This document shows positions 1 through 64,000 of a DNA stretch of 64,000 bases, one piece after another (within the stretch, counting starts at the first letter, position 1; each line of letters begins with the position of its first letter). The stretch is taken from NCBI GenBank assembly GCA_946403295.1, contig CAMIZL010000002.1, positions 62,001 to 126,000 on the forward strand. The letters are read 5' to 3'. Both the position numbers and the translations under genes were made by a program. Origin of the DNA: an uncultured Clostridia bacterium. GTDB taxonomy: Bacteria; Bacillota; Clostridia; Lachnospirales; Lachnospiraceae. Under the pieces are notes generated by a model, which ran no database searches, was not told the DNA's origin, and saw only the letters and a program-made list of their open reading frames with translations.

Positions 1-910
1 TCACCCTCGCTACAATGTATATGACTCCGATCACGCCGATGCTCGGCAATATCGAAATATCAAGCTGTGCTCCCGAGATAAAGAAGAAGAGCATATAAAG
101 CGGAGGCGTGACTCTGTCCGCAAGTTCAAATACCGTATCGCTGTTCTTCGATGTGTTACAAAATACAGCTCCCATAACCATGCATGCCAGAAGTGACGAA
201 AGGCCGAGGAGGCTTCCGACTCCGACGCAGGTAAATACAAGCGCAAATGTTATGGCGAGTCTGTTGCCGCGCCCCGTAAAGAGCATCGTCAGGAACCTGA
301 AAACGACTCCGGCAACCGCTCCGAGGAGCATCGCCCCAAAGATTTCTATAAAAGGTGTTGCGATCGACGAGAACGAAAATCCTTCCGAACCGGAAATGCT
401 CTTCGCGATCGCTACCGAAATACCGAAGCACATGAGTGCCGCCGCATCGTCAAGGGCAACAACGGCTAAAAGCGTGTCCGTGACTTCTCCCTTGGCTTTG
501 TATTGTTTGACAACCATCAAAGTTGCCGCGGGCGCCGTAGCTGCGGCTATCGCACCGAGGCTGAGCGAAAAAGGTATATCAAAGCCGGCAATGATAAGCG
601 CCGCATCAACAACGATCACCGCTCCGAGTGATTCCGTGATCGCTATCACAAGGGGTGCGCTTCCGACTTTTTTGAGGTACGAGAGTCTGAATTCCGCACC
701 TATCGAAAATGCGATAAATCCGAGTGCCGTCTCCGGGATTATGCCGAGTGACGCAACCGTCTCGGAGTTTAATATTCCCAAAACATAGGGACCTGCGATA
801 AGTCCCGCTATCAGATATCCCGTGACATTGGGGAGCTTAAGGAACTTCATAAGCTTGCTCGATGCAAGTGCAAAAGCAAGCGCTATAGCTAAACTGATAT
901 AGATATTCAT
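1..910 (-). CDS. Cation:proton antiporter (CPA2/Kef-like), 3' end beyond window
   Basis: Membrane antiporter expected to exchange Na+ or K+ for H+. The reading frame starts at ATG 910 and stays open to the left edge, giving about 303 residues; the end of the gene lies outside. The translation is a chain of hydrophobic helices with the family's usual features: a start like MNIYISLAIALAFALASSK, a segment near LPNVTGYLIAGLIAGP, and an acidic residue pair in a membrane segment (AVVALDDAAALM) like the transport Asp motif of CPA2 proteins. The 30-bp gap from the PII-like gene upstream suggests one operon and PII-type control of transport. The transported ion cannot be told from sequence. Confidence 0.85.
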   Translation of the reverse strand, partial: MNIYISLAIALAFALASSKLMKFLKLPNVTGYLIAGLIAGPYVLGILNSETVASLGIIPETALGFIAFSIGAEFRLSYLKKVGSAPLVIAITESLGAVIVVDAALIIAGFDIPFSLSLGAIAAATAPAATLMVVKQYKAKGEVTDTLLAVVALDDAAALMCFGISVAIAKSISGSEGFSFSSIATPFIEIFGAMLLGAVAGVVFRFLTMLFTGRGNRLAITFALVFTCVGVGSLLGLSSLLACMVMGAVFCNTSKNSDTVFELADRVTPPLYMLFFFISGAQLDISILPSIGVIGVIYIVARV

Positions 911-940
911 GACTTATAACACACTGTCTTTCCGGATTAT

Positions 941-1282
941 TTATTCTTTTGTGCTTATACCTTCCACATAAGTTATGGGAATAACAAACATAATACCCGA
1001 GTTCGGCGTATTAAGATCCACGAATGTCTTTATGGTCTCTCTTGCGTCAACAACCTGTTCGTCTCTCACAACAAAAAGTACTACTTTGCTTTCGGGTTTG
1101 TCCTCGTCTTTGAGGATTCGCCTGAGCATTCCGAACATAGGGATATCCTCCATGTTCACAAGTTCCTCACCCATTCCGCGACCTTCAAGGATCGTTCCGC
1201 CCTTAACGCCGTGATTTGCGAGTTCTTTGAGGATGGGGTCAAGGTTGTGGTCGTCTTTAAGAATAAGAGTTAAAAGTTGCAT
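941..1282 (-). CDS. PII-like signalling protein
   Basis: Small cytoplasmic protein of 113 residues with the ferredoxin-like layout of PII-like proteins: a beta strand at the start (MQLLTLILKDD), a helix, a glycine-rich turn (GVKGGTILEGRGMG) where the T-loop begins, and a second beta-alpha-beta half (VVLFVVRDEQV...ETIKTFVD). Canonical GlnB signatures are absent, so it is PII-like rather than a classic nitrogen PII. It lies just upstream of a cation antiporter on the same strand, so the inferred role is to sense a small molecule and control the antiporter. The ligand is unknown. AAAGGAG lies seven bases before the ATG. Confidence 0.75.
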   Translation of the reverse strand: MQLLTLILKDDHNLDPILKELANHGVKGGTILEGRGMGEELVNMEDIPMFGMLRRILKDEDKPESKVVLFVVRDEQVVDARETIKTFVDLNTPNSGIMFVIPITYVEGISTKE

Positions 1283-1420
1283 GGTTTACTCCTTTGTTTG
1301 CTCTTTTTTTCCTTTATTTACACCTCGTGAGCTGCGCTCACTCGGTGTGTGGATCGCAGCAATCAAAAACTCTGATGAAATACGGACTCTTTTCCATATG
1401 CTTCCGAACCCTTGATCACT

Positions 1421-1663
1421 CTCCCGCGTCGGGTACTCGCACAGTACATGAGGCTTCGCCTCTTACCGCGGAGAATAAGAATGCGTCTTTACAAGCAAGC
1501 TTGCACGCCGTATTCTCTCTCCCGCGTCAGGTACTCACACAGTACAAGAGGCAGAGCCTCTTACTGTGAAGGAAACTCAATACGTCTTTGCAAGCAAGCT
1601 TGCACGCCGTATTGTATTTCCTTCACAGTGCGAGATAAACTCGCACTGTGTGAGTACCTGACG
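1421..1663. repeat. 98-nt direct repeat followed by a cloverleaf-forming inverted repeat
   Basis: This is the main content of the 422-bp gene-free stretch 1283-1704. Units at 1421-1518 and 1519-1616 are imperfect direct copies; differences often fall in hairpin loops. The second unit continues into an inverted part that allows a closed cloverleaf. The outer stem pairs 1525-1543 with 1645-1663, a perfect 19 bp. Arm A is 1546-1552/1556-1562. Arm B is 1563-1575/1617-1629 plus 1578-1584/1608-1614. Arm C is 1630-1634/1640-1644. The arms meet with almost no unpaired bases. The first copy lacks the right half. A separate hairpin lies at 1319-1347. No coding sense was found. Confidence 0.85.
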
Positions 1664-1670
1664 TGAGAAA

Positions 1671-1694
1671 GCCGCTCTGTGGTCCTTGAGCGGC
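1671..1694 (-). terminator. Probable terminator after the sensor/GGDEF gene
   Basis: A perfect 7-bp GC-rich stem (GCCGCTC/GAGCGGC) with a 10-base loop lies ten bases past the stop of the sensor/GGDEF gene. On the minus strand only a short T-rich run follows (CTTTCT), so it may be a weak terminator. It directly abuts the cloverleaf repeat. Confidence 0.5.
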
Positions 1695-1704
1695 CTTTGT
1701 GATA

Positions 1705-3558
1705 TTAGTCTGTACTTCTTCTGTGTTTCTTTGATTGCTTTATTTTGTACATGTTATTATCCGCTTCGTTTACGAGGCTTTCAAGGGTTTTGGCCGAAGC
1801 ATTGCCTTCGTTCCAAACGTGACCCATGCTCGCTACGATCTCAACGGGAAGGGCTTCTCTCTTTGAATACTCGGCGAGGTATCCTCTGATCTGGTCCTCT
1901 TTGCTGAGGATCTCGGCCTCGCTCACATATTCGGCGATAACAAGGAATTCATCGCCGCCCATCCTGACTTTGACACTGTCATCGGGGATCACTTTCGTGA
2001 TCGCTTCCGCGATACCGTTAATGGCTATATCTCCGACGGAATGTCCGTACGTATCGTTGAGGATCTTGAGATCGTCAAGATCGACGTAGATGAGATATAC
2101 CTTACCGTTGTGCTTCGAATAGAATTCCTCGGCAAATGTAGCATAACCGAAACGGTTATATAATCCTGTCATGGCATCCTGCGTATAGAGTGCCTTAAGC
2201 TTCTCATTGACGAGAGCAACCTCATGACGTTGATGCATCGTGTCCATGGCCTGCGAAAGAGCCTCGCTGTATGTTCTGAAATCGAGAAGATTCCACGAGC
2301 TCTCCTCGTAAGGGATAACGCAGTAACCGAATGTTATGTCACCGAAGTGCAGGGGCGAGAACATGTAGATCTTCGACTCATAAAGCTCTGCCCACTCCGG
2401 GGGATAGAGGTGCTCTGCTATCCTGATCTTTCCTACGCCGTTGCTTGTGTACATGTCGAGTACTTCGTCAAAGCCTGTGAAAACATCCTCTCCGTACATC
2501 TCCATAGCTGAAGGATTTATACAAAGGCAGATATCGTAGAGCTTCAAATGTCTCTTGCATTCCTCAAGTGCCTCGGGAAGCTTTTCTGCCGTATTATACT
2601 TGGTGAGATATCTGCTTATGAGACGCTGAACGCTTCTGATATATTCGTCTTCCGTCTTTGAAACATAAACATTGGTGAATTCCTTACGGAAATCACGAAG
2701 GACTTTACATCCGCAGCTCTCGTTGATCCTAACAGTGGTTCCCGAATAAAAATCAAGCTTGCCTTCATGTTTGCCTTCGATCATCTCCATAAGAGTGTTG
2801 GCTGCATCGTATCCCTGAAGGAAATAATCACGGTCAACGGTTGTGATCGAAGGGAAATAGAACTGTGCATCAAAAAGGTTATCGAAACCTGTTATCTTGA
2901 AATCTTCGGGCGCCTGATAACCGTCCGTCTCGGCCTCGTTGCAATATCCGAGAGCCATAAAGTCGTTGGCGCATACAACCGCATCAGGAAGATGAAGTCC
3001 GAGCTTTTTGAAGTCCTGGTATGCTATCTTGCCGTCACGCTGAAGGAATCCGTAGAACCTGATCCTTTCGGGCTCGGGCTCGATCCCGTTCGCCTTAAGG
3101 GCGTCACAGAATGCCCTGTAGCGGAGCTGATTCTCTTCGTTGTTAACGGGTCCGCCGATGAAATTGAGTGTCTTACATCCATGCACGCGGATAAGGTGGT
3201 CGACTATCTTATATTCTGCGCCGTAGTTATCCGAGCTGATGTTCGGAAGTCCGTTGTGTCGTCTGTCGATACAGAGGATCTTGGCATTTGCCTTACCAAC
3301 TTTGTCAAGGATATCATCCACAACAGAGATCGATGCCACGCTGTTGACCGCAACAAGAACTCCGTCGTATTTTGACGGATTGGGAAGCAGAAAAACCTCG
3401 AGCTCTTTTTGATAAAATCCCGGGGGTTCAAGAACGTCATAGATGTTCATGATATGAAGCTCGACATCATCCTGTCCGAGCCTCTCGCAAATACCTTTTA
3501 TGAGCTCATGTGTCAGATCGTTGTTCCATGAGCTTGAAAGCATTAAGATCTTCTTCAC
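1705..3558 (-). CDS. LacI-type periplasmic-binding sensor fused to GGDEF (diguanylate cyclase)
   Basis: Predicted cytoplasmic sensor. Residues 1-290 resemble the sugar-binding domain of LacI/GalR regulators (SISVVDDIL, ILCIDRRHNGLPNISSDNYG, VVCANDFMALG), but there is no DNA-binding helix-turn-helix in front. A linker of about 150 residues follows, then a GGDEF domain with an intact GGDEF at about 534-538. No RxxD inhibitory site is seen just before it. The inferred job is to turn sugar binding into cyclic-di-GMP. I chose GTG 3558 as start because AAAGAGG lies just upstream; the ATG at 3588 adds 10 residues and has no ribosome site. The gene follows a sugar ABC operon but has its own promoter. 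Confidence 0.87.
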   Translation of the reverse strand: MKKILMLSSSWNNDLTHELIKGICERLGQDDVELHIMNIYDVLEPPGFYQKELEVFLLPNPSKYDGVLVAVNSVASISVVDDILDKVGKANAKILCIDRRHNGLPNISSDNYGAEYKIVDHLIRVHGCKTLNFIGGPVNNEENQLRYRAFCDALKANGIEPEPERIRFYGFLQRDGKIAYQDFKKLGLHLPDAVVCANDFMALGYCNEAETDGYQAPEDFKITGFDNLFDAQFYFPSITTVDRDYFLQGYDAANTLMEMIEGKHEGKLDFYSGTTVRINESCGCKVLRDFRKEFTNVYVSKTEDEYIRSVQRLISRYLTKYNTAEKLPEALEECKRHLKLYDICLCINPSAMEMYGEDVFTGFDEVLDMYTSNGVGKIRIAEHLYPPEWAELYESKIYMFSPLHFGDITFGYCVIPYEESSWNLLDFRTYSEALSQAMDTMHQRHEVALVNEKLKALYTQDAMTGLYNRFGYATFAEEFYSKHNGKVYLIYVDLDDLKILNDTYGHSVGDIAINGIAEAITKVIPDDSVKVRMGGDEFLVIAEYVSEAEILSKEDQIRGYLAEYSKREALPVEIVASMGHVWNEGNASAKTLESLVNEADNNMYKIKQSKKHRRSTD

Positions 3559-3622
3559 GCTAACCTCTTTTTGCAAATTTTGTATCATATACAGTTTTCA
3601 CCGCATACGACCGCACATAATA

Positions 3623-3651
3623 ATTATATCTTTAATATCTGAAGTTTACAA
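3623..3651 (-). promoter_or_regulatory. Sigma-A-like promoter for the sensor/GGDEF gene
   Basis: On the minus strand TTGTAA (3651-3646), a 17-base spacer and a perfect TATAAT (3628-3623). It lies between the terminator of the sugar ABC operon and the sensor gene, so the sensor is probably its own transcription unit. Confidence 0.6.
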
Positions 3652-3674
3652 GGCTTTTGAGGAATAAAAAAGAG

Positions 3675-3707
3675 ACCCGCAATGTGATCTTTCGTCACAT
3701 TGCGGGT
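3675..3707 (-). terminator. Intrinsic terminator of the sugar ABC operon
   Basis: A perfect 13-bp stem (ACCCGCAATGTGA and its complement) with a 7-base loop, followed on the minus strand by CTCTTTTTTATT. It begins 31 bases after the stop of the last permease gene. Confidence 0.85.
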
Positions 3708-3738
3708 TTATCGGAGTCATCTCTGTTAGTAAATCATA

Positions 3739-4596
3739 TCAGCCCTTTACGGAACCGACAGCGATACCTGCGATGATATATTTCGATAACAGGAAATATA
3801 CTACGAACAGGGGGAGTACCGTCAGTGTTAATCCAAGATAAACCGAACCGTACTCTACTTTGTAAATATCACCCTTAAGGAGTGATACCATGATAGGCAT
3901 GGTGTACATCTTCTTCTGTGTAAGAAGGATGAGGGGCATAAACAGGTTGTTCCACTGCTGAACGAAACACATAATGCCCTGTGTTGCGATAGCGGGCTTC
4001 AGGATAGGAAGCGCTATCTTATTGAATGTGTAGAATTCACCTGCGCCGTCGATACGTGCGGACTGGATGATCTCAATCGGTAATGCGGGGATCATGTACT
4101 GTCTCATGAAGAATACAATAGCAGGTGCCGCGATCGAAGGAATGATAAGCGGAAGGTAGTTGTTTGCAAGGCCGACCGCATAAACCATCTTATAGAAACC
4201 GATCGAAAGAACTACACCGGGGATCATCATAACTGCCATGATGAAAGTGAAGAATCCTCTTCTTAACTTCCACTCATATACAACGATCGCATATGCGGTA
4301 AGTGATGAGAAGTATACCGCACAAAGCGTTGCGCCGGTAGAAATGATAACCGAGTTGATAAATCCCTTAATGGGATCGAACATATCTTTACTAACCAGAA
4401 TCTCATAGTTCCTTGCAAGGAATTTCGAAGGAATAAGAGAAACCGCAGTTCCCTGGATCTCAGGAGTGGAACGCGTAGCGTTTACGATCATGATGATGAA
4501 CGGGAACAAACTGAGTGCCGCAAGGAAGATACACACAATATAAATGATCACCTTGAAGGGCTGAAATCTGTTGAATACTTTAATCTCTGTGTCCAT
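3739..4596 (-). CDS. Carbohydrate ABC transporter permease, MalG type
   Basis: Inner permease of a binding-protein-dependent sugar importer, 285 residues, usual length for the family. About six membrane segments are visible, and the cytoplasmic EAA loop that docks the ATPase reads EIIQSARIDGAGEFYTFNKIALPILKP near residue 190. Its ATG overlaps the stop of the upstream permease gene by one base (TAATG), which points to translational coupling. No ATPase gene is nearby, as is common in Firmicutes where one MsmX-like ATPase serves many sugar importers. The sugar cannot be deduced. The operon ends in a strong terminator just downstream. Confidence 0.93.
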   Translation of the reverse strand: MDTEIKVFNRFQPFKVIIYIVCIFLAALSLFPFIIMIVNATRSTPEIQGTAVSLIPSKFLARNYEILVSKDMFDPIKGFINSVIISTGATLCAVYFSSLTAYAIVVYEWKLRRGFFTFIMAVMMIPGVVLSIGFYKMVYAVGLANNYLPLIIPSIAAPAIVFFMRQYMIPALPIEIIQSARIDGAGEFYTFNKIALPILKPAIATQGIMCFVQQWNNLFMPLILLTQKKMYTMPIMVSLLKGDIYKVEYGSVYLGLTLTVLPLFVVYFLLSKYIIAGIAVGSVKG

Positions 4597-5606
4597 TATC
4601 TGCCCTCCTTAAGAAGCTGCTGTTTTGCAAGCTTAACTTTCTTACGGTATTCACGCTCCTGCTGCTTGATTATCTTGTGGAGTTTGATCTCATCCTTGTC
4701 TCTCAACATGAAGAATACTACTGCGGAAAGAACCGAAATGATCACAAACATGATAAGACTCGCAGCGGAGGCTTTATTATACTGATAACTTCCCGAGAAC
4801 GCCTGTGTGTAAATAAAGAGCGAAGCCGTAAGTGTTGAGTTCTGAGGCTGGCCGTTCAGGAATACACGAGGTATATCGAACATCTGCATACCACCGATAA
4901 GTGATGTAACAAGAGTATACAGAAGCATTGTTTTCAAGTTAGGAATGGTAATATAGAAGAATTGCTGATTACCGTTTGCACCGTCGATCTCGGCAGCCTC
5001 ATACATTTCGGGGTTGATACCGAGGATTCCGGCTATAAGAACGATCATAGTGTTGCCGTACCATGTCCAGAACTGCATGAACGATACGCTGTTCTGCGCT
5101 GCGGAAGCACTGATCGCGAAATTGAAAGGTGAGTCAATGAAACCTAACTGAAGGAGGATATCATTAACAACTCCCTTGGGATATGCAAACAGGTTTGCAA
5201 ACAAGATACCGATCGTGGCAGCAGTGATGATGTTGGGGAGGTAAAACACTACCTTGAAGAATCCCTGTGCTTTGATCTTCTTTTGGTTGTTTGTGAACCA
5301 TGCCGCAAGAATAAGTGCCAATGTAATCTGAGGGACAAAGTTTACAACCCACATCTTTACGGTGTTCTTAAGAGCCGTATGGAATGTAGGAGCTGTGAGT
5401 GTATCAACAAAGTTATCCCATAATCCCTGACCTAATGACGGAAGGAATTTGGCATCACTGAATGCCATCGTACTTCCTTTAAGGTTCGTAAATCCAATTA
5501 CACCTGTGTAGATGATCGGATAAAGTGTACATACAAGAAATGTCACTACGAACGGGATGGAAAAGATGTAACCGTATTTTGCGTAGCTTACACGTTTTCT
5601 TTTCAT
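4596..5606 (-). CDS. Carbohydrate ABC transporter permease, MalF type
   Basis: Partner permease of the MalG-type protein. From ATG 5606 it has 336 residues, about six membrane segments, and the EAA loop EMYEAAEIDGANGNQQFFYITIPNLK. The frame extends 13 codons further upstream to 5645, but GGGGATT lies at proper distance before the 5606 ATG and nothing comparable precedes the longer start. The C-terminus is a basic tail (REYRKKVKLAKQQLLKEGR). It is separated from the binding-protein gene by an intercistronic terminator-like hairpin, so permeases are probably made in lower amounts than the binding protein. Confidence 0.93.
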   Translation of the reverse strand: MKRKRVSYAKYGYIFSIPFVVTFLVCTLYPIIYTGVIGFTNLKGSTMAFSDAKFLPSLGQGLWDNFVDTLTAPTFHTALKNTVKMWVVNFVPQITLALILAAWFTNNQKKIKAQGFFKVVFYLPNIITAATIGILFANLFAYPKGVVNDILLQLGFIDSPFNFAISASAAQNSVSFMQFWTWYGNTMIVLIAGILGINPEMYEAAEIDGANGNQQFFYITIPNLKTMLLYTLVTSLIGGMQMFDIPRVFLNGQPQNSTLTASLFIYTQAFSGSYQYNKASAASLIMFVIISVLSAVVFFMLRDKDEIKLHKIIKQQEREYRKKVKLAKQQLLKEGR

Positions 5607-5748
5607 AAGTAATCCCCGCAATACGCACCCGCTTGGATTTAGCATTTACTGATTAAAGGAAATACTACAGATGCGATACAATGCATTGCGAACAGTTAAA
5701 CTGTTCTGATAGATGCTTCTCCGATTTAGAGTACTGCTTTTAATAAAA

Positions 5749-5779
5749 GAGGGCGGACGGTGCGTATCCGTCCGCCCTC
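5749..5779 (-). terminator. Intercistronic attenuator hairpin between binding-protein and permease genes
   Basis: A perfect 12-bp stem (GAGGGCGGACGG and its complement) with a 7-base loop. On the minus strand it is followed by TTTTATTAAAAG. It sits 35 bases past the stop of the sugar-binding lipoprotein gene and before the permease genes. Its likely effect is partial termination, giving excess binding protein. Confidence 0.8.
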
Positions 5780-5814
5780 TGAAGATTCATTCAAAAATGA
5801 TCTTGCGCTAATTA

Positions 5815-7230
5815 TCAGTCAATACCGAGCTGATCCTTAACTGTCTGCTTGAAGTTAGCAATTGCCTCGTCACGAGTAGCTGTGCCGCCTGTGTAAGCAC
5901 GAACTGCATCTCTCCAAAGTGAGTTGATGCTCTCATCGTACTGAGTAAGGTTCTTGCCGTTTGCGTACTTGTTAGCAGGTACGAAGTAATCAAACATGTT
6001 CTGTCCGCCGAGGAAGTCAAGCTTTCCGTCAGACTTGCTCATAACTGTACCGGAAGCAACAGAGTCCTTTGTGCCGCCTTCGCCGTTAAGAGTTCCGTTA
6101 GCCCAGTAGTACTGGAGACCCTTCTCTGAGCAGTCAAGTGTGATCCACTTAATAAGTTCAGCAACGCCGTTCTTAGCCTTGGAATCCTTGTTTGCAAGAA
6201 CCCATGTGCCGCCCCAGAAGAAGCCGATAGGTGAGTTACATACTGCCCAGTCACCGAAGGAGTTGTTGCCTTCAGCATCAGAACCGCAGTTCTGGCCGAG
6301 TGTGTAGTTGATGAGCCATGCAGGTCCGAAGAAACCAAGAACGCCGCCGTCCTTCTTCATATCTGCAAACCAACCCTCAGTCCAGTCCTGAGTATCATGA
6401 TGATATCCGTTGTCCTTAAGCTTCTTGGAGAGATCAAGGAACTCTTCTCTCTTAGGATCGATGTAAAGCTTGTTGTCAACGAGCCAACCCTTGTCAGAGC
6501 TGTTCTCTACTGCGTGCCAGATATCGCCATCGCCTGAGCAGATAGCATATCCCTTAGCCTTAAGTTCCTCAGCTGCTGCGAAGAACTTATCCCAAGAACC
6601 TGATCCGCCGCCGATCTTGTCCTGAACAGTTGAAGGATCATCTGTTCCCCAAGTATCCTTAGCGATTGAACGACGATAGATGAAGCATCCGCCTGTAGCC
6701 TGGTATCCAAGAGCAACAACCTGGTTGTCAGAAGGACGTGTTCCGATTGCTACTGAGTAATCCGAGATAGCTGCATCAGCGATCATCTTGTCAACATCGA
6801 TTCCAAGATCCTTGTATGTTGCTGCATACTGAGAAGCATCACCCTGTGAATACTTAAGGATGAAAGCTGCCTCTGCACAGTACATATCGGGAGCGTCATC
6901 TCCACCTGCTGCAAGAGCTGCATCAAGTGCGGGCTGGTAAGCGCCGTCTGTGGTAGCGATGATTGTCTCTTTGATCTCATAATCAAATGAAGGATTGAGT
7001 TCCTTGTAGCGCTTAGCCATGTTGGGAACTTCGTCTGTGAATGCCCAAAGGTTAATCACTTTCTTCTCGTCAGCCTTAGGAGCTGCTACAGAACCGCCGT
7101 TGTCGCCGCTTTCCGAACCGCTGTTCTCTGTCTTTGCACCGCTGCCTCCGTCCTTCTCATCTGAAGAACAAGCTGTAAGGCATCCGATGATCATTGCTAA
7201 ACATAATAATGCTGCAATAAAACGTTTCAT
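5815..7230 (-). CDS. Sugar ABC transporter substrate-binding lipoprotein
   Basis: Extracellular solute-binding protein (family 1), 471 residues. The N-terminus is a lipoprotein signal peptide with the lipobox LTAC at about residues 18-21, then a Ser/Gly/Glu-rich linker to about residue 50 and the binding fold (KVINLWAFTDEVPNMAKRYKEL). It captures a sugar outside the cell and hands it to the two permeases encoded downstream. A GAGGAGG ribosome site precedes the ATG. A consensus promoter lies upstream and a terminator-like hairpin downstream. The sugar is unknown. Confidence 0.94.
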   Translation of the reverse strand: MKRFIAALLCLAMIIGCLTACSSDEKDGGSGAKTENSGSESGDNGGSVAAPKADEKKVINLWAFTDEVPNMAKRYKELNPSFDYEIKETIIATTDGAYQPALDAALAAGGDDAPDMYCAEAAFILKYSQGDASQYAATYKDLGIDVDKMIADAAISDYSVAIGTRPSDNQVVALGYQATGGCFIYRRSIAKDTWGTDDPSTVQDKIGGGSGSWDKFFAAAEELKAKGYAICSGDGDIWHAVENSSDKGWLVDNKLYIDPKREEFLDLSKKLKDNGYHHDTQDWTEGWFADMKKDGGVLGFFGPAWLINYTLGQNCGSDAEGNNSFGDWAVCNSPIGFFWGGTWVLANKDSKAKNGVAELIKWITLDCSEKGLQYYWANGTLNGEGGTKDSVASGTVMSKSDGKLDFLGGQNMFDYFVPANKYANGKNLTQYDESINSLWRDAVRAYTGGTATRDEAIANFKQTVKDQLGID

Positions 7231-7369
7231 AATACCCTCCTCTAAAAGTGTATAATGGTTATTTATAATAAATGCCTTGTGGCAATTATTATCATATTAA
7301 GTTGTCAAGGGACCGTTCTTTTGGTCCTTTAGCGCATAATGGGAGCTTTTTCCCCGCTCACACTTGTAC

Positions 7370-7398
7370 ATTTTATACAAATGTAAACAAAATGTCAA
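7370..7398 (-). promoter_or_regulatory. Strong sigma-A-like promoter for the sugar ABC operon
   Basis: On the minus strand a perfect TTGACA (7398-7393), a 17-base spacer and TAAAAT (7375-7370). It lies 140 bases before the binding-protein start. The long leader holds small hairpins, one with a GGACC/GGTCC stem at about 7309-7326, which may carry control. Confidence 0.7.
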
Positions 7399-7441
7399 CC
7401 AAATATTGCCAAAAAGTAAATTCCGAAAAAACAGTGGTTTT

Positions 7442-8995
7442 TCAAGATTTCATCCATAGTTTTTGAAAAGTCTCGAGCCTTTGGGTCTGAACTTTCAACA
7501 TTTCGGTCGACAAAGCAGGGTCCGAAGCCATCATTTCTTTCAAAAAATCGGGCGGGATAAATACCATTTCCGAAATACCGCCGACCGATCTGTAGCCGCA
7601 AACGGTCTCTCCTTCTTTAAGGATCATCTCTATCCCGAAGCAATCTCCCCTCTTAAGGAGCATCATCGGATGGATCAGTGACTCTCTGTCAAGCGCTTCC
7701 ATCGATATTTTTCCGATCCCGAGGACATAAAGCCCTCCGGCCTGACTTCCGTGATCTGTGATCAGTTCCTCTCCGACCGCCGTTACGAGGCTGCTTTCTT
7801 CGGCTATCCTGCACAGATCGTCGAGCGAATATCCCGCAAACAGACTGCAGTCTCTGAGAATATCGCACTTTGTCGCGGTCTGTCTGATCTGATTCGCGCG
7901 CTTGTCTGCCTTTTCCTTGATGACCCTGACATCGGTATTTCCGGAAGCGGAAAGCACCTCGGAGACAAACATGCAAAACGCTTCGTGGAGGTTTCCTATG
8001 TCCATTCCCTCCATCGCATTTTCTACATATTCGTATTCGATCGAGAGCGAATCATCATCAAAATGGTAGTTGACGCAGATCGGGGCAAAAAGCTCCGGAT
8101 AATGCTCATATACGTAAACAACCTCTTCCCTGATCTCGGACAGGCCGAATTTGTTGCGCGACGTACCCGCGAAGTTCTGCGCGAGCGGCATGACTTTCTT
8201 CAGAGGCAGTTTGTAGATCTTCGCCGTCTCCTCGATATCAACGTTGTCAAAGCGGTCGGCGCTGTCTATCTGGCGCACCACGGTTCTGTAGATATCCTTA
8301 AAATCCCCGATCGAAGCGACAAGAAGCGGATAATGGCGCAGCCTGCCCTTTTCATGAATATCCTCTATGAGGACGAATTTTCTGTCATACGTGCGGCACA
8401 TGATTATGCCCCAGATCGTTGTAAACAGTGCCTTTATACTGATGTTTTCTTTTTTTGCTATAACGTTTATGAGATAAGGAAGATTGTCGCCGAGCACAAA
8501 GAGCTCTTTTTGGCGCTTTTTGGCCGTTTCGGTCATTTCGACGAGCGGTTTTGAATAATCAAGTTGCGAGAGGAGTTTCTTCCAGTAAGTTCTTGAAACC
8601 GAAACCGCTTCATCAGTCTGATAAGAAAGAAATACGTTGATCTTGTTTCGTGCTCCGTAGATCTTTTTGAGGACTTCCTCGTCAAAGCCGTCGGAAGAAT
8701 GTTTGCACGAGATGATCGAAAGATAGACGTCGGGCTCGTATTTGATGATATATGCATGAATAGGTCTGCCGGAACTTGTTCTGTATTCGGCAGCAATGAT
8801 ATCGCTTACTATTTTCTTTTTGTTTTCCTCGGATTCGGCGCAAATATCACGCACAGCGATCTTTGAGACAAGCTTCGTTCTTATGATAACATCACGGATC
8901 TCATCGAACGCTCCGTTTTTGAACCTATACAACGAAACATCATTATACATAACGCTCCTCTGCAGAATATATTGATTGACTAATTTTTCATTCAA
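7442..8995 (-). CDS. Condensation-like domain joined to a cyclic-nucleotide-binding domain
   Basis: A 517-residue cytoplasmic protein. Residues 10 to about 365 resemble the CAT-like fold of NRPS condensation domains. The start ([10 protein letters not shown]) matches the domain opening, and residues 97-103 (CKHSSDG) sit where HHxxxDG would be, with Lys in place of the second, catalytic His. The C-half strand [19 protein letters not shown] also fits. Residues 375-500 look like a cNMP-binding beta barrel ([23 protein letters not shown], a degenerate phosphate-binding loop [10 protein letters not shown]). There is no helix-turn-helix after it. No NRPS genes lie nearby. It is divergent from trpS. 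The family call is by eye; catalytic activity looks unlikely. Confidence 0.6.
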
Positions 8996-9005
8996 GTCTT
9001 ATAAT
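8976..9005 (+). promoter_or_regulatory. Sigma-A-like promoter for trpS
   Basis: TTGACT (8976-8981), an 18-base spacer and a perfect TATAAT (9000-9005), about 75 bases before the trpS start. The leader is too short for a T-box. On the opposite strand a weaker TTTTCA/TATTAT pair may serve the divergent gene. Confidence 0.65.
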
Positions 9006-9078
9006 ACCAAAAGAATTCGATTTTGAAAACCGTCATAAAATCAAAAACGAGAACGTTTATCAAAGAGGGAGAGATAAA

Positions 9079-10140
9079 ATGAACAACATAATCCTTACCG
9101 GCGACAGACCCACAGGCAGGCTCCATGTAGGGCATTACGTCGGATCGTTACGCAGACGTGTCGAGCTTCAGAACAGCGGCAAATTCGACAAGATCTTTAT
9201 CATGATCGCCGATGCTCAGGCTCTTACAGATAACGCTGACAATCCCGAAAAAGTCAGAAGTAACATCCTCGAAGTGGCTCTCGATTACCTTTCGGTCGGT
9301 CTCGATCCCGCTAAATCGACTCTGTTTATCCAGTCGCTTGTTCCGGAGCTTACGGAGCTTTCATTCTATTACATGAATCTCGTTACGGTCTCAAGGCTTC
9401 AGCGTAATCCTACCGTTAAGGCCGAGATCCAGATGCGAAATTTTGAGACAAGCATTCCCGTAGGCTTCTTCACATACCCCATCAGCCAGGCTGCCGATAT
9501 CACCGCTTTCAAGGCAACCGTTGTTCCCGTAGGCGAGGATCAGATGCCCATGCTTGAGCAGTGTCAGGAGATCGTTCGCAAGTTTAACGCCACATACGGT
9601 GAGACTCTTGTCGAGCCCAAGATCCTTCTTCCCGACAACAAAGCATGTCTGCGTCTTCCCGGCATCGACGGCAAGGCAAAAATGAGCAAATCGCTCGGCA
9701 ACTGCATTTACCTTTCCGATACGGAAGAAGAAGTAAATACCAAAGTTATGTCCATGTACACAGATCCCGATCACATCAAAGTGAGCGACCCCGGAAAGAT
9801 CGAGGGCAACACAGTCTTCACTTACCTCGATTGCTTCTCGCGTCCCGAGCAGTTCGCAGAGTACGCGCCCGATTATTCCTGCCTCGATGAGATGAAAGAT
9901 CACTATAAGCGCGGCGGTCTCGGTGACGTGAAAGTTAAGAAGTTCCTGCTCAAGGTACTCAACGACGAGCTCTCTCCCATCCGCGCACGCCGCAAGGAAT
10001 GGGAAACACGTCTTCCGGAAGTTTGCGAGATCCTCAAAGAAGGCAGCCGCATAGCTCACGAGACAGCGGCCGAAACACTCTGCGAAGTAAGAAAAGCCAT
10101 GAAGATCGACTATTTCAGCGCCGACAACGGACTCGTTTGA
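9079..10140 (+). CDS. trpS: Tryptophan--tRNA ligase
   Basis: Charges tRNA-Trp with tryptophan in the cytoplasm. It has 353 residues, within the family range. The class I signatures are present: a HIGH-type motif (TGRLHVGH, residues 12-19) and KMSKS ([10 protein letters not shown], about residue 200). It is the only gene in the window on the plus strand. GGGAGAG precedes the ATG and a good promoter lies 75 bases upstream. A terminator shared with the convergent neighbour follows. Confidence 0.97.
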
Positions 10141-10254
10141 ACCGGAAATTGATACACTACTTTGTACCTGTAAAGTCATAGAATTTTAAACGATTATAGG
10201 CAACGACAAGAAGGGGCACAAAATGACTCCGCTCCCCCGACATATTTAAACAAA

Positions 10255-10275
10255 GGGACTCCGCAAAAGAGTCCC
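10255..10275. terminator. Bidirectional terminator between convergent genes
   Basis: A perfect 7-bp stem (GGGACTC/GAGTCCC) with a 7-base loop lies between the ends of trpS (plus) and the acidic repeat gene (minus). T-rich tracts follow in both directions (TATTTTAT on plus, TTTGTTTAAAT on minus). Confidence 0.75.
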
Positions 10276-10289
10276 TATTTTATGTCTGT

Positions 10290-12650
10290 TTATTTTTTTC
10301 TTTTTACAAGTGATGAGAGAAATCCCGTAAATCCTCCGTTCTGTGAACCGGCCGGTTTTTTCTTTCCTGAACTGCTGTAAACCGAGACCTTTATCTGCCG
10401 GGGGTTCTGATCCGAAGTATCGGCAACTCCGTTTGAAGCGGGTTTTTCTTTTACCTCAGCTACGACCTCGGGTACAGGCTCAGGGTCACGTGCCGGTGCA
10501 GCTACGACCTCGGGTGCAGGCTCAGGATCACGTGCCGGTACAGCTACGACCTCGGGTGCAGGCTCAGGCGCCGGTTCTGCTACGACCTCGGGTGCAGGCT
10601 CAGCGTCACGTGCCGGTATAGCTACGACCTCGGGTGCAGGCTCAGGCGCCGGTCTGCGCTTTCTGCGGCGTCCCGGACGATCGCCCGGCCGCTCTTTCCT
10701 CTCGCTGTCCCAGAAATCGATTCCGTGATTTCCCGGTCCGAAATAGTTCTCTATAGCGGATCTGTAGACTTTTTCGGTAAGCGGCACGCTTCTGTCAGAA
10801 TAATCGGTTTTTTCCGCCGGTGTGTTTTCTTCGTTCACTTCTTCCTGTTGTTCGGAAAGAGCTTCCCTCACGACGCGTTCGAGCTTATCGTCATTTTCTT
10901 CCGACTCATCTTCATATTCGTCCTCATCGTAGTCGTCTTCGTCGTAGCCGTCCTCGTCGTAGCCGTCTTCGTCGTAACCGTTTTCGTCGTAACCGTCTTC
11001 GTCGTAACCGTCCTCGTCGTAGCCGTCTTCGTCGTAATCGTCTTCGTCGTAGCCGTCTTCGTCGTAACCGTCTTCGTCGTAACCGTCTTCGTCATGATCC
11101 TCTTCGGATTCATCGTAACCCGCCTCGACCACAGGTTCCTCTACCACCGGTTCCCCGACAACCGGCTCCTCAATCGCAGGTTCCTCTACAACAGATTCCT
11201 CGATCGCAGGTTCCTCTGCCACCGGCTCCTCAATCGCCGGTTTCTCTACAACAGGTTCCTCAACCACAGGTTCCTCAACCGCAGGTTCGTCTACAACAGG
11301 TTCCTCAACCACAGGTTCCTCTGCTACAGGTTCCTCGACCACAGGTTCCTCAACCGCAGGTTCCTCTGCCGCAGGTTCCTCTGCTACAGGTTCCTCTGCT
11401 ACAGGTTCCTCGACAACCGGCTCCTCAATCGCCGGTTCGTCTACAACAGGTTCCTCTGCCACAGTTTCCTTAGCCGCAGGGAATTCGGCAGGGAGATAGT
11501 CGGATGCGTGCGCCGTTGTTGAGAGCGTTCTGATCTCAATCCCGTCCATGGTGCATCCGTTCCCGTCTTTATCAAGACACTTCACTGTCATGATACCGTT
11601 TTTCGAGCGTGTGCGGATCTGCATAACGGTAGGGCCGCTACTCATGTCCGCAAGTTCCGGGATGGGATAAGATTTTTCTTTTCCCTGTGTGGTTACCAAA
11701 AGCACAGACGCATCTTTTCCGGGCGTAACATTTATCGCATAGAGTCCTTCTTCAACCTGAAATGCCAGTTCGGAACCGATCTCGTCAAGTCTTCCCCAGA
11801 AATAACCGGTATAGGGATCGACACCGAAAGTCTGCTCCCGATATGTATGATAGGTTCCCCTGGCATCGTCCTCACCCGAAGCATTGCCGACCTTATAGCA
11901 AAGCTCGCCGGCAAAACTTCCGGTAACGTTCATAAACGCATCGGGTCCCTGCTCGTTGTCTTTTTTGTTTTTTGAATTTCTGATGACAAGATGGTATTTT
12001 TCGTTGCCGGCCACGATCTCCATGCTTTCATAGACAGCTTCCGAAGGAATGTTAAGTTCCGTTTCTCCTTCGATGACCTTTTGGTCGGCTTCGAGCAAAA
12101 TACTGTCGGAGGGGGCGATCGTCGCGCCGCAGGCATCCGTAACGTCAACAAGTATCGTTTCGAAAGCCTTGCTCACAAGCACACTTTGAGCGCCTTTTAT
12201 ATAGAAGGGGATGACCACAGGTTTCCCCGTCTCTTCGTTTTTATCTTCGGGAGCGTCCACATTTGCGACGTCCTCACGGGTATAAACACCGGCCGGAACC
12301 TTGCCCCATCGACATTCGACGCGGGCACCCGCATCAAACGGACCGGCGATCATCGCATAACCGGGATCTGTTTGTCTGGCCCCCCTAACGGCATAAGAAT
12401 ATTCCTCGTCATCAACGGAAACGCAGAAATCCTCAGCCATCAGGCTGAATATCTTGATCGCCAGATCGCCTGCATATTCCTCGTCGAAGCGGATCACAAA
12501 AGCCTCAAAACCGTCCCCTGTATTGTAAGGCGTAAGGGTAAACGGCGGATTCTTCACCTCTTCGGCGGGCACAACATCCACACTGAGAACATTTTCCATG
12601 TTTTCAGCGATCATGCCTTCACCGATGTAGCCATTTTCCATATGCGTCAC
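10290..12650 (-). CDS. Acidic repeat protein of unknown function
   Basis: Predicted protein of 786 residues; I do not recognise its N-terminal family. Residues 1-390 look like ordered, beta-rich sequence without signal peptide or membrane segment. Residues from about 395 to 520 are tandem five-residue repeats of the form EEPVV/EEPVA/DEPAI. About 525-590 is a run of GYDED units. After a short ordered stretch, a second proline-rich block (PAPEVVA/PARD) leads to a basic C-terminus (SLVKRKK). The repeats are strongly acidic and surely disordered. The gene follows nucleoside-transporter genes, with 36-bp tandem repeats just upstream of its start. Confidence 0.8.
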   Translation of the reverse strand: MTHMENGYIGEGMIAENMENVLSVDVVPAEEVKNPPFTLTPYNTGDGFEAFVIRFDEEYAGDLAIKIFSLMAEDFCVSVDDEEYSYAVRGARQTDPGYAMIAGPFDAGARVECRWGKVPAGVYTREDVANVDAPEDKNEETGKPVVIPFYIKGAQSVLVSKAFETILVDVTDACGATIAPSDSILLEADQKVIEGETELNIPSEAVYESMEIVAGNEKYHLVIRNSKNKKDNEQGPDAFMNVTGSFAGELCYKVGNASGEDDARGTYHTYREQTFGVDPYTGYFWGRLDEIGSELAFQVEEGLYAINVTPGKDASVLLVTTQGKEKSYPIPELADMSSGPTVMQIRTRSKNGIMTVKCLDKDGNGCTMDGIEIRTLSTTAHASDYLPAEFPAAKETVAEEPVVDEPAIEEPVVEEPVAEEPVAEEPAAEEPAVEEPVVEEPVAEEPVVEEPVVDEPAVEEPVVEEPVVEKPAIEEPVAEEPAIEESVVEEPAIEEPVVGEPVVEEPVVEAGYDESEEDHDEDGYDEDGYDEDGYDEDDYDEDGYDEDGYDEDGYDENGYDEDGYDEDGYDEDDYDEDEYEDESEENDDKLERVVREALSEQQEEVNEENTPAEKTDYSDRSVPLTEKVYRSAIENYFGPGNHGIDFWDSERKERPGDRPGRRRKRRPAPEPAPEVVAIPARDAEPAPEVVAEPAPEPAPEVVAVPARDPEPAPEVVAAPARDPEPVPEVVAEVKEKPASNGVADTSDQNPRQIKVSVYSSSGKKKPAGSQNGGFTGFLSSLVKRKK

Positions 12651-12662
12651 CCGTTATCCCTC

Positions 12663-12781
12663 TTCTCCGATCCGGATATTCAGACCGTTTTGAATCCTTT
12701 CTCCGATCCGGATATTCAGACCGTTTCGAATCCTTTCTCCGATCCGGTTATTCAAACCACCCGGAATCTCTTCTCCGATCC
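12663..12781. repeat. Tandem repeat, 36-bp unit, three copies plus a partial fourth
   Basis: Units start at 12663, 12699 and 12735, with a partial copy from 12771. Each begins TTCTCCGATCCGG. Copies 1 and 2 are nearly identical; copy 3 has drifted. The array fills the gap between the nucleoside permease stop and the start of the acidic repeat gene. No spacers are present, so it is not CRISPR. Confidence 0.9.
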
Positions 12782-12794
12782 CGCAGCCGGCAGC

Positions 12795-13784
12795 TTATCT
12801 TTCTTCCCTGAAGTACGGTAAGCCCAAATGGTCCGGGGGGAGATTCTCTTTCTTTTTGCGAAGCGATACGATGATAAGAACCGCCAGCGTTACAACATAA
12901 GGTATCATCTTAAAGATTTCCTGGCTCGAACGTGTAAGACCCGGAATATAGAGGTACGACCAGTAGAGCATGCCGAAAAGATAGGCTCCCCATATGGCAT
13001 TCGCGGGTTTCCACGTCGTAAAGATAACAAGCGCAACGGCGAGCCAGCCGAGGGCTTCGATATTTCCGTCGTTGATCCATGTGCCGTTGACATAATCCAT
13101 GGTGTAATAAAGTCCGCCAAGTCCCGAGATCATCGCACCGATCACGATCGCAATATATTTATATTTTGTAACGTTTATGCCTGCTGCGTCAGCCGTTGCC
13201 GGATTCTCTCCGACCGCCCTGAGGCCGAGACCGACACGCGTTTTCCTAAGTATCAAATGAGCCGCAACGGCAATTCCAATGGTCACAAAGGTCATCCAGC
13301 CATATCCGAACACAGCATAAAGAGGATTTGATGTGCTGTTGCCCGTAAGGAATTTAAAATACGATCTGTAACAGCCCGATGCCGCATCTGTGGAGATCTT
13401 GCCGACTCCGCCGGCATATTTGCTGAGCATTCCGCCGAAAAAGTTCGCGATACCGCCGCCCATGATGGTAAGGGTCAGACCCGTAACATTCTGGTTTGTA
13501 CGGAGAGTTACGGTCAGGAACGAATAGAGAAGTCCCGCAAGCCCCGAGCCTACAATTGTTGCCGTGAGTGAAAGTATGACCGAAACCATGCCCGAAGGAT
13601 CGGTCGCGGCATTTTCATAAAAGAAAGATGCCATAAGGCCCGATATTCCTCCGATGTACATGATACCGGGTACGCCGAGATTTAAATGTCCGGCTTTTTC
13701 GGTTATGATCTCCCCGACCGCGCCGAGCATAATAACCGTTCCGAATATTACCGCACTGTGCACAAGCTGTATTAAATCAGTCAT
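12795..13784 (-). CDS. Nucleoside-type ABC transporter permease (BMP family, second permease)
   Basis: Membrane permease of 329 residues with about eight to nine hydrophobic segments. It resembles the NupQ/YufQ branch of the BMP-type importer permeases (EIITEKAGHLNLGVPGIMYIGG, GLGLRAVGENPATADAAGINV, WGAYLFGMLYW). The third gene of a four-gene importer operon after the lipoprotein, the ATPase and the first permease. AAGGA lies seven bases before the ATG. With cdd and deoC upstream on the same strand, nucleosides are the likely substrate. Confidence 0.9.
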   Translation of the reverse strand: MTDLIQLVHSAVIFGTVIMLGAVGEIITEKAGHLNLGVPGIMYIGGISGLMASFFYENAATDPSGMVSVILSLTATIVGSGLAGLLYSFLTVTLRTNQNVTGLTLTIMGGGIANFFGGMLSKYAGGVGKISTDAASGCYRSYFKFLTGNSTSNPLYAVFGYGWMTFVTIGIAVAAHLILRKTRVGLGLRAVGENPATADAAGINVTKYKYIAIVIGAMISGLGGLYYTMDYVNGTWINDGNIEALGWLAVALVIFTTWKPANAIWGAYLFGMLYWSYLYIPGLTRSSQEIFKMIPYVVTLAVLIIVSLRKKKENLPPDHLGLPYFREER

Positions 13785-13885
13785 GTCGTGGTCCTTTCTT
13801 GTCGTAAATATCGTCCGCTAAGCAAAAGTCCTTCGTTTGCGTGTCCGCGGATCCCGTTTCAGTCTTTTCCGCCGCTTTCGGTCTT

Positions 13886-14992
13886 TTAGTGGTGGCCGCG
13901 GATCTTGATGCGGTATCTCGTAAAGAATTCACCTGCCAGGAGGAAGAACAGGATCACTCCCGTGATGATCTTTGAAACGTAGGTATTAACATTACACGAC
14001 GACGCGATCTCGAGAGCGCCCTGATCAAGGAAGCAAAGTAAGATCGCGATCGCTATCATACTGAATGTGTTGAATTTTGCGAGCCATGCAACGATTATGG
14101 CCGTGAATCCGCGGCCGCCCGCAGTCGAAGTCGATATGGAGTGGCTCACACCCGACACCGCAAGGAATCCCGCAAGTCCGCACACAGCGCCCGAAAGGAG
14201 CATCGTCCTGATGTAGACCTTCTTAACGTTTATGCCGGCATAGCGTGCGGTATTGATCGAGTCACCTACAACGCTTATCTCATAGCCGTGCTTTGAATAT
14301 TTAAGATATACGAACATCAGCACCGTGACGGTAAGCACGATGAGAACATTGATTCCGAAATCCTTGTTGTACGCCGATGTAAAAAGACCGGGAAGCCAGC
14401 CTTCGTGGCCGTCCGAGTTGATGACGCCCACCGTATTGTTACCTACACCGATCTCCCATTGCGATACCATGAAAGCGGTGAATTGGATCGCGATGTAGTT
14501 CATCATAAGCGTAAAGAGCGTTTCGTTTGTATTCCAATACGCCTTGAACAGTCCCGGAAGGAATCCCCAAAGAGCTCCGGCGATCAGCGAAGTCGCGATC
14601 ATAACGAGAATAAGAAGGGGCGTCGGCAGTCCCGTAAAAGTTTTCATGCAAAATGCCGTGGCGATCCCGCCTACAAGCATCTGGCCCTCCGCGCCGATAT
14701 TCCAGAATTTCATGGCAAACGCGGGAGCAAGTCCGACTCCGAGCAACAATAGCGTCGAGGAATCTCTCAAGAGATTCCAGACTACTCTCGGCGATTTAAA
14801 GCTCGCGCTGAACATCGTTCCGTAAACCTTAAGCGGATTGATGCCTGCAAGAAGAACGATTATGATCCCCGATACCACGAGAGATGCCACAACGGAGATG
14901 AGCCTCACGAGGAGGCGTCTCGAACGGGTCATCCCTTCATATTTTACGACACGCAGAAGAGGCTCTGTGTGTTTTTTATGACTAGCGCTCAC
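13886..14992 (-). CDS. Nucleoside-type ABC transporter permease (BMP family, first permease)
   Basis: Membrane permease of 368 residues, like NupP/YufP, with about nine to ten hydrophobic segments. Typical stretches are KFWNIGAEGQMLVGGI and VVGDSINTARYAGINVKKVY, the latter the loop that contacts the ATPase. I start at GTG 14992, nine bases after a GGAG; the frame could also start at TTG 14998. The start lies inside the end of the ATPase gene, so translation is coupled. It pairs with the second permease downstream. Confidence 0.9.
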   Translation of the reverse strand: MSASHKKHTEPLLRVVKYEGMTRSRRLLVRLISVVASLVVSGIIIVLLAGINPLKVYGTMFSASFKSPRVVWNLLRDSSTLLLLGVGLAPAFAMKFWNIGAEGQMLVGGIATAFCMKTFTGLPTPLLILVMIATSLIAGALWGFLPGLFKAYWNTNETLFTLMMNYIAIQFTAFMVSQWEIGVGNNTVGVINSDGHEGWLPGLFTSAYNKDFGINVLIVLTVTVLMFVYLKYSKHGYEISVVGDSINTARYAGINVKKVYIRTMLLSGAVCGLAGFLAVSGVSHSISTSTAGGRGFTAIIVAWLAKFNTFSMIAIAILLCFLDQGALEIASSCNVNTYVSKIITGVILFFLLAGEFFTRYRIKIRGHH

Positions 14993-16529
14993 TTCCAAAG
15001 TCTCCTCTCTTTTTGTAACTTGTCATCAACAGACCGATATCCTCTTTGGATGTGGTCCTTGCATCAACAACTCCCGAAACCTGTCCGCCGACCAGGACCA
15101 CGATCCTGTCGCACAGCGACATGAGCACGTCAAGGTCTTCGCCGACGTAGATAACCGCCGTTCCTTTCATCTTCTGCTGCGTAAGAAGATCGTAGATAAC
15201 ATGCGAAGTGTTTATATCAAGCCCTCTTACCGCATATGCGAGCATAAGCACTGAGGGCGAAGCTGCGATCTCGCGTCCGACGAGGACCTTTTGAACATTT
15301 CCTCCCGAAAGACGTCTGACAGGGAAGTTTACGTGCGGAGTCGATACATCAAGCTCTTCCTTTACTTTATCGGCAAGCTTTCTGGGTTCGCTCCTCTTAA
15401 CAAAGAAGCCCTTGCTCTCATCGAATGTACGCAACATCATGTTGTCCGTCATGCCCATATCTCCGACAAGACCCATACCGAGTCTGTCTTCGGGCACGAA
15501 TGATATCGAAATGCCTAGTTTTCTGATCTGTCTGGGATCGAGTCCGTTGAGTTTTATGCTGCCTCCCGAAGCGGGATGATACGTGATCGTACCCGATTCA
15601 AGGCCTATAAGACCGGCAACGGCATCGAGGAGCTCTTTCTGTCCGGAGCCCGCCACGCCCGCGATACCGAGTATCTCACCGGATCTCGCCGTAAACGAAA
15701 CATCGTCAAGTCTCTTAACTCCCTCGCGGTCAACGTACGTGAGCCCGGAAAGGATAAGCCTTTCTTCGGGCTTAACGGCCGCGGGTCTGTTGATCTCAAG
15801 CGAAACCGATCTGCCGACCATGAGCGAAGCAAGCTCAAGTGAATCGGTCTTTGCGGTCTCGAGAATATCCACGCATTTTCCGGCACGAAGCAGTGCCACT
15901 CTGTCGGAGATCTCCATAACCTCGGCAAGCTTGTGGGTGATAATGATTATGGACCTGCCGTCATTTCTCATATTTCTCATGATGTCAAACAGCTTGTCCG
16001 CTTCCTGGGGCGTGAGTACCGCCGTGGGCTCGTCAAGGATAAGGATGCGTGCACCGCGGTAAAGCGCCTTTATTATTTCAACCGTCTGCTTTTCCGAAAC
16101 AGACATGTCATAAATCTTTTTGTTGGGGTCGATATCGAAGCCGTAGCGCGAAGCGATCGAACGGATCCGTTCCGCCGCCTCTTTGAGATTATATTTTTTG
16201 CCGGCTTCGTTGTATCCGAGTACGATGTTTTCGGCCGCGGTAAACACATCAACAAGCTTAAAATGCTGGTGGATCATTCCGATGCCTGCCGAAAAGGCAT
16301 CCGTGGGTGACGAGATCACGGTCTCCCTTCCGTCGATAAAGATCCTGCCCTCGTCAGGATAATAGATTCCGGATAGAATATTAACAAGCGTGGTCTTTCC
16401 GCTGCCGTTTTCGCCGAGCAGCGCAAGTATCTCGCCCTTCTTAAGCGTTATGTCAATATGATCGTTGGCCATTACGGTGCCGAAGCTCTTTGTTATACCC
16501 CTCATTTCAACAGCCGGTTCCGCACTCAT
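14982..16529 (-). CDS. Nucleoside-type ABC transporter ATP-binding protein (two ABC domains)
   Basis: ATPase of 515 residues like NupO/RbsA, with two ABC modules. The first has Walker A GENGSGKTTL at about residue 37, an atypical signature (MSVSEKQTVEI) and Walker B ILILDEPTAVL. The second has a degenerate Walker A (GVAGSGQKEL) and a good signature (LSGGNVQKV), as usual in this family. The open frame reaches back to 16712, but a GGGGGG run sits before ATG 16529, and the longer version would run through the intercistronic hairpin. It powers the two permeases downstream. Confidence 0.93.
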   Translation of the reverse strand: MSAEPAVEMRGITKSFGTVMANDHIDITLKKGEILALLGENGSGKTTLVNILSGIYYPDEGRIFIDGRETVISSPTDAFSAGIGMIHQHFKLVDVFTAAENIVLGYNEAGKKYNLKEAAERIRSIASRYGFDIDPNKKIYDMSVSEKQTVEIIKALYRGARILILDEPTAVLTPQEADKLFDIMRNMRNDGRSIIIITHKLAEVMEISDRVALLRAGKCVDILETAKTDSLELASLMVGRSVSLEINRPAAVKPEERLILSGLTYVDREGVKRLDDVSFTARSGEILGIAGVAGSGQKELLDAVAGLIGLESGTITYHPASGGSIKLNGLDPRQIRKLGISISFVPEDRLGMGLVGDMGMTDNMMLRTFDESKGFFVKRSEPRKLADKVKEELDVSTPHVNFPVRRLSGGNVQKVLVGREIAASPSVLMLAYAVRGLDINTSHVIYDLLTQQKMKGTAVIYVGEDLDVLMSLCDRIVVLVGGQVSGVVDARTTSKEDIGLLMTSYKKRGDFGSER

Positions 16530-16577
16530 CAACAGGCCCCCCTTCAAAATAAAATCGCAATCTATAATATAGCACAA

Positions 16578-16610
16578 AAAGGCTCTCTTGTCACGGACAA
16601 GAGAGCCTTT
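16578..16610 (-). terminator. Intercistronic attenuator after the BMP lipoprotein gene
   Basis: A 14-bp stem (AAAGGCTCTCTTGT and its complement) with a short loop, followed on the minus strand by TTTTTGTGC. It lies 19 bases past the lipoprotein stop and before the ATPase gene. Partial termination would keep the binding protein in excess over the membrane parts. Confidence 0.8.
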
Positions 16611-16629
16611 AGTAATGTAATTCCTATGA

Positions 16630-17835
16630 TCAGTTAAGCTTTGTGATGCCGTCGATATCGCAAAGGAATGTAGGAGCCGAGATGTACTTGGACTCATCGA
16701 AATATCCGTCAACGATACCGTTTACAGAATCGGGAACATAATCGCCGTCAGTGTCGATACGGAAGAGTTCAGTAACCTTCTGTCCGCCGACGGTGAACTT
16801 GTTTGTATCAAATACATGAAGTGTTCCGTTCTTGATAGCTGTCTCTGCCTTTGTAACTTCATCAGCCGTGCCTGCCGCACACTCGGGTCCGAGCTTTGTG
16901 ATGCAAACAGCACCTGTCTCATAACCCTCAGACCAGTCAACATCGATCCTCTCACCCTTGATGAACTGATCGAAGCAATGGCTGTAGTATACAGACCAGT
17001 CGTTTGTAGCGGATGTAAGAGCTGCATGAGGTGCAACAGCGAGCATGTCGATGTTGTAACCTACCGAATAGACGGGGTTGCCCGCTACATTGGCTGCCTC
17101 ACAAGCCTGAGGAGCACCTGTTGTGTCGGCATGCTGTCCGATGATGACTGCGCCGTTAGCGATAAGCATCTCGGCTGTAGTCTTCTCAGCAACAAGATCC
17201 GACCATGAATTTGTGAACGAAACGTCCATTACGATGTCGGGGTAGATCGACTGCATTCCAAGGAAGAATGATGTATAACCGGAAACAACCTCAGCGAAGG
17301 GGAATGCTCCGACATAACCGGTCTTAACCTTGCCATCTGCAGTATAGTTGTTAGCGGAAAGCTTGCCGGCGTCAACGAGTTCCTTGATCTTCATGCCTGC
17401 AACCACGCCCGATACATAGCGGCTCTGGTATGTCTGGTTAAATGCGTTTGAAAGGTTTGAAAGACCCGAGCTCTTTGCCGTGTCGCCTGTCATGCAGACA
17501 AATTTGATCTCGGGATGCTCTTTTGCAGCCTGCTCAGCATAGTACTGATGGCCGTAAGAGTTGGTGATAACGAGCTTGCAGCCCTGCTCGATACAGGAAA
17601 TGCACTTGTCGTAGCACTCCTCTTCCTGGGGAACGTTGTAGAACCAAACAAGGTTGTCTTCTACATTGCGCTCTTTGGCTGCTTTCTTGATACCTTCGAT
17701 ATGTGCCTGTGAGTAACCTTCGTTCTCATCACCGATAAGGATGATGCCGATCTTGTCACCTGTTGCCGAGCTTTCACAGCCTGTCATGGCAAATACAAGT
17801 GCAAGTACGAGAAGAATTGCTAATACTTTTTTCAT
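16630..17835 (-). CDS. BMP-family nucleoside-binding lipoprotein
   Basis: Surface lipoprotein of 401 residues, with a signal peptide and the lipobox MTGC at about residues 17-20. The mature part is a BMP/Med-type periplasmic-binding fold (KIGIILIGDENEGYSQAHIEGIKKAAKE, GVVAGMKIKELVDAG, NGAVIIGQHADTTGAPQACE). It binds a substrate, probably a nucleoside, for the transporter encoded downstream. The ribosome site GAGGAGG precedes the ATG. A candidate promoter lies about 80 bases upstream. The nucleoside assignment rests on family and on cdd and deoC nearby. Confidence 0.92.
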   Translation of the reverse strand: MKKVLAILLVLALVFAMTGCESSATGDKIGIILIGDENEGYSQAHIEGIKKAAKERNVEDNLVWFYNVPQEEECYDKCISCIEQGCKLVITNSYGHQYYAEQAAKEHPEIKFVCMTGDTAKSSGLSNLSNAFNQTYQSRYVSGVVAGMKIKELVDAGKLSANNYTADGKVKTGYVGAFPFAEVVSGYTSFFLGMQSIYPDIVMDVSFTNSWSDLVAEKTTAEMLIANGAVIIGQHADTTGAPQACEAANVAGNPVYSVGYNIDMLAVAPHAALTSATNDWSVYYSHCFDQFIKGERIDVDWSEGYETGAVCITKLGPECAAGTADEVTKAETAIKNGTLHVFDTNKFTVGGQKVTELFRIDTDGDYVPDSVNGIVDGYFDESKYISAPTFLCDIDGITKLN

Positions 17836-17889
17836 GGTTTCCTCCTCTGGGATCTGATACTCCGTAGTTTTTGCGGAGAAAAATAATAA

Positions 17890-17910
17890 GAACGTCTCCG
17901 AAAGACGTTC
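17890..17910 (-). terminator. Probable terminator after the DUF4956 gene
   Basis: An 8-bp stem (GAACGTCT/AGACGTTC) with a 5-base loop, followed on the minus strand by TTATTATTTTT. It lies about 90 bases past the DUF4956 stop. It overlaps the expected start of transcription from the BMP promoter, so it could also act in that leader. Confidence 0.65.
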
Positions 17911-17912
17911 TC

Positions 17913-17941
17913 ATTTTATTACATGAAATTCATTAAATCAA
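17913..17941 (-). promoter_or_regulatory. Candidate promoter of the nucleoside ABC operon
   Basis: On the minus strand TTGATT (17941-17936), a 17-base spacer and TAAAAT (17918-17913). Transcription would start within the hairpin at 17890-17910, leaving it unclear which of the two elements works as read. Confidence 0.45.
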
Positions 17942-18002
17942 GTGTCCCAATTGGCTAAATAAATCAAATCACGATATAACTTTTTGTTGATCTTGACCAA
18001 TT

Positions 18003-18674
18003 TTAAAGTTCTTCTCTGCTTGCTATGGGTCTGCTGAGTGAAATGCTCAGATTGCCGTTCCTCACACGAAGCTCATCGAGAAATTCTTTTTCGTTCTTTC
18101 CCATGCGAAGCACCACATTGTATTGAAGTTCAAAAAGGCTTCCCATGTTTGTCGACTTAACCTTTTCGAGCACGGACTTTGATGTGTATTTATCGAGGAT
18201 ATCATCAAAGATCGTCGTATAATCGAGATTCTCGGGGATGAAGATCCTGAGGATCCTTGTACTGTTCGAAGGTGCGGCAAGTCCCATAAGACTGATCACG
18301 ATCGTGGCAGCGCCCACAACAAGGATGAGTGCCGCAGCGTATCCGACATATCCCATGGCCATCGCAAGACCCGAAGCCGTTGCGAGGAAGATACTTGTGA
18401 TCTCACGGGCATTACCGGGAGTGGATCTGAAACGGACAAGCGAGAATGCACCCATTACGGCGATACCTGTTCCGACATTGCCGTTAACGAGCATGATCAC
18501 GGCCTGGATGATCGCGGGGAGCGCTATAAGCGCAAGGAGCATGTTCTTTGAATATTCATTTTTAAATGTGTGAATAAACGCTATAACAATTCCGAGTCCG
18601 AGGGAAATGCATGTGCAGATAACGAATTCACTCGCCGAAACGGTCGAAGTGGATGCTAAAATACTTTCGAACAT
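18003..18674 (-). CDS. DUF4956 membrane protein
   Basis: Membrane protein of 223 residues. About four hydrophobic segments fill residues 10-135, with the family hallmark GNVGTGIAVMGAFSLVRFRSTPGNAREI. A soluble C-terminal domain of about 90 residues follows. DUF4956 proteins are often encoded next to VTC-domain polyphosphate polymerases, as here: the VTC gene ends 15 bases upstream. The inferred role is in making, moving or anchoring polyphosphate, but its biochemical job is not established. Confidence 0.88.
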   Translation of the reverse strand: MFESILASTSTVSASEFVICTCISLGLGIVIAFIHTFKNEYSKNMLLALIALPAIIQAVIMLVNGNVGTGIAVMGAFSLVRFRSTPGNAREITSIFLATASGLAMAMGYVGYAAALILVVGAATIVISLMGLAAPSNSTRILRIFIPENLDYTTIFDDILDKYTSKSVLEKVKSTNMGSLFELQYNVVLRMGKNEKEFLDELRVRNGNLSISLSRPIASREEL

Positions 18675-18689
18675 AAAGATATGTTCCTC

Positions 18690-19490
18690 CTATCTGGGTG
18701 TTTTGTCTTTTGATGCCTTCTTCCTGAGTCTTGCGCTCTTAAGGTCGACAACGGGACCCGAGTTACTGAGGAGCGGCATATGATTTTCGATGATACTCAT
18801 GTACAGATCGGGGTTCTCTGAATAATATGTCCCGTATTTCGAAATTGAAACGGGCGCGATCCTGAGCTCCGAAAGGATATTTGCCATCCACATGGGCATA
18901 TACTCGGGGAGTTTGATCTCCATGAGTGTCAGGTCTTCGTCGAGAAGCTGTTCTCCGACAGCGCCCTCGCCGAGTCTGAGCTTTTTACGCCTGCATCTGA
19001 TGTTCTTATCGAGAGTGAGTCTTATCGATTCGTCCTCAACGCCGAAATACGCGCGTCTGTCATAAGCAAGGTAAACCTGCGGAACAACAGGCGTCGTCTT
19101 AAGGAACCAATCGATCTCACGCATGATCTGATTGTCTTTCTTCGGATGAATGCCGTCATAAAGGTACGCCTCGGCCTCCTTAAGTTTAAGACCGACACGA
19201 CGCTTATATACGACTCCCTTGAATTTCTTCTTAAGCTCAACGAACACCTTGGAATCTTCCGATTCGGGCACGCCGTATGAACGAAGTCTGAGTTTTTCCT
19301 TATAGATGGGCTTTTCGATCGAATTCCTGATAAGATCAAAATCGGGAGTATCAAAATAGATATTGCAGATTGTATGGAGGCCGTATTGATCGAGCTGCAT
19401 CTTGCCTTCCGTACGACGAAGGAACTCACGTTCCTGTTCGGAAGTAAGCAGGTATTTCTTTTCGTAACGCTTAAACACCGTCTCGCTCAT
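18690..19490 (-). CDS. VTC-domain protein, putative polyphosphate polymerase
   Basis: Cytoplasmic protein of 266 residues filling one VTC tunnel domain. Conserved basic and acidic positions of the family are visible: FKRYEKKYLLTSEQ at the start, YFDTPDFDLIRNSIEKPIYKEKLRLRSYG, VFVELKKKFKGVVYKRR, and LMEIKLPEYMP near the end. The family makes polyphosphate from ATP. I start at ATG 19490, which has GGAGG seven to eight bases upstream; the frame extends to 19511. It forms an operon with the DUF4956 gene, and a promoter lies 60 bases upstream. Confidence 0.88.
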   Translation of the reverse strand: MSETVFKRYEKKYLLTSEQEREFLRRTEGKMQLDQYGLHTICNIYFDTPDFDLIRNSIEKPIYKEKLRLRSYGVPESEDSKVFVELKKKFKGVVYKRRVGLKLKEAEAYLYDGIHPKKDNQIMREIDWFLKTTPVVPQVYLAYDRRAYFGVEDESIRLTLDKNIRCRRKKLRLGEGAVGEQLLDEDLTLMEIKLPEYMPMWMANILSELRIAPVSISKYGTYYSENPDLYMSIIENHMPLLSNSGPVVDLKSARLRKKASKDKTPR

Positions 19491-19551
19491 CAAAGGCCCT
19501 CCTTTCCGCATTTTCTCATAGTTGCGATTTTACAGCGCAAATTTGAAGTAC

Positions 19552-19580
19552 ATTTTACGACTATTTGAATTATTTGTAAA
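19552..19580 (-). promoter_or_regulatory. Sigma-A-like promoter for the VTC-DUF4956 pair
   Basis: On the minus strand TTTACA (19580-19575), a 17-base spacer and TAAAAT (19557-19552), about 60 bases before the VTC start. Confidence 0.55.
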
Positions 19581-19690
19581 CATACACGAAGAACCACTCA
19601 TTATTCTTCCCCGTATGTTCTTGAGTTTGTGGGGGCTTTTTTCTCCGCGTCTGCCCCCACGGGGTCGCGGTCGTTTTGCTCTCCGTCCGC

Positions 19691-20335
19691 TCACCCAAGA
19701 CTCTTTACGAGTCTGCTCGTACCGAGTCTGTCGGCTCCCGCGTTTATGAGATCTTCAGCATCGTCGAATCCTTTGATCCCGCCTGCCGCTTTGATCTTAA
19801 CGCTATCCGGAAGATTTTCCCTGAAAAGGCGGACATCCGAAACTGTCGCTCCGCCCGTACCAAAACCGGTGGAGGTCTTGATAAAGTCGGCGCCCGCTGC
19901 CGCGCAACATCCGCAAAGTTCTACCTTCTCTTTATCGGTAAGATAGCATGTTTCGATAATAACCTTAAGAAGTTTTCCGTTGCATGCCTTCTTGATCTGC
20001 CTGATCTCCTCCGTTACATCCTCAAAGCGTCCTTCCTTTACCATTCCGAGATTGACAACCATGTCGATCTCATCGGCACCTTCCGAAACCGCGCAAGCCG
20101 TTTCGAAAACTTTCACCTCGGTTGTGTTATATCCGTTGGGGAATCCGATGACCGTACAAATGCGCATACGTCCGGCAGCGTACTCGGCAGCCCTCTTCAC
20201 AAACGAAGGAGCAACGCAAACACTCGCCGTTCCAAAGCGGATCGCACCGTCAATAAGGGCGGCGATGTCGGGCCATGTAGCTGTCTGCTTGAGTTCCGTG
20301 TGGTCTACACGCGAAAGAACGAATTGTTTTTCCAT
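19691..20335 (-). CDS. deoC: Deoxyribose-phosphate aldolase
   Basis: Splits 2-deoxyribose 5-phosphate into glyceraldehyde 3-phosphate and acetaldehyde in the cytoplasm, the last step of deoxynucleoside breakdown. It has 214 residues. The TIM-barrel motifs are present: DHTELKQ at the start, SVCVAPSFV, VIGFPNGYN, LKVIIETCYL, and the Schiff-base lysine in FIKTSTGF (about residue 150), then KAAGGIKGFDDA. AGGAGAG precedes the ATG. It follows cdd on the same strand with a 78-bp gap. Confidence 0.96.
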   Translation of the reverse strand: MEKQFVLSRVDHTELKQTATWPDIAALIDGAIRFGTASVCVAPSFVKRAAEYAAGRMRICTVIGFPNGYNTTEVKVFETACAVSEGADEIDMVVNLGMVKEGRFEDVTEEIRQIKKACNGKLLKVIIETCYLTDKEKVELCGCCAAAGADFIKTSTGFGTGGATVSDVRLFRENLPDSVKIKAAGGIKGFDDAEDLINAGADRLGTSRLVKSLG

Positions 20336-20413
20336 AATGATCTACTCTCCTAATCCGGCGTCTCGGGGGTATGATTATTGATTACGGCGTCCCCCTGCCC
20401 TAATGTCTCCCCG

Positions 20414-20938
20414 TCATATCTTATCAGGCGTAAATCCCATCGGGAAAAGCTCGCGAAGCGAATACACCCAATACTCGTCCTCGCTCCTGGCGAGGATGAT
20501 AAAGAAACTATCGGGATCGCAGAACTCCGCCATTACCTGTCTGCATACTCCGCACGGAGGGCAATAATCGGTGATCTTTCCGTCCTTGCCGCCGACGATC
20601 GCGATGGCGTCGAATTCCCTGTCGCCTTCGCTGACAGCCTTAAAGAACGCGGTCCTTTCGGCGCAATTGCTCGGTCCGAATGCGACATTCTCGATGTTGC
20701 AACCCGTGTAGATCTTCTTGTTTCTGGCCATAAGCGCCGCTCCGACCTTAAAATTCGAATAAGGCGCATATGAAAATTTAAGCATCTCGGTCGCTTTTTT
20801 GATCAGTTCCCTGCAAACAAGGTCACTGAGTCTGTCGACCGATGGTGTTGTTCCTTTGAGGGGTGCCGGTTCTGTTCCTCGTGTTTGAACAGGAAGCCGC
20901 ATCTCGTTTACTTCAGATCTGTTACCGTCATTTCCCAT
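20414..20938 (-). CDS. cdd: Cytidine deaminase with N-terminal extension
   Basis: Deaminates cytidine and deoxycytidine to the uridine forms for salvage. The catalytic core spans residues 43-174, with the zinc site motifs NCAERTA (catalytic Glu) and PCGVC. The length of 174 residues exceeds the usual 130 or so because of about 40 residues of unrelated, polar sequence at the start. That start is supported by AGGAGG directly upstream of ATG 20938, so the extension looks real. It lies between an amino-acid-type permease and deoC. Confidence 0.95.
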   Translation of the reverse strand: MGNDGNRSEVNEMRLPVQTRGTEPAPLKGTTPSVDRLSDLVCRELIKKATEMLKFSYAPYSNFKVGAALMARNKKIYTGCNIENVAFGPSNCAERTAFFKAVSEGDREFDAIAIVGGKDGKITDYCPPCGVCRQVMAEFCDPDSFFIILARSEDEYWVYSLRELFPMGFTPDKI

Positions 20939-20957
20939 GATGATGCCTCCTAATATT

Positions 20958-21674
20958 TTATTCTACCGTTTCGACCGGTTTATGATCTTCGATATCTTCC
21001 TTCTCTCTTCTCTTCTTAACGCGAAGGATGAGCTTGTTGAATATGGCCTCGATTATCGCGGCTGCTATAAGGTAAAGCACGATGCAGAAGAAGATCGAGA
21101 AAAAAGGATACATGTTCCTGTGTCCGATCGTGCTCATCACATTGGTCAGTTCTCCGACTCCGATATAGCCGGCAAGTGAAGAAAACTGGAGTAGAAGGAC
21201 CGTAAGTCTCTTGATCTCAAAAAGAGAATTCTCTATGGCTTCGGGAATTACCGCCGTGAAATGCGAATGACTGAGGCTCTTTTTGATATTCTCCGAAAAG
21301 CCTTCCATCTCTCGTTTTGCGCTTCGCGTGAGGATCTCGGAATAACTGCCCGCGCCGTAAAGACCGATACCGAGCGCTGCCGCAGCAATCGCCGGAACAT
21401 TGAATCCGACAACGGGCACATAATAGAGAAGCCAGATCAGAAGAACCACAGGACAGCTTCTGAGTATGAAACAAAGCGCCCGTCCGATCCCCGATAAAAG
21501 CTTCTTTTCATAGCATGTCAGATAACTCACCAACATGCCGAGGATCATGGCTATGATCCATGCCGCAACGGTTATGATCCCTGTGACGATGATCGCTTTG
21601 ATTATGCGGAAATAAGCTCCTCCCGAAATGAGATTTGAATAAACCGCGTCGGTTATTCCCAAAAGAGCATACAT
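20958..21674 (-). CDS. Amino-acid-type ABC transporter permease (HisM-like)
   Basis: Membrane permease of 238 residues with about five segments. The stretch RSCPVVLLIWLLYYVP is typical of polar amino-acid permeases, as is the cytoplasmic loop MEGFSENIKKSLSHSHFTAVIPEAIEN. The binding protein is encoded just upstream. No ATPase gene lies in the block, so the ATPase must come from elsewhere or the system is incomplete. The C-terminus is charged (RVKKRREKEDIEDHKPVETVE). Only 19 bp separate it from cdd. Confidence 0.88.
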   Translation of the reverse strand: MYALLGITDAVYSNLISGGAYFRIIKAIIVTGIITVAAWIIAMILGMLVSYLTCYEKKLLSGIGRALCFILRSCPVVLLIWLLYYVPVVGFNVPAIAAAALGIGLYGAGSYSEILTRSAKREMEGFSENIKKSLSHSHFTAVIPEAIENSLFEIKRLTVLLLQFSSLAGYIGVGELTNVMSTIGHRNMYPFFSIFFCIVLYLIAAAIIEAIFNKLILRVKKRREKEDIEDHKPVETVE

Positions 21675-21732
21675 AAATCCGTCCTCCTGTCGCCTTAAAA
21701 TTTCTCGTTAAAAGCGGTCTGACCCGCAAGTA

Positions 21733-22665
21733 TCATTCCACCGGTTCGCCTGTCCCCAGTTCATCAGTTACCGGTTCCCTGACGAGGAACTTGTAATTGT
21801 ACATCTCGAGGTATCCGATGGATGTCAGGAATTTCTTTTGTTCCTGTGTCGTGTTTCCGGAAGCCGCTCCGGTGAGCAATGCGTCGACCCTTCCCGACAT
21901 AAGCTGTGTGAAAGCCGTGTCGGTATCAAGGATCTCAATGTTTATGTCCGTGCAGAGCTCGCATGCGAGTTCATCAAGGAACGCCACGCAGAATCCGCAC
22001 GGTCTGCCGTATTCGTCTATGTAATCGAGCGGAGGCGTTGCTCCCGTAATGCCTATGTTGATCGAGCCGCTTATTTCATTGTTCGACCTGAATCTGTCTC
22101 CCCTGCTCCACATGTCTTCTTCATAGAATTTGCCGATCTCGGAGGCTTTTGTGACATAGTCGTTCACAAGATTCCGGACCGTGCCGTCTTTAATTATCTC
22201 TGTCAGGCCGGTGTCGAGTTTTTCTTTAAGCAGCTTGTTTTCAGGCGTGTCCGCCATCGCAAACGCAAATGAGAACCTCGGCGCAGCAAGATTGGCCGTT
22301 GCGGACATGTCTTTGCTGTCAAGGATCTTAAGTCCGTACTTTTTCGAAGCATATCCGGCCGTAACGTCGCATGCCCAGATACCGTCGACTTCGCCTTCCC
22401 TGAGACCTTCTACCGCATCTTCGAACGAGTCGTATTCTCTGTAGGCGGAAACATCACGTCCCAAAAGACTTTGAAAATATATTTTTGAAGCTTCGGCGCC
22501 CATGTAGGACTTAACCCCTCCGATCTTTGCCCCCGCAAGATCGTCGGCGCATGTTACGTTCCGTAATTCTTTTGAAACGCCTTTTGCCGGCCAAAGGATC
22601 GCGCTTAACGCAGTGAGTACGATCATTATGACCACGGCACCGAGCTTGTACCACTTTCTTTTCAT
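21733..22665 (-). CDS. Amino-acid-binding (SBP_bac_3-like) protein with lobes in swapped order
   Basis: Secreted or anchored binding protein, 310 residues from ATG 22665 (GGGGAAG upstream; the frame extends to 22809 into tandem repeats, which I reject). A hydrophobic segment at residues 8-28 lacks a lipobox cysteine. Residues 40-175 resemble the second half of an SBP_bac_3 domain (LAGAKIGGVKSYMG, EVDGIWACDVTAGY, LLKEKLDTGLTEIIKDGTV). Residues 200-310 resemble its first half (GSINIGITGATPPLDYIDEYGRPCGF, QLMSGRVDALLTG). The order therefore looks circularly permuted. The adjacent permease gene supports a transport role. The ligand is unknown. Confidence 0.75.
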   Translation of the reverse strand: MKRKWYKLGAVVIMIVLTALSAILWPAKGVSKELRNVTCADDLAGAKIGGVKSYMGAEASKIYFQSLLGRDVSAYREYDSFEDAVEGLREGEVDGIWACDVTAGYASKKYGLKILDSKDMSATANLAAPRFSFAFAMADTPENKLLKEKLDTGLTEIIKDGTVRNLVNDYVTKASEIGKFYEEDMWSRGDRFRSNNEISGSINIGITGATPPLDYIDEYGRPCGFCVAFLDELACELCTDINIEILDTDTAFTQLMSGRVDALLTGAASGNTTQEQKKFLTSIGYLEMYNYKFLVREPVTDELGTGEPVE

Positions 22666-22730
22666 TATACTTCCCCTTCCGAAACGCCCTCTGTCGCTTA
22701 CGTTCATGTCCGAAACATCGTCACGTTTTG

Positions 22731-22866
22731 CTTCTTGCCGAACGTCTTTATCGCTTTCATTCAGCCTCTTTCCGGACGTCTTTATCGCTTTCATTCGGCC
22801 TCTTGCCAAACATCTTTATTGCTTTCATTCGGCCTCTTGCCGGACGTCTTTATCGCTTTCATTCGG
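22731..22866. repeat. Tandem repeat, 34-bp unit, four copies
   Basis: Four head-to-tail copies start at 22731, 22765, 22799 and 22833, each with the core GTCTTTATCGCTTTCATTCGG or a close variant. They lie in the 217-bp gap between the beta-propeller gene stop and the binding-protein start. The sequence differs from the 36-bp array at 12663, though the placement before a gene start is the same. Confidence 0.92.
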
Positions 22867-22882
22867 TCTCTGAGCGCCTGTA

Positions 22883-25195
22883 TCACTTCAGGCGGGCGCC
22901 GTAGATCTTCTCGCCTCTGGTTGCGATGACGAGTCTGTCGGCGTACATGACGGGTGTGGCTTCGATCGCCGACCCGAAGTTGATACGGTTTAATATCTTG
23001 CCGTCACGTCCGTCTACGAGCAGGAGATCGCCGTTCTGGCAACCCTGCACCACAAGCGGTTTTCCGTCTCTGTCGTATGTAAGGATCGTCGAACTCCATG
23101 AATACATGTCGAGCGTGATCCTCCACTCCTCATGTCCCGTAGCTTTGTCGAGGGCAACAAGATATCCCTCCTCAAGATTGGGCGTCTTTGAGATCGAATA
23201 GATCACAAAATTGTCGATCATGCCTTTTCCGATCGCGCCGGTCGAAAGAACTCCGCCGGCATAACCCTTAACGGTATGAACCTCGTAACCCTTCTTCCAG
23301 ACGATCTGTCCGGTGATGGCATTGAGCTTGTAGACAGCGGCTTCTCCGATGCTGTTTTCGTCATAACCGTATTTCAGGGTCGTTCCGATGTATATAAACT
23401 TTCCGTCGCCCTCGAACGAAAGGATCGGCGAAGAATTGATATCTTCCTTGAGGTCGTTGATCCAGACCATCTTCATCGTATTGAGGTCGATGCAGTAGAA
23501 CATGCCCGCATTGTCGCCGAGGTACAGATAACCGTTCCATGCACAGGCACTGCATTCACTTCCCCAGACCCTCTTGTTCTCGTCATAGATCTTATCGATC
23601 GTAAACGTGTATTTTACGAACTGGGACGGTGAAACCGAGACAGCCGGTCGTCCTTTTGTATATTCGGTGTTGAGCTTCATGGTGTAGAGCACGCCGTTCT
23701 CACCGGGATAAATGAGCGTGTCCGTCTCGACGTCGATGACCGGCGAGCTGTCATAGGCGTGCCACTGCCTCGGAGCGAAACTGTCTTCCATTCCTCCCTC
23801 GTAAAGGAGTTTTCCGTCGATCAGACTGTATATGTAGAAGCGCTGCGACACATTCTCTCCGAACGGACCGGTCTGCGCGTCACCGCAACCGCAGAAAAGC
23901 AGCGGTGTGCCGTCGGGGTAGATCGTGGCCGTTCCTTTAAATGTCATTCCGACGTTTATGGCGGGGCGTGTCTCTTCCCCTGTATCAAGATCGAGGAAAT
24001 GGATCTTGCCGTCCATTCCGGGATATATGATCTCGACAAGCCCTGTCTTTTTTTTGGCGTCGTCATACAGATTCATGGTCTCGCGCACACTGTCATCCCA
24101 TTGTGCGAGGAGCGGCTGTCCCGTCCATCCGTTGCCCGACCAGTAATCCGAGCCGTTGTTCTTCAAAAGCTTTCCGGTCTCGTATTCCCACGATTTTTCA
24201 AAAGCTTTTTCTTCCGCGCTCACGGCGCCGACGCTCGATGCGTCTCTCCTGTAATTTCCCCTGAAAGTAAAGAATCCGCTTATGGGGGCGTCCGCATTTT
24301 TTTCCGTGTTAAAACTTATCGTTTCTTTTCTGACAAAGTCGGCTGTTTCGAAGTCGTTATACTCGACCCTTTCCTGAACCCTGTGCTTTGCGGGATCGGT
24401 ATCGTCAACGCAGCGTGCAACCTCTTCGTCGGCTCCCTCGGCCGCCGTTGTATCCGACTCGTATCTTAAACTGCCCGCAGTCTTGTTGAAATAATTGTGA
24501 AGGTATTTGAGCGAGCCGTATTTGACCATGAATTTAAAGGCAAAAAACCCGAGTACCAGGGAGCAGATCACCACAAACGAAACAACCGCGCATATGATCC
24601 TCTTTCCCTTTTTTCCGAGCCTGCGTTTGTTCTTTTCGACAAATTCTTCATAAGTCATGGCCTTCGGACCGGACGCTTCTTCACCCGTCTCGTCCTTAAA
24701 CTCTTTTCTCGGGGCTCCGGTAAAAAGTCTTATGACAGCACTCAAAAGGCTCTCGCCCTTTTCTTTTACTACTTCTTCTTTTTGTTCGTTTTTGACAGAA
24801 ACCGTGATCGATTCGGTAACTACGGGCTCCTGCACAACCGGGACATCATCGTCGTCCTTCGGGCGGGCCGAATCGTACATGTATTTTCTCTCATAGGTTT
24901 TGGGCTTATCGACCGAAACGGCTTCACGGGGATTTCCGAAAATATCATGAGTCGGCTTTTCGCTTTTCTCGACTTCTTCCTGAACATAACGATCGTATTT
25001 CTTGGATTTAAGACGTAAAGTATCAGCCTCCGAAGTCTTACTGCCGGCGGGATTTGATTTCTGCTGTTCGATTTCCTTTCGGAGGGCCTTCCAGGGATTG
25101 AGCTCTTGTTCAACCCTCTCTTCGACAAGGTTGTTCATGCGCTCCTGTTTACCCTGAGCTACCTTCTTCTTGTTTCTGGACCTGTTCTTAGCCAT
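22883..25195 (-). CDS. Membrane-anchored PQQ-like beta-propeller protein
   Basis: Protein of 770 residues. Residues 1-195 are charged and probably cytoplasmic and disordered. One membrane segment follows at about 200-222 (IICAVVSFVVICSLVLGFFAF). From about 310 to the end is an outside domain of beta-propeller blades with PQQ-like repeats (MDGKIHFLDLDTGEETRP, GMFYCIDLNTMKMVWINDL, AVYKLNAITGQIVWKKGY, YLVALDKATGHEEWRI, GDLLLVDGRDGKILNRI). Such domains often act as scaffolds rather than enzymes. It follows radA by 20 bp. Its function is unknown. Confidence 0.82.
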   Translation of the reverse strand: MAKNRSRNKKKVAQGKQERMNNLVEERVEQELNPWKALRKEIEQQKSNPAGSKTSEADTLRLKSKKYDRYVQEEVEKSEKPTHDIFGNPREAVSVDKPKTYERKYMYDSARPKDDDDVPVVQEPVVTESITVSVKNEQKEEVVKEKGESLLSAVIRLFTGAPRKEFKDETGEEASGPKAMTYEEFVEKNKRRLGKKGKRIICAVVSFVVICSLVLGFFAFKFMVKYGSLKYLHNYFNKTAGSLRYESDTTAAEGADEEVARCVDDTDPAKHRVQERVEYNDFETADFVRKETISFNTEKNADAPISGFFTFRGNYRRDASSVGAVSAEEKAFEKSWEYETGKLLKNNGSDYWSGNGWTGQPLLAQWDDSVRETMNLYDDAKKKTGLVEIIYPGMDGKIHFLDLDTGEETRPAINVGMTFKGTATIYPDGTPLLFCGCGDAQTGPFGENVSQRFYIYSLIDGKLLYEGGMEDSFAPRQWHAYDSSPVIDVETDTLIYPGENGVLYTMKLNTEYTKGRPAVSVSPSQFVKYTFTIDKIYDENKRVWGSECSACAWNGYLYLGDNAGMFYCIDLNTMKMVWINDLKEDINSSPILSFEGDGKFIYIGTTLKYGYDENSIGEAAVYKLNAITGQIVWKKGYEVHTVKGYAGGVLSTGAIGKGMIDNFVIYSISKTPNLEEGYLVALDKATGHEEWRITLDMYSWSSTILTYDRDGKPLVVQGCQNGDLLLVDGRDGKILNRINFGSAIEATPVMYADRLVIATRGEKIYGARLK

Positions 25196-25215
25196 TACTC
25201 GTACCTTTTATATAA

Positions 25216-26610
25216 TCATGTTTTAATTTTTCTGTCCCCCAGGAGCAGAGGCTTTAATTCTCTTATATGTCCCACTCCGATAACCTTTATCTTGTGAGGT
25301 CCGATATCCTTTACATTGACCTGCGGCATGATCACGCAGTCATAGGCGAGATTCTGCGCTTCCATAACACGCTGCGATGCCCTGCTCACACCGCGGATTT
25401 CTCCGGTAAGACCGACTTCCCCGAAGATGACCGTTTTCTCGGCAGGTGCTTTGTCCGTAGCGCTCGAAAGCAGCGCCATGACTACAGCCAAATCAAGAGC
25501 AGGCTCGTTGATCTTCATGCCGCCCGTGACGTTGACATAGGCGTCACTGCCCGAAAGCTGCACTCCCATACGCTTTTCGATCACGGCAAGCAGCAGATTC
25601 ACTCTGTTTACGTCGATTCCGAGACATGTTCTCCTCGGCATCGCAAAACTCGTTCTGCTCACTAGGGCCTGTACTTCGGCAAGTATCGGTCTCGTGCCTT
25701 CTATCGATGCCGCGATGACCGAACCGGGTTCTCCGACAGGTCTTCCCTCAAGCATGTGTTCCGAAGGATTGCGTACCTCCCTGAGTCCGTCGCCTTCCAT
25801 CTCGAACACTCCCACCTCATTTGTGGAACCGAATCTGTTCTTTACCGCCCTTAGGATCCTGTAGGGCGAAGAGGCGTCTCCTTCGAAATAGAGCACCGTG
25901 TCCACCATATGCTCGAGCATACGCGGACCCGCAACCGTACCTTCCTTCGTCACATGACCGACTATGAACACGGTAACAGGCATGCTCTTGGCCATCCTCA
26001 TGAGCGCGCCCGTGGTTTCCCTTACCTGACTGATACTTCCCGGCGACGACGAGATGTCCTCTCTGTAGACGGTCTGTATCGAATCTATCACTATGATGTC
26101 CGGCTTGTCCCGGTTCACGGTTTCTTCTATGGCATCAAGACTTGTTTCGGCAAGGAAGAGCACGTCGTCATCGGCCACTCCGAGTCTTTCCGCTCTCATG
26201 CCGATCTGTCTGAGGCTTTCCTCTCCGGAAATATAAAGTAGATTTAATTTCTTCCTTGCGAGCATCGCGCACGCTTCAAGCAGCAATGTGGACTTTCCTA
26301 TTCCGGGGTCTCCTCCGACAAGTACGAGCGATCCTTTTACGATCCCTCCGCCGAGGACTCTGTCGAACTCTTCGATCCCCGTTTTCACGCGTTCTTCGTC
26401 TCCGCGCTCGATCCCCGAGAGCTTTACGGGTGCACTTGCATGTGCCGTATCCGACTTGCCTCTCGCGGCTCTCTGCTTTCCCTGAACTCCCGAAGCAGCC
26501 GGAGCCTCTTCAAAACTGTCCCAGGCCTTACAAGCGGGACATTGCCCCATCCACTTGGGAAATTCGTTTCCGCATTCCTTACAGAAGAACACAGTCTTGT
26601 CCTTGGCCAT
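25216..26610 (-). CDS. radA: DNA repair protein RadA
   Basis: RecA-like ATPase that helps branch migration in recombination repair. From ATG 26610 it has 464 residues: a four-cysteine zinc finger (CKECGNEFPKWMGQCPAC), Walker A GGDPGIGKSTL near residue 100, the RadA motif KNRFGS near 260, and a C-terminal Lon-protease-like domain (VNVTGGMKINEPALDLAVVMALLSS). The frame extends 26 codons upstream, but GGGGGATGG precedes the 26610 start. It sits between a small unknown gene and the beta-propeller gene. Confidence 0.96.
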   Translation of the reverse strand: MAKDKTVFFCKECGNEFPKWMGQCPACKAWDSFEEAPAASGVQGKQRAARGKSDTAHASAPVKLSGIERGDEERVKTGIEEFDRVLGGGIVKGSLVLVGGDPGIGKSTLLLEACAMLARKKLNLLYISGEESLRQIGMRAERLGVADDDVLFLAETSLDAIEETVNRDKPDIIVIDSIQTVYREDISSSPGSISQVRETTGALMRMAKSMPVTVFIVGHVTKEGTVAGPRMLEHMVDTVLYFEGDASSPYRILRAVKNRFGSTNEVGVFEMEGDGLREVRNPSEHMLEGRPVGEPGSVIAASIEGTRPILAEVQALVSRTSFAMPRRTCLGIDVNRVNLLLAVIEKRMGVQLSGSDAYVNVTGGMKINEPALDLAVVMALLSSATDKAPAEKTVIFGEVGLTGEIRGVSRASQRVMEAQNLAYDCVIMPQVNVKDIGPHKIKVIGVGHIRELKPLLLGDRKIKT

Positions 26611-26694
26611 AAACCATCCCCCGAAATTGATAAAAAAGGTGCCGATCCGGACGTTGCCGTCTTCGGATAGCACCTGAACTGTTTCCACAAGGCA

Positions 26695-27108
26695 TCAAAC
26701 GCTCTCGATCTTTACAGCCGTAGCGGTGTCCTCTTTGGCCTCAACACTGAAAACAAGCTTTCCTCCGAGGTTGGTCTTCATACGACCTGCGCTCACGGAA
26801 TCGATAAACACTTCGTATTCCTTATCAGGCTCGAGCTCAAGAGTGATCTGGGCATCTTCTTTGCCTGTCACGCTGAACGATGTGACATTGCCGTCTGTCT
26901 TAAAATTGAATACGGATGTTCCGGGAACGGACTCATAAACGAAAAGTCCGTTCTTCTCGAGTTTTGTGATCTCGTAGAATGTCTTTACTTTATACAGATC
27001 GCCTTCATGGGCAAAGTCCGAAACTTTTGATTTCTCAGGAAGTGTAAAATTACCGAAGCTGAGTGTCCCGTCCTTTTCTTTTGCGATAAGCGATTCTACT
27101 GTTTTCAT
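26695..27108 (-). CDS. Hypothetical protein, beta-rich
   Basis: A 137-residue protein without signal peptide, membrane segments or a family I recognise. The first 60 residues are mixed charged sequence (LSFGNFTLPEKSKVSDFAHEGDLYKVKTFY). The rest alternates polar and hydrophobic residues in a way that suggests a beta sandwich (ITLELEPDKEYEVFIDSVSAGRMKTNLGGKLVFSVE). A GGAGG ribosome site and a good promoter upstream support it as a real gene. It is first in a unit with radA and the beta-propeller gene. Confidence 0.75.
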   Translation of the reverse strand: MKTVESLIAKEKDGTLSFGNFTLPEKSKVSDFAHEGDLYKVKTFYEITKLEKNGLFVYESVPGTSVFNFKTDGNVTSFSVTGKEDAQITLELEPDKEYEVFIDSVSAGRMKTNLGGKLVFSVEAKEDTATAVKIESV

Positions 27109-27161
27109 CAGATTCCTCCTCTTTAGAAGCGGTAAAAAATTTTCTGTTTAAATCGATTAAT

Positions 27162-27190
27162 AGTTTATCATATGGACATTAAAACGTCAA
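27162..27190 (-). promoter_or_regulatory. Sigma-A-like promoter for the hypothetical-radA unit
   Basis: On the minus strand TTGACG (27190-27185), a 17-base spacer and TAAACT (27167-27162), about 50 bases before the hypothetical gene and just after the clpC stop. Confidence 0.6.
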
Positions 27191-27202
27191 AGAGAAGAAA
27201 AC

Positions 27203-29647
27203 TTAACGTTTCTTAAATATTGTCCTTTTTTTGTTCTGATCGTAGCATACGAGAAGCGAGCTTCCTTTTGCCACCGTTCCGTCAAGGATCTTCTCCGCGA
27301 GCATGTCTTCAAGCTCGGTCTGGATTGCGCGTCTTAACGGTCTTGCTCCGTATTTTTCGTCGAATCCCTTCTCGGCTATGAATTCCGTAAAGGTCTTGTC
27401 GATCTTTATCTTGATCTGCATCTCCTCGAGTGCTCTCTTGGCAACCGCTCCCGCCATGATCCCGACGATCTCCTTGATCTCTTCCTTGCTGAGTGCATGG
27501 AATACGATGGTCTCGTCGATCCTGTTGAGGAATTCGGGCTTAAAGAGCTTGCGGACCTCATCCATAACGCCTTCCTGCATCTTTTTGTAGTCGGCTTCGG
27601 AATCGGCATCGGAAGCAAATCCGAGTGTCTTGGGCGATATGATCCTTTGGGCACCCGCATTTGATGTCATGATGATGACGCTGTTCTTAAAGCTTATCTT
27701 ACGTCCCTGCGCATCGGTCACGTGACCGTCATCAAGTACCTGAAGAAGGAGGTTGAATACATCGGGGTGAGCCTTTTCGATCTCGTCGAAGAGGACAACG
27801 CTGTAGGGATGTCTTCTGATCTTCTCGCTGAGCTGACCGCCTTCATCATATCCGACATATCCGGGAGGCGAACCGATCATCTTCGATACGCTGTGCTTTT
27901 CCATATATTCGGACATGTCAACTCTTATCATGGCGTCTTCCGTTCCGAACAATGCTTCGGCAAGCGCCTTTGAAAGCTCGGTTTTTCCGACGCCCGTAGG
28001 TCCGAGGAAAAGGAACGATCCGATCGGACGGTTCGGGTCTTTAAGGCCGACCCTTCCTCTTCTGATGGCCTTCGAAAGTGCCGTTACGGCCTCCTGCTGA
28101 CCGATAACACGCTTATGGAGGATCTCTTCGAGCTTCATGAGCTTTTCGCTCTCTTCCTCCTCAAGCTTCTTTACGGGGATCTTTGTCCATCCCGCCACAA
28201 CCTCGGCGACTTCCGAGAATGTTACTTCAAGAGTATTGTCCCTGCGAAGGGCTTCCTGCTCTTCCTCAAGCTTCTGCTTCTCACGGCGAAGTCTGTTCTG
28301 CTTTCTCTTAACGGCCGCTGCCTCTTCAAACGCTTCGTTGACGATGGCATTTTCTTTTTCCTCATCGAGCGCCCTGAGCTTCTCGTCGATCTTCCTGATC
28401 TTGGGAGCGGTGCCGTAAGCCGAGAGCGCAAGTCTCGATGACGCCTCGTCCATAAGGTCGATCGCTTTGTCGGGAAGGAAACGATCCGAGATATATCTGT
28501 TCGAAAGCTTTACGCAAGCCTCGATAGCTTCGTCCGTTATAGTCACGTGGTGATGATCTTCATATGCCTTTCTGATACCCTTCAGTATAAGGATCGAATC
28601 CTCGGGTGAAGGCTCTTCAACGGTAACGGGCTGGAATCTTCTCTCGAGCGCGGGATCCTTTTCGATGTGCTTTCTGTATTCGTCAAGGGTCGTAGCGCCG
28701 ATAAGCTGAAGCTCTCCGCGCGAAAGCGAAGGCTTGAGGATGTTTGACGCATCGAGTGCGCCTTCCGCTCCGCCCGCTCCGATGATCGTATGCAATTCGT
28801 CAAGGAAAAGGATAACGTTTCCGGCGTTTATGACCTCAGCGATAACGCGCTTTATCCTCTCCTCGAATTCTCCCCTGTATTTAGAACCCGCTACCATACC
28901 CGAAAGATCGAGCGTTACGAGCCTGTGTCCCTTGATCGTATCGGGAACGTCCCCGTTTGTTATCCTTTGGGCAAGTCCTTCAACTATGGAAGTCTTTCCG
29001 ACTCCGGGCTCACCTACAAGGCAGGGGTTGTTCTTGGTACGTCTCGAAAGGATCTGGATAACTCTTTCGATCTCGGTCGCTCTGCCGATAACGGGGTCGA
29101 GTTTACGCTCCGACGCAAGTTTTGTGAGATCCCTGCTGTACTGATCGAGCGTGGGCGTTGCCGAAAGGTTTCTGCCCTGCGAAGCCTTCATTTGGTTCTT
29201 TGCTTTATGAACGTCGACACCCATGGCCGTCAAAAGGTCGATATAGATCTTCTGTATGTTCACTCCGACCGTATTGAGAAGTCTTACGGCGATACAATCG
29301 CTCTCGCGCAGAAGTCCGATGAGCATATGCTCCGTTCCCACTCTTGCAGCGCGCATGCTTGCGGCTTCCGCAAAAGCATTGTCGAGAACCTTGCGTGCGC
29401 GGGGAGTGAGCTTTTCGGCCTCCGCGTAGCTGACTCCCGACTTGGGAGTGATGAGCTGGTTTATGAGTTCGATGATCTTTTCCTCATCGACAAGATTCTC
29501 CTCAAGAACTCTGCCCGCAACTCCGCCCGAACGTAAAAGGCCGATAAGCAGATGCTCGGTGCCGATCCCTCCGTGTCCGAACGTTGCGGCAGCCTGTGTT
29601 GCCTGATTGAGCGCGAGTCGCGCATGATCGGTAAATTTGTATTCCAT
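27203..29647 (-). CDS. clpC: ClpC-type AAA+ unfoldase
   Basis: ATP-driven unfoldase that feeds proteins to ClpP; 814 residues. The N-terminal domain has two repeats, each with GTEH (GIGTEHLLIGLL and VGTEHMLIGLL), positions known in Bacillus ClpC to bind phospho-arginine. The first ATPase has Walker A GEPGVGKTS. A coiled middle domain carries the UVR-like stretch (FEEAAAVKRKQNRLRREKQ), the ClpC hallmark. The second ATPase has GPTGVGKTE. It starts three bases after the mcsB stop, in one unit with mcsA and mcsB. Confidence 0.96.
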   Translation of the reverse strand: MEYKFTDHARLALNQATQAAATFGHGGIGTEHLLIGLLRSGGVAGRVLEENLVDEEKIIELINQLITPKSGVSYAEAEKLTPRARKVLDNAFAEAASMRAARVGTEHMLIGLLRESDCIAVRLLNTVGVNIQKIYIDLLTAMGVDVHKAKNQMKASQGRNLSATPTLDQYSRDLTKLASERKLDPVIGRATEIERVIQILSRRTKNNPCLVGEPGVGKTSIVEGLAQRITNGDVPDTIKGHRLVTLDLSGMVAGSKYRGEFEERIKRVIAEVINAGNVILFLDELHTIIGAGGAEGALDASNILKPSLSRGELQLIGATTLDEYRKHIEKDPALERRFQPVTVEEPSPEDSILILKGIRKAYEDHHHVTITDEAIEACVKLSNRYISDRFLPDKAIDLMDEASSRLALSAYGTAPKIRKIDEKLRALDEEKENAIVNEAFEEAAAVKRKQNRLRREKQKLEEEQEALRRDNTLEVTFSEVAEVVAGWTKIPVKKLEEEESEKLMKLEEILHKRVIGQQEAVTALSKAIRRGRVGLKDPNRPIGSFLFLGPTGVGKTELSKALAEALFGTEDAMIRVDMSEYMEKHSVSKMIGSPPGYVGYDEGGQLSEKIRRHPYSVVLFDEIEKAHPDVFNLLLQVLDDGHVTDAQGRKISFKNSVIIMTSNAGAQRIISPKTLGFASDADSEADYKKMQEGVMDEVRKLFKPEFLNRIDETIVFHALSKEEIKEIVGIMAGAVAKRALEEMQIKIKIDKTFTEFIAEKGFDEKYGARPLRRAIQTELEDMLAEKILDGTVAKGSSLLVCYDQNKKRTIFKKR

Positions 29648-29650
29648 AGC

Positions 29651-30715
29651 TTAATCCTCTTTTTCGGTTATTATCTTTGGAAGTTTCTTTCTGATGTATG
29701 CAGCCCTTATGCTGTCGATGCTGAGCTCTCTGTCAACACCGGGGTTGGTGCAGAGTAACATGGCGGGCTGTATCTCAAGCATGAGCCGGTGGATATCAAA
29801 GCTTAAGTCCGCAGGCTCGATGATGCCCAAAAATCTTCCGAGCTCTATCTGTGCCAAAAGCGTCATCGCATCCTTAAGTTCAAGCGTTCTCGCATACTTG
29901 AGCACTCCGTACGAACGGAACACCTTGTCCTCGACCTCGGCGCGGTTTCTTTCGTACCACTCGCGTCTGAGCTTTTTCTCGAGGTCCGTGATCTGTCCCA
30001 CAACGAGCTCAAGGCTCTCGAATATATCGGATTCCGAAAGGCCGATGGTCTTCCGGTTGCAGACCCTGTGCAGATATCCCGGGCTCTTGACACCGTCTCC
30101 GTACACGCCCTTGAGCATAAGCCCGAACCTTGCGATCTCGGTTTCGATCGCTGCGAGCTTACCGCTTATGGTGATGGCGGGAAGGAACAAAAGATACGAG
30201 GCCTTAAGACCCGTTCCCACATCGGCGAGACTGCTTGTGAGATAGCCGTATTTTTCTCCGTATGCGTATTCAAATCTCGAATCGATCATGTCATCGACCC
30301 TGTTGGCAAGCGTTGCGATCTTCTTCATGTTTCCGCCGACGGTTATGGCGGCGATCCTGATATGATCGCGTCCGTTGATCATGATGCTCACGGATTCGTC
30401 CTCGGAGAGGATCAGACCGGTTGCCTGCTCTTTCGAGTAGAGATCAGGGCTTATCGCATGAGATTCGAGGAGTACTTCCTTTTCTGCCGGTGTGAGCTTA
30501 TTTACATCGCAGGAATAATAAGGCTTGTTTTCTCTTCCCTCGATCTCTTTTCTGAATGTCCTGACCTTGTCCACAAGCTTTTGGGCATCGGCGTCGGAAA
30601 GCATCCTTCCGAAATTGTATCCCGTGAGGTTTCTGGCGAGCCTTACACGGCTCGAAACGATCACATCATCATGGTCATTTCTTTCCATGTACCACTTTGT
30701 TATCTTTTTTTTCAT
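29651..30715 (-). CDS. mcsB: McsB-like protein-arginine kinase homologue with altered active site
   Basis: Homologue of the ATP:guanido phosphotransferase that marks proteins with phospho-arginine for ClpCP; 354 residues, normal length. The nucleotide-binding SSRVRLARNL (21-30) and the fold are kept, including KGVYGDG and the C-terminal RDXXRA-like region. Two catalytic motifs are changed. The NEEDH loop reads NGRDH (114-118), and the S-C-P-T-N-V-G-T-G-L motif reads SSLADVGTGL (161-170), so the active-site cysteine is serine. It may be a pseudokinase. The start overlaps the end of mcsA by 41 bases. Confidence 0.88.
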   Translation of the reverse strand: MKKKITKWYMERNDHDDVIVSSRVRLARNLTGYNFGRMLSDADAQKLVDKVRTFRKEIEGRENKPYYSCDVNKLTPAEKEVLLESHAISPDLYSKEQATGLILSEDESVSIMINGRDHIRIAAITVGGNMKKIATLANRVDDMIDSRFEYAYGEKYGYLTSSLADVGTGLKASYLLFLPAITISGKLAAIETEIARFGLMLKGVYGDGVKSPGYLHRVCNRKTIGLSESDIFESLELVVGQITDLEKKLRREWYERNRAEVEDKVFRSYGVLKYARTLELKDAMTLLAQIELGRFLGIIEPADLSFDIHRLMLEIQPAMLLCTNPGVDRELSIDSIRAAYIRKKLPKIITEKED

Positions 30716-31307
30716 TTTCGAGTTCCTTTATCTTGTCGCGAAGCTTGGCTGCGAGCATGTAATCTTCTTTTTCAACGGCATCCTGTAACTGAAGCTTTAA
30801 CAGTTCGACACTCGACGATCTCTTCTTTGCCGAGCCCTTTGTTCCGATGCCTTTCGACGAGGGTCCCTTTTTCGGCTTTGCGGCGAAATCGCCGGGCTTG
30901 TCCGGATCAAAGACATGTGCGTTGGAAGGGATCTTGCCGACATGCGATGTACCGGGCTGAACGGCTTTTAACTGCCTCTCGATGACCATGGAGAACGTTC
31001 CGTAGCAGTCGGGACACCCGAGAAGCCTTTCCTTCATGAACGACGAAAATGTCATCCCGCATGTCGGGCACACGGCTTCTTCGTGCTCGTTCGGAGTCCT
31101 GCTTTCGATGTACCTTTCCATATAGCTCGAGAGTATACCGGAAAGGATACTTCCCATAGGGACATCGCTTTTGTTCATCTTTCCCTGTCCCTCGCGGTTC
31201 ATCTTTGCGGCGCACACATCGCAAAAGCACCTTTGGGTCTTTTCCCCGTTGATCACTTCCGTGTATATGATCGTCGCTTTATTCTTATGGCAAATGTCAC
31301 ATATCAT
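30675..31307 (-). CDS. mcsA: McsA-like zinc protein, activator of McsB
   Basis: Adaptor of 210 residues. The N-terminal part has zinc-binding pairs CDIC (3-6), CDVC (29-32), CPTC and CPDC (near 78 and 96). A basic, Ser/Lys-rich linker leads to a C-terminal UVR motif (LKLQLQDAVEKEDYMLAAKLRDKIKELE). In Bacillus McsA activates McsB. The gene overlaps both neighbours: the surface-protein gene before it and mcsB after it. No ctsR gene precedes it. Confidence 0.92.
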   Translation of the reverse strand: MICDICHKNKATIIYTEVINGEKTQRCFCDVCAAKMNREGQGKMNKSDVPMGSILSGILSSYMERYIESRTPNEHEEAVCPTCGMTFSSFMKERLLGCPDCYGTFSMVIERQLKAVQPGTSHVGKIPSNAHVFDPDKPGDFAAKPKKGPSSKGIGTKGSAKKRSSSVELLKLQLQDAVEKEDYMLAAKLRDKIKELENEKKDNKVVHGKK

Positions 31308-32637
31308 TCTTTTTACCCCTTGTAGCCCGTTTTCTTGTTCCGCCGGTTCCCCGTTTACCCGAAGTGCCTCTGTTTCTGAAGATGAGTCTGATGACTATGA
31401 TGAGCAACAGCATGCATACTCCGGAAAGTACCGCGATCACCGTTGTGAGAGTGCTGATCGATTTCTCGTATGCCTCGGGATCAGGCAGCTTCTCATCGGT
31501 CACTTCTTTTTCAGCGCCGGTCTCCGCGGGAGCACCGCCCGATGTAAGGCCGTATCTCTGGATCGTTTTTTCTATCCTGTCATAAACGTAAAGACCGGGT
31601 TCACTGCCTTCCTTGCAAAGGATGAGCAGCAGGTATTCGGGAGTCCCATCCGGTACGGGAGAAAACGCGGTTATCGTATATCCGCTTATAAGGATCGACG
31701 TTTTGTAATAGCCGTCGGGAACCTTTACTGTACCCTCCGTCTCCATCATTTGGTATTGCGTATCGGCAACGAGTATGATCTTGTCGTCCTTTTGGGTAAC
31801 ATAGAAGGCCTGAGCGTGCCCCGTGTCTGCCGTGGGCTCTGCCTTCGGTTCATCATCTTTCTCCGCTCCGTCTTCTTCAGCCGCGGCGTTTTCTTCCTCC
31901 GAAGCCTCGTCCCTGATGCAGTAAATAACATATTTGATCTCGGTTCCGTCGGGTGCCGATACAACGACCGTGATACGGTTGTTGCCGACCTTGAGATCGT
32001 CCGCGCCCTCAACTCTGACCGATGCGACGGGATCGTTCGCTATTGCGGAAACCGCAAGCTTTGTTACGCTGTTTTCTACATGAACCGTATAATCTTTGAT
32101 CTGCGGATCGAACGAGGGGGACAGAACCGCGCTTCCTACTTTGAGTTCCGCAAGAGTCGCGTCCGATGATGCCGTCGTTCCCGCAAAGACCGAAAGAGTG
32201 AGGGGCTGTGACGAAACGGACATCGGCATATCCTCATCCGCATCATAGATCTCGGGATTGTTTCCTAACGAGAATTTTCCGTCTCCCATCCCTGCGGCCT
32301 GGAAATACAGCAGATAGTCTCTCTTTGTACTGTATGTCGATGTGCCGGAATCACTGATCTTTAAGACGCCTTCGCCTCCGAACACACAATCGGGTCCGGT
32401 GACATATTCAAAAACGTTGCTGTTGTATGATATATAAAGTTCCACCGCACCGAGCTCGACATCCGCACTCAGCGAGAGCCTGAGCTTCAACATGTCCTCA
32501 ACCCTGATATTGGTATCGGGCGATACTTTTTCAAACGAAGCCGATACACTGGCGGCCTGCGCCTGCTTTGACGGCAGCATCGACACCATCGCGGCCGCCA
32601 ATATCATAACGGCTGCCAGAGCCTTCACCTTTTTCAT
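31297..32637 (-). CDS. Membrane-anchored protein with cohesin-like and cadherin-like domains
   Basis: Surface protein of 446 residues. A signal peptide covers about residues 1-29. A cohesin-like beta sandwich follows to about 150 (LRLSLSADVELGAVELYISYNSNVFEYV). Next is a cadherin-like beta-sandwich domain at about 160-240 (LSPSFDPQIKDYTVHVENS, VVVSAPDGTEIKYVIYCI). A charged linker, a third globular part, a membrane segment near 400-425 and a basic tail end the protein. It overlaps mcsA by 11 bases. The neighbouring SH3/glucosaminidase protein has a similar cadherin-like domain, so both may act at the wall. Confidence 0.78.
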   Translation of the reverse strand: MKKVKALAAVMILAAAMVSMLPSKQAQAASVSASFEKVSPDTNIRVEDMLKLRLSLSADVELGAVELYISYNSNVFEYVTGPDCVFGGEGVLKISDSGTSTYSTKRDYLLYFQAAGMGDGKFSLGNNPEIYDADEDMPMSVSSQPLTLSVFAGTTASSDATLAELKVGSAVLSPSFDPQIKDYTVHVENSVTKLAVSAIANDPVASVRVEGADDLKVGNNRITVVVSAPDGTEIKYVIYCIRDEASEEENAAAEEDGAEKDDEPKAEPTADTGHAQAFYVTQKDDKIILVADTQYQMMETEGTVKVPDGYYKTSILISGYTITAFSPVPDGTPEYLLLILCKEGSEPGLYVYDRIEKTIQRYGLTSGGAPAETGAEKEVTDEKLPDPEAYEKSISTLTTVIAVLSGVCMLLLIIVIRLIFRNRGTSGKRGTGGTRKRATRGKKNDM

Positions 32638-32797
32638 CCCTGCATTTCCCCTTACATGTAAATTCTTATTTATTCGCCGGTGCGCTCCCCAACGTGGATC
32701 TCACATTCACCGGCTTCTCTTTTATTCGCCTGTTGTTGCGCTTTTTCCGGCGGTCGTTTTCCGTCTTATGTCGTACCGTCCCCCCGTAGTTGCGCCA

Positions 32798-32943
32798 TCA
32801 CTCAGTATTTGTGCCGTCACCTGTGACAGTACTGTCCCCGTTTGTCGTGCCGTCTCCCGGATTTGTGCCGTCACTCCGTAGTTATGCCGTCACCTGTGAC
32901 AGTACTGTCCCCGTTTGCTGTGCCGTCTCCCGAAATTGTACCG
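32798..32943. repeat. 73-bp tandem duplication across the end of the SH3/glucosaminidase gene
   Basis: Two copies start at 32798 and 32871. Each holds the sequence for GDSTVTGDG...TE and a stop. Since 73 is not a multiple of three, the second copy lies in another frame and is read only after the first stop. It is an extension of the Gly-Asp-Gly coding repeats at the 3' end of the gene. Confidence 0.88.
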
Positions 32944-35900
32944 TCACCAGAAGTTGCGCCGTCACCTGCGGCAGCGCCGTCTCCCGTAGTTGTACCGTCA
33001 CCCGATGCTGCGCCGTCTCCCGAAATTGTACCGTCACCAGAAGTTGCGCCGTCACCGGCGGCTGTGCCGTCTCCCGTAGTTGTACCGTCACCCGATGCTG
33101 CGCCGTCACCTGCGGCAGCGCCGTCTCCCGTAGTTGTACCGTCACCGGCGTTTACTCCGTCGTCCGGGGTCGAACCGTTTCCGTCAGGGGTTCCCTCGCC
33201 CGAATCTGCACCGTCCGTGTTTGTTTCGTCGGGGTTCTTATTTTCCTTATCCTTCTTTTTGCCGCTCTCACGGTAAATGTTTATCACAAATTCCTTGATA
33301 TCGCCGTTCTGTGCCTGTACCGATACGACGATCCTGTTCATTCCGTCGGAAAGGGTCGCTTTCTTGTCGCTTATGACTTTTGCGAGTGAACTTACGGGTG
33401 TTGCCGAGATCTTGATCTCGTCAACATCACCTTCAACAACGATCGAATACTCTTCATCCGACGAGTTGTTGAGCGTGGGAGTAAGTGAAAGCTTGTTGCC
33501 GTCCTGATCGGACAATTTCAAAGTCTTGAGCCAGTTGTTCGGATTGTCCTTATGAGCGGGATAAGGTGCCGCTGTCTCGGGCATATCGAGATAAACGGGG
33601 ATATAAAATACGATAGGTGTCCCCGCAGGATCCTCATAAGCGGTAAAGACTCTTTTCCCTTCAGCCCACGGTGCTTCCACGTTTGCCATATATTGATGCA
33701 TATATGTGCTTGTGGAGGTGGTATTGAACTTTTGAAGGTAGATCGTGTTCTGTCCGCGGTTTATGTAATTGCTGCCGATATAGAACGCGCCGCCGATAAT
33801 GGAACGAAGCTGGTTGTTCCAGGGGATCAGACAGTTGATGTTGGTCTGATTGTTTGCAGATCCGTCACGGGCAAACTTAAGACCGTTCTTGATCGCTCCG
33901 CCCGGCTCGGTGCTGTGATAAGCGCCGATGTTGTAATAATTGTAAAGGCCTTCATATCCCTTTACGGTACCTGTAACGCTGTTACTCATGTTCGTTGCGC
34001 CGAGCGTGACTTCCTGCTTGACGCGGGAAGCGAGATGGAGCGGGCTCACGCCGGAATACTCGGCAGCCATAAGGAACGTATCGGTGAAAGAGATCGTTCT
34101 TTTATAGCCTTCGGGATCGACATATTTGTATTCCGTACCGTTCATCGCGGTGTTCTTTAAAATGCCGTTCACGGCGTCGGCTCCCTGCGTTAGAGGTGAA
34201 TATGCAAGAAGCTCAAACTGGAAGATCGTGTCCTGCGCAAGGAAGTTGCGCGGGTCCATATAATACTCAATCGCATCGCGCGAAGCCGTAACCCAGGTAG
34301 AACCGTCAAAGACTACAAAAGTGTCTGTTTTGTAGCTGTAGGCTCCGGGGTCAAGTGACTTCCACTCGATGCTCTTGGAATTGGGTATGAGATTTTTCCC
34401 GACTATCGATTCGTTGTCGATGGCGTCCTTCCACGTAAGTCCGGTGTGAAAGGCCTTAAATTCCCAAAGAGGATATTGCTCGTGAAGAGCTCTTAAGGGC
34501 TCCTTATAGCTTTCCGGGAAGCCTTCGGCCGCAAGCTTCGCTTCAAAGCTGCCGCCCGTGAGACCGATGAGTGCCTCTTCATCCTCTTTGCTCATGAGCT
34601 TGAGCGAAGGGTCGGGAGCCACATGCTCTTTTGAAATATATCCTCTGTACTCTTTACCGCCGTACATGACACGCACGTTGCACCAAAGCGTATCGCCTTC
34701 GAGGACTGTATCGAGAACCTCGAGCGAATCACCCGTATAGATCATGACCGGATTGTCTTTGCCGTCCCTGATGACGGGGGTTGCCCATGCGGGAGACTCA
34801 TGCATCATGAGCGCCGGTGCATTGACAGCAACGGCATTTGCTCCCTCAAACGCATATACTATCCTGACTTCTGTCCCGTCGAGCTCCTCTACCTTGCTCA
34901 CTTCCTCGATAGGAACGATGAAACGTACCGAATACTTGGGCACGACACTCGAGAAATTAAGGTCTGTCGTAAGGATGAATCCCGAATAGACATTTTCGTT
35001 TACGGTATATGTGACTTCAAAGTACTTCCTGCCCGAAGCATCCGTCTTTTCGCCGATGATCGTTACCGCCTCGTTCTTCGCGATCTTAAGCTTCTTTTTC
35101 TTTATGTTCTTAACGACCGTCTTTTTGTCGGGGTTTACCTTGAGTGTCTGTTTGTCGTATTTGGTTACCGCCGTGATACCGCCCGTGTAATCGAGCTCAA
35201 GATAGTCTTCAACGACATACCCGACCTTAAACGAACCCTCCTCCGGCACAACGATCCTGTACCAGTGTGTCTTGGTGGGATTATCGGAATCCTTGTTTGT
35301 CGTGACGGTGACGGAATTGATGACCGTGACCACATCTCCTTTGCTGAGGACGCACATGATATCGCTGCTCTTTTTTGAGAGCTTTCTGACATTGAGCTTC
35401 GATGCCGTAACGGTTCCCGAAATATTAAATTTTGAATTAATTATTCTCTCGACTTCTATGTAACCCTCGGGGATTACTTTCTCGGGCTCTTTTCCGCCCT
35501 TCTCTTCTTTATCGTCTTTTTTGTCTTTGTCGTCTTTTTTGTCTTTGTCGTCCTTTTTGTCTTTGTCGTCCTTTTCGCTCTTGCCGTTATTCCCCGACGT
35601 ATCGCTTCCCTTACCGTCGTCTTCGGATTTTTTGCCGTCCGTACCCGAAGGCACCACAAGATAGCTCTCAAGCTGGGCATCCGACAACTCTGCGACATAA
35701 GCGTCATCCGGAACGGCGATATAGCTTCCGTTAACGAAACCGTTATATTTGTTGCCGTCCTCCGTATAGGTGATGTAATACCAGCCGTCATAAACGGCAT
35801 GAACCGTGACCGTGCTGTCCTTCTTGAGGATAAGGGTCGATGCGCCGTAATCAACCTTTCCGTACGAAGTCGAAGGACCTCTTCTGACATTGAGCTCCAT

Positions 35901-36272
35901 CGCGGTGACCGTGGCGGTAACGAGTGTTTCGTCAACGGGCTCCTCGTCAACCTTGATATATGATGACATCGAATACCCTTCAACGATATCACCGTCGACA
36001 ACTGCACGGATATGATACCATTCTCCCGAAACCGCGATAACCGTGATCTCCTGGTCTTTCTTAAGAAGGACCTGATTACCGCCGTTATAGAGGATATTGT
36101 CACTGCCCGTCATATCGGGCGTCGTGCGCACACGAAGCTCGGATGCCGTAACGACACCTTTAACGCCCGCAGCCGATACATCGGTATCGAGAAAAGGAGT
36201 GCAGACAACGACCGCGAGGGCGATCGCGCCCGCAGCAATAAACCGACACACCTTTCTTCCAATCATCTTCAT
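32871..36272 (-). CDS. Secreted SH3 / glucosaminidase / cadherin-like protein with GDG-repeat tail
   Basis: Cell-wall protein of 1133 residues. It has a signal peptide to about residue 35, then SH3-type repeats (VTASELRVRTTPD, VTAMELNVRRGPS, VTASKLNVRKLSK and further ones), broken by a KDDKDK-rich stretch at about 215-265. A glucosaminidase-like domain spans about 600-880 (YPLWEFKAFHTGLTWKDAI, DPRNFLAQDTIFQFELLAY, SGVSPLHLASRVKQE). A cadherin-like domain follows at about 930-1010. The tail from about 1040 is Gly-Asp-Gly-Thr/Ala/Ser repeats. It should cut peptidoglycan glycan strands. The tail's end has a recent duplication. Confidence 0.87.
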   Translation of the reverse strand: MKMIGRKVCRFIAAGAIALAVVVCTPFLDTDVSAAGVKGVVTASELRVRTTPDMTGSDNILYNGGNQVLLKKDQEITVIAVSGEWYHIRAVVDGDIVEGYSMSSYIKVDEEPVDETLVTATVTAMELNVRRGPSTSYGKVDYGASTLILKKDSTVTVHAVYDGWYYITYTEDGNKYNGFVNGSYIAVPDDAYVAELSDAQLESYLVVPSGTDGKKSEDDGKGSDTSGNNGKSEKDDKDKKDDKDKKDDKDKKDDKEEKGGKEPEKVIPEGYIEVERIINSKFNISGTVTASKLNVRKLSKKSSDIMCVLSKGDVVTVINSVTVTTNKDSDNPTKTHWYRIVVPEEGSFKVGYVVEDYLELDYTGGITAVTKYDKQTLKVNPDKKTVVKNIKKKKLKIAKNEAVTIIGEKTDASGRKYFEVTYTVNENVYSGFILTTDLNFSSVVPKYSVRFIVPIEEVSKVEELDGTEVRIVYAFEGANAVAVNAPALMMHESPAWATPVIRDGKDNPVMIYTGDSLEVLDTVLEGDTLWCNVRVMYGGKEYRGYISKEHVAPDPSLKLMSKEDEEALIGLTGGSFEAKLAAEGFPESYKEPLRALHEQYPLWEFKAFHTGLTWKDAIDNESIVGKNLIPNSKSIEWKSLDPGAYSYKTDTFVVFDGSTWVTASRDAIEYYMDPRNFLAQDTIFQFELLAYSPLTQGADAVNGILKNTAMNGTEYKYVDPEGYKRTISFTDTFLMAAEYSGVSPLHLASRVKQEVTLGATNMSNSVTGTVKGYEGLYNYYNIGAYHSTEPGGAIKNGLKFARDGSANNQTNINCLIPWNNQLRSIIGGAFYIGSNYINRGQNTIYLQKFNTTSTSTYMHQYMANVEAPWAEGKRVFTAYEDPAGTPIVFYIPVYLDMPETAAPYPAHKDNPNNWLKTLKLSDQDGNKLSLTPTLNNSSDEEYSIVVEGDVDEIKISATPVSSLAKVISDKKATLSDGMNRIVVSVQAQNGDIKEFVINIYRESGKKKDKENKNPDETNTDGADSGEGTPDGNGSTPDDGVNAGDGTTTGDGAAAGDGAASGDGTTTGDGTAAGDGATSGDGTISGDGAASGDGTTTGDGAAAGDGATSGDGTISGDGTANGDSTVTGDGITTE

Positions 36273-36583
36273 GCAACCATACCTCTGATATATAAGATCA
36301 AATAAACGAGAGTCGCCGCCGAATTTATCACGATCCCGGCAAACGCGTCGTTTGTATATATGTCTCTTTCCTTAAGCGAAAGCACACTCATAACTATTCC
36401 GAGTACCGACATGGCAAAAAAGCCGAAACCGATGATCCCGATCACTTCACTGCCGCCGTCCAGTATCGCGCTTATGACCGCAAGTACCGGGATCGCGACA
36501 AGACAGGCAATGCCCGTGACAAGAAATGTAACGGCCCTGTGAGAATGATGTCTTCCTCTGAATTTTACCGACTCAATACTCAT
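36269..36583 (-). CDS. Small membrane protein, DUF6142-like
   Basis: A 104-residue protein with three hydrophobic segments (AVTFLVTGIACLVAIPVLAVI, VIGIIGFGFFAMSVLGIVMSV, GIVINSAATLVYLILYI). The start region SVKFRGRHHSHRA is basic and His-rich. I take ATG 36583 with AAAGGAAAC upstream; the frame reaches 36622 but crosses an unlikely leader. Its stop overlaps the start of the SH3/glucosaminidase gene by four bases. The family name is by resemblance and its role is unknown. Confidence 0.7.
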   Translation of the reverse strand: MSIESVKFRGRHHSHRAVTFLVTGIACLVAIPVLAVISAILDGGSEVIGIIGFGFFAMSVLGIVMSVLSLKERDIYTNDAFAGIVINSAATLVYLILYIRGMVA

Positions 36584-36676
36584 GATAATTATGTTTCCTT
36601 TGTTAAAAGTATAATAGAACAAACACCTGACATCAATACTTAAAGAGCTAAGCTTTCTTTATCGATGCTTAAAGTT

Positions 36677-38761
36677 TTATGCCTTCTTTCTCCTTCTGAG
36701 CAGATTCAACGCACCGAACAGCAGTACCGCAGCCGGGATGAGCCCGATGTAAAGTACTCCGATCAGCGTACTCTCCTGCGCCGTAACCGCAAGTGTAGCG
36801 TTTTCCACATTTTTGACGGGTGCGAGAACGGGACTTTGATACGGTGTCAATTCCCTCACTGCGGACACGGTGAGTCTTTCGTTTGCGTACGGTCCGCTCC
36901 AGAGGAGCATGTCGGCTGCCATGTACGGTGTCGAAAAAACTATCATCTCGCTGTAGGAGTCCGAATAATCTTCGCGCGATGCTATTCCGATGTAGAACGG
37001 TCCCGAGACTTCCTCTCTTTCTTCTTCGCCTTCGTTAAAGCTCGTGATCAAAGCTTCCTCCGTTGTCGTCAGGATCGGCGTGACCGTCAATGCATCGCTC
37101 AGATTGCTTCTGATAAAGAGCGGTGACGCATACGGACACAGGATCATGCTTCCTTTTCTGATGTCTTCCGTGATCGCGCAGGGCAAAACATCGGGCAAAA
37201 GCTCTAATTTGTCACCTGACAGGTAATGACCGGAATCGTTTTCCTCTATCACATATCCCGCATCACTGTCGATGCCGTAGTGACGCATAAGGGATTCGAT
37301 ATTCGGGAGCGACCCGACGGATGAATCGATAAATATCATGATCTTACCGCCGCGCAGCAGATATTCGAGTATCGTATCGTATTCGCTTTCAGCGATATCC
37401 GAAGCGGGCGCATATATGACAAGCGTATCACATCCGACAAGATCACCGCCCGTAACGAGGGAAACAAAATCGTGATCGATGCCCTCACGGTCAAGGACGG
37501 CAACAAAACCGGATGAAAGTTGTTCCTCGCCGTGACCCGTAAGAAGTTTTACGAGCGGTCTTGAGGAACCTTCAACATATGAAAGCGCCGAAAGGATCCT
37601 TCCTTCGAAATCAACGCCCGTGATCTTGTAAGCCATTGATTCGGGATCGAGCTGCGATATGATCATGTCTCCGATATCCACAAAACGCTCAAGCCCCGTG
37701 TCATGATCTTCAACAAGGAATCCGCTTCCGAATTGCGACGAGATGTTCCTGTTCTTTATAAGCGCAAGAGATTCGCCTTCCAAAGCGACAACATATTCAA
37801 GATTGTCGCAATTGTCGGTAAACCCTTGCATGATATCACTGAAGACCTTCTCCTCTTCATTTTCGCCGGTGATATAGGTGATCGTCACGTTGTCGCCAAA
37901 TCCTTTGAGGTATTCTACAGTTGTATCCTCGAGAGAATAAAGGCCTCCGGCGGTCAGATCGACGTGAATGTCAAGCGCTCCCACCAAAAGATTAAGGACA
38001 ATCATGACCACGATCAAACCGGCGTAGAACCCGCCTGCTTTAAGCTTTTCCCGGCTGTTTGAGTCCTTTTTCGAGCTTGAAAGCGCAAATACGGTCGCAG
38101 TTATAAAAATTAAAACAAGAATTAAGAAATATATAATATCTGAAAGTGACGCTCTTCCCGCAAGTCCTTCATGAAGATGGGACAGAGGGGATATTCCGGA
38201 GGGCAGTTCCATTCCGTAGCCTCTGAGCATCTCGATAAAGGGATCAAGCAGCGCCACAAACATCATGCACGCAAATGTCACTATACCGGCAACAAGTTCC
38301 CCCGAGAACAACGAGGATACGAACATTCCGACCGCAAGCATGGCTGCGGCAAAGAGCGCAAATGCAAGGAGCCCCCAGTATGCCGCACGAAGATTGACTT
38401 CTCCGTATAATGACATGACGAACGGATGAAACGATATGAGAACGCATCCCGCAAATATAAGTACCAGTGAGGCACAATATTTTGCTATCACGATCCCCGT
38501 TTTTGAAACGGGAGAAGTGAGAAGAAGTCTGTCGGTGCCGAGCCTCTTTTCGTGGGCAAATACTCTCACGCAGATCACCGGCAGGAAAAATATCAGCAAC
38601 AGACTCGTAGCCTCAAGAGTATACGGATAGTCCGCCGAAGCATATGTGTAATTGTATATGTAGTGGTAAAGTCCCTCGGATATCAGGAAAAACGTGAGGA
38701 AGAGATATCCCGAGAAAGAATTAAAGTACGATTTAATTTCTTTAAAGAAGATCGTTCTCAT
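36677..38761 (-). CDS. GldF/GldG fusion: ABC-2 permease joined to a Gld-type soluble domain
   Basis: Membrane protein of 694 residues. Residues 1-240 are an ABC-2 permease with six segments (start MRTIFFKEIKSYFNSFSGYLF). Residues 250-275 are a further membrane helix, and 280-650 form an outside domain like GldG (VTITYITGENEEEKVFSDI, VKLLTGHGEEQL, DTLVIYAPASDIAESEYDTILEYLLRGGKIMIFID). A last helix ends the protein. In most genomes these two parts are separate genes. It overlaps the ATPase gene by 20 bases and has AAAGGAG upstream. The substrate is unknown. Confidence 0.87.
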   Translation of the reverse strand: MRTIFFKEIKSYFNSFSGYLFLTFFLISEGLYHYIYNYTYASADYPYTLEATSLLLIFFLPVICVRVFAHEKRLGTDRLLLTSPVSKTGIVIAKYCASLVLIFAGCVLISFHPFVMSLYGEVNLRAAYWGLLAFALFAAAMLAVGMFVSSLFSGELVAGIVTFACMMFVALLDPFIEMLRGYGMELPSGISPLSHLHEGLAGRASLSDIIYFLILVLIFITATVFALSSSKKDSNSREKLKAGGFYAGLIVVMIVLNLLVGALDIHVDLTAGGLYSLEDTTVEYLKGFGDNVTITYITGENEEEKVFSDIMQGFTDNCDNLEYVVALEGESLALIKNRNISSQFGSGFLVEDHDTGLERFVDIGDMIISQLDPESMAYKITGVDFEGRILSALSYVEGSSRPLVKLLTGHGEEQLSSGFVAVLDREGIDHDFVSLVTGGDLVGCDTLVIYAPASDIAESEYDTILEYLLRGGKIMIFIDSSVGSLPNIESLMRHYGIDSDAGYVIEENDSGHYLSGDKLELLPDVLPCAITEDIRKGSMILCPYASPLFIRSNLSDALTVTPILTTTEEALITSFNEGEEEREEVSGPFYIGIASREDYSDSYSEMIVFSTPYMAADMLLWSGPYANERLTVSAVRELTPYQSPVLAPVKNVENATLAVTAQESTLIGVLYIGLIPAAVLLFGALNLLRRRKKA

Positions 38762-39767
38762 CTGATTCTCCTTTCTCGATCATCTCCGTCTTTATACGGC
38801 GTACCCTCTTCTGAGCCTTTTCGAATTCTGCCTCGGATGCCTCGATCATCCCGAGATATACTTCTTCGAGACTCTTCATCGAAGGAGCGAGTCGTTCTAT
38901 ATAGAGACCCTCGTTTGCTATGTTTTCAAAGAGCTGCTTTTTTATATCGGTCTTGTAATCGTTTAAGGAATAAGTACATCCGCCTGTTGCCGTCTTTCCC
39001 ACAAAGCGCACGTTGCAGAGCGGTTTGAGCGGCGAAAGTACTCTCTCGCATTCCGAAGCTTCCGCGGGGATATCGATCAAAAATCCCGCTTCTTTGAGAA
39101 ATTTCTTTTCAAAATACTCCTTTGTTCCCGCAGCGATCAACCTTCCGCGGTTGATAACGAGCATATCGTCACATACGGCGCTGATCTGCGAGAGGATATG
39201 CGAACTGATCACTATCGTCGTACCCGATTCCTTGAGGTTCTTTAAGACTTTCTTAAATCCCGCCGTTTGTCCCGGATCAAGTCCGTTCGAGGGTTCATCG
39301 AGCAAAAGTACTTTCGGCGTTCCGACTATCGCACCCGCGATAGCCACACGCTGCTTTGTTCCCTTTGAGAGTTGCCCGATAAGCTTTTCCTTTTCGGGAA
39401 CTATGTCCGTCAGCTTCATGACGTTGCAGGCTTCAAGAGCCCCCTTCTTTCCGGCAAATCCTTTCAGCCCGGCTACGAAGCGAAGATATTCCATAACGGT
39501 CATCTCGGGGTAAAGAGGAGGATTCTCGGGAAGATATCCCATGATGCGCATCGCCTGTTTTCTTTCTTTTGCGATATCGAAACCGCAAACCCTGACACTT
39601 CCCGCGGTCGGTTCCATATATCCGCTTATGATGCTGAGAGCCGTAGTCTTTCCGGCTCCGTTGGGTCCCAAAAATCCAACGATCCTACCCTCTGCGGCAT
39701 TAAATGACATTGCCGACAAGGCCGTTTGATCGCCATATAATTTTTTGATGTTCTTTACCTCAAGCAA
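38742..39767 (-). CDS. ABC transporter ATP-binding protein (GldA-like)
   Basis: ATPase of 341 residues for the GldF/GldG fusion permease encoded next. Walker A is GPNGAGKTTAL (about 34-44), the signature LSKGTKQRVAIAGAI and Walker B VLLLDEPSNGLDP follow, then HILSQISAVCDD. The C-terminal 110 residues are an extra domain usual for this branch. The start codon is TTG at 39767 with GAGAGG eight bases before it. Confidence 0.93.
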   Translation of the reverse strand: MLEVKNIKKLYGDQTALSAMSFNAAEGRIVGFLGPNGAGKTTALSIISGYMEPTAGSVRVCGFDIAKERKQAMRIMGYLPENPPLYPEMTVMEYLRFVAGLKGFAGKKGALEACNVMKLTDIVPEKEKLIGQLSKGTKQRVAIAGAIVGTPKVLLLDEPSNGLDPGQTAGFKKVLKNLKESGTTIVISSHILSQISAVCDDMLVINRGRLIAAGTKEYFEKKFLKEAGFLIDIPAEASECERVLSPLKPLCNVRFVGKTATGGCTYSLNDYKTDIKKQLFENIANEGLYIERLAPSMKSLEEVYLGMIEASEAEFEKAQKRVRRIKTEMIEKGESDENDLL

Positions 39768-39916
39768 ATCCGGTACCTCTCTTTAAATTGATAGATCACA
39801 CAGAATCTTTCCCATAACGTTATAATAAACATTTGTGTCAGTTCGGTGAACCGCATTTGTCTTTTATGGGATAATAGCGTGACAAACCGCCAAGCCTCTT
39901 TCAGGGAAGGGTTGCG

Positions 39917-40678
39917 TCACTGATGATACATAAGAATTGCGGCCGCAATGGCAGCATTCAGGGACTCGACTTCGCCCTGCATGGGAATAAACACCCTGAC
40001 ATCGGCAAGATCCGCCACAGGGTCCGATATGCCGCGGCCCTCGTTACCGATTATGATCGCGCGACGCGCCTCAAAGGGAGTTTCTCTCATGTCAGAGGCG
40101 CCTTTAAGATGTGCGGCATAAACGGTATGTCCGCTTTCTTTAAGATTCTTGATCGTTCTTTGCATATCACCGGAATATGCAAAAGGAACGCGCAGTATAG
40201 ATCCCATCGTGGAGCGGACCACTTTGGGACTGAATATGTCTGTCGTGCCGTTACTCATGATAACGGCCTCTATGCCCGCCGCTTCCGCGGTACGGATTAT
40301 GGTCCCGAGATTTCCGGGATCCTGAATATCCTCAAGTATCAGCACTCTGTCGAAGCTCTCAAGTTCTTCCTCATTTCTTAAAAGAGGTTCTTCCCTGACG
40401 GTTGCAAGAATACCCTGATCAGTTACCGTCTCGCACACGTGGCTTAAGACGCTGTCCGCAACAACTACCGCGTTTTCTGTGGGAAGTCCTTTTTCGGAAG
40501 CGTACGTGGCGCTGACATATACGTTATCGACAAGCTCCCTGCGTGTCGAAATGGCATCTCTTATGATGCGGTCTCCTTCAAGCACAAAAAGCCCGGCCTG
40601 TGTGCGTTCCTTTTTGGAACGCTGCAGTGCTGCGAGCTCTTTTATCTTTTTGTTTGACGTACTTTCGATCATCTGCAT
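39917..40678 (-). CDS. SpoU/TrmH-family rRNA methyltransferase
   Basis: Ribose methyltransferase using S-adenosylmethionine, 253 residues. An N-terminal substrate-binding part (STSNKKIKELAALQRSKKER, FVLEGDRIIRDA) is followed by the knotted SPOUT domain with its motifs: LEDIQDPGNLGTIIRTAEAAG, IIGNEGRGIS and VFIPMQGEVESLNAAIAAAI. It resembles 23S rRNA 2'-O-methyltransferases (RlmB/TsnR type); the exact site is not clear. I use ATG 40678, after GGAG; a TTG at 40684 would overlap the prfA stop. Confidence 0.9.
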   Translation of the reverse strand: MQMIESTSNKKIKELAALQRSKKERTQAGLFVLEGDRIIRDAISTRRELVDNVYVSATYASEKGLPTENAVVVADSVLSHVCETVTDQGILATVREEPLLRNEEELESFDRVLILEDIQDPGNLGTIIRTAEAAGIEAVIMSNGTTDIFSPKVVRSTMGSILRVPFAYSGDMQRTIKNLKESGHTVYAAHLKGASDMRETPFEARRAIIIGNEGRGISDPVADLADVRVFIPMQGEVESLNAAIAAAILMYHQ

Positions 40679-40680
40679 TT

Positions 40681-41766
40681 TCAACTCTCCGACTCTCCGA
40701 GATGTAAAAGCTTTTCTGCCCGATCTGCCGCGCTGAGGCTGTCGAGAAGCTCGGTAAGATTTCCGTTCATGACATCTTCAAGGGTGTAAAGGGTAAGTTT
40801 GATCCTGTGATCGGTACACCTGCTCTGAGGGAAATTGTATGTTCTGATCTTTTCGGAACGATCTCCCGTTCCGATCTGGCTTCTGCGATTGCTCGCTTCC
40901 TTCTCGTGAGCCTTCTCAAGCTCCATCTCGTAAAGCTTTGCCCTCAAAACCTTCAATGCCTTGTCTCTGTTCTTGAGCTGGGACTTCTCGTCCTGGCACG
41001 AGATCACGATACCCGTGGGTATATGCGTCAGGCGCACCGCGGAGTCTGTCGTATTGACGCACTGTCCGCCGTTTCCCGATGCCCTGAAAACATCAAATTT
41101 ACAATCATTGAGGTCAAGGTTCACGTCAACTTCCTCAGCCTCCGGAAGGATCGCCACGGTGGCCGTCGACGTATGGATACGTCCGCCGGACTCGGTTACG
41201 GGGATCCTCTGTACGCGGTGAACACCGCTCTCGTACTTAAGCCTCGAAAAGACGCCCTGGCCGTTGATCATAAAAACTATTTCCTTGAAACCGCCGATGC
41301 CGTTTTCGTTCGCGCTGACCATCTCGGTCTTCCAACGCATGGAATCGGCGAATTTCTGGTACATTCTGAACAGATCTCCCGCGAAAAGCGCTGCTTCGTC
41401 GCCTCCGGCACCCGCTCTTATCTCGACAACAACATTCTTGCCGTCGTCGGGATCCTTGGGTAAAAGGAGGATCTTGAGTTCCCCGTCAAGGACATCCGCG
41501 CGTTCCTTCGCATTTGAAAGCTCTTCTTTCACAAGCTCTCTCATTTCGGGATCCGTCTCGGCATCAAGCATCGACATCGAATCCTCGATATCCTGATTAA
41601 CCTTCTTGTATTCCTCATATTTGGCCGCAATAACGGAAAGCTCCGATTCTTCCTTCATGAGCTTTCTGAAACGTTCCTGATCCCCGGCAACCCCGGGCGA
41701 GGCGAGTTCATCCCGAACCTCTTCGTACCTGAGTACGATATCTTCGAGCTTCTCGTAAATATCCAT
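40681..41766 (-). CDS. prfA: Peptide chain release factor 1
   Basis: Ends translation at UAA and UAG; 361 residues, standard length. The GGQ motif that triggers peptide release is in [16 protein letters not shown] (near residue 235), and the codon-recognition PxT is [13 protein letters not shown] (near 190). The ribosome site AGGAGATCAGG precedes the ATG. It follows prmC, whose product methylates this GGQ glutamine. Confidence 0.97.
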
Positions 41767-41831
41767 CCTGATCTCCTGATATGTACCTTTATTCCGGTGT
41801 TTATTGCTTTGCTTACTTCTTTGCTTCTTCC

Positions 41832-41891
41832 GGGAGGGCGGTACCGCTCCCTGTGTGTTCGGGCGTATACGGCTTTCCCTGTTTTACGCCC
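41832..41891 (-). other. Two hairpins between prmC and prfA
   Basis: A 7-bp stem (GGGCGTA 41861-41867 with TACGCCC 41885-41891) lies just past the prmC stop, and a GGGA/GCGGTACCGC palindrome at 41832-41851 follows. No T-run comes after either, so they are not typical terminators. They may tune RNA stability or the prmC/prfA ratio. Confidence 0.4.
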
Positions 41892-41897
41892 GCGCGT

Positions 41898-42764
41898 TTA
41901 TGTAACGGGTTTATATCCGCTCACAACTCTCGGCAGTCCCGCAAGATCCCTGTGAACGGTTACATCCGTAAGTCCCGCTTCGCGCATCATCCCGGCGACT
42001 TCCTCCGTTTGTTCTTCACCCGTTTCAAGCGCCAAAAATGCGCCCCTTGATAAATGCTGCGGAGCGCATGAAATAATACGTCTGTAAAACAGAAGTCCAT
42101 CCTCTCCGCCTTCAAGTGCAAGCCGCGGCTCATAAACGGCAACCTCGGGTTCAAGTTTATCGATCATATCCTTCGCGATATAGGGCGGATTGGAAATGAT
42201 GATGTCAAACTCCCCCTCGACAGATCCAAACAGATCCGAAACGAGGATCTTCACATCCGCGTTGTTCGCTTTTGCATTTCTGCCGGCGAGCGCGACAGCG
42301 TCCTCCGAAATATCAGAAAGAGTCACATCGCTCACGCCCGCAAGAACAGCTACACTGATGCCGATACAACCTGTTCCCGTACACATGTCGAGTACCCTTG
42401 GCTCCCTTCCCAACCGTTCACAACGCTCCTTCGCTTTTCCCGCTTCCCTAACGGCCAGCTCGGCAAGGATCTCGGTGTCGAACCTGGGGATCAGACAATC
42501 TTTGGTACAAAAGAAATCAAGCCCCATGAAAGAAGTTCGCCCTATAATATACTCAAGAGGCTCACGACTGAGGCGTCTTGAAAGGATCTCTTCAAAACGC
42601 TTTTCATAAGCCTCCGAAACCTTATCTTGTTCGTGAAGGAGCACGGCAGCCATATTGAGACCGGTTACCTCGCAGATCATGATCCGCGCACATGAAGCAT
42701 GGTCCGCTATGCCTGCTTTTTTAAGCTCTGTGTCCGCCTTGTTCAGTAATTCTCTGTACGTCAC
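41898..42764 (-). CDS. prmC: Release-factor glutamine methyltransferase
   Basis: Methylates the GGQ glutamine of release factors with S-adenosylmethionine; 288 residues. An N-terminal helical part is followed by a Rossmann methyltransferase with VLDMCTGTGCIGISVAVLAG (motif I) and the substrate motif NPPY in IISNPPYIAKD near residue 190. The start is GTG 42764, overlapping the stop of the DUF1385 gene as GTGA, so the genes are coupled. Confidence 0.96.
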   Translation of the reverse strand: MTYRELLNKADTELKKAGIADHASCARIMICEVTGLNMAAVLLHEQDKVSEAYEKRFEEILSRRLSREPLEYIIGRTSFMGLDFFCTKDCLIPRFDTEILAELAVREAGKAKERCERLGREPRVLDMCTGTGCIGISVAVLAGVSDVTLSDISEDAVALAGRNAKANNADVKILVSDLFGSVEGEFDIIISNPPYIAKDMIDKLEPEVAVYEPRLALEGGEDGLLFYRRIISCAPQHLSRGAFLALETGEEQTEEVAGMMREAGLTDVTVHRDLAGLPRVVSGYKPVT

Positions 42765-44530
42765 TGAGTATTGTCCTTCTTGTTTTTATTTACAAAATAT
42801 CTGTCGAGTTTCTTAAGAACCTCGTCATCCTCGTCATCTTCAATGATGACAGCACGCTTCTCGATCTCCACGGGAGCCCTGTGATTGATGCCCTTTGTGG
42901 CCTCGGGAGCGCTGTCCATTCCTGTATTCCTCTTGCCTGCCGATCTTCTTCCTCTGAAGTATCCGAGATTATCGGAATCTTCCGGGTTCCCGGCTTTTCC
43001 GGACCCTGCCGACTCTTCGGATGCCTCATTTGCCTCTGCGTTTGTTTCGGTCTTTTCGGCTTCCTCAGCTTTTTCTTCAATTGCCCCGGTTTCTGCCCCG
43101 GCTGTCTCTTCTGCTGCTTCGGTTTCTGCCCCGGTCGCCTCTTCTGCTGCTTCGGTTTTTGTCCCGGCTACATCTTCTACTGCTTCGGCTTCGTCCGCAA
43201 CTGATGCTGCCTCAGACTTTGATTCGGCTTCCTCAACTGCTTCAGCTGCCTCAACCGCTTCGGTCATCCCGGCTTCCTCAACAGTCTCAGCTGCTTCGGT
43301 TACTTCGGCTTCTGCCCCGGCTGCGTCTTCTGCCGCTTCAGCTTCTGCCCCGGCTGCCTTAGCCTTTGATCTTGAAGGATCGGAAGCGATTATATCAAAA
43401 TCATCATCGAGATCCTCGATCGGATCGGTGATGCCGCCGATGCGAACATTTGCGACAACCTCTGCCTCGATCGGTTCTTCGATCTCATGTTTATGCTTGT
43501 TGCGCTTATTCTTCTTTGATTTGGATCCGTGCGGTTTGTTGACCTGAACGTCCTTTTTCTCTTTCTTCTCTTCGGGAGCGGCTTTAGGCTCTTCCTTATC
43601 ACAACATGCCGAATCTTTCTCGTCATATTTCTCAAGGAATTCTTTCCAGTCAAATACCGCCTCAACGCTTGTGATGGCAACCTCGATCATGCTTTCGTCG
43701 GGTTCCCTTGTCGTAAGCTTCTGAAGTAAAAGACCGGGTTTCGAAAGGGCGTTGATCACGGGATTGGTCGTTCTTCCGGCAAATTTAATGAATTCGTACG
43801 AAACACCTGCGATAACAGGGATCAAAAGGAGTCTGAAAACGATACGGAGCCAGAAATTATCGACTCTGATCACCATAAAGAAAAGAACGGAAAGAACCAT
43901 AACGTAAAGCATGAAACTGGTTCCGCATCTCTTATGCTCTCTCGATTGCGCCTTGACGTTTTCAACCGTGAGCTCCAACCCGTTTTCAATACAGTTTATG
44001 GATTTATGCTCTGCACCGTGGTACATAAAGACACGCTTGATGTCTTTCATGAACGAGATCGCCGCTATATAAAGGACGAATAACGTAACTCTTATGATAC
44101 CCTCGATAAGAGCCTGTAAAAATTCGGATTTAACAACATCTTTAATGAGTGTTGCCGCAAAGAAAGGCAGCAACATGAAAAGTCCGACTGCAAGAATTAT
44201 GGAAAGAACAACCGAACCGGCCATGATAATGTCTTCCTTGGTCTTATCCTTGGCTGTCATGGGCTTATCGGCCTCGCCGGTCTCCTCTTCGTAGATACGT
44301 GCGGAATATGTGAGCGTCTTCACACCCACAAAGAGCGATTCACCAAAAATTATAACTCCTCTGATAACAGGGAGTCCGAAGAACTTCACCCTCTTGGTAA
44401 GACTGACATGAGACTGCTTTTCAACAACGATCTCCTCATCATTCTTACGTACAGCGACAGCGTACTCGTCGCCGTTTTTCATCATTACGCCTTCCATAAC
44501 GGCCTGACCGCCGATACCGGATGCTTTCAT
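42761..44530 (-). CDS. DUF1385 membrane protein with long acidic tail
   Basis: Protein of 589 residues. Residues 1-300 are the DUF1385 domain: GGQAVMEGVMMKNGDEYAVAVR at the start, about four membrane segments, and the conserved YHGAEHKSINCIENG and HKRCGTSFMLYVM. The remaining 290 residues are low complexity, rich in Ala and Glu (AEAAEETAGAETEAAEE), between two Lys-rich patches. Such a tail is not part of the family. The place between rpmE and prmC is conserved in many Clostridia. The molecular role is unknown. Confidence 0.9.
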   Translation of the reverse strand: MKASGIGGQAVMEGVMMKNGDEYAVAVRKNDEEIVVEKQSHVSLTKRVKFFGLPVIRGVIIFGESLFVGVKTLTYSARIYEEETGEADKPMTAKDKTKEDIIMAGSVVLSIILAVGLFMLLPFFAATLIKDVVKSEFLQALIEGIIRVTLFVLYIAAISFMKDIKRVFMYHGAEHKSINCIENGLELTVENVKAQSREHKRCGTSFMLYVMVLSVLFFMVIRVDNFWLRIVFRLLLIPVIAGVSYEFIKFAGRTTNPVINALSKPGLLLQKLTTREPDESMIEVAITSVEAVFDWKEFLEKYDEKDSACCDKEEPKAAPEEKKEKKDVQVNKPHGSKSKKNKRNKHKHEIEEPIEAEVVANVRIGGITDPIEDLDDDFDIIASDPSRSKAKAAGAEAEAAEDAAGAEAEVTEAAETVEEAGMTEAVEAAEAVEEAESKSEAASVADEAEAVEDVAGTKTEAAEEATGAETEAAEETAGAETGAIEEKAEEAEKTETNAEANEASEESAGSGKAGNPEDSDNLGYFRGRRSAGKRNTGMDSAPEATKGINHRAPVEIEKRAVIIEDDEDDEVLKKLDRYFVNKNKKDNTQ

Positions 44531-44571
44531 ATCCTTCCCCTTTCGAAAAGATCCCTCACCAAACTAAAGAA

Positions 44572-44599
44572 GGTTGAGACCAGTAACCTAATCTCAACC
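44572..44599 (-). terminator. Probable terminator after rpmE
   Basis: An 8-bp stem (GGTTGAGA/TCTCAACC) begins about 18 bases past the rpmE stop. On the minus strand CTTCTTTAG follows, a weak T-run, so partial read-through into the DUF1385 gene is likely. Confidence 0.55.
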
Positions 44600-44616
44600 C
44601 TTTTACATGACATTTA

Positions 44617-44823
44617 TCAGTTATTTGCAAGACCGTATTTACGATTAAACTTATCGATTGCACCGCGGGTCTGAACTGCCTTCTGCTGTCCTGTGTAGAA
44701 GGGATGGCATTTTGAACAGATCTCGACGTGTATTTCCTGCTTCGTAGAGCCTGTCTCAAATTCATTGCCGCAGTTGCAAACAACCTTAGCCTTGTAATAT
44801 GTAGGCTGGATGTCCTCTCTCAT
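44617..44823 (-). CDS. rpmE: 50S ribosomal protein L31 (zinc-type)
   Basis: Ribosomal protein of 68 residues. Cysteines at CNC (16-18) and CSKC (37-40) mark the zinc-binding form. Other family features are [35 protein letters not shown] precedes the ATG and a promoter lies about 60 bases upstream. The zinc-independent paralogue is not in this window. Confidence 0.97.
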
Positions 44824-44884
44824 TGTTTCTCACCTCTCTGCTCAAATACTCATCATCCATCTCTCATGGACACATAGCCTAAGT

Positions 44885-44913
44885 ATGATAACACACAAAA
44901 AATCAAAAATCAA
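44885..44913 (-). promoter_or_regulatory. Sigma-A-like promoter for rpmE
   Basis: On the minus strand TTGATT (44913-44908), a 17-base spacer and TATCAT (44890-44885), about 60 bases before the rpmE ATG. Confidence 0.6.
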
Positions 44914-44986
44914 TACCAATTATTCAGATTCACAACTATTTGCGCGCACCGCGGAACTTTTGCGTCCCGTCCGTTCATACCGGCGC

Positions 44987-45511
44987 CTATTTCTTCGTAA
45001 GGAGCTTCTCCATGACCAAAGGATAAAGTTCCTCGCTTTTCTTTTGCCACGACGAACACATCCTTTGTGCCTTTTCCTTATCGGGAACGATCATACCGAT
45101 CTCAAAGATCCTTTCACCCGCCTCATCGATAAAAAGATTTACATTGTAGGTTCCGAGCGAGGTCTCGACATATGTGCTTCCCACATCCGATTCCTCACGG
45201 ATCTTCATGGCATTCTTTTTGATATATTCATCGGCATCATCCCTGATCTTTTGGGAAAGCTCCGACGAGAGAGCGTAAAACGACTCTTTGCCGGAATCGG
45301 AGAGACTGTAGAAAGTCCTGTTCCGTACAGTCTTGCTCCATACAAAACCGTCGTCTATGAGCTCGCCCATAAGCTGCTGGATCGTAAAATAATCCGTAAA
45401 ATCGTTCTCAAGCATGTAATTGGTGATCTGACTGTTTGAGATCGGTGCATCGACCCTGTTAAGGATATAAAGGATCGTCAGCTTGATCACCTTACCTGTT
45501 TCTGCGTTCAT
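44987..45511 (-). CDS. DUF4364 protein, winged-helix-like
   Basis: Cytoplasmic protein of 174 residues. The first 80 residues look like a winged helix (VIKLTILYILNRVDAPISNSQITNYMLENDFTDYFTIQQLMGELIDDGFVW), which suggests DNA binding in the PadR-like style. A mixed alpha-beta domain follows. The family is widespread in Clostridia without a settled role. It lies 49 bp after rho in the same direction. Confidence 0.85.
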   Translation of the reverse strand: MNAETGKVIKLTILYILNRVDAPISNSQITNYMLENDFTDYFTIQQLMGELIDDGFVWSKTVRNRTFYSLSDSGKESFYALSSELSQKIRDDADEYIKKNAMKIREESDVGSTYVETSLGTYNVNLFIDEAGERIFEIGMIVPDKEKAQRMCSSWQKKSEELYPLVMEKLLTKK

Positions 45512-45559
45512 AACGCCGCTCCTTGGAAGAAAATTTATGTACCCGGCTTTCGTTCCTTA

Positions 45560-47848
45560 TCACGGAACGATCCTCGTCTTTTTGATCATCTCGACGAATT
45601 CCTGATTGTTGCGCGTATGCGTAAAAATGTTTATGATCCTCTCCACAACTTCCTCCGTATGGGAAGAATTGAACGCTCTTCTGATTATGTTGCTTGCCTC
45701 AAGTTCCTGAGGAGTAAGAAGAAGGTCCTCTCGTCTTGTTCCCGATTTGGGAAGATCGATCGCAGGGAATACTCTTCTTTCGGAAAGGTTTCTGTCAAGA
45801 ACAAGTTCCATGTTACCGGTTCCTTTGAATTCCTCGAATACAACGTCATCCATACGGCTGCCGGTTTCTACAAGTGCCGTTGCGAGGACGGTCAGACTTC
45901 CGCCTTCACGCATGCATCTTGCCGCACCGAAGAACTTCTTGGGCATATGAAGAGCTGCCGGATCGAGACCGCCCGAAAGCGTCCTTCCGCTCGCCTGAAC
46001 CGTGAGGTTGTAGGCACGTGCGAGTCTTGTGATACTGTCGAGAAGGATGACAACGTCCTGCTTCTGCTCAACAAGTCTTCTCGCTCTCTCGATTACCATT
46101 TCGGATACTCTCTTGTGGTTCTCGGGTTGCTCGTCAAATGTGGAATAAATGACTTCAACATTATCGCCGCTGATCGACTCCTTCATGTCGGTTACTTCCT
46201 CGGGACGCTCATCGATAAGAAGGATTATAAGGTGGATCGAGGGATGGTTTCTGATCAGCGCCTTGGCGATCTGCTTTAAAAGTGTCGTCTTACCTGCCTT
46301 GGGCTGTGAAACGATCATTCCACGCTGTCCCTTGCCGATAGGAGAAAGAAGATCGACCATTCTCATAGCGGGTCCGCAACCGGGCGTCTCAAGATGGAAA
46401 CGCTGGTTCGGGAATATGGGCGTAAGGTCTTCAAACTTTTTACGTTTAACGATCTCTTCAAGAGGAAGTTTGTTGACCGTATTGATATATAAGAGCGCGC
46501 TGAATTTTTCGTTGGGCATACGTATCTTTGTATTACCCACGATATAGTCACCGGTCTTGAGTCCGTAACGCTTGATCTGCGCGGGTGAGACATAAACGTC
46601 TTCCGTACCGGGAAGGAAATTGTCACATCTTACAAACGCAAATCCCTCGGGCATTACTTCAAGGATGCCTTCCTTTGTCTCGCCCGAATCCTGAGGCGAG
46701 CCTGCAAGAGCATAATTCTGTGCGATATATGCCGCAAGTGTCTCGGCATGACCGGCTCCTTCGGGAGCAAAAGGCGCACGATCCGACTGATACTGCGGAG
46801 CGTTTGCGGGCTTTTCCTGTGCAGGACGTGCCTGAACCTGTCTTTGATCGGCTACGGGACGAGCCTCCGCAGGTCTGACTCCCATCGCACGACCATCAGC
46901 CGCGGGTCTCACACCCATAGGGCGGCCGTCCGTGCCCGGTCTGACACCCATGGGGCGGCCGGCCGGTCTGTCTCCCGCAGGACGTCCCACGGGAACCTGT
47001 CTTTGATCTGGCAAAGGGCGAACACCCGTTGCAGGCCTCCTGACAGGCGCATTACCGCGGATCCCCGCTTGTCCCGGAGTCACGGTCTCTCTTGTTGTGG
47101 TCTGTGAATCATATGAGCGGACGGGCACTTCTCTTTCGGTCCTAACCGCAGGTGCCTTCTCCGATGCGTTTTCGACTTTCTCTGCTGCCGTCTTTACGGT
47201 ATCTGCCACAGCATTATTATCGGCAGTTGTTTCGGGCTTCCCTGCCGCTGCTTTTCTTGTCCTCGAAGCGGTCGTCTTTTCGGTCTTCGCTATAGGCTCT
47301 TCGGCCTTTTCTGCCTTTGCGGTCTTCTTCGTTACAGTCTCTTCGGTCTTTTCTGCCTTTGCGGTCTTCTTCGTTACAGCCTCTTCGGTCTTTTCTGCCT
47401 TTGCGGTCTTCTTCATTGCAGCCTCTTCGACCTTCTCTGCCTTTGCGGTCTTCTTCGTTGCAGCCTTTTCAGGCTTCTCTGCCGCTGCCTTCTTTGTTCT
47501 TGACGCGGTTGCCTTTTCGGGCTTCTCCTCTGCAGACTTTTCTGCCTTTGCCGCCTTCCCGGGTGCAGCTTTCTCTGCCTTATCCCCGGGCTCTTTTTCA
47601 GCCTTTGCCGCTTTTACCTTCCCCGTTTTTGAAGCGGCTTCTTTTTCGTTGTCGGCACTCTTAGCGGCCGCTTTTTTTCCCGTAGCACTCTTAGAGGCCG
47701 TCTCTTTCTTTGCTCCGCCGGCCTTTTTCTTTGCGTTTTCTTCAAGAACGGCGATCAACTCGTCTTTCTTTAATCCCGTTACCCCTTTGATGTTCTCTTC
47801 CTTAGCCAATGCTTTCAGCTCTGCAAGTGTAAGAAGGTTAAAATCCAT
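45560..47848 (-). CDS. rho: Transcription termination factor Rho with long inserted linker
   Basis: RNA-dependent helicase that ends transcription; 762 residues from ATG 47848 (GGAGG upstream; the frame extends 16 codons more). Residues 1-40 are the SAP-like Rho_N domain ([27 protein letters not shown]). Then come about 330 residues of low complexity: Lys/Ala/Glu repeats ([11 protein letters not shown]) and an Arg/Gly/Pro part ([15 protein letters not shown]). The RNA-binding domain follows ([13 protein letters not shown]), then the ATPase with [15 protein letters not shown] and [16 protein letters not shown]. Typical Rho has about 420 residues. Confidence 0.96.
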
Positions 47849-47864
47849 GTACCGTCCTCCTTTA

Positions 47865-48488
47865 TTATATAGTTTTGTCAGGCAACTTTGAGTCAATCAA
47901 TTGCCAAAGCTCTTCACGTCCTGCACGTGTTTTCGATGAAAAGGGGATAATCCCGGATTTAGATTTGATGCCAAGAGTTTTAGAAATTAGATTGAGCTGC
48001 TTTGTCGCTTCGTTTCTCGATAGCTTATCGAGCTTCGTAGCCACAACTATCACTTCAAGGCCGCTCTTTTTGAACCATTCGTACATTGATCTGTCACCCG
48101 CCCCCGGCTCATGTCTGATGTCAATGAGCAGGAATGCAAGTTTTAAGACCTTTGATCCCGAAAGATACTTTTGTGTCATCTTCGACCACTTTTCACGAAG
48201 CGTCTGTGACACCTTGGCATACCCGTAACCGGGGAGATCGACAAAATAAAGCGATTTATCGATCAGATAATAATTAATGGTCTGTGTCTTGCCCGGAGTT
48301 TGCGACGTCCTTGCTAGGGACTTTCTCTCGAGCATGCAATTAATCAGCGAGGATTTTCCCACGTTTGACTTTCCGGCAAAGGCAAATTCGGGGAGCACAT
48401 TTGCCGGAAGTCTGCTGGTGATCCCGCAGACCGTTTCAAGCTCTGCGGATTTAACGATCCTCTTGTCTTTTTCTTCGGAACCGTTCAT
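47865..48488 (-). CDS. engB: Ribosome-assembly GTPase EngB/YsxC
   Basis: Small GTPase needed for large-subunit assembly; 207 residues from ATG 48488. G1 is GKSNVGKSSL, G2 and G3 are seen in SQTPGKTQTINYY and VDLPGYG, and G4 is TKLDKL. A GTG at 48503 would add five residues and overlap the clpX stop. It sits between clpX and rho, a placement common in Firmicutes. Confidence 0.95.
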   Translation of the reverse strand: MNGSEEKDKRIVKSAELETVCGITSRLPANVLPEFAFAGKSNVGKSSLINCMLERKSLARTSQTPGKTQTINYYLIDKSLYFVDLPGYGYAKVSQTLREKWSKMTQKYLSGSKVLKLAFLLIDIRHEPGAGDRSMYEWFKKSGLEVIVVATKLDKLSRNEATKQLNLISKTLGIKSKSGIIPFSSKTRAGREELWQLIDSKLPDKTI

Positions 48489-48489
48489 G

Positions 48490-49797
48490 TCAGGCACTCT
48501 CACCCGACCCTTTCTTTCTCGCTTTGTTACGTGCGAGCGGTTTCCTTGTCTTGCCTTCGGGCAGGTATTCCACGTCGGGTCCTCCCTCTCCGGCTGCTGC
48601 TTTTTCCGTCACGATGCATTTTGCAACGTGAAGATCTGAAGGGATGTCATACATGATATCGGTCATGATGGATTCGCATATCGAGCGAAGTCCTCTGGCT
48701 CCCGTCTTTCGTTCAAACGAACGCTGCGCTATCTTTCTGACCGCTTCGTCCGTAAATTCGAGTTCCACACCGTCGATATCAAACAACCTCTTGTATTGCT
48801 TGGTGATGGCATTTCTCGGTTTAACGAGGATGTCAACAAGTGCTTCCTCATCAAGCATATCGAGTGCCACCGAAATGGGTGTTCTGCCGATAAACTCGGG
48901 TATGAGTCCGAATTTGATAAGGTCTTCAGGGAGGATCTGTCTGAAGAGATCTCCGATCCGAAGGTCAGCCGTATCGCTGATATCGGCGTTAAAGCCCATC
49001 GATTTCTTTCCGATACGTGCTCCTATGATCTTATCAAGTCCGTCAAAAGCACCGCCACAAATGAAAAGTATGTTTGTCGTATCGATCTGGATGAATTCCT
49101 GGTGGGGATGTTTTCTTCCGCCTTGAGGGGGAACGGATGCAACGGTTCCCTCAAGTATCTTGAGGAGCGCCTGCTGAACACCTTCACCGGATACATCACG
49201 TGTGATCGAAACATTTTCCGATTTACGCGCGATCTTATCGATCTCATCAATGTATATGATGCCGTATTGTGCACGTTCAACATCATAGCTTGCGGCCTGG
49301 ATGAGTTTTAAGAGGATGTTCTCCACGTCTTCACCCACGTAACCCGCTTCCGTAAGGGTTGTGGCATCGGCGATCGCAAAAGGAACGTTAAGTATCTTTG
49401 CGAGTGTCTGGGCCACATATGTTTTTCCCGAACCGGTAGGTCCGAGCATCAGGATATTACTTTTTTGAAGTTCAACATCATTGCCACCGTACATTACTCT
49501 CTTGTAATGGTTATAAACCGCTACGGAGAGGATCTTCTTGGCATCTTCCTGACCGATGACATATTCATCAAGGAATGCCTTGATCTCAGCAGGCTTTAAA
49601 AGATTTATGTTCTTCGCGGAACTGCTCTCGCCCGGATAAAGGGGCTCAAGCTCTTCGTCAAGTATATCGGAGCACAGCTCGACGCACTCGTTGCAGATAT
49701 AAACATCATTGGGTCCGGCAATGAGTTTTCTTACCTGTCCCTGTGTTTTTCCGCAAAAACTGCATCTGAGCATGCTCTTTCCGGTGCCTTTTGTCAT
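48490..49797 (-). CDS. clpX: ATP-dependent protease ATPase subunit ClpX
   Basis: AAA+ unfoldase that delivers substrates to ClpP; 435 residues. The N-terminal zinc-binding domain has CSFC and CNEC with a nearby Cys (residues 12-40). Walker A is [16 protein letters not shown] near 116, the pore loop GYVGEDVE follows, and Walker B is [10 protein letters not shown]. The C-terminus is extended and basic ([18 protein letters not shown]). It follows clpP by 16 bp. Confidence 0.97.
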
Positions 49798-49813
49798 TCC
49801 ATAACCTTTCCGA

Positions 49814-50395
49814 TCAACGATGTTCGATCACCTTGTCAATAATACCGTATTCAAGCGCTTCCTGAGCAGACATATAATTATCTCTGTCAGTATCCTTCTC
49901 AACCTGCTCGATCGGCTTTCCTGTGTTTGCGGCGAGCATCTCATTGAGCTTTTTCTTTGTCTTTAAGATATTCTCGGCAACGATCTGGATCTCGGTAGCC
50001 TGTCCGCGTGCGCCGCCCGAGGGCTGATGGATCATGATCTCCGCATTCGGAAGAGCCATTCTCTTGCCTTTTGCTCCGCCCGCAAGGAGGAATGCTCCCA
50101 TACTTGCGGCGAGTCCGACACAGATCGTCGAAACATCACATTTGATATATTGCATTGTATCATAAATCGCCATGCCTGCGGTAACGGATCCGCCGGGGCT
50201 GTTGATATAAAAGCTTATGTCTTTCTTGGGGTCTTCCGACTCAAGGAAGAGGAGCTGTGCAACTATAAGACTTGCCGTAACATCATTTACCTCGTCCGAG
50301 AGGAATACGATCCTGTCTTTTAAGAGGCGTGAATATATGTCATACGATCTCTCGCCGTGACTGGTTTGTTCAATGACATAGGGTACCAGACTCAT
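49814..50395 (-). CDS. clpP: ATP-dependent Clp protease proteolytic subunit
   Basis: Serine protease barrel; 193 residues, usual length. The triad is in place: Ser in [14 protein letters not shown] (about residue 98), His in MIHQPSGG (about 123) and Asp in [10 protein letters not shown] (about 172). AAAGGAG precedes the ATG. It works with ClpX from the next gene and with ClpC from 27203-29647. Confidence 0.97.
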
Positions 50396-50415
50396 GCTGT
50401 GATCTCCTTTCGTAT

Positions 50416-51876
50416 TTAGTCCTCTTTTGCCTTCTTTGCAGCCGTCTTTTTAGGTGCTGCCTTTGTGGTCTTTGTCTCCTTGGCTTCCTTTGTTTCCTTG
50501 GCTGCCTTGGCAGGCTTTGTTTCCTTGGCATCATCAGTCTCTTTAGTCTCTTTGGCAGCCTTTGTTGTCTTGGTTGCCTTCTTTGTTTCTTTCTTTTCCT
50601 TAGCCGCATCACGTACAAGGTCGACTGCCTTCTTGCAAGCGATGTCTGCCTTCATGTTGTCGAGCTCTTTGCCCTGAACGATCTCCTTGATCTTGTCCTT
50701 CTCCATGCTGTATCTTGCAGCCATGTCGTCGAATTCCTTCTCAACCTCTTCATCGGTAGCAGCAAGGTTCTCAGCCTTGGCAATAGCTTCAAGGACAAGT
50801 CTTGTCTTGATGCTCTTTACAGCGCGGGGTTCCATTTCCTCAAGGAATTTGTCGGCTGTCATGCCGGTAAATTTGAAGTACTGCTCAATGGAAAGACCCT
50901 GATATTGAAGTCTCTGGGCATAATCCTCAGCCATCTGCATCTTCTGCTCGTCGATCATGGCCTTGGGGATCTCCATGGTGCTGTTTTCAATGATCTTGTC
51001 AAGAACTGCATCCTCTTTGATGCGGTCGATCTCGTCCTTCTTCTTTGCTTCAAGATTTTTCTTTACGTCGGCCTTATATTCGTCAAGCGTGTCGAAATCG
51101 GAAACATCCGCAGCAAAGTCATCATCAAGAGCGGGAAGTTCCTTGACGGAAATACCCTTAACGGCAACCTTAAATGTTGCATTCTTTCCCTTGAGTTCTT
51201 CCGCATGATATTCATCGGGGAATTTAACATTAACTTCAACATTGTCACCGATGTTCTTGCCGATAAGCTGCTCTTCGAAAGTATCGATGAACGTATGGGA
51301 ACCGATGGTAAGATCGGCATCCTCTGCCTTACCGCCTTCAAATGCCTTGCCGTCGACAAAACCTTCATAATCGATCTTAACGATATCACCGTTTGCAACA
51401 GCTCTGTCATCAACGGTTATGGTACGCGAATTACGCTCACGCTCCTTGTCGAGCTCTGCGATAACCTCGTCATCGGTCACTTCAACCTTGGACACTTCAA
51501 CTTCAACGCCCTTGTATTCACCAAGCTCAACCTCGGGCTTTGTGGCAACAACGGCCGTGAAGATAAAGGGCTTTCCTTTCTCTGCCTGCTCAACGTCAAC
51601 GTCGGGTCTTGCAACTATATCAAGTCCGCACTCCTGCGCTGCCTTGGCATATGCATCGGGAATAACGATATTTGCGGCATCCTCATAGAAAACCGAAGGG
51701 CCGTACATCTTCTCGATGAGTGCTCTGGGAGCTTTTCCTTTACGGAATCCCTGTATCTGTATCTTGTTTTTATTCTTTTGATAAGCCTGTTCGCAAGCCT
51801 TTTCGAACTCCTGCGCATCTACCTCAATGGTAATCTTCCAACTGTTCTTACCAAGTTCTTCTGTTTTGTAACTCAT
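50416..51876 (-). CDS. tig: Trigger factor with Lys/Thr/Ala-rich C-terminal tail
   Basis: Ribosome-bound chaperone and prolyl isomerase; 486 residues. The N-terminal ribosome-binding domain has [17 protein letters not shown] (about residues 43-59). The FKBP-like domain lies at about 150-240 and the helical chaperone domain to about 420. The last 60 residues are a repetitive tail ([19 protein letters not shown]) that normal trigger factors lack. First gene of the tig-clpP-clpX unit, with a consensus promoter upstream. Confidence 0.96.
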
Positions 51877-51937
51877 TGTTTCTTTTTTCCTTCCTCTTCA
51901 AAATCTAACGGGCGCATAGAGTCCCATAATCCAATTG

Positions 51938-51966
51938 ATTGTAGCACGTTTAAATCGTTTGTGCAA
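51938..51966 (-). promoter_or_regulatory. Sigma-A-like promoter for tig-clpP-clpX
   Basis: On the minus strand TTGCAC (51966-51961), a 17-base spacer and TACAAT (51943-51938), about 60 bases before the tig ATG. The lanthipeptide cluster ends about 90 bases upstream, so this promoter isolates the core operon. Confidence 0.7.
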
Positions 51967-52052
51967 TACCGTAGTTACATTCCGCATTCGGCGGTCTGCG
52001 TGTCAGTATGATCCGGCCGGTGTGATGAGGAAGGTACTGTCAGATGAGGTGA

Positions 52053-52790
52053 TCATTTTTTGATTTTATACTTTATGAAATTACCAATACAGATCGCGCA
52101 GTAAATAACAGCAACAGCCACGATGTTTCTTGCCAAAAACGCAGCGATTTCACCGTTTTGAACAGTTTTCATCAACATGGTCATTTCTGTTTGCAGCGTG
52201 TATTTAATGAGCTTCCCGGCAAAGTCGAAGTATGATCCGACAACGGAAAGAATAAGATTGATCAGACTTACAAATATTATAAAAAACAGCGAAACGATCA
52301 AATAGCTCTTCGAAAGAACCGACAGTAAATTGATCATTGCCAAAGCACGTAGTATTATGATCGCAAAGAGCAGAAAAAAGACAACCAAATTCCCAAAAAA
52401 CACATTTTGATCTTCCTCTCCCGCGGGAAGAATGCAATATGTGATCACAAGGATCCCCGCTGCCACAGCATACGAGATCATGGTGACGGCATACTGGAAA
52501 ACAGCTTTCGCCAATATCAATCTGTTTCTGTTCCCGATCATGATGATCTGATTTTTGATCGTAGCAAACCTGTATTCATCAATGAACACAAAACTAAACA
52601 AAAGCGGGATGACCAGGAGCAGTTCCGTTTTTTCCGGGATCTCAACCCGAATAAACATGTCCTTCGTCGTATCTGTCATCAGTTTAAGATACAACGCATA
52701 CACGACACATACCGAAGCTATAAACAGATTTATCCAATGATATGTCTTGCTGACACGAAATTTATACATTTCTCCCCGGATAATACTCAT
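52053..52790 (-). CDS. lanG: Lantibiotic immunity ABC transporter permease (LanG-like)
   Basis: ABC-2 type membrane protein of 245 residues with about six hydrophobic segments (YHWINLFIASVCVVYALYL, TELLLVIPLLFSFVFIDEYRFATIKNQI). The start MSIIRGEMYKFRVSKTYHWI is like that of the neighbouring permease, so they are paralogues. It should form the LanFEG complex that removes lantibiotic from the cell's own membrane. GAGGAGCGG precedes the ATG. Last gene of the cluster; no clear terminator follows. Confidence 0.85.
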   Translation of the reverse strand: MSIIRGEMYKFRVSKTYHWINLFIASVCVVYALYLKLMTDTTKDMFIRVEIPEKTELLLVIPLLFSFVFIDEYRFATIKNQIIMIGNRNRLILAKAVFQYAVTMISYAVAAGILVITYCILPAGEEDQNVFFGNLVVFFLLFAIIILRALAMINLLSVLSKSYLIVSLFFIIFVSLINLILSVVGSYFDFAGKLIKYTLQTEMTMLMKTVQNGEIAAFLARNIVAVAVIYCAICIGNFIKYKIKK

Positions 52791-52805
52791 TTCCGCTCCT
52801 CACAA

Positions 52806-53552
52806 TCATACCAGATTCAACTTCTCATATCTTTTTGCTCCGATCTTCACAAGCAAAAGGGTATATACGATCCCGCACGATACAACTTCCAGTCCGCTTA
52901 ATACCGTCAACGGCATATTTGACAGATTTGACACTGCTACAGGTAAGATCAAAACGGCCAAGACCGGGTTATCAACCGTACCCCCGGACAAAACAATCAG
53001 CCCCACCACCTGCATATATCCATAGTAATATATCAGGAAGGTGAACAACTCGTTTCCCGTATAAGAAAAGATGACATCTATAACAAGGATCGAAACAGCA
53101 AAAAGCGGGATCGCCAACACCATTTTAAGGATAAAGCGCATAAGCATGAGGCTTGTATAGGCTTCTGTGCAGGGCACGGACAAGATGCAGAGGATCAGTA
53201 ACGTGTACAGTATCACAGCCATTATTATTGCCGTGATGACTTGAGCAATGTATTTACAAATAAAAATCTGCTTCACACTCAGAAGGGACATGTACAGATT
53301 CTTATGTGTATGGTTCTTATAGTCGTCCGAAAATACGGGTAAGAAAACCAGTAATACAACCATAACGGCCAGCACAAAGAAACCATCAAATGATAATATC
53401 CATTCCCTGTTGATCTTGCCGGAAGACCCCAAAGAAAGTCTTCGAACGACAAAGGATGCACCGATGATACACATCGCCATAACAAGGGTTGCAACATACA
53501 GATATTTTCTGTGAAACGATTTATACATCTCACCTTTGATATGTCTCAGCAT
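52806..53552 (-). CDS. lanE: Lantibiotic immunity ABC transporter permease (LanE-like)
   Basis: ABC-2 type membrane protein of 248 residues with about six segments (YLYVATLVMAMCIIGASFVV, GFFVLAVMVVLLVFLPVFSDDYKNHTHKNLY). I start at ATG 53552 (MLRHIKGEMYKSFHRKY), with GGGGGAG just before; the frame extends 11 codons further to 53585. It overlaps the end of lanF by 23 bases and lies 15 bp before lanG, so all three are made together. Confidence 0.86.
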   Translation of the reverse strand: MLRHIKGEMYKSFHRKYLYVATLVMAMCIIGASFVVRRLSLGSSGKINREWILSFDGFFVLAVMVVLLVFLPVFSDDYKNHTHKNLYMSLLSVKQIFICKYIAQVITAIIMAVILYTLLILCILSVPCTEAYTSLMLMRFILKMVLAIPLFAVSILVIDVIFSYTGNELFTFLIYYYGYMQVVGLIVLSGGTVDNPVLAVLILPVAVSNLSNMPLTVLSGLEVVSCGIVYTLLLVKIGAKRYEKLNLV

Positions 53553-54498
53553 CTTCTTCTCCCCCATGATCATTTTCGTTTTCATGTCCGATCAGATTCA
53601 GATAATAGTCTTCAAGGCGATCACATACATTGGATACGGAATAAATATCGATGTCGTTGTTTGTCAACGTTCGTGTGATAATATTTGCCTCCTGACTGCA
53701 GTTATAGATCCTTAACTCGCCGTTTACAGACTCGCGCACATCATCACAAAACAGTTTTTCTTTAAGGACCCGCTTCGCATCCTCAACATTTTTTACCGTT
53801 ATTGACAGGCAGCTTTGACTCTTCTTTGCTATGTCTGCTGCAGTTATTTCCTCCATTAACACTCCCCGGTGAAGAAAACCGTACTTAGTGGCAAGTTGTG
53901 AAAGCTCGCTCAGTATATGACTTGAAATAAGTATAGTTGTGCCATATTCCTTGTTATATCTGATAAGGACATCCCTGATTTCCTTTATTCCCACAGGGTC
54001 GAGTCCGTTGATCGGCTCATCCAGGATGAGCAGCTCCGGTTTCCCCATTAATGCAAGCGCAATTCCCAGTCGCTGTTTCATTCCAAGTGAGAAAGATTTG
54101 TACTTTTTTTCTCCGACTCTGCTCAGTCCCACAATTCCAAGCAGTTCATCAATTTTGCATTCGGATTTCGAGAGACCTTTCAATATCCGGTAGTATTCCA
54201 GATTCTGAGTTGCTGACATATAGGGGTAAAAGGCCGGTGTTTCAATTAGTGCGCCCAGTTTCGAAAAGAGCTTTCTGTTATCGGCCACACTTTTACTGTC
54301 AAATAAAAATGCCTCCCCGTCGGTAATACTCTCCAGCAGCAAAACCAGCTTCATCAATGTGGTTTTTCCGGCCCCGTTTTTCCCCACAAGACCGTAAATC
54401 TCGCCCTTGTTTACAGTAAGATTTACCTTATGTAAAACCTCATTCCTGCCATATTTTTTACAAAGATCGCAAGTATACAGTACTTTTTCCACAACCAT
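53530..54498 (-). CDS. lanF: Lantibiotic immunity ABC transporter ATP-binding protein (LanF-like)
   Basis: ATPase of 322 residues resembling BcrA/LanF. Walker A is GKNGAGKTTLMKL (about 38-50), the signature FSLGMKQRLGIALAL and Walker B LLILDEPINGLDP follow, then SSHILSELSQLATKYG. The C-terminal 100 residues are a small extra domain. It should energise the two permeases encoded next and protect the producer. It follows lanT1 by 48 bp. Confidence 0.92.
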   Translation of the reverse strand: MVVEKVLYTCDLCKKYGRNEVLHKVNLTVNKGEIYGLVGKNGAGKTTLMKLVLLLESITDGEAFLFDSKSVADNRKLFSKLGALIETPAFYPYMSATQNLEYYRILKGLSKSECKIDELLGIVGLSRVGEKKYKSFSLGMKQRLGIALALMGKPELLILDEPINGLDPVGIKEIRDVLIRYNKEYGTTILISSHILSELSQLATKYGFLHRGVLMEEITAADIAKKSQSCLSITVKNVEDAKRVLKEKLFCDDVRESVNGELRIYNCSQEANIITRTLTNNDIDIYSVSNVCDRLEDYYLNLIGHENENDHGGEEDAETYQR

Positions 54499-54546
54499 TC
54501 CCCTCTTTCTTGTTTCCCAAATCCCTCAGTTACGTCCAATTAATGA

Positions 54547-56697
54547 TTACATACCAATACTACCACGAAAATACATTTTGTTATATAATTCACACCGTGA
54601 AATCAGTTCTTCATGTTTTCCGCAATCGATTATCCTGCCCTTATCCATTACGTATATCCTGTCAGAGTCTATTATGGTAGACAGTCGGTGTGCGATTATT
54701 ATTCGCGTACAACCTTTTTTTGACAAATATGCTGAAATCCTTTCCTCATTGATCGTGTCCAACGAGCTGGTTGCCTCGTCAAACACCAGTATTCTGGGTT
54801 TGTTTACCAACGCTCTTGCAATAAGGATTCTCTGCCTCTGTCCCCCGGACAGATTCTGCCCAAGGTCAGATATCACAGTATGATACTTCATAGGCAGGTT
54901 CTCAATTTCTTCACTGATGCATGCCACTTGCGCAGCTTCAGAGACAAGAGACTTATCAGTTTCTTCGTTTCCGAGCAAAATGTTATCAAGAATGCTTTTA
55001 TTAAACAGCATACCATCTTGAGGTACGATTCCCATTTGCCTCAGCAAGGCCTTTTTTTCATATTCGGTAAAATCCAATCCATCAATATATACTTTTCCCT
55101 CCGTCGGTTGGAACAAACCCACCATTATCTTTCCAAGCGTACTTTTACCCGAGCCCGAAGGTCCGACTATTGCGATCTTTTCTCCCGCTCCTATTTCCAT
55201 ATCTATATCACGAAGAACGGTCTGTGAATTCTTGCTGTATGAAAAGGAGATGCCCTTAAGGCTGATACTCCCTTCAATCTTCTTAAGTACTTTTCCGTCC
55301 TCGCGCGGAAGCTCTTTCTCCCATATTTCATTAACCCTCTTCACAAATGAACCGGCAACCAAAAATTGAGTAAAACTTCCATATACCGACGCGATAAAAC
55401 GGAAAAACATTTGCGATATTGTCTGGAATGCTATTGCTTCACCTAACGATATTCGGTTGTTGACATAAAGAAAGATACCGATCAGAAGCACAAAAACCGG
55501 AGCAAACATTTGAATTGATTCCGTCACGATTGATTGCATATAGGAATAACGTATTCTTGTCACAAATCTCTTCATCGCCGTCAAAAAAACGGAATGCCAA
55601 TTCTTATATACTTCATCTTCAAGGCCGGCCATCTTAACCGATGAAACCGCTGTGATCGCTTCAACCTGTCTGCTGTACGATTTTGATTTTTCCACGTTTT
55701 CAATATCCACCGATTCCTGCAGCCTGGGATATACAAATGAAATCAGGGCGAACTCCAGTATCGCAATTATTATCGATGCTCCGGCCAGGAAAAGAGACTT
55801 GTTAAACATATATACACATACAATTACAATTGACCCTATATCTATAATTCCCGACACAACCTGCGTGGAAAGCAGTTCTTTTATAGCGGTGGTACAATTC
55901 AGCCTGTACAGAATATCACCGGCCGATCTCAGTTCAAAATAACTGTAAGGTAACTTTAAAAGTTTTTTGAATGTATCAGCCTCTATCTTCTCGGACAAAT
56001 ATATATTAAGCGTAATGATCTTCATTGCTCTGAGTATTGAAATCAAAACATAGGACAAAAAAACAATTCCCAAACTTACAATATATTTTGCCGACGAACC
56101 ATATTCGCTATTTAAAGCAACCCCATCTATTACATCCTGAACCAAATTGGGCAGATAAAATGTTATGGCATAAACCATGCACATAGCGCACAGTATTATC
56201 CCCAGAAGCGCCTTTTTATGCAGCAATGATTTTATAATATATCGCCAAGGATGTTCATTACTCCTTTTTTGCCTGACAAAATGCTCATTAGGATACGGCA
56301 ATGCGACATACAACGAAAAACCGTCACAAAATTCTTCAAAAGACATCTTCAGCCTGCCCTTTGCCGGGTCCATTACATCAACTGTTTTGTTAGTGATTTT
56401 TTCCACTATGACAAAATGATTTTCCTCCCAAAAGGCGATAAATGGTATTTGGGGTTCTAATAAACTGTTGATGTTTGATATCTTATATATTTTGGTGTCT
56501 ATATTTTTGCTGACCAGATAATCTCTTATCTGTATTATCGACATCCCGTCTCGTCCGACATCAAGCTCACTCTGAAGATCACTGACCGATTCTTTACTCT
56601 TATAGAAGTTCAGGATCGCCGTGCAACAGCATAGCCCACATTCCGTTTGAGTCAACTGTTTGATAACAGGTACATGTCTTTTAGATTTCGTTTTCAT
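54547..56697 (-). CDS. lanT: Peptidase-containing ABC transporter, LanT-like (copy 1)
   Basis: Exporter that cuts the double-glycine leader and exports the mature peptide; 716 residues. The N-terminal C39 peptidase has the catalytic Cys in TQTECGLCCC (near 17-20), His in ENHFVIVEK and Asp in VMDPAKG. The membrane domain runs from about 150 to 440. The ATPase has Walker A GPSGSGKSTLGKIM and signature LSGGQRQRILIARAL with FDEATSSLD. It starts 12 bases after the lanM1 stop (AAAGGG near the ATG; a GTG three bases earlier is possible). A second LanT lies upstream. Confidence 0.93.
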   Translation of the reverse strand: MKTKSKRHVPVIKQLTQTECGLCCCTAILNFYKSKESVSDLQSELDVGRDGMSIIQIRDYLVSKNIDTKIYKISNINSLLEPQIPFIAFWEENHFVIVEKITNKTVDVMDPAKGRLKMSFEEFCDGFSLYVALPYPNEHFVRQKRSNEHPWRYIIKSLLHKKALLGIILCAMCMVYAITFYLPNLVQDVIDGVALNSEYGSSAKYIVSLGIVFLSYVLISILRAMKIITLNIYLSEKIEADTFKKLLKLPYSYFELRSAGDILYRLNCTTAIKELLSTQVVSGIIDIGSIVIVCVYMFNKSLFLAGASIIIAILEFALISFVYPRLQESVDIENVEKSKSYSRQVEAITAVSSVKMAGLEDEVYKNWHSVFLTAMKRFVTRIRYSYMQSIVTESIQMFAPVFVLLIGIFLYVNNRISLGEAIAFQTISQMFFRFIASVYGSFTQFLVAGSFVKRVNEIWEKELPREDGKVLKKIEGSISLKGISFSYSKNSQTVLRDIDMEIGAGEKIAIVGPSGSGKSTLGKIMVGLFQPTEGKVYIDGLDFTEYEKKALLRQMGIVPQDGMLFNKSILDNILLGNEETDKSLVSEAAQVACISEEIENLPMKYHTVISDLGQNLSGGQRQRILIARALVNKPRILVFDEATSSLDTINEERISAYLSKKGCTRIIIAHRLSTIIDSDRIYVMDKGRIIDCGKHEELISRCELYNKMYFRGSIGM

Positions 56698-56708
56698 CAC
56701 CCTTTGCT

Positions 56709-59567
56709 CTATATTTCCATCCCCAAGATGGTTGGTATCTCCGGATCAATGATCCTTAAAACTTCATAAGCAATACCCGATACCCCGTTCATAAATCTCT
56801 CATCATCCATTATCTGTGGATCTCCCGTTTTAATAGGAGCATTTTTCAATTTGTTTAAGAAAAACTCTGTTTCCGTTTTTATAGCGTCATCAAGTTCGGT
56901 TTTTTTCAGATACTTATTCATTACCAATACTGCGTCGATCTGCCCTGCCACTCCGTGACAAAGCCCATAATTCTGATCATTTTCAAAGAATGTTTCCGAC
57001 AGGATCTGTTGCATCACAAAATCAATGTCATGGTTCAACATATCTATCCACTTCTCATCTGAAAACTCCACGCACCGTTCAAGGATCTCCCTGATCTTTA
57101 TTCTGGCGACCGCTATTCCTGCCGATCCGTGACACCAGTATCGAAATGAAATAAATTCTTTCGGATACCTCACATCGCGCCAACCGCCATGTTCCCTGCA
57201 AAAAAACTCATTTTCTTTTTTTATCTGTTCCATTCCCAGATCTATATACTCTTTTTTCTTCTTTTCGGCGCCATACTTAATCAAAGCCCAAGCCCACCCC
57301 GAATAACCGTGCGCAAGCCCGGTCATGGGAGTAAAACTGCCCTTTTTGATGTCATCGTACAGCTTTTCCGCAAGCATATCGATTTTTTCTTCTATCAGTC
57401 GATCATGTATCGTTTTGGCTATATCGAGCGTCATTATGATCGTTCCGGCTACTCCGACAATAACATCCTGAGCTTGGGGAGCGATATCTTCTTTGTTCAT
57501 GGTTTCATACGTTTTCAATAATATATCTAAATACTCCCTTTCCCCCGTTATTTTATACAACGTATAGGTAAGGTAAATAAATGCACCGGCGCCGTTAAAA
57601 AACGAATAATTATCTTTTGTGAATGTATTATGTAACCCCTTATATAATGCTTTCGCTGTCTCTATGTATTTTTGTTCTTTCGTATGTTGTGCAGTGTAAG
57701 CCAAAAGAAGCAAAACTCCGCCGCAATCGTACAAACTGCAATTGTTTATACTGATAAAGCAATCATCAGACGTCTGGTAATTTGTGATGAATTGACACTC
57801 GGATCTGTCGTCCGACCATATAAGGAACTCACTTATATGGTCCGCAACACCTTTCACGATCCCGATGTCGCTTTTTTCTGATAAAGTTATCCCGAGTTCT
57901 GTCTTTTTCTCCTCATCATCTGTTTTGGTCACCGACAAAGCCTTATATATGTAGTGTGTCTGCTTTTCCATATCCTTTTCACACAAACCGTTAATGTGAT
58001 CGATCAGAATATCCGCCAGGCTTTTTTCATAATAATCCTCAATTTCAACATTATTGATAACTATACTTTTTTTGTTAAACTGCTCATAAACATATGGTAC
58101 ATCCCCGTTTTTCAGTTCTTCCTTCTCCTGCTCTGCGACAAGATATAAAGGGGTTTCCGGTACTCTTCCGTTAAACAGCTTATCAAACATTACGTTTCCG
58201 GCCGCATCGCTTACCATATAGTCAGGATATGTAGATGCTTCCAATACCCTTGCAAAAACTGCAGTGGGTCGTAAAACTTGTCTGACCTTTGAGTTAACAC
58301 TCTTCAGATACTCCGTTATCTCTTTTTTGTTCTTTTGCAGAACGGTATATGCCTCTCTGAAGCCACGTATTATTTCGTTTTTGTACCATCTGATATTTAC
58401 ATTTACATCACCGTCATATACTTTGTTGTCGCAGCGATCGACTTGCGTCTCTACTCTTTCAAAATGAACGTTATCGGTTCCCTTGTCCATCAGAATACAA
58501 CTGAAAAACTTCTTTGATTGCTGTCCTTTACTCGATGATATTCCCCCATCATCAAAATCCAAAGATCCAAAAGTAGCTTTGGTTGTGATAAGCATCGTCC
58601 CCAACACCGAACAATTATAGTCGGCGAACAGGTTTTCCAGCGAACTTCTGCTACCCTTATTCCTTATAGCAGTCGTATTTTGCGACAACGTCTCCATGTC
58701 TATGACCACAGGATAATTCTTCCCACTGATAACATTTTCCCCATGCAAATCCGTGCAGATCAGTCCGTAGCTCGCTGCCAGTATCACCCCTGCGTTATAA
58801 TAGTATTCATTCAGTTCCTGATGCGTTCTTTTGTTTTCTATATATTTTTCAATATACCCCTGCCATCCGTATTCACCCCGGTCAACAGTGACGGTCGTAC
58901 CAAGGCCACAATTCAGCGCTCCCGACAAAAGACCGATCATATGATCATAAACTTTGTCAGACGCAAGTCCATGCGGTTTATATACCAATTTTGCATTTCC
59001 GAATTGTAGAATAAGTACTTTTCGTCCATGATTATGCGTATCCCCTGACGATGTCAATATCGCGTTCATGTCCGAGATATCGATGTTGAATTCGCTGCGT
59101 ATTACTTCCCGGTCGGCAAACAAACGCGTCATGCATTCTTTCCATGCGTTAACCTTATAGTCTGTTCTCTTCTCAAGTAGCGTAAACAACCTTGGATATT
59201 TTTGTTTTAATTCATTTATATAGTTTTCATCGACAAGGAGATCCATAAACGACTTATATCTTGCCTCGGGAGTTTCTCCCTCCAGTTCCTTTTTCTCGCT
59301 CTTTTGTCTTATCTCAACAACAAGTGTCCTCACAGCCAATTGAACCAGTTCCTCAACAAGCTCGTTGGCCCATCCGAGTTCAAGTTCGGACACGCATTCT
59401 GAGCTCAGACGGTTTTTGCCATTCGTGACAAGAAAGCTCTCCAAATCAGATAATCCCGTTTGGACAAACGGAACAAAAAAATCACCAAAATACCCGTACC
59501 AAATATCTTTTATCCTCTCCATCACTTTTGTTTTTCCGAATTGAATCACTTCTTTCCCGCTAACCAT
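56709..59567 (-). CDS. lanM: Class II lanthipeptide synthetase LanM (copy 1, complete)
   Basis: Bifunctional enzyme that dehydrates Ser/Thr and forms thioether rings in the precursor; 952 residues. The dehydratase half has the kinase-like motifs FGNAKLVYKPHG (189-200), YGLICTDLHGENVI (267-280) and YPVVIDMETL (285-294). The cyclase half has LAHGYSGWAWAL (751-762) and the zinc ligands Cys812 (WCHGSAG) and Cys870-His871 (LCHGVAG). GAGG precedes the ATG. It lies 117 bp after the two precursor genes, with a strong hairpin in the gap. Confidence 0.95.
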   Translation of the reverse strand: MVSGKEVIQFGKTKVMERIKDIWYGYFGDFFVPFVQTGLSDLESFLVTNGKNRLSSECVSELELGWANELVEELVQLAVRTLVVEIRQKSEKKELEGETPEARYKSFMDLLVDENYINELKQKYPRLFTLLEKRTDYKVNAWKECMTRLFADREVIRSEFNIDISDMNAILTSSGDTHNHGRKVLILQFGNAKLVYKPHGLASDKVYDHMIGLLSGALNCGLGTTVTVDRGEYGWQGYIEKYIENKRTHQELNEYYYNAGVILAASYGLICTDLHGENVISGKNYPVVIDMETLSQNTTAIRNKGSRSSLENLFADYNCSVLGTMLITTKATFGSLDFDDGGISSSKGQQSKKFFSCILMDKGTDNVHFERVETQVDRCDNKVYDGDVNVNIRWYKNEIIRGFREAYTVLQKNKKEITEYLKSVNSKVRQVLRPTAVFARVLEASTYPDYMVSDAAGNVMFDKLFNGRVPETPLYLVAEQEKEELKNGDVPYVYEQFNKKSIVINNVEIEDYYEKSLADILIDHINGLCEKDMEKQTHYIYKALSVTKTDDEEKKTELGITLSEKSDIGIVKGVADHISEFLIWSDDRSECQFITNYQTSDDCFISINNCSLYDCGGVLLLLAYTAQHTKEQKYIETAKALYKGLHNTFTKDNYSFFNGAGAFIYLTYTLYKITGEREYLDILLKTYETMNKEDIAPQAQDVIVGVAGTIIMTLDIAKTIHDRLIEEKIDMLAEKLYDDIKKGSFTPMTGLAHGYSGWAWALIKYGAEKKKKEYIDLGMEQIKKENEFFCREHGGWRDVRYPKEFISFRYWCHGSAGIAVARIKIREILERCVEFSDEKWIDMLNHDIDFVMQQILSETFFENDQNYGLCHGVAGQIDAVLVMNKYLKKTELDDAIKTETEFFLNKLKNAPIKTGDPQIMDDERFMNGVSGIAYEVLRIIDPEIPTILGMEI

Positions 59568-59609
59568 TGTGTCCTCACTGTTTTACTTATTCTTATTATT
59601 TTCCACAGC

Positions 59610-59646
59610 AAGCCGTTTGCTTTATAAAAAATAAAGCAAACGGCTT
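59610..59646 (-). other. Perfect 16-bp hairpin between precursor genes and lanM
   Basis: Arms 59610-59625 and 59631-59646 pair over all 16 bases around a 5-base loop. No T-run follows on the minus strand, so it is not a standard terminator. By analogy with other lantibiotic operons it may protect the precursor mRNA or reduce read-through into lanM. Confidence 0.85.
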
Positions 59647-59684
59647 ATGACTTTTCAGTACCTCATGTTACAAAAAGCACCTTA

Positions 59685-59864
59685 TCAGCACTTGGATGTA
59701 CATGCGGATGTAGGACATGCTGCTGCGTGTGTAGTCGCATAAACCGCTCCAATGATCGCAAGTGTAAGGCCGATAGTCGTTACGAGATCCGAACCACCAT
59801 TTACAGCGTCACCACTTAACAATTCATCGATTTCCTGTTCGGAAATAAAACCAAGATTATTCAT
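59685..59864 (-). CDS. lanA: Lanthipeptide precursor, beta-type (copy 2)
   Basis: Precursor of 59 residues. The leader (MNNLGFISEQEIDELLSGDA) is acidic and ends in VNGG, a double-glycine cut site for the C39 domain of LanT. The 35-residue core begins SDLVTTIGLT and ends CPTSACTSKC, with Cys at core positions 26, 31 and 35 and Thr/Ser donors at 20-21, 28-29 and 32-33. The CPTxxCTxxC end is typical of beta peptides such as haloduracin beta and lacticin 3147 A2. A stop TGA is followed at once by TAA. AGGAGGTAC precedes the ATG. It is 12 bp after copy 1. Confidence 0.94.
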   Translation of the reverse strand: MNNLGFISEQEIDELLSGDAVNGGSDLVTTIGLTLAIIGAVYATTHAAACPTSACTSKC

Positions 59865-59876
59865 AGTACCTCCTTA

Positions 59877-60068
59877 TCAGCACTTGCTTGTGCATGCAGA
59901 TGTAGGGCAGAAATCCATACTTACCGTCATTGCAAATGTTGTCAATGTGATTGCGACAGTAGCAAGGATTGTTCCCAGTTCAGAACCGCCATTAACGGTT
60001 TCCTGTCCTAAAAGGTTGTCAATTTCCTTCTCGGAAATGAATCCGGTCAACTCCTTGGAATTCTTCAT
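59877..60068 (-). CDS. lanA: Lanthipeptide precursor, beta-type (copy 1)
   Basis: Precursor of 63 residues from ATG 60068 (GGAGAAG upstream; the open frame reaches 60110). The leader (MKNSKELTGFISEKEIDNLL) shares the GFISExEID pattern with copy 2 and ends in VNGG. The 35-residue core begins SELGTILATV and ends CPTSACTSKC, with Cys at 26, 31 and 35. A Ser at core position 22 is four residues before Cys26, the spacing of the first conserved ring in haloduracin beta. Copy 2 has His there. The N-terminal core is hydrophobic with many Thr. Confidence 0.94.
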   Translation of the reverse strand: MKNSKELTGFISEKEIDNLLGQETVNGGSELGTILATVAITLTTFAMTVSMDFCPTSACTSKC

Positions 60069-60098
60069 GATACGCTTCTCCTTTCTTAAATAGTAACA

Positions 60099-60125
60099 AT
60101 TATATTTCAATGGCCATCAATACAA
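60099..60125 (-). promoter_or_regulatory. Candidate promoter of the precursor genes
   Basis: On the minus strand a perfect TATAAT (60104-60099) is preceded by TTGTAT with a 15-base spacer, or by AATTGT with 17. It lies between the lanT2 stop and the first precursor, where a separate strong start for precursor mRNA is expected. Confidence 0.45.
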
Positions 60126-62285
60126 TTATTCCTTAGTCATCTCTTTTGAGAGCTCAACTTCACCATATCTGTACAGTTTGTAGTACTCCCCTTTAGATTC
60201 CATCAATTCATTATGTTTTCCCTGTTCGACCAACAAACCGTCTTTTATTACAAAAATACGATCCGCATCGACTATCGTGGATAATCTGTGAGCGATGATG
60301 ATCCTTGTGCAGCCCATTTTTGAAAGGTACTCAGATATTATTCTTTCATTTACATTATCCAAACTGCTTGTTGCCTCATCGAGAACCAATATCTTTGGTT
60401 TATGTAGCAGCGCTCTTGCAAGCAGGATTCTTTGTCTTTGTCCGCCGGATAGATTCATCCCCATTTCGGAAACAAGTGTCTGATACCCCATAGGCATCGA
60501 TTCTATCTCGTCGTGAATACAGGCTATTTTTGCCACTTCCTTTACTTCTTCAAGACCATATTCGGTATTCCCAAGTATGATATTTTCAAAAATAGTATTA
60601 TTAAATAGCACCGCATCCTGCGGAACTATTCCTACCTGTCCACATATGCAATCCCTGTCATACGCCTCCAATTCAAGTCCGTCATATAAAACACTTCCCT
60701 CTGTGGGCTTATATAAACCCACAAGCAATTTACTGAGCGAGCTTTTTCCCGACCCGGATTCTCCGACGATAGCGACCTTTTCACCGGCATTTATATGTAT
60801 TGTCATATTCTGCAATACAGACTTGGATTTTTTTGTATACGAGAACGAAACATTTTTAAGTTCAACCTCCCCGTAAAGTTTCTTTTTTACTCCATCGGGA
60901 TTCACCTCATCTTCATCCGCATACCATATATCCGAAACTCTCTCCAACGTCTGAGAAGCGATCAACAATCTCGGGTATGCATTTACAAGCGTCACTCCCA
61001 ATCCAAAAAAGGTACCGGAAAGTGATTGAAATGCAATCACCTCCCCAAATGTAATTGAATTCCTATAAAACAACCAAATGCCCAAACACAGGACAAAAAT
61101 CGGAGAAAATGTCTGTAACAGTCCCGTTATCACATTGAAAAATCCCGATACAAGGATCCTGTTTTTGTAAGCCGACAGTAAGTGTTCGTACTGCTTCTCC
61201 CATTTCTTATATATTTTCTTCTCCATTCCGGAAATCTTTACCGGTAAGATCGTATAAATCGATTCTATCTGCGCAGCCTGTGATTTTGACTGTTCGTATA
61301 TTTCTCCGTTTATAGCCTGTGTCATTTTCGGCTGAAGGCATAAAATAACAATAATAATGATCGAAAAAATAATGATTGTAAAAACGGATAAGGTGACCGA
61401 CTTAAAGAACATAAATCCTACTATCGTAATCACACTTCCGACATTTACTATTCCTTCCAACAGCTGCCCGGATATCAGATCTCTGACTCCCGTCGTGCAT
61501 TGAAGACGATACAACAGATCTCCGTTTGACCTGGTTTCAAAGAACTTATACGGAAGTAACAGCAGATGTTTGAAAGTATCTGCCTCCAACTTTCTGCTCA
61601 AAAATACATTAAGTACCACAAATCGAAGTATACGAAGATTGGCGATCATAAAATAACCACCCATGATTCCCACAAGAACCCCGATAAAGAGTGATAAAAA
61701 ATCCGAATTGACTTCAGTAGCAGTTCTGTTCACTATTTTCTCGATTACAGTCGGAATCAAAAGATTAAGACCGTATGAAACCAGCATACAGATCAGGATC
61801 TGTATGATCAGTCCTTTCTTTTCAAAAATATAGCGAAATACATTTTTCCACGGATTGTACAATTTCTTCACGACCGGCTTGAAACTGTCGGTAAGCTCCG
61901 TAACCATAATCACATTTGAAAACTGTACTTTAAACTCATCTTTCTCAATCTTTCTTATCCCGTCAGCAGGATCGATCAAAACAACGCTGTCGTTCGTGAT
62001 CTTTTCTACGATCACATAGTGTTTATGCTCGACAAAAGCTATAAACGGCTGTTTGATCTTTCGTAATTCCTCAACATCTTCCACTTTATAGCTCTTAGCA
62101 TTTACACCTCTGTCATCAAACAACTGTTTCATCGCGCTGATCGACAATCCATCGCGTCCAACATCCATGCAATCCTGAAGTTCTTTTATGGATTCCTTGC
62201 TTCCATATGCACGAAGGATCATTGCGCAGCAACATAGGCCGCATTCAGTTTCTGTAACCTGTCGTATCAATGATATTTTTTTCAT
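60126..62285 (-). CDS. lanT: Peptidase-containing ABC transporter, LanT-like (copy 2)
   Basis: Second leader-cutting exporter, 719 residues. The C39 domain has Cys in TETECGLCCC (about 10-19), His in HKHYVIVEK and Asp in LIDPADG. Walker A is GESGSGKSSLSKLL, the signature LSGGQRQRILLARAL and Walker B ILVLDEATSSLD. It is a clear paralogue of copy 1 along its whole length. I use ATG 62285, which overlaps the lanM2 stop by one base (TAATG); an ATG at 62297 adds four residues. It lies 57 bp before the first precursor gene. Confidence 0.93.
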   Translation of the reverse strand: MKKISLIRQVTETECGLCCCAMILRAYGSKESIKELQDCMDVGRDGLSISAMKQLFDDRGVNAKSYKVEDVEELRKIKQPFIAFVEHKHYVIVEKITNDSVVLIDPADGIRKIEKDEFKVQFSNVIMVTELTDSFKPVVKKLYNPWKNVFRYIFEKKGLIIQILICMLVSYGLNLLIPTVIEKIVNRTATEVNSDFLSLFIGVLVGIMGGYFMIANLRILRFVVLNVFLSRKLEADTFKHLLLLPYKFFETRSNGDLLYRLQCTTGVRDLISGQLLEGIVNVGSVITIVGFMFFKSVTLSVFTIIIFSIIIIVILCLQPKMTQAINGEIYEQSKSQAAQIESIYTILPVKISGMEKKIYKKWEKQYEHLLSAYKNRILVSGFFNVITGLLQTFSPIFVLCLGIWLFYRNSITFGEVIAFQSLSGTFFGLGVTLVNAYPRLLIASQTLERVSDIWYADEDEVNPDGVKKKLYGEVELKNVSFSYTKKSKSVLQNMTIHINAGEKVAIVGESGSGKSSLSKLLVGLYKPTEGSVLYDGLELEAYDRDCICGQVGIVPQDAVLFNNTIFENIILGNTEYGLEEVKEVAKIACIHDEIESMPMGYQTLVSEMGMNLSGGQRQRILLARALLHKPKILVLDEATSSLDNVNERIISEYLSKMGCTRIIIAHRLSTIVDADRIFVIKDGLLVEQGKHNELMESKGEYYKLYRYGEVELSKEMTKE

Positions 62286-64000
62286 TACTCCAGCCATAAG
62301 AAATCATCTGTCTCTTCTCTTCGAATTGTCCTCAATACAGAATACCCAATACCCGAGATGCCAAGCATTATGCCCTTACACTTACTGTATTCCATATCAT
62401 CTTTATTCCAGCCGTGCTGTATATACTTCCCAAACAGCACGTCGTACGTTTTTTTACATTTTTTTTCGAGCTCGTGGTCATTTAAAACCCGAGCAGCGAA
62501 ATTGAGGATATCAAGATTACCGATGTCTCCATGACAATACACAATGTTATACCCAATACACTCTTTCTTTGTATTCTCTATGCAACATTGAATCTCATGA
62601 TTCAATCGATCATCCTCATAACCTGCTCGTTTTAATAACAACAACGCAAGCAGTATTCCCGGTGCCCCATGACACCATGCTCTTGAAAATCCTACTTTTT
62701 CATCCGAAGTTTTCCATACTTCAGCCTTTTCATCCCAAAACTGAATTCTCTCGTGTTCCAATAGTTTTTGGAATAATCCGTATACTTTTTTACTCCCGTT
62801 GATCAAATACAAACGGTAAAGAGCCGGAAGAATCCCCGCAACTCCATGCGCGAACCCGGAATACCTGCTTGTTCTGTCATTCATTCCAAGCATTTTTTCA
62901 ATATGTGAAAACACTGTCTGAAACTTGGATTCTGCGAGTTTCTTCAGTTCCGTATCTTCGATTTTTTCGTAAATATTCAAAAGAACCGTGAGCAAGCCTG
63001 TTGTCCCGCCGATAAGATCGGATTCTTTTGTATTATCAACACTGTCATCAATAACTCCCATACATTTTATCAATGCGTTTCGGACACGTTCTTCCTTTAC
63101 TATGGAAAAAGCTTTATAAAGGATATAAATATATGATCCGATCCCAAAGAATCCTCCCACAAACTGCATGTAGTTATGCAATCCATCCTCGATAACTCTT
63201 ACGATCGGTTCAATGGCAGCTCTGCTCAAATCGAGGTATTTTTGCTCTCCCGTAACCTTCCATAAATTCTGAAGAAATAACGCAATTCCTGAGTTTCCGT
63301 TGTAAAAATCCAAATCGGACACCCCGTAACTCCAATCATTGGAATCAAGTTTTGCCGTAGTACTGTGAATCCAAAAAGCATCGATATGCCCGTTGTTGTT
63401 TACTCCGGTAAATGCCGTATCGATCAAATAGTCACCTATCTGTTTTGCGGTTGCTAAATACTCTTCCTCCGGGACTTCTTGTTTTTTCCCCGAAGCGAAT
63501 TTTATCTTTGTTGTGAATCTGTTTGACGTAACACTGTAAAACGAGATCCTGATCAGTTCCAATTGCTTTTCCATTTCCTGCGCAGAGACTGAATTCATTT
63601 TTTTCCGGAAATGGTCCCATGGACTGCTTTCCATTTTTGCCAATAGTTTTGTTCCGTAGCCGTCATGAAGATCAGTTTCATTGAACCTGACCGAATAATA
63701 AGGGATATCCCCCTTTTTCATTGCGCCGATCTCGCTGCGAATCAACTTAGCATCGGGCTCATAAATCCCAATCCTCGCCAAAACCATTTCCCTCTCTATG
63801 GCACTGTACATAAAACAAGGATGATGTGACAGGCTCTGCAATTGACCATAAAAAAAGGTGGGACGCAGTATTATTCTAACCCTCGCATTCCAAAACAATT
63901 CTTTTACCCAATCGATGAACACTTCACGGTTATCAAGGACAAATCGGTACATCAAAGAGAATCCCCATGACAGATCATCCAGATAATCAGTGCTGTCAAC
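62285..64000 (-). CDS. lanM: Class II lanthipeptide synthetase LanM (copy 2), N-terminus beyond window
   Basis: The frame is open to the right edge, so the start is missing; about 571 residues are visible. The first 150 or so are the end of the dehydratase domain (NARVRIILRPTFFYGQLQSL, DIPYYSVRFNETDL). The rest is the LanC-like cyclase with FYNGNSGIALFLQNLW, FAHGVAGILPAL and the zinc-ligand motifs AWCHGAPGILLALL and YCHGDIGNLDIL. It differs clearly from copy 1, which suggests a different substrate. A precursor for it may lie upstream, outside the window. Confidence 0.93.
   Translation of the reverse strand, partial: VDSTDYLDDLSWGFSLMYRFVLDNREVFIDWVKELFWNARVRIILRPTFFYGQLQSLSHHPCFMYSAIEREMVLARIGIYEPDAKLIRSEIGAMKKGDIPYYSVRFNETDLHDGYGTKLLAKMESSPWDHFRKKMNSVSAQEMEKQLELIRISFYSVTSNRFTTKIKFASGKKQEVPEEEYLATAKQIGDYLIDTAFTGVNNNGHIDAFWIHSTTAKLDSNDWSYGVSDLDFYNGNSGIALFLQNLWKVTGEQKYLDLSRAAIEPIVRVIEDGLHNYMQFVGGFFGIGSYIYILYKAFSIVKEERVRNALIKCMGVIDDSVDNTKESDLIGGTTGLLTVLLNIYEKIEDTELKKLAESKFQTVFSHIEKMLGMNDRTSRYSGFAHGVAGILPALYRLYLINGSKKVYGLFQKLLEHERIQFWDEKAEVWKTSDEKVGFSRAWCHGAPGILLALLLLKRAGYEDDRLNHEIQCCIENTKKECIGYNIVYCHGDIGNLDILNFAARVLNDHELEKKCKKTYDVLFGKYIQHGWNKDDMEYSKCKGIMLGISGIGYSVLRTIRREETDDFLWLE

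Follow-up and report, generated by a model that had tools for sequence, protein, structure and literature searches.

The 64,000-nucleotide stretch of DNA analysed here (the window; G000:C2:62001-126000, from a source genome, probably of a member of the Lachnospiraceae, of 2.39 Mb in 65 contigs) carries a real two-component lantibiotic cluster with a rare layout, in which one alpha and two beta precursors are accompanied by two LanM enzymes, two LanT exporters and LanFEG. Based on the presence of alpha and beta precursors together with alpha- and beta-clade LanMs, we consider it probable that this is a complete two-component class II lantibiotic cluster of the lacticin 3147, haloduracin and lichenicidin kind, in agreement with the earlier note's suggestion of a two-component lantibiotic. 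The cluster is cut by the window end, and as the contig extends 18 kb further the whole of it could be read; the missing part comprises the rest of lanM1, the alpha precursor, a micro-ORF, a GHKL kinase and a LytTR regulator (Table 1).

The minus-strand order is LytTR regulator, GHKL kinase, 18-codon ORF, lanA-alpha, lanM1, lanT1, lanA-beta1, lanA-beta2, lanM2, lanT2, lanF, lanE and lanG, with no frame break in any cluster gene. The gene order, strand and coordinates given previously were confirmed by ORFs and family matches; the content given previously was incomplete, as the kinase, regulator and micro-ORF also belong to the cluster. LanM1, LanM2, the domains of both LanTs, LanF, the alpha precursor and both betas scored above curated cut-offs in at least one library each. 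Of the proposed LanFEG, lanF is upheld, and lanE and lanG, which had weak matches, are placed by position; the first ATG of lanE overlaps lanF, and its true start likely lies further downstream. A family search of the genome found two LanMs, two C39 proteins, one alpha and two betas, all within the cluster. Beyond the LytTR regulator there is a feoB-like gene (named by eye), and a sigma-70 scan gave 37 promoter-like sites against 47.9 expected. LanM was carried by 1 of 24 genomes in the genus sample, the source genome itself, and, counting the source genome, by 26 of 397 in the family sample (above cut-off), where a beta precursor occurred in 5 of 397. A plasmid search with LanM2 returned 189 records, every one below 60% identity.

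Table 1. Features of the two-component lantibiotic cluster. Positions are those of the window unless prefixed L003; adding 50000 to an L003 coordinate gives the window scale.
Feature	Position	Strand	Evidence
LytTR regulator	L003:17157-17876	-	PF04397 33.2 bits, above cut-off
GHKL kinase	L003:15890-17164	-	PF14501 68.2 bits, above cut-off
Direct repeat ACCGCTTA, 20-nt period	L003:15859-15886	-	
Terminator-like hairpin	L003:about 15791-15839	-	
W-rich micro-ORF, 18 codons	L003:15719-15775	-	Read between kinase and lanA-alpha
lanA-alpha, 68 aa	L003:15422-15628	-	Pfam PF14867 Lantibiotic_a 35.4 bits, cut-off 27
Hairpin between lanA-alpha and lanM1	L003:15376-15408	-	z -3.70
lanM1 (alpha-clade LanM), 1009 aa in full	62285..64000 in window; L003:12285-15314	-	Pfam DUF4135 and LANC_like; TIGR03897 757 bits; tree
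lanT1, C39 peptidase-ABC exporter, 723 aa	60126..62297	-	Pfam C39, ABC_membrane, ABC_tran above cut-off
lanA beta1 precursor, 63 aa, GG leader, core end CPTSACTSKC	59877..60068	-	NCBIfam NF038161 41.3 bits
lanA beta2 precursor, 59 aa, GG leader, last ten residues as beta1	59685..59864	-	NF038161 46.1 bits
Hairpin between beta genes and lanM2, candidate attenuator or processing site	59610..59646	-	z -5.28
lanM2 (beta-clade LanM), 952 aa	56709..59567	-	TIGR03897 612 bits; tree
lanT2, C39 peptidase-ABC exporter, 717 aa, GTG start	54547..56700	-	Pfam C39, ABC_membrane, ABC_tran above cut-off
lanF, self-protection ABC ATPase	53530..54498	-	Above Pfam ABC_tran cut-off; TIGR03740 223.3 bits, below its 309.75 cut-off
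lanE, permease	52806..53585	-	ABC2_membrane_4 24.1 bits, cut-off 27 (weak); position
lanG, permease	52053..52790	-	ABC2_membrane_4 21.7 bits, cut-off 27 (weak); position

Reading the contig to the right of the window for more precursors, as had been recommended, yielded the alpha gene 1.4 kb past the window end, the sole alpha in the genome in a Lantibiotic_a search. The two precursors already recognised as beta-type both matched NF038161 (LchA2/BrtA2, beta type; cut-off 26 bits); their leaders are alike and their cores are identical only in the last ten residues. With cleavage sites judged by eye, the alpha leader ends in GA and those of beta1 and beta2 in GG.

We counted a locus as two-LanM where at least two ORFs of at least 150 aa matched LanM at more than 60 bits, which gave 31 loci, 29 of them non-redundant (L024 duplicates L016 and L137 duplicates L020; L045 stands for L015 on the same contig). 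One C39 LanT was recognised in 23 of the 29, none in four and two in two, within flanks that end at most 10 kb from the query, and sooner on several contigs, so that a distant second LanT could be missed, and with the provisos that the two short LanM ORFs of L078 may be one broken gene and that the second LanM of L068 is partial. Three of the four loci without a recognised LanT (L014, L068, L138) had none in view, and the fourth, L062, had a 1261-aa ORF with C39 unaligned. The two loci with two C39 LanTs, a number that bears out the suspicion that two full LanTs are unusual, were the window cluster and L126 of genome G032, which belongs to the same family; two C39 proteins were also found in 2 of 84 single-LanM loci (L032, L131). 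The G032 contigs L126 (two LanTs) and L013 (alpha and beta) have an identical 87-bp end within the alpha-LanM, and G032 therefore holds a second alpha/beta cluster with two LanTs. It resembles the window cluster in having alpha, beta, two LanMs of both clades and two C39 LanTs with full triads, but differs in layout, with a 60-aa ORF and the beta-LanM between its two LanTs, and in the placement of its LanT pair elsewhere in the tree, its two members each branching with one L131 LanT (98/92 and 98/90); two-LanT clusters therefore arose more than once. A single shared LanT is the usual, though not an obligatory, trait of this kind of cluster, and the window cluster departs from it.

A LanM tree of 44 sequences from 22 two-LanM loci, picked from the 29 (L036, L062, L068, L070, L074, L078 and L138 were left out) and built by a quick method with SH-aLRT only, divided 22/22 between an alpha clade and a beta clade (SH-aLRT 100), with one enzyme of each locus on either side. 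LanM1 grouped with LanMs adjoining alpha genes, as sister of the LanM of L045 (support 99), and LanM2 fell in the opposite clade, branching outside L016 and L045. This phylogeny, which had been proposed as a check, supports one LanM per component; it also reverses the earlier note's numbering, whose lanM2 is the alpha-clade and lanM1 the beta-clade enzyme. The Bacillus paralicheniformis locus L027, which we take to be lichenicidin-type, likewise has one LanM in each clade and is like the window cluster in having a C39 LanT behind the beta-LanM.

Both LanTs retain the C39 Q-C-H-D residues, Walker A, signature, Walker B and H-loop motifs, so that the intact peptidases described earlier stand, and no further C39 protein was found in the genome at E 0.001. 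We considered whether one copy might be a pseudogene or decayed, and this was ruled out by the intact frames, triads and ATPase motifs; a frame break in a LanM or LanT, one observation that would have spoken against the earlier reading, was likewise not found. A recent LanT duplication, the other such observation, was rejected in view of the 44% identity between LanT1 and LanT2 and by their different nearest relatives: T1 pairs with the LanT of L045 (97/91 in a first tree, 91/84 in a second), T2 with that of L016 (95/90, then 93/86), and the LanT of L017 joins the T1-L045 pair (90/58, then 96/86). Support for the T1-L045 and T2-L016 pairs fell in the second tree, and the AU test against T1/T2 sisterhood was marginal (p 0.0462), so a private T1/T2 duplication is disfavoured rather than firmly ruled out. 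The LanT follows the beta-LanM in 16 of 19 single-LanT alpha/beta loci, follows the alpha-LanM in two (L017, L045) and precedes it in one (L044). T2 thus occupies the common position, behind the beta-LanM, and T1 the rarer one, behind the alpha-LanM; the two loci with a LanT in the latter place are those that group with T1, and position and tree agree. Taken jointly with the functional explanation that follows, it seems likely from these comparisons that T1 and T2 are paralogues of long standing within a single lineage of two-component LanTs, of which relatives keep either and this lineage both. An old duplication in the lineage, with loss of either copy in relatives, is the simplest history; transfer is a possible alternative.

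From sequence we infer the following specificities, ring formation, activity and LanT preferences. LanM1 would install the rings in the alpha peptide, the presumed lipid II binder, and LanM2 would do so in both beta peptides, which would then join alpha in forming a pore. The two LanTs would cleave the leaders at their G-A/G-G sites and export the products; protection of the producer would fall to LanFEG. We favour two working LanTs with overlapping substrates, each of which would prefer the peptide of its translationally coupled LanM while overlapping with the other. The earlier proposal had been that each LanM/LanT pair may serve its own peptide; phylogeny is what speaks for this in the LanMs, and gene coupling in the LanTs. 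In its strict form, with LanT1 cleaving and exporting alpha only and LanT2 the betas only, we think this division unlikely, although each LanM-LanT pair is tightly coupled (a 13-nt overlap of lanM1 and lanT1, an 8-nt gap between lanM2 and lanT2), the operon looks, with a hairpin ahead of each lanM, like two lanA-lanM-lanT blocks, the leader ends differ between alpha and betas, and both lanT genes are intact and encode the sole C39 proteins found in the genome. Against it, L017 (T1 group) and L016 (T2 group) have one LanT each, beside both peptides, and T1 and T2 show no excess divergence in C39 or TMD relative to NBD: among 369 LanT pairs with NBD identity of 45-70%, drawn from 28 LanTs, the C39/NBD identity ratio of T1-T2 (0.79) is average (mean 0.78, sd 0.10), as is TMD/NBD (0.63 against a mean of 0.58). 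L045 also has a single, T1-group LanT, but with P at the conserved C39 Gln; that enzyme may not fully work, which makes L045 a weaker witness. We also asked whether the leader motif could account for the presence of two LanTs. L018 and L023, which combine a GA alpha leader and a GG beta leader (sites by eye) with one LanT, speak against this, and so does LicT, a single LanT that cleaves GG, GA and GS leaders according to PMC10006061; with such breadth, the GA/GG difference gives no need for a second LanT.

The same single-LanT relatives, and the average divergence of the recognition domains, would suit interchangeable LanTs, the second copy boosting export or being on its way to loss. We hold this to be doubtful as well, in that both copies are intact despite their deep divergence, a state rarely preserved under pure redundancy. 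Each of the two blocks resembles a full lanA-lanM-lanT set, and M1 and T1 pair with L045, T2 with L016, and M2 lies outside both. Such a pattern could arise if alpha-M1-T1 and beta-M2-T2-FEG blocks from different two-component clusters had been joined by recombination; however, M1, T1 and T2 share a group with L045, L016 and L017, and M2 shares one with L045 and L016, which is what a single inherited cluster should show, and we regard a hybrid as rather improbable. Two working LanTs with overlapping substrates remain the reading that we favour.

A close counterpart of the window cluster is like it in nearly the whole gene order: L045, from the Lachnospiraceae MAG RGIG2885, has the regulator-kinase pair, W-rich micro-ORF, alpha, M1-T, beta, M2 and FEG, with its T1 and M1 sisters of those in the window. 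It differs in lacking a LanT behind M2, in its one beta, in the P at the C39 Gln and in two ORFs inserted between alpha and M1. Thusin of Bacillus thuringiensis (PMC4949975) shares one alpha and two beta precursors, two LanMs and immunity ABC genes, but has one transporter gene, thsT, and betas that are 95% identical. Lichenicidin of the Bacillus licheniformis group (PMC10006061) shares alpha and beta precursors and alpha- and beta-LanMs; unlike the window cluster, it uses one LanT for both peptides, and a LicP protease trims beta. No LanP gene was seen in the cluster ORF lists. Romsacin has two LanMs and one lanTP (PMC10715183), and a LanT-centred survey reports eight two-LanM clusters (PMC3951391), its text containing none of the phrases 'two LanT', 'two copies', 'more than one LanT' or 'LanT genes'. 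In the open-licence literature, no published two-LanT cluster was recognisable by title or abstract start.

The W-rich peptide cassette at the head of the operon is a more novel lead than two dedicated exporters. Between the kinase and lanA-alpha, an 18-codon ORF with a strong Shine-Dalgarno reads MIGYTIWWWILFGSGNGS, and similar ORFs lie downstream of the L045 kinase and of both L017 kinases. Relatives of the kinase occurred in 41 of 393 genomes at E 1e-20, and the best 30 loci were read. A W-ORF, defined as a Shine-Dalgarno-preceded ORF of 10-30 codons with at least two W within 300 nt downstream, was found at 16 of 56 kinases and at 12 of 497 control ORFs (other ORFs of at least 180 aa in the same loci, duplicates removed by C-terminus). 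Upstream of the W-ORF we looked for a direct repeat like ACCG[TCA]TNA at a 20-22-nt period; W-ORF and repeat together were found at 9 of 56 kinases and none of 497 controls, and the repeat by itself (12 or more of 14 matches) at 11 of 56 and 7 of 497, the repeat and thresholds having been set after ten cases were seen and the kinases being related, so that Fisher values are descriptive. Among kinases scoring at least 100 bits to that of the window, 13 of 24 had a W-ORF; an earlier count with duplicates kept and at least three W gave 8 of 43 kinases against 6 of 459 other ORFs. Outside these counts, four further W-peptides were found by eye (L161, L168, L176, L177) and none in L159, L160, L163, L171, L174 or L178. 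The W-rich peptides span 11-25 residues and often stand behind a 20-22-nt direct repeat. Between the near relatives L164 and L165, the ORF shows three silent substitutions and one that alters an amino acid. In the window genome a W-ORF stands beside one of nine GHKL proteins, only the lan kinase; none was found at the kinase of the two-LanT cluster of G032, nor at most kinases beside single-LanM loci without LanT.

The surroundings of the other cassettes were mixed: in the 6.5 kb downstream of the eight examined, named by eye, L192 was followed by a C39 exporter together with a GG-leader peptide, L187 by a radical-SAM-like protein and a small ORF, and no bacteriocin-like neighbour was found for L188, L189, L191, L195 or L196 and nothing clear for L193. 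A short C39-like reading was noticed by eye downstream of L168. No family match was obtained for seven of the W-peptides against NCBIfam or three against Pfam, no prior report of a W-rich peptide family was recognisable in the open-licence literature, and a literature search for six core strings returned only two unrelated medical papers.

Based on these observations, the W-rich peptides look like an undescribed pheromone family, and the micro-ORF may encode a signal that switches the cluster on. It would open the lantibiotic operon as its first cistron, preceded by a direct repeat that would serve as the binding site of the LytTR regulator, and its product would be released and then sensed by the adjacent GHKL kinase, closing an autoinduction loop; the predicted cassette peptides would have a core like W-K-[WK]-[LI]-F-G. 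The direct repeat of the cassette resembles the paired direct repeats to which AgrA, a LytTR protein, binds (PMC4227749). The Agr-type combination of GHKL kinase and LytTR regulator is present, and no AgrB or AgrD was seen beside the kinase: from the regulator to lanA-alpha, the ORF list has no further ORF of at least 150 aa, and the micro-ORF is the only short gene visible. Inducing peptides of the PlnA and ComC kind carry a double-glycine leader; the micro-ORF has no such leader and begins at a Shine-Dalgarno of its own. C39 ABC proteins are a frequent export route for the signal peptides of bacteriocin systems, and a second LanT kept for another substrate, such as the W-rich signal peptide, would fit that habit; the 18-codon length without a GG leader, and the similar W-peptides in the single-LanT loci L045 and L017, make such a role very improbable. 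Our broadest proposal is tentative, at somewhat less than an even chance: leaderless W-rich micro-peptide pheromones would switch on the cluster and autoinduce via the GHKL kinase without AgrB, AgrD or a GG leader, the kinase-repeat-peptide cassette would control several Lachnospiraceae bacteriocin/RiPP clusters, and here it would drive two LanM-LanT lines, one for the delivery of alpha and the other for that of beta.

Two-component lantibiotics need balanced peptides, and export may be tuned per component to a greater or lesser extent; a cluster with a LanT coupled to each LanM, beside relatives with one LanT of either group, offers a direct test of LanT specialisation, and for lanthipeptide engineering it provides a two-line production system ready-made by nature. 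Should the W-rich peptides prove to be pheromones, they would make up a signal family that gene callers easily miss at 11-25 codons, and would provide a handle for inducing silent bacteriocin clusters.

Among the other loci with two C39 transporters, the C39 histidine is replaced by Q in the first of the two tandem LanTs of locus L131 (L131:15053-17227), which suggests that this LanT is a transport-only copy next to an intact one; this cluster also carries four similar lanA-like ORFs. Immediately 3' of the first LanT in this class II cluster and in L126, the two-component class II cluster of genome G032 that likewise has two C39 LanTs, there are ORFs of 62 and 60 codons, respectively (L131:17240-17428 and L126:5593-5829), which look alike and for which a Pfam search gave no confident match. 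Two C39 transporter ORFs also occur in a Pleurocapsa MAG at a locus with a single LanM (L032:2635-13320); the contig ends within the second ORF.

In the closest relative of the window's cluster, a two-component cluster on a Lachnospiraceae MAG contig (L045 and L015), the sole LanT (L045:13048) carries P at the position of the conserved Gln that precedes the C39 cysteine, and lanA-alpha is separated from lanM1 by two inserted ORFs (L015:1613-3900), by eye one reverse-transcriptase-like and one transposase-like.

LanT was not found in 19 of 28 single-LanM loci from family or order genomes (L127-L129, L132-L136, L141-L149, L154 and L155), in stretches of at most 20 kb, some limited by contig ends; a GHKL kinase matching that of the window's cluster was present in 16 of these 19 in the stretch read.

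Immediately 3' of GHKL kinases in the window's cluster and in relatives' loci there are W-rich ORFs of 11-25 codons, each preceded by a Shine-Dalgarno sequence and many having a 20-22-nt direct repeat upstream. Between this repeat and the 18-codon micro-ORF of the window's cluster lies a terminator-like hairpin, which may block kinase readthrough where the lantibiotic operon starts; visual inspection shows comparable hairpins in L045, L170 and L173.

W-rich ORFs 3' of GHKL kinases, and the terminator-like hairpin
Feature	Locus position	Window scale	Remark
W-rich ORF, window's cluster	L003:15719-15775	65719-65775	past window end
Terminator-like hairpin with T-run	L003:15791-15839	65791-65839	past window end; z -7.52
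W-rich ORF, closest relative	L045:5664		
W-rich ORFs (two), relative with one LanT and two kinases	L017:6655 and L017:21255		
W-rich ORFs, other loci	L152, L158, L162, L164-L167, L169, L170, L172, L173		

We regard the W-rich ORFs that follow GHKL kinases as a candidate unannotated pheromone family of the Lachnospiraceae and their relatives.
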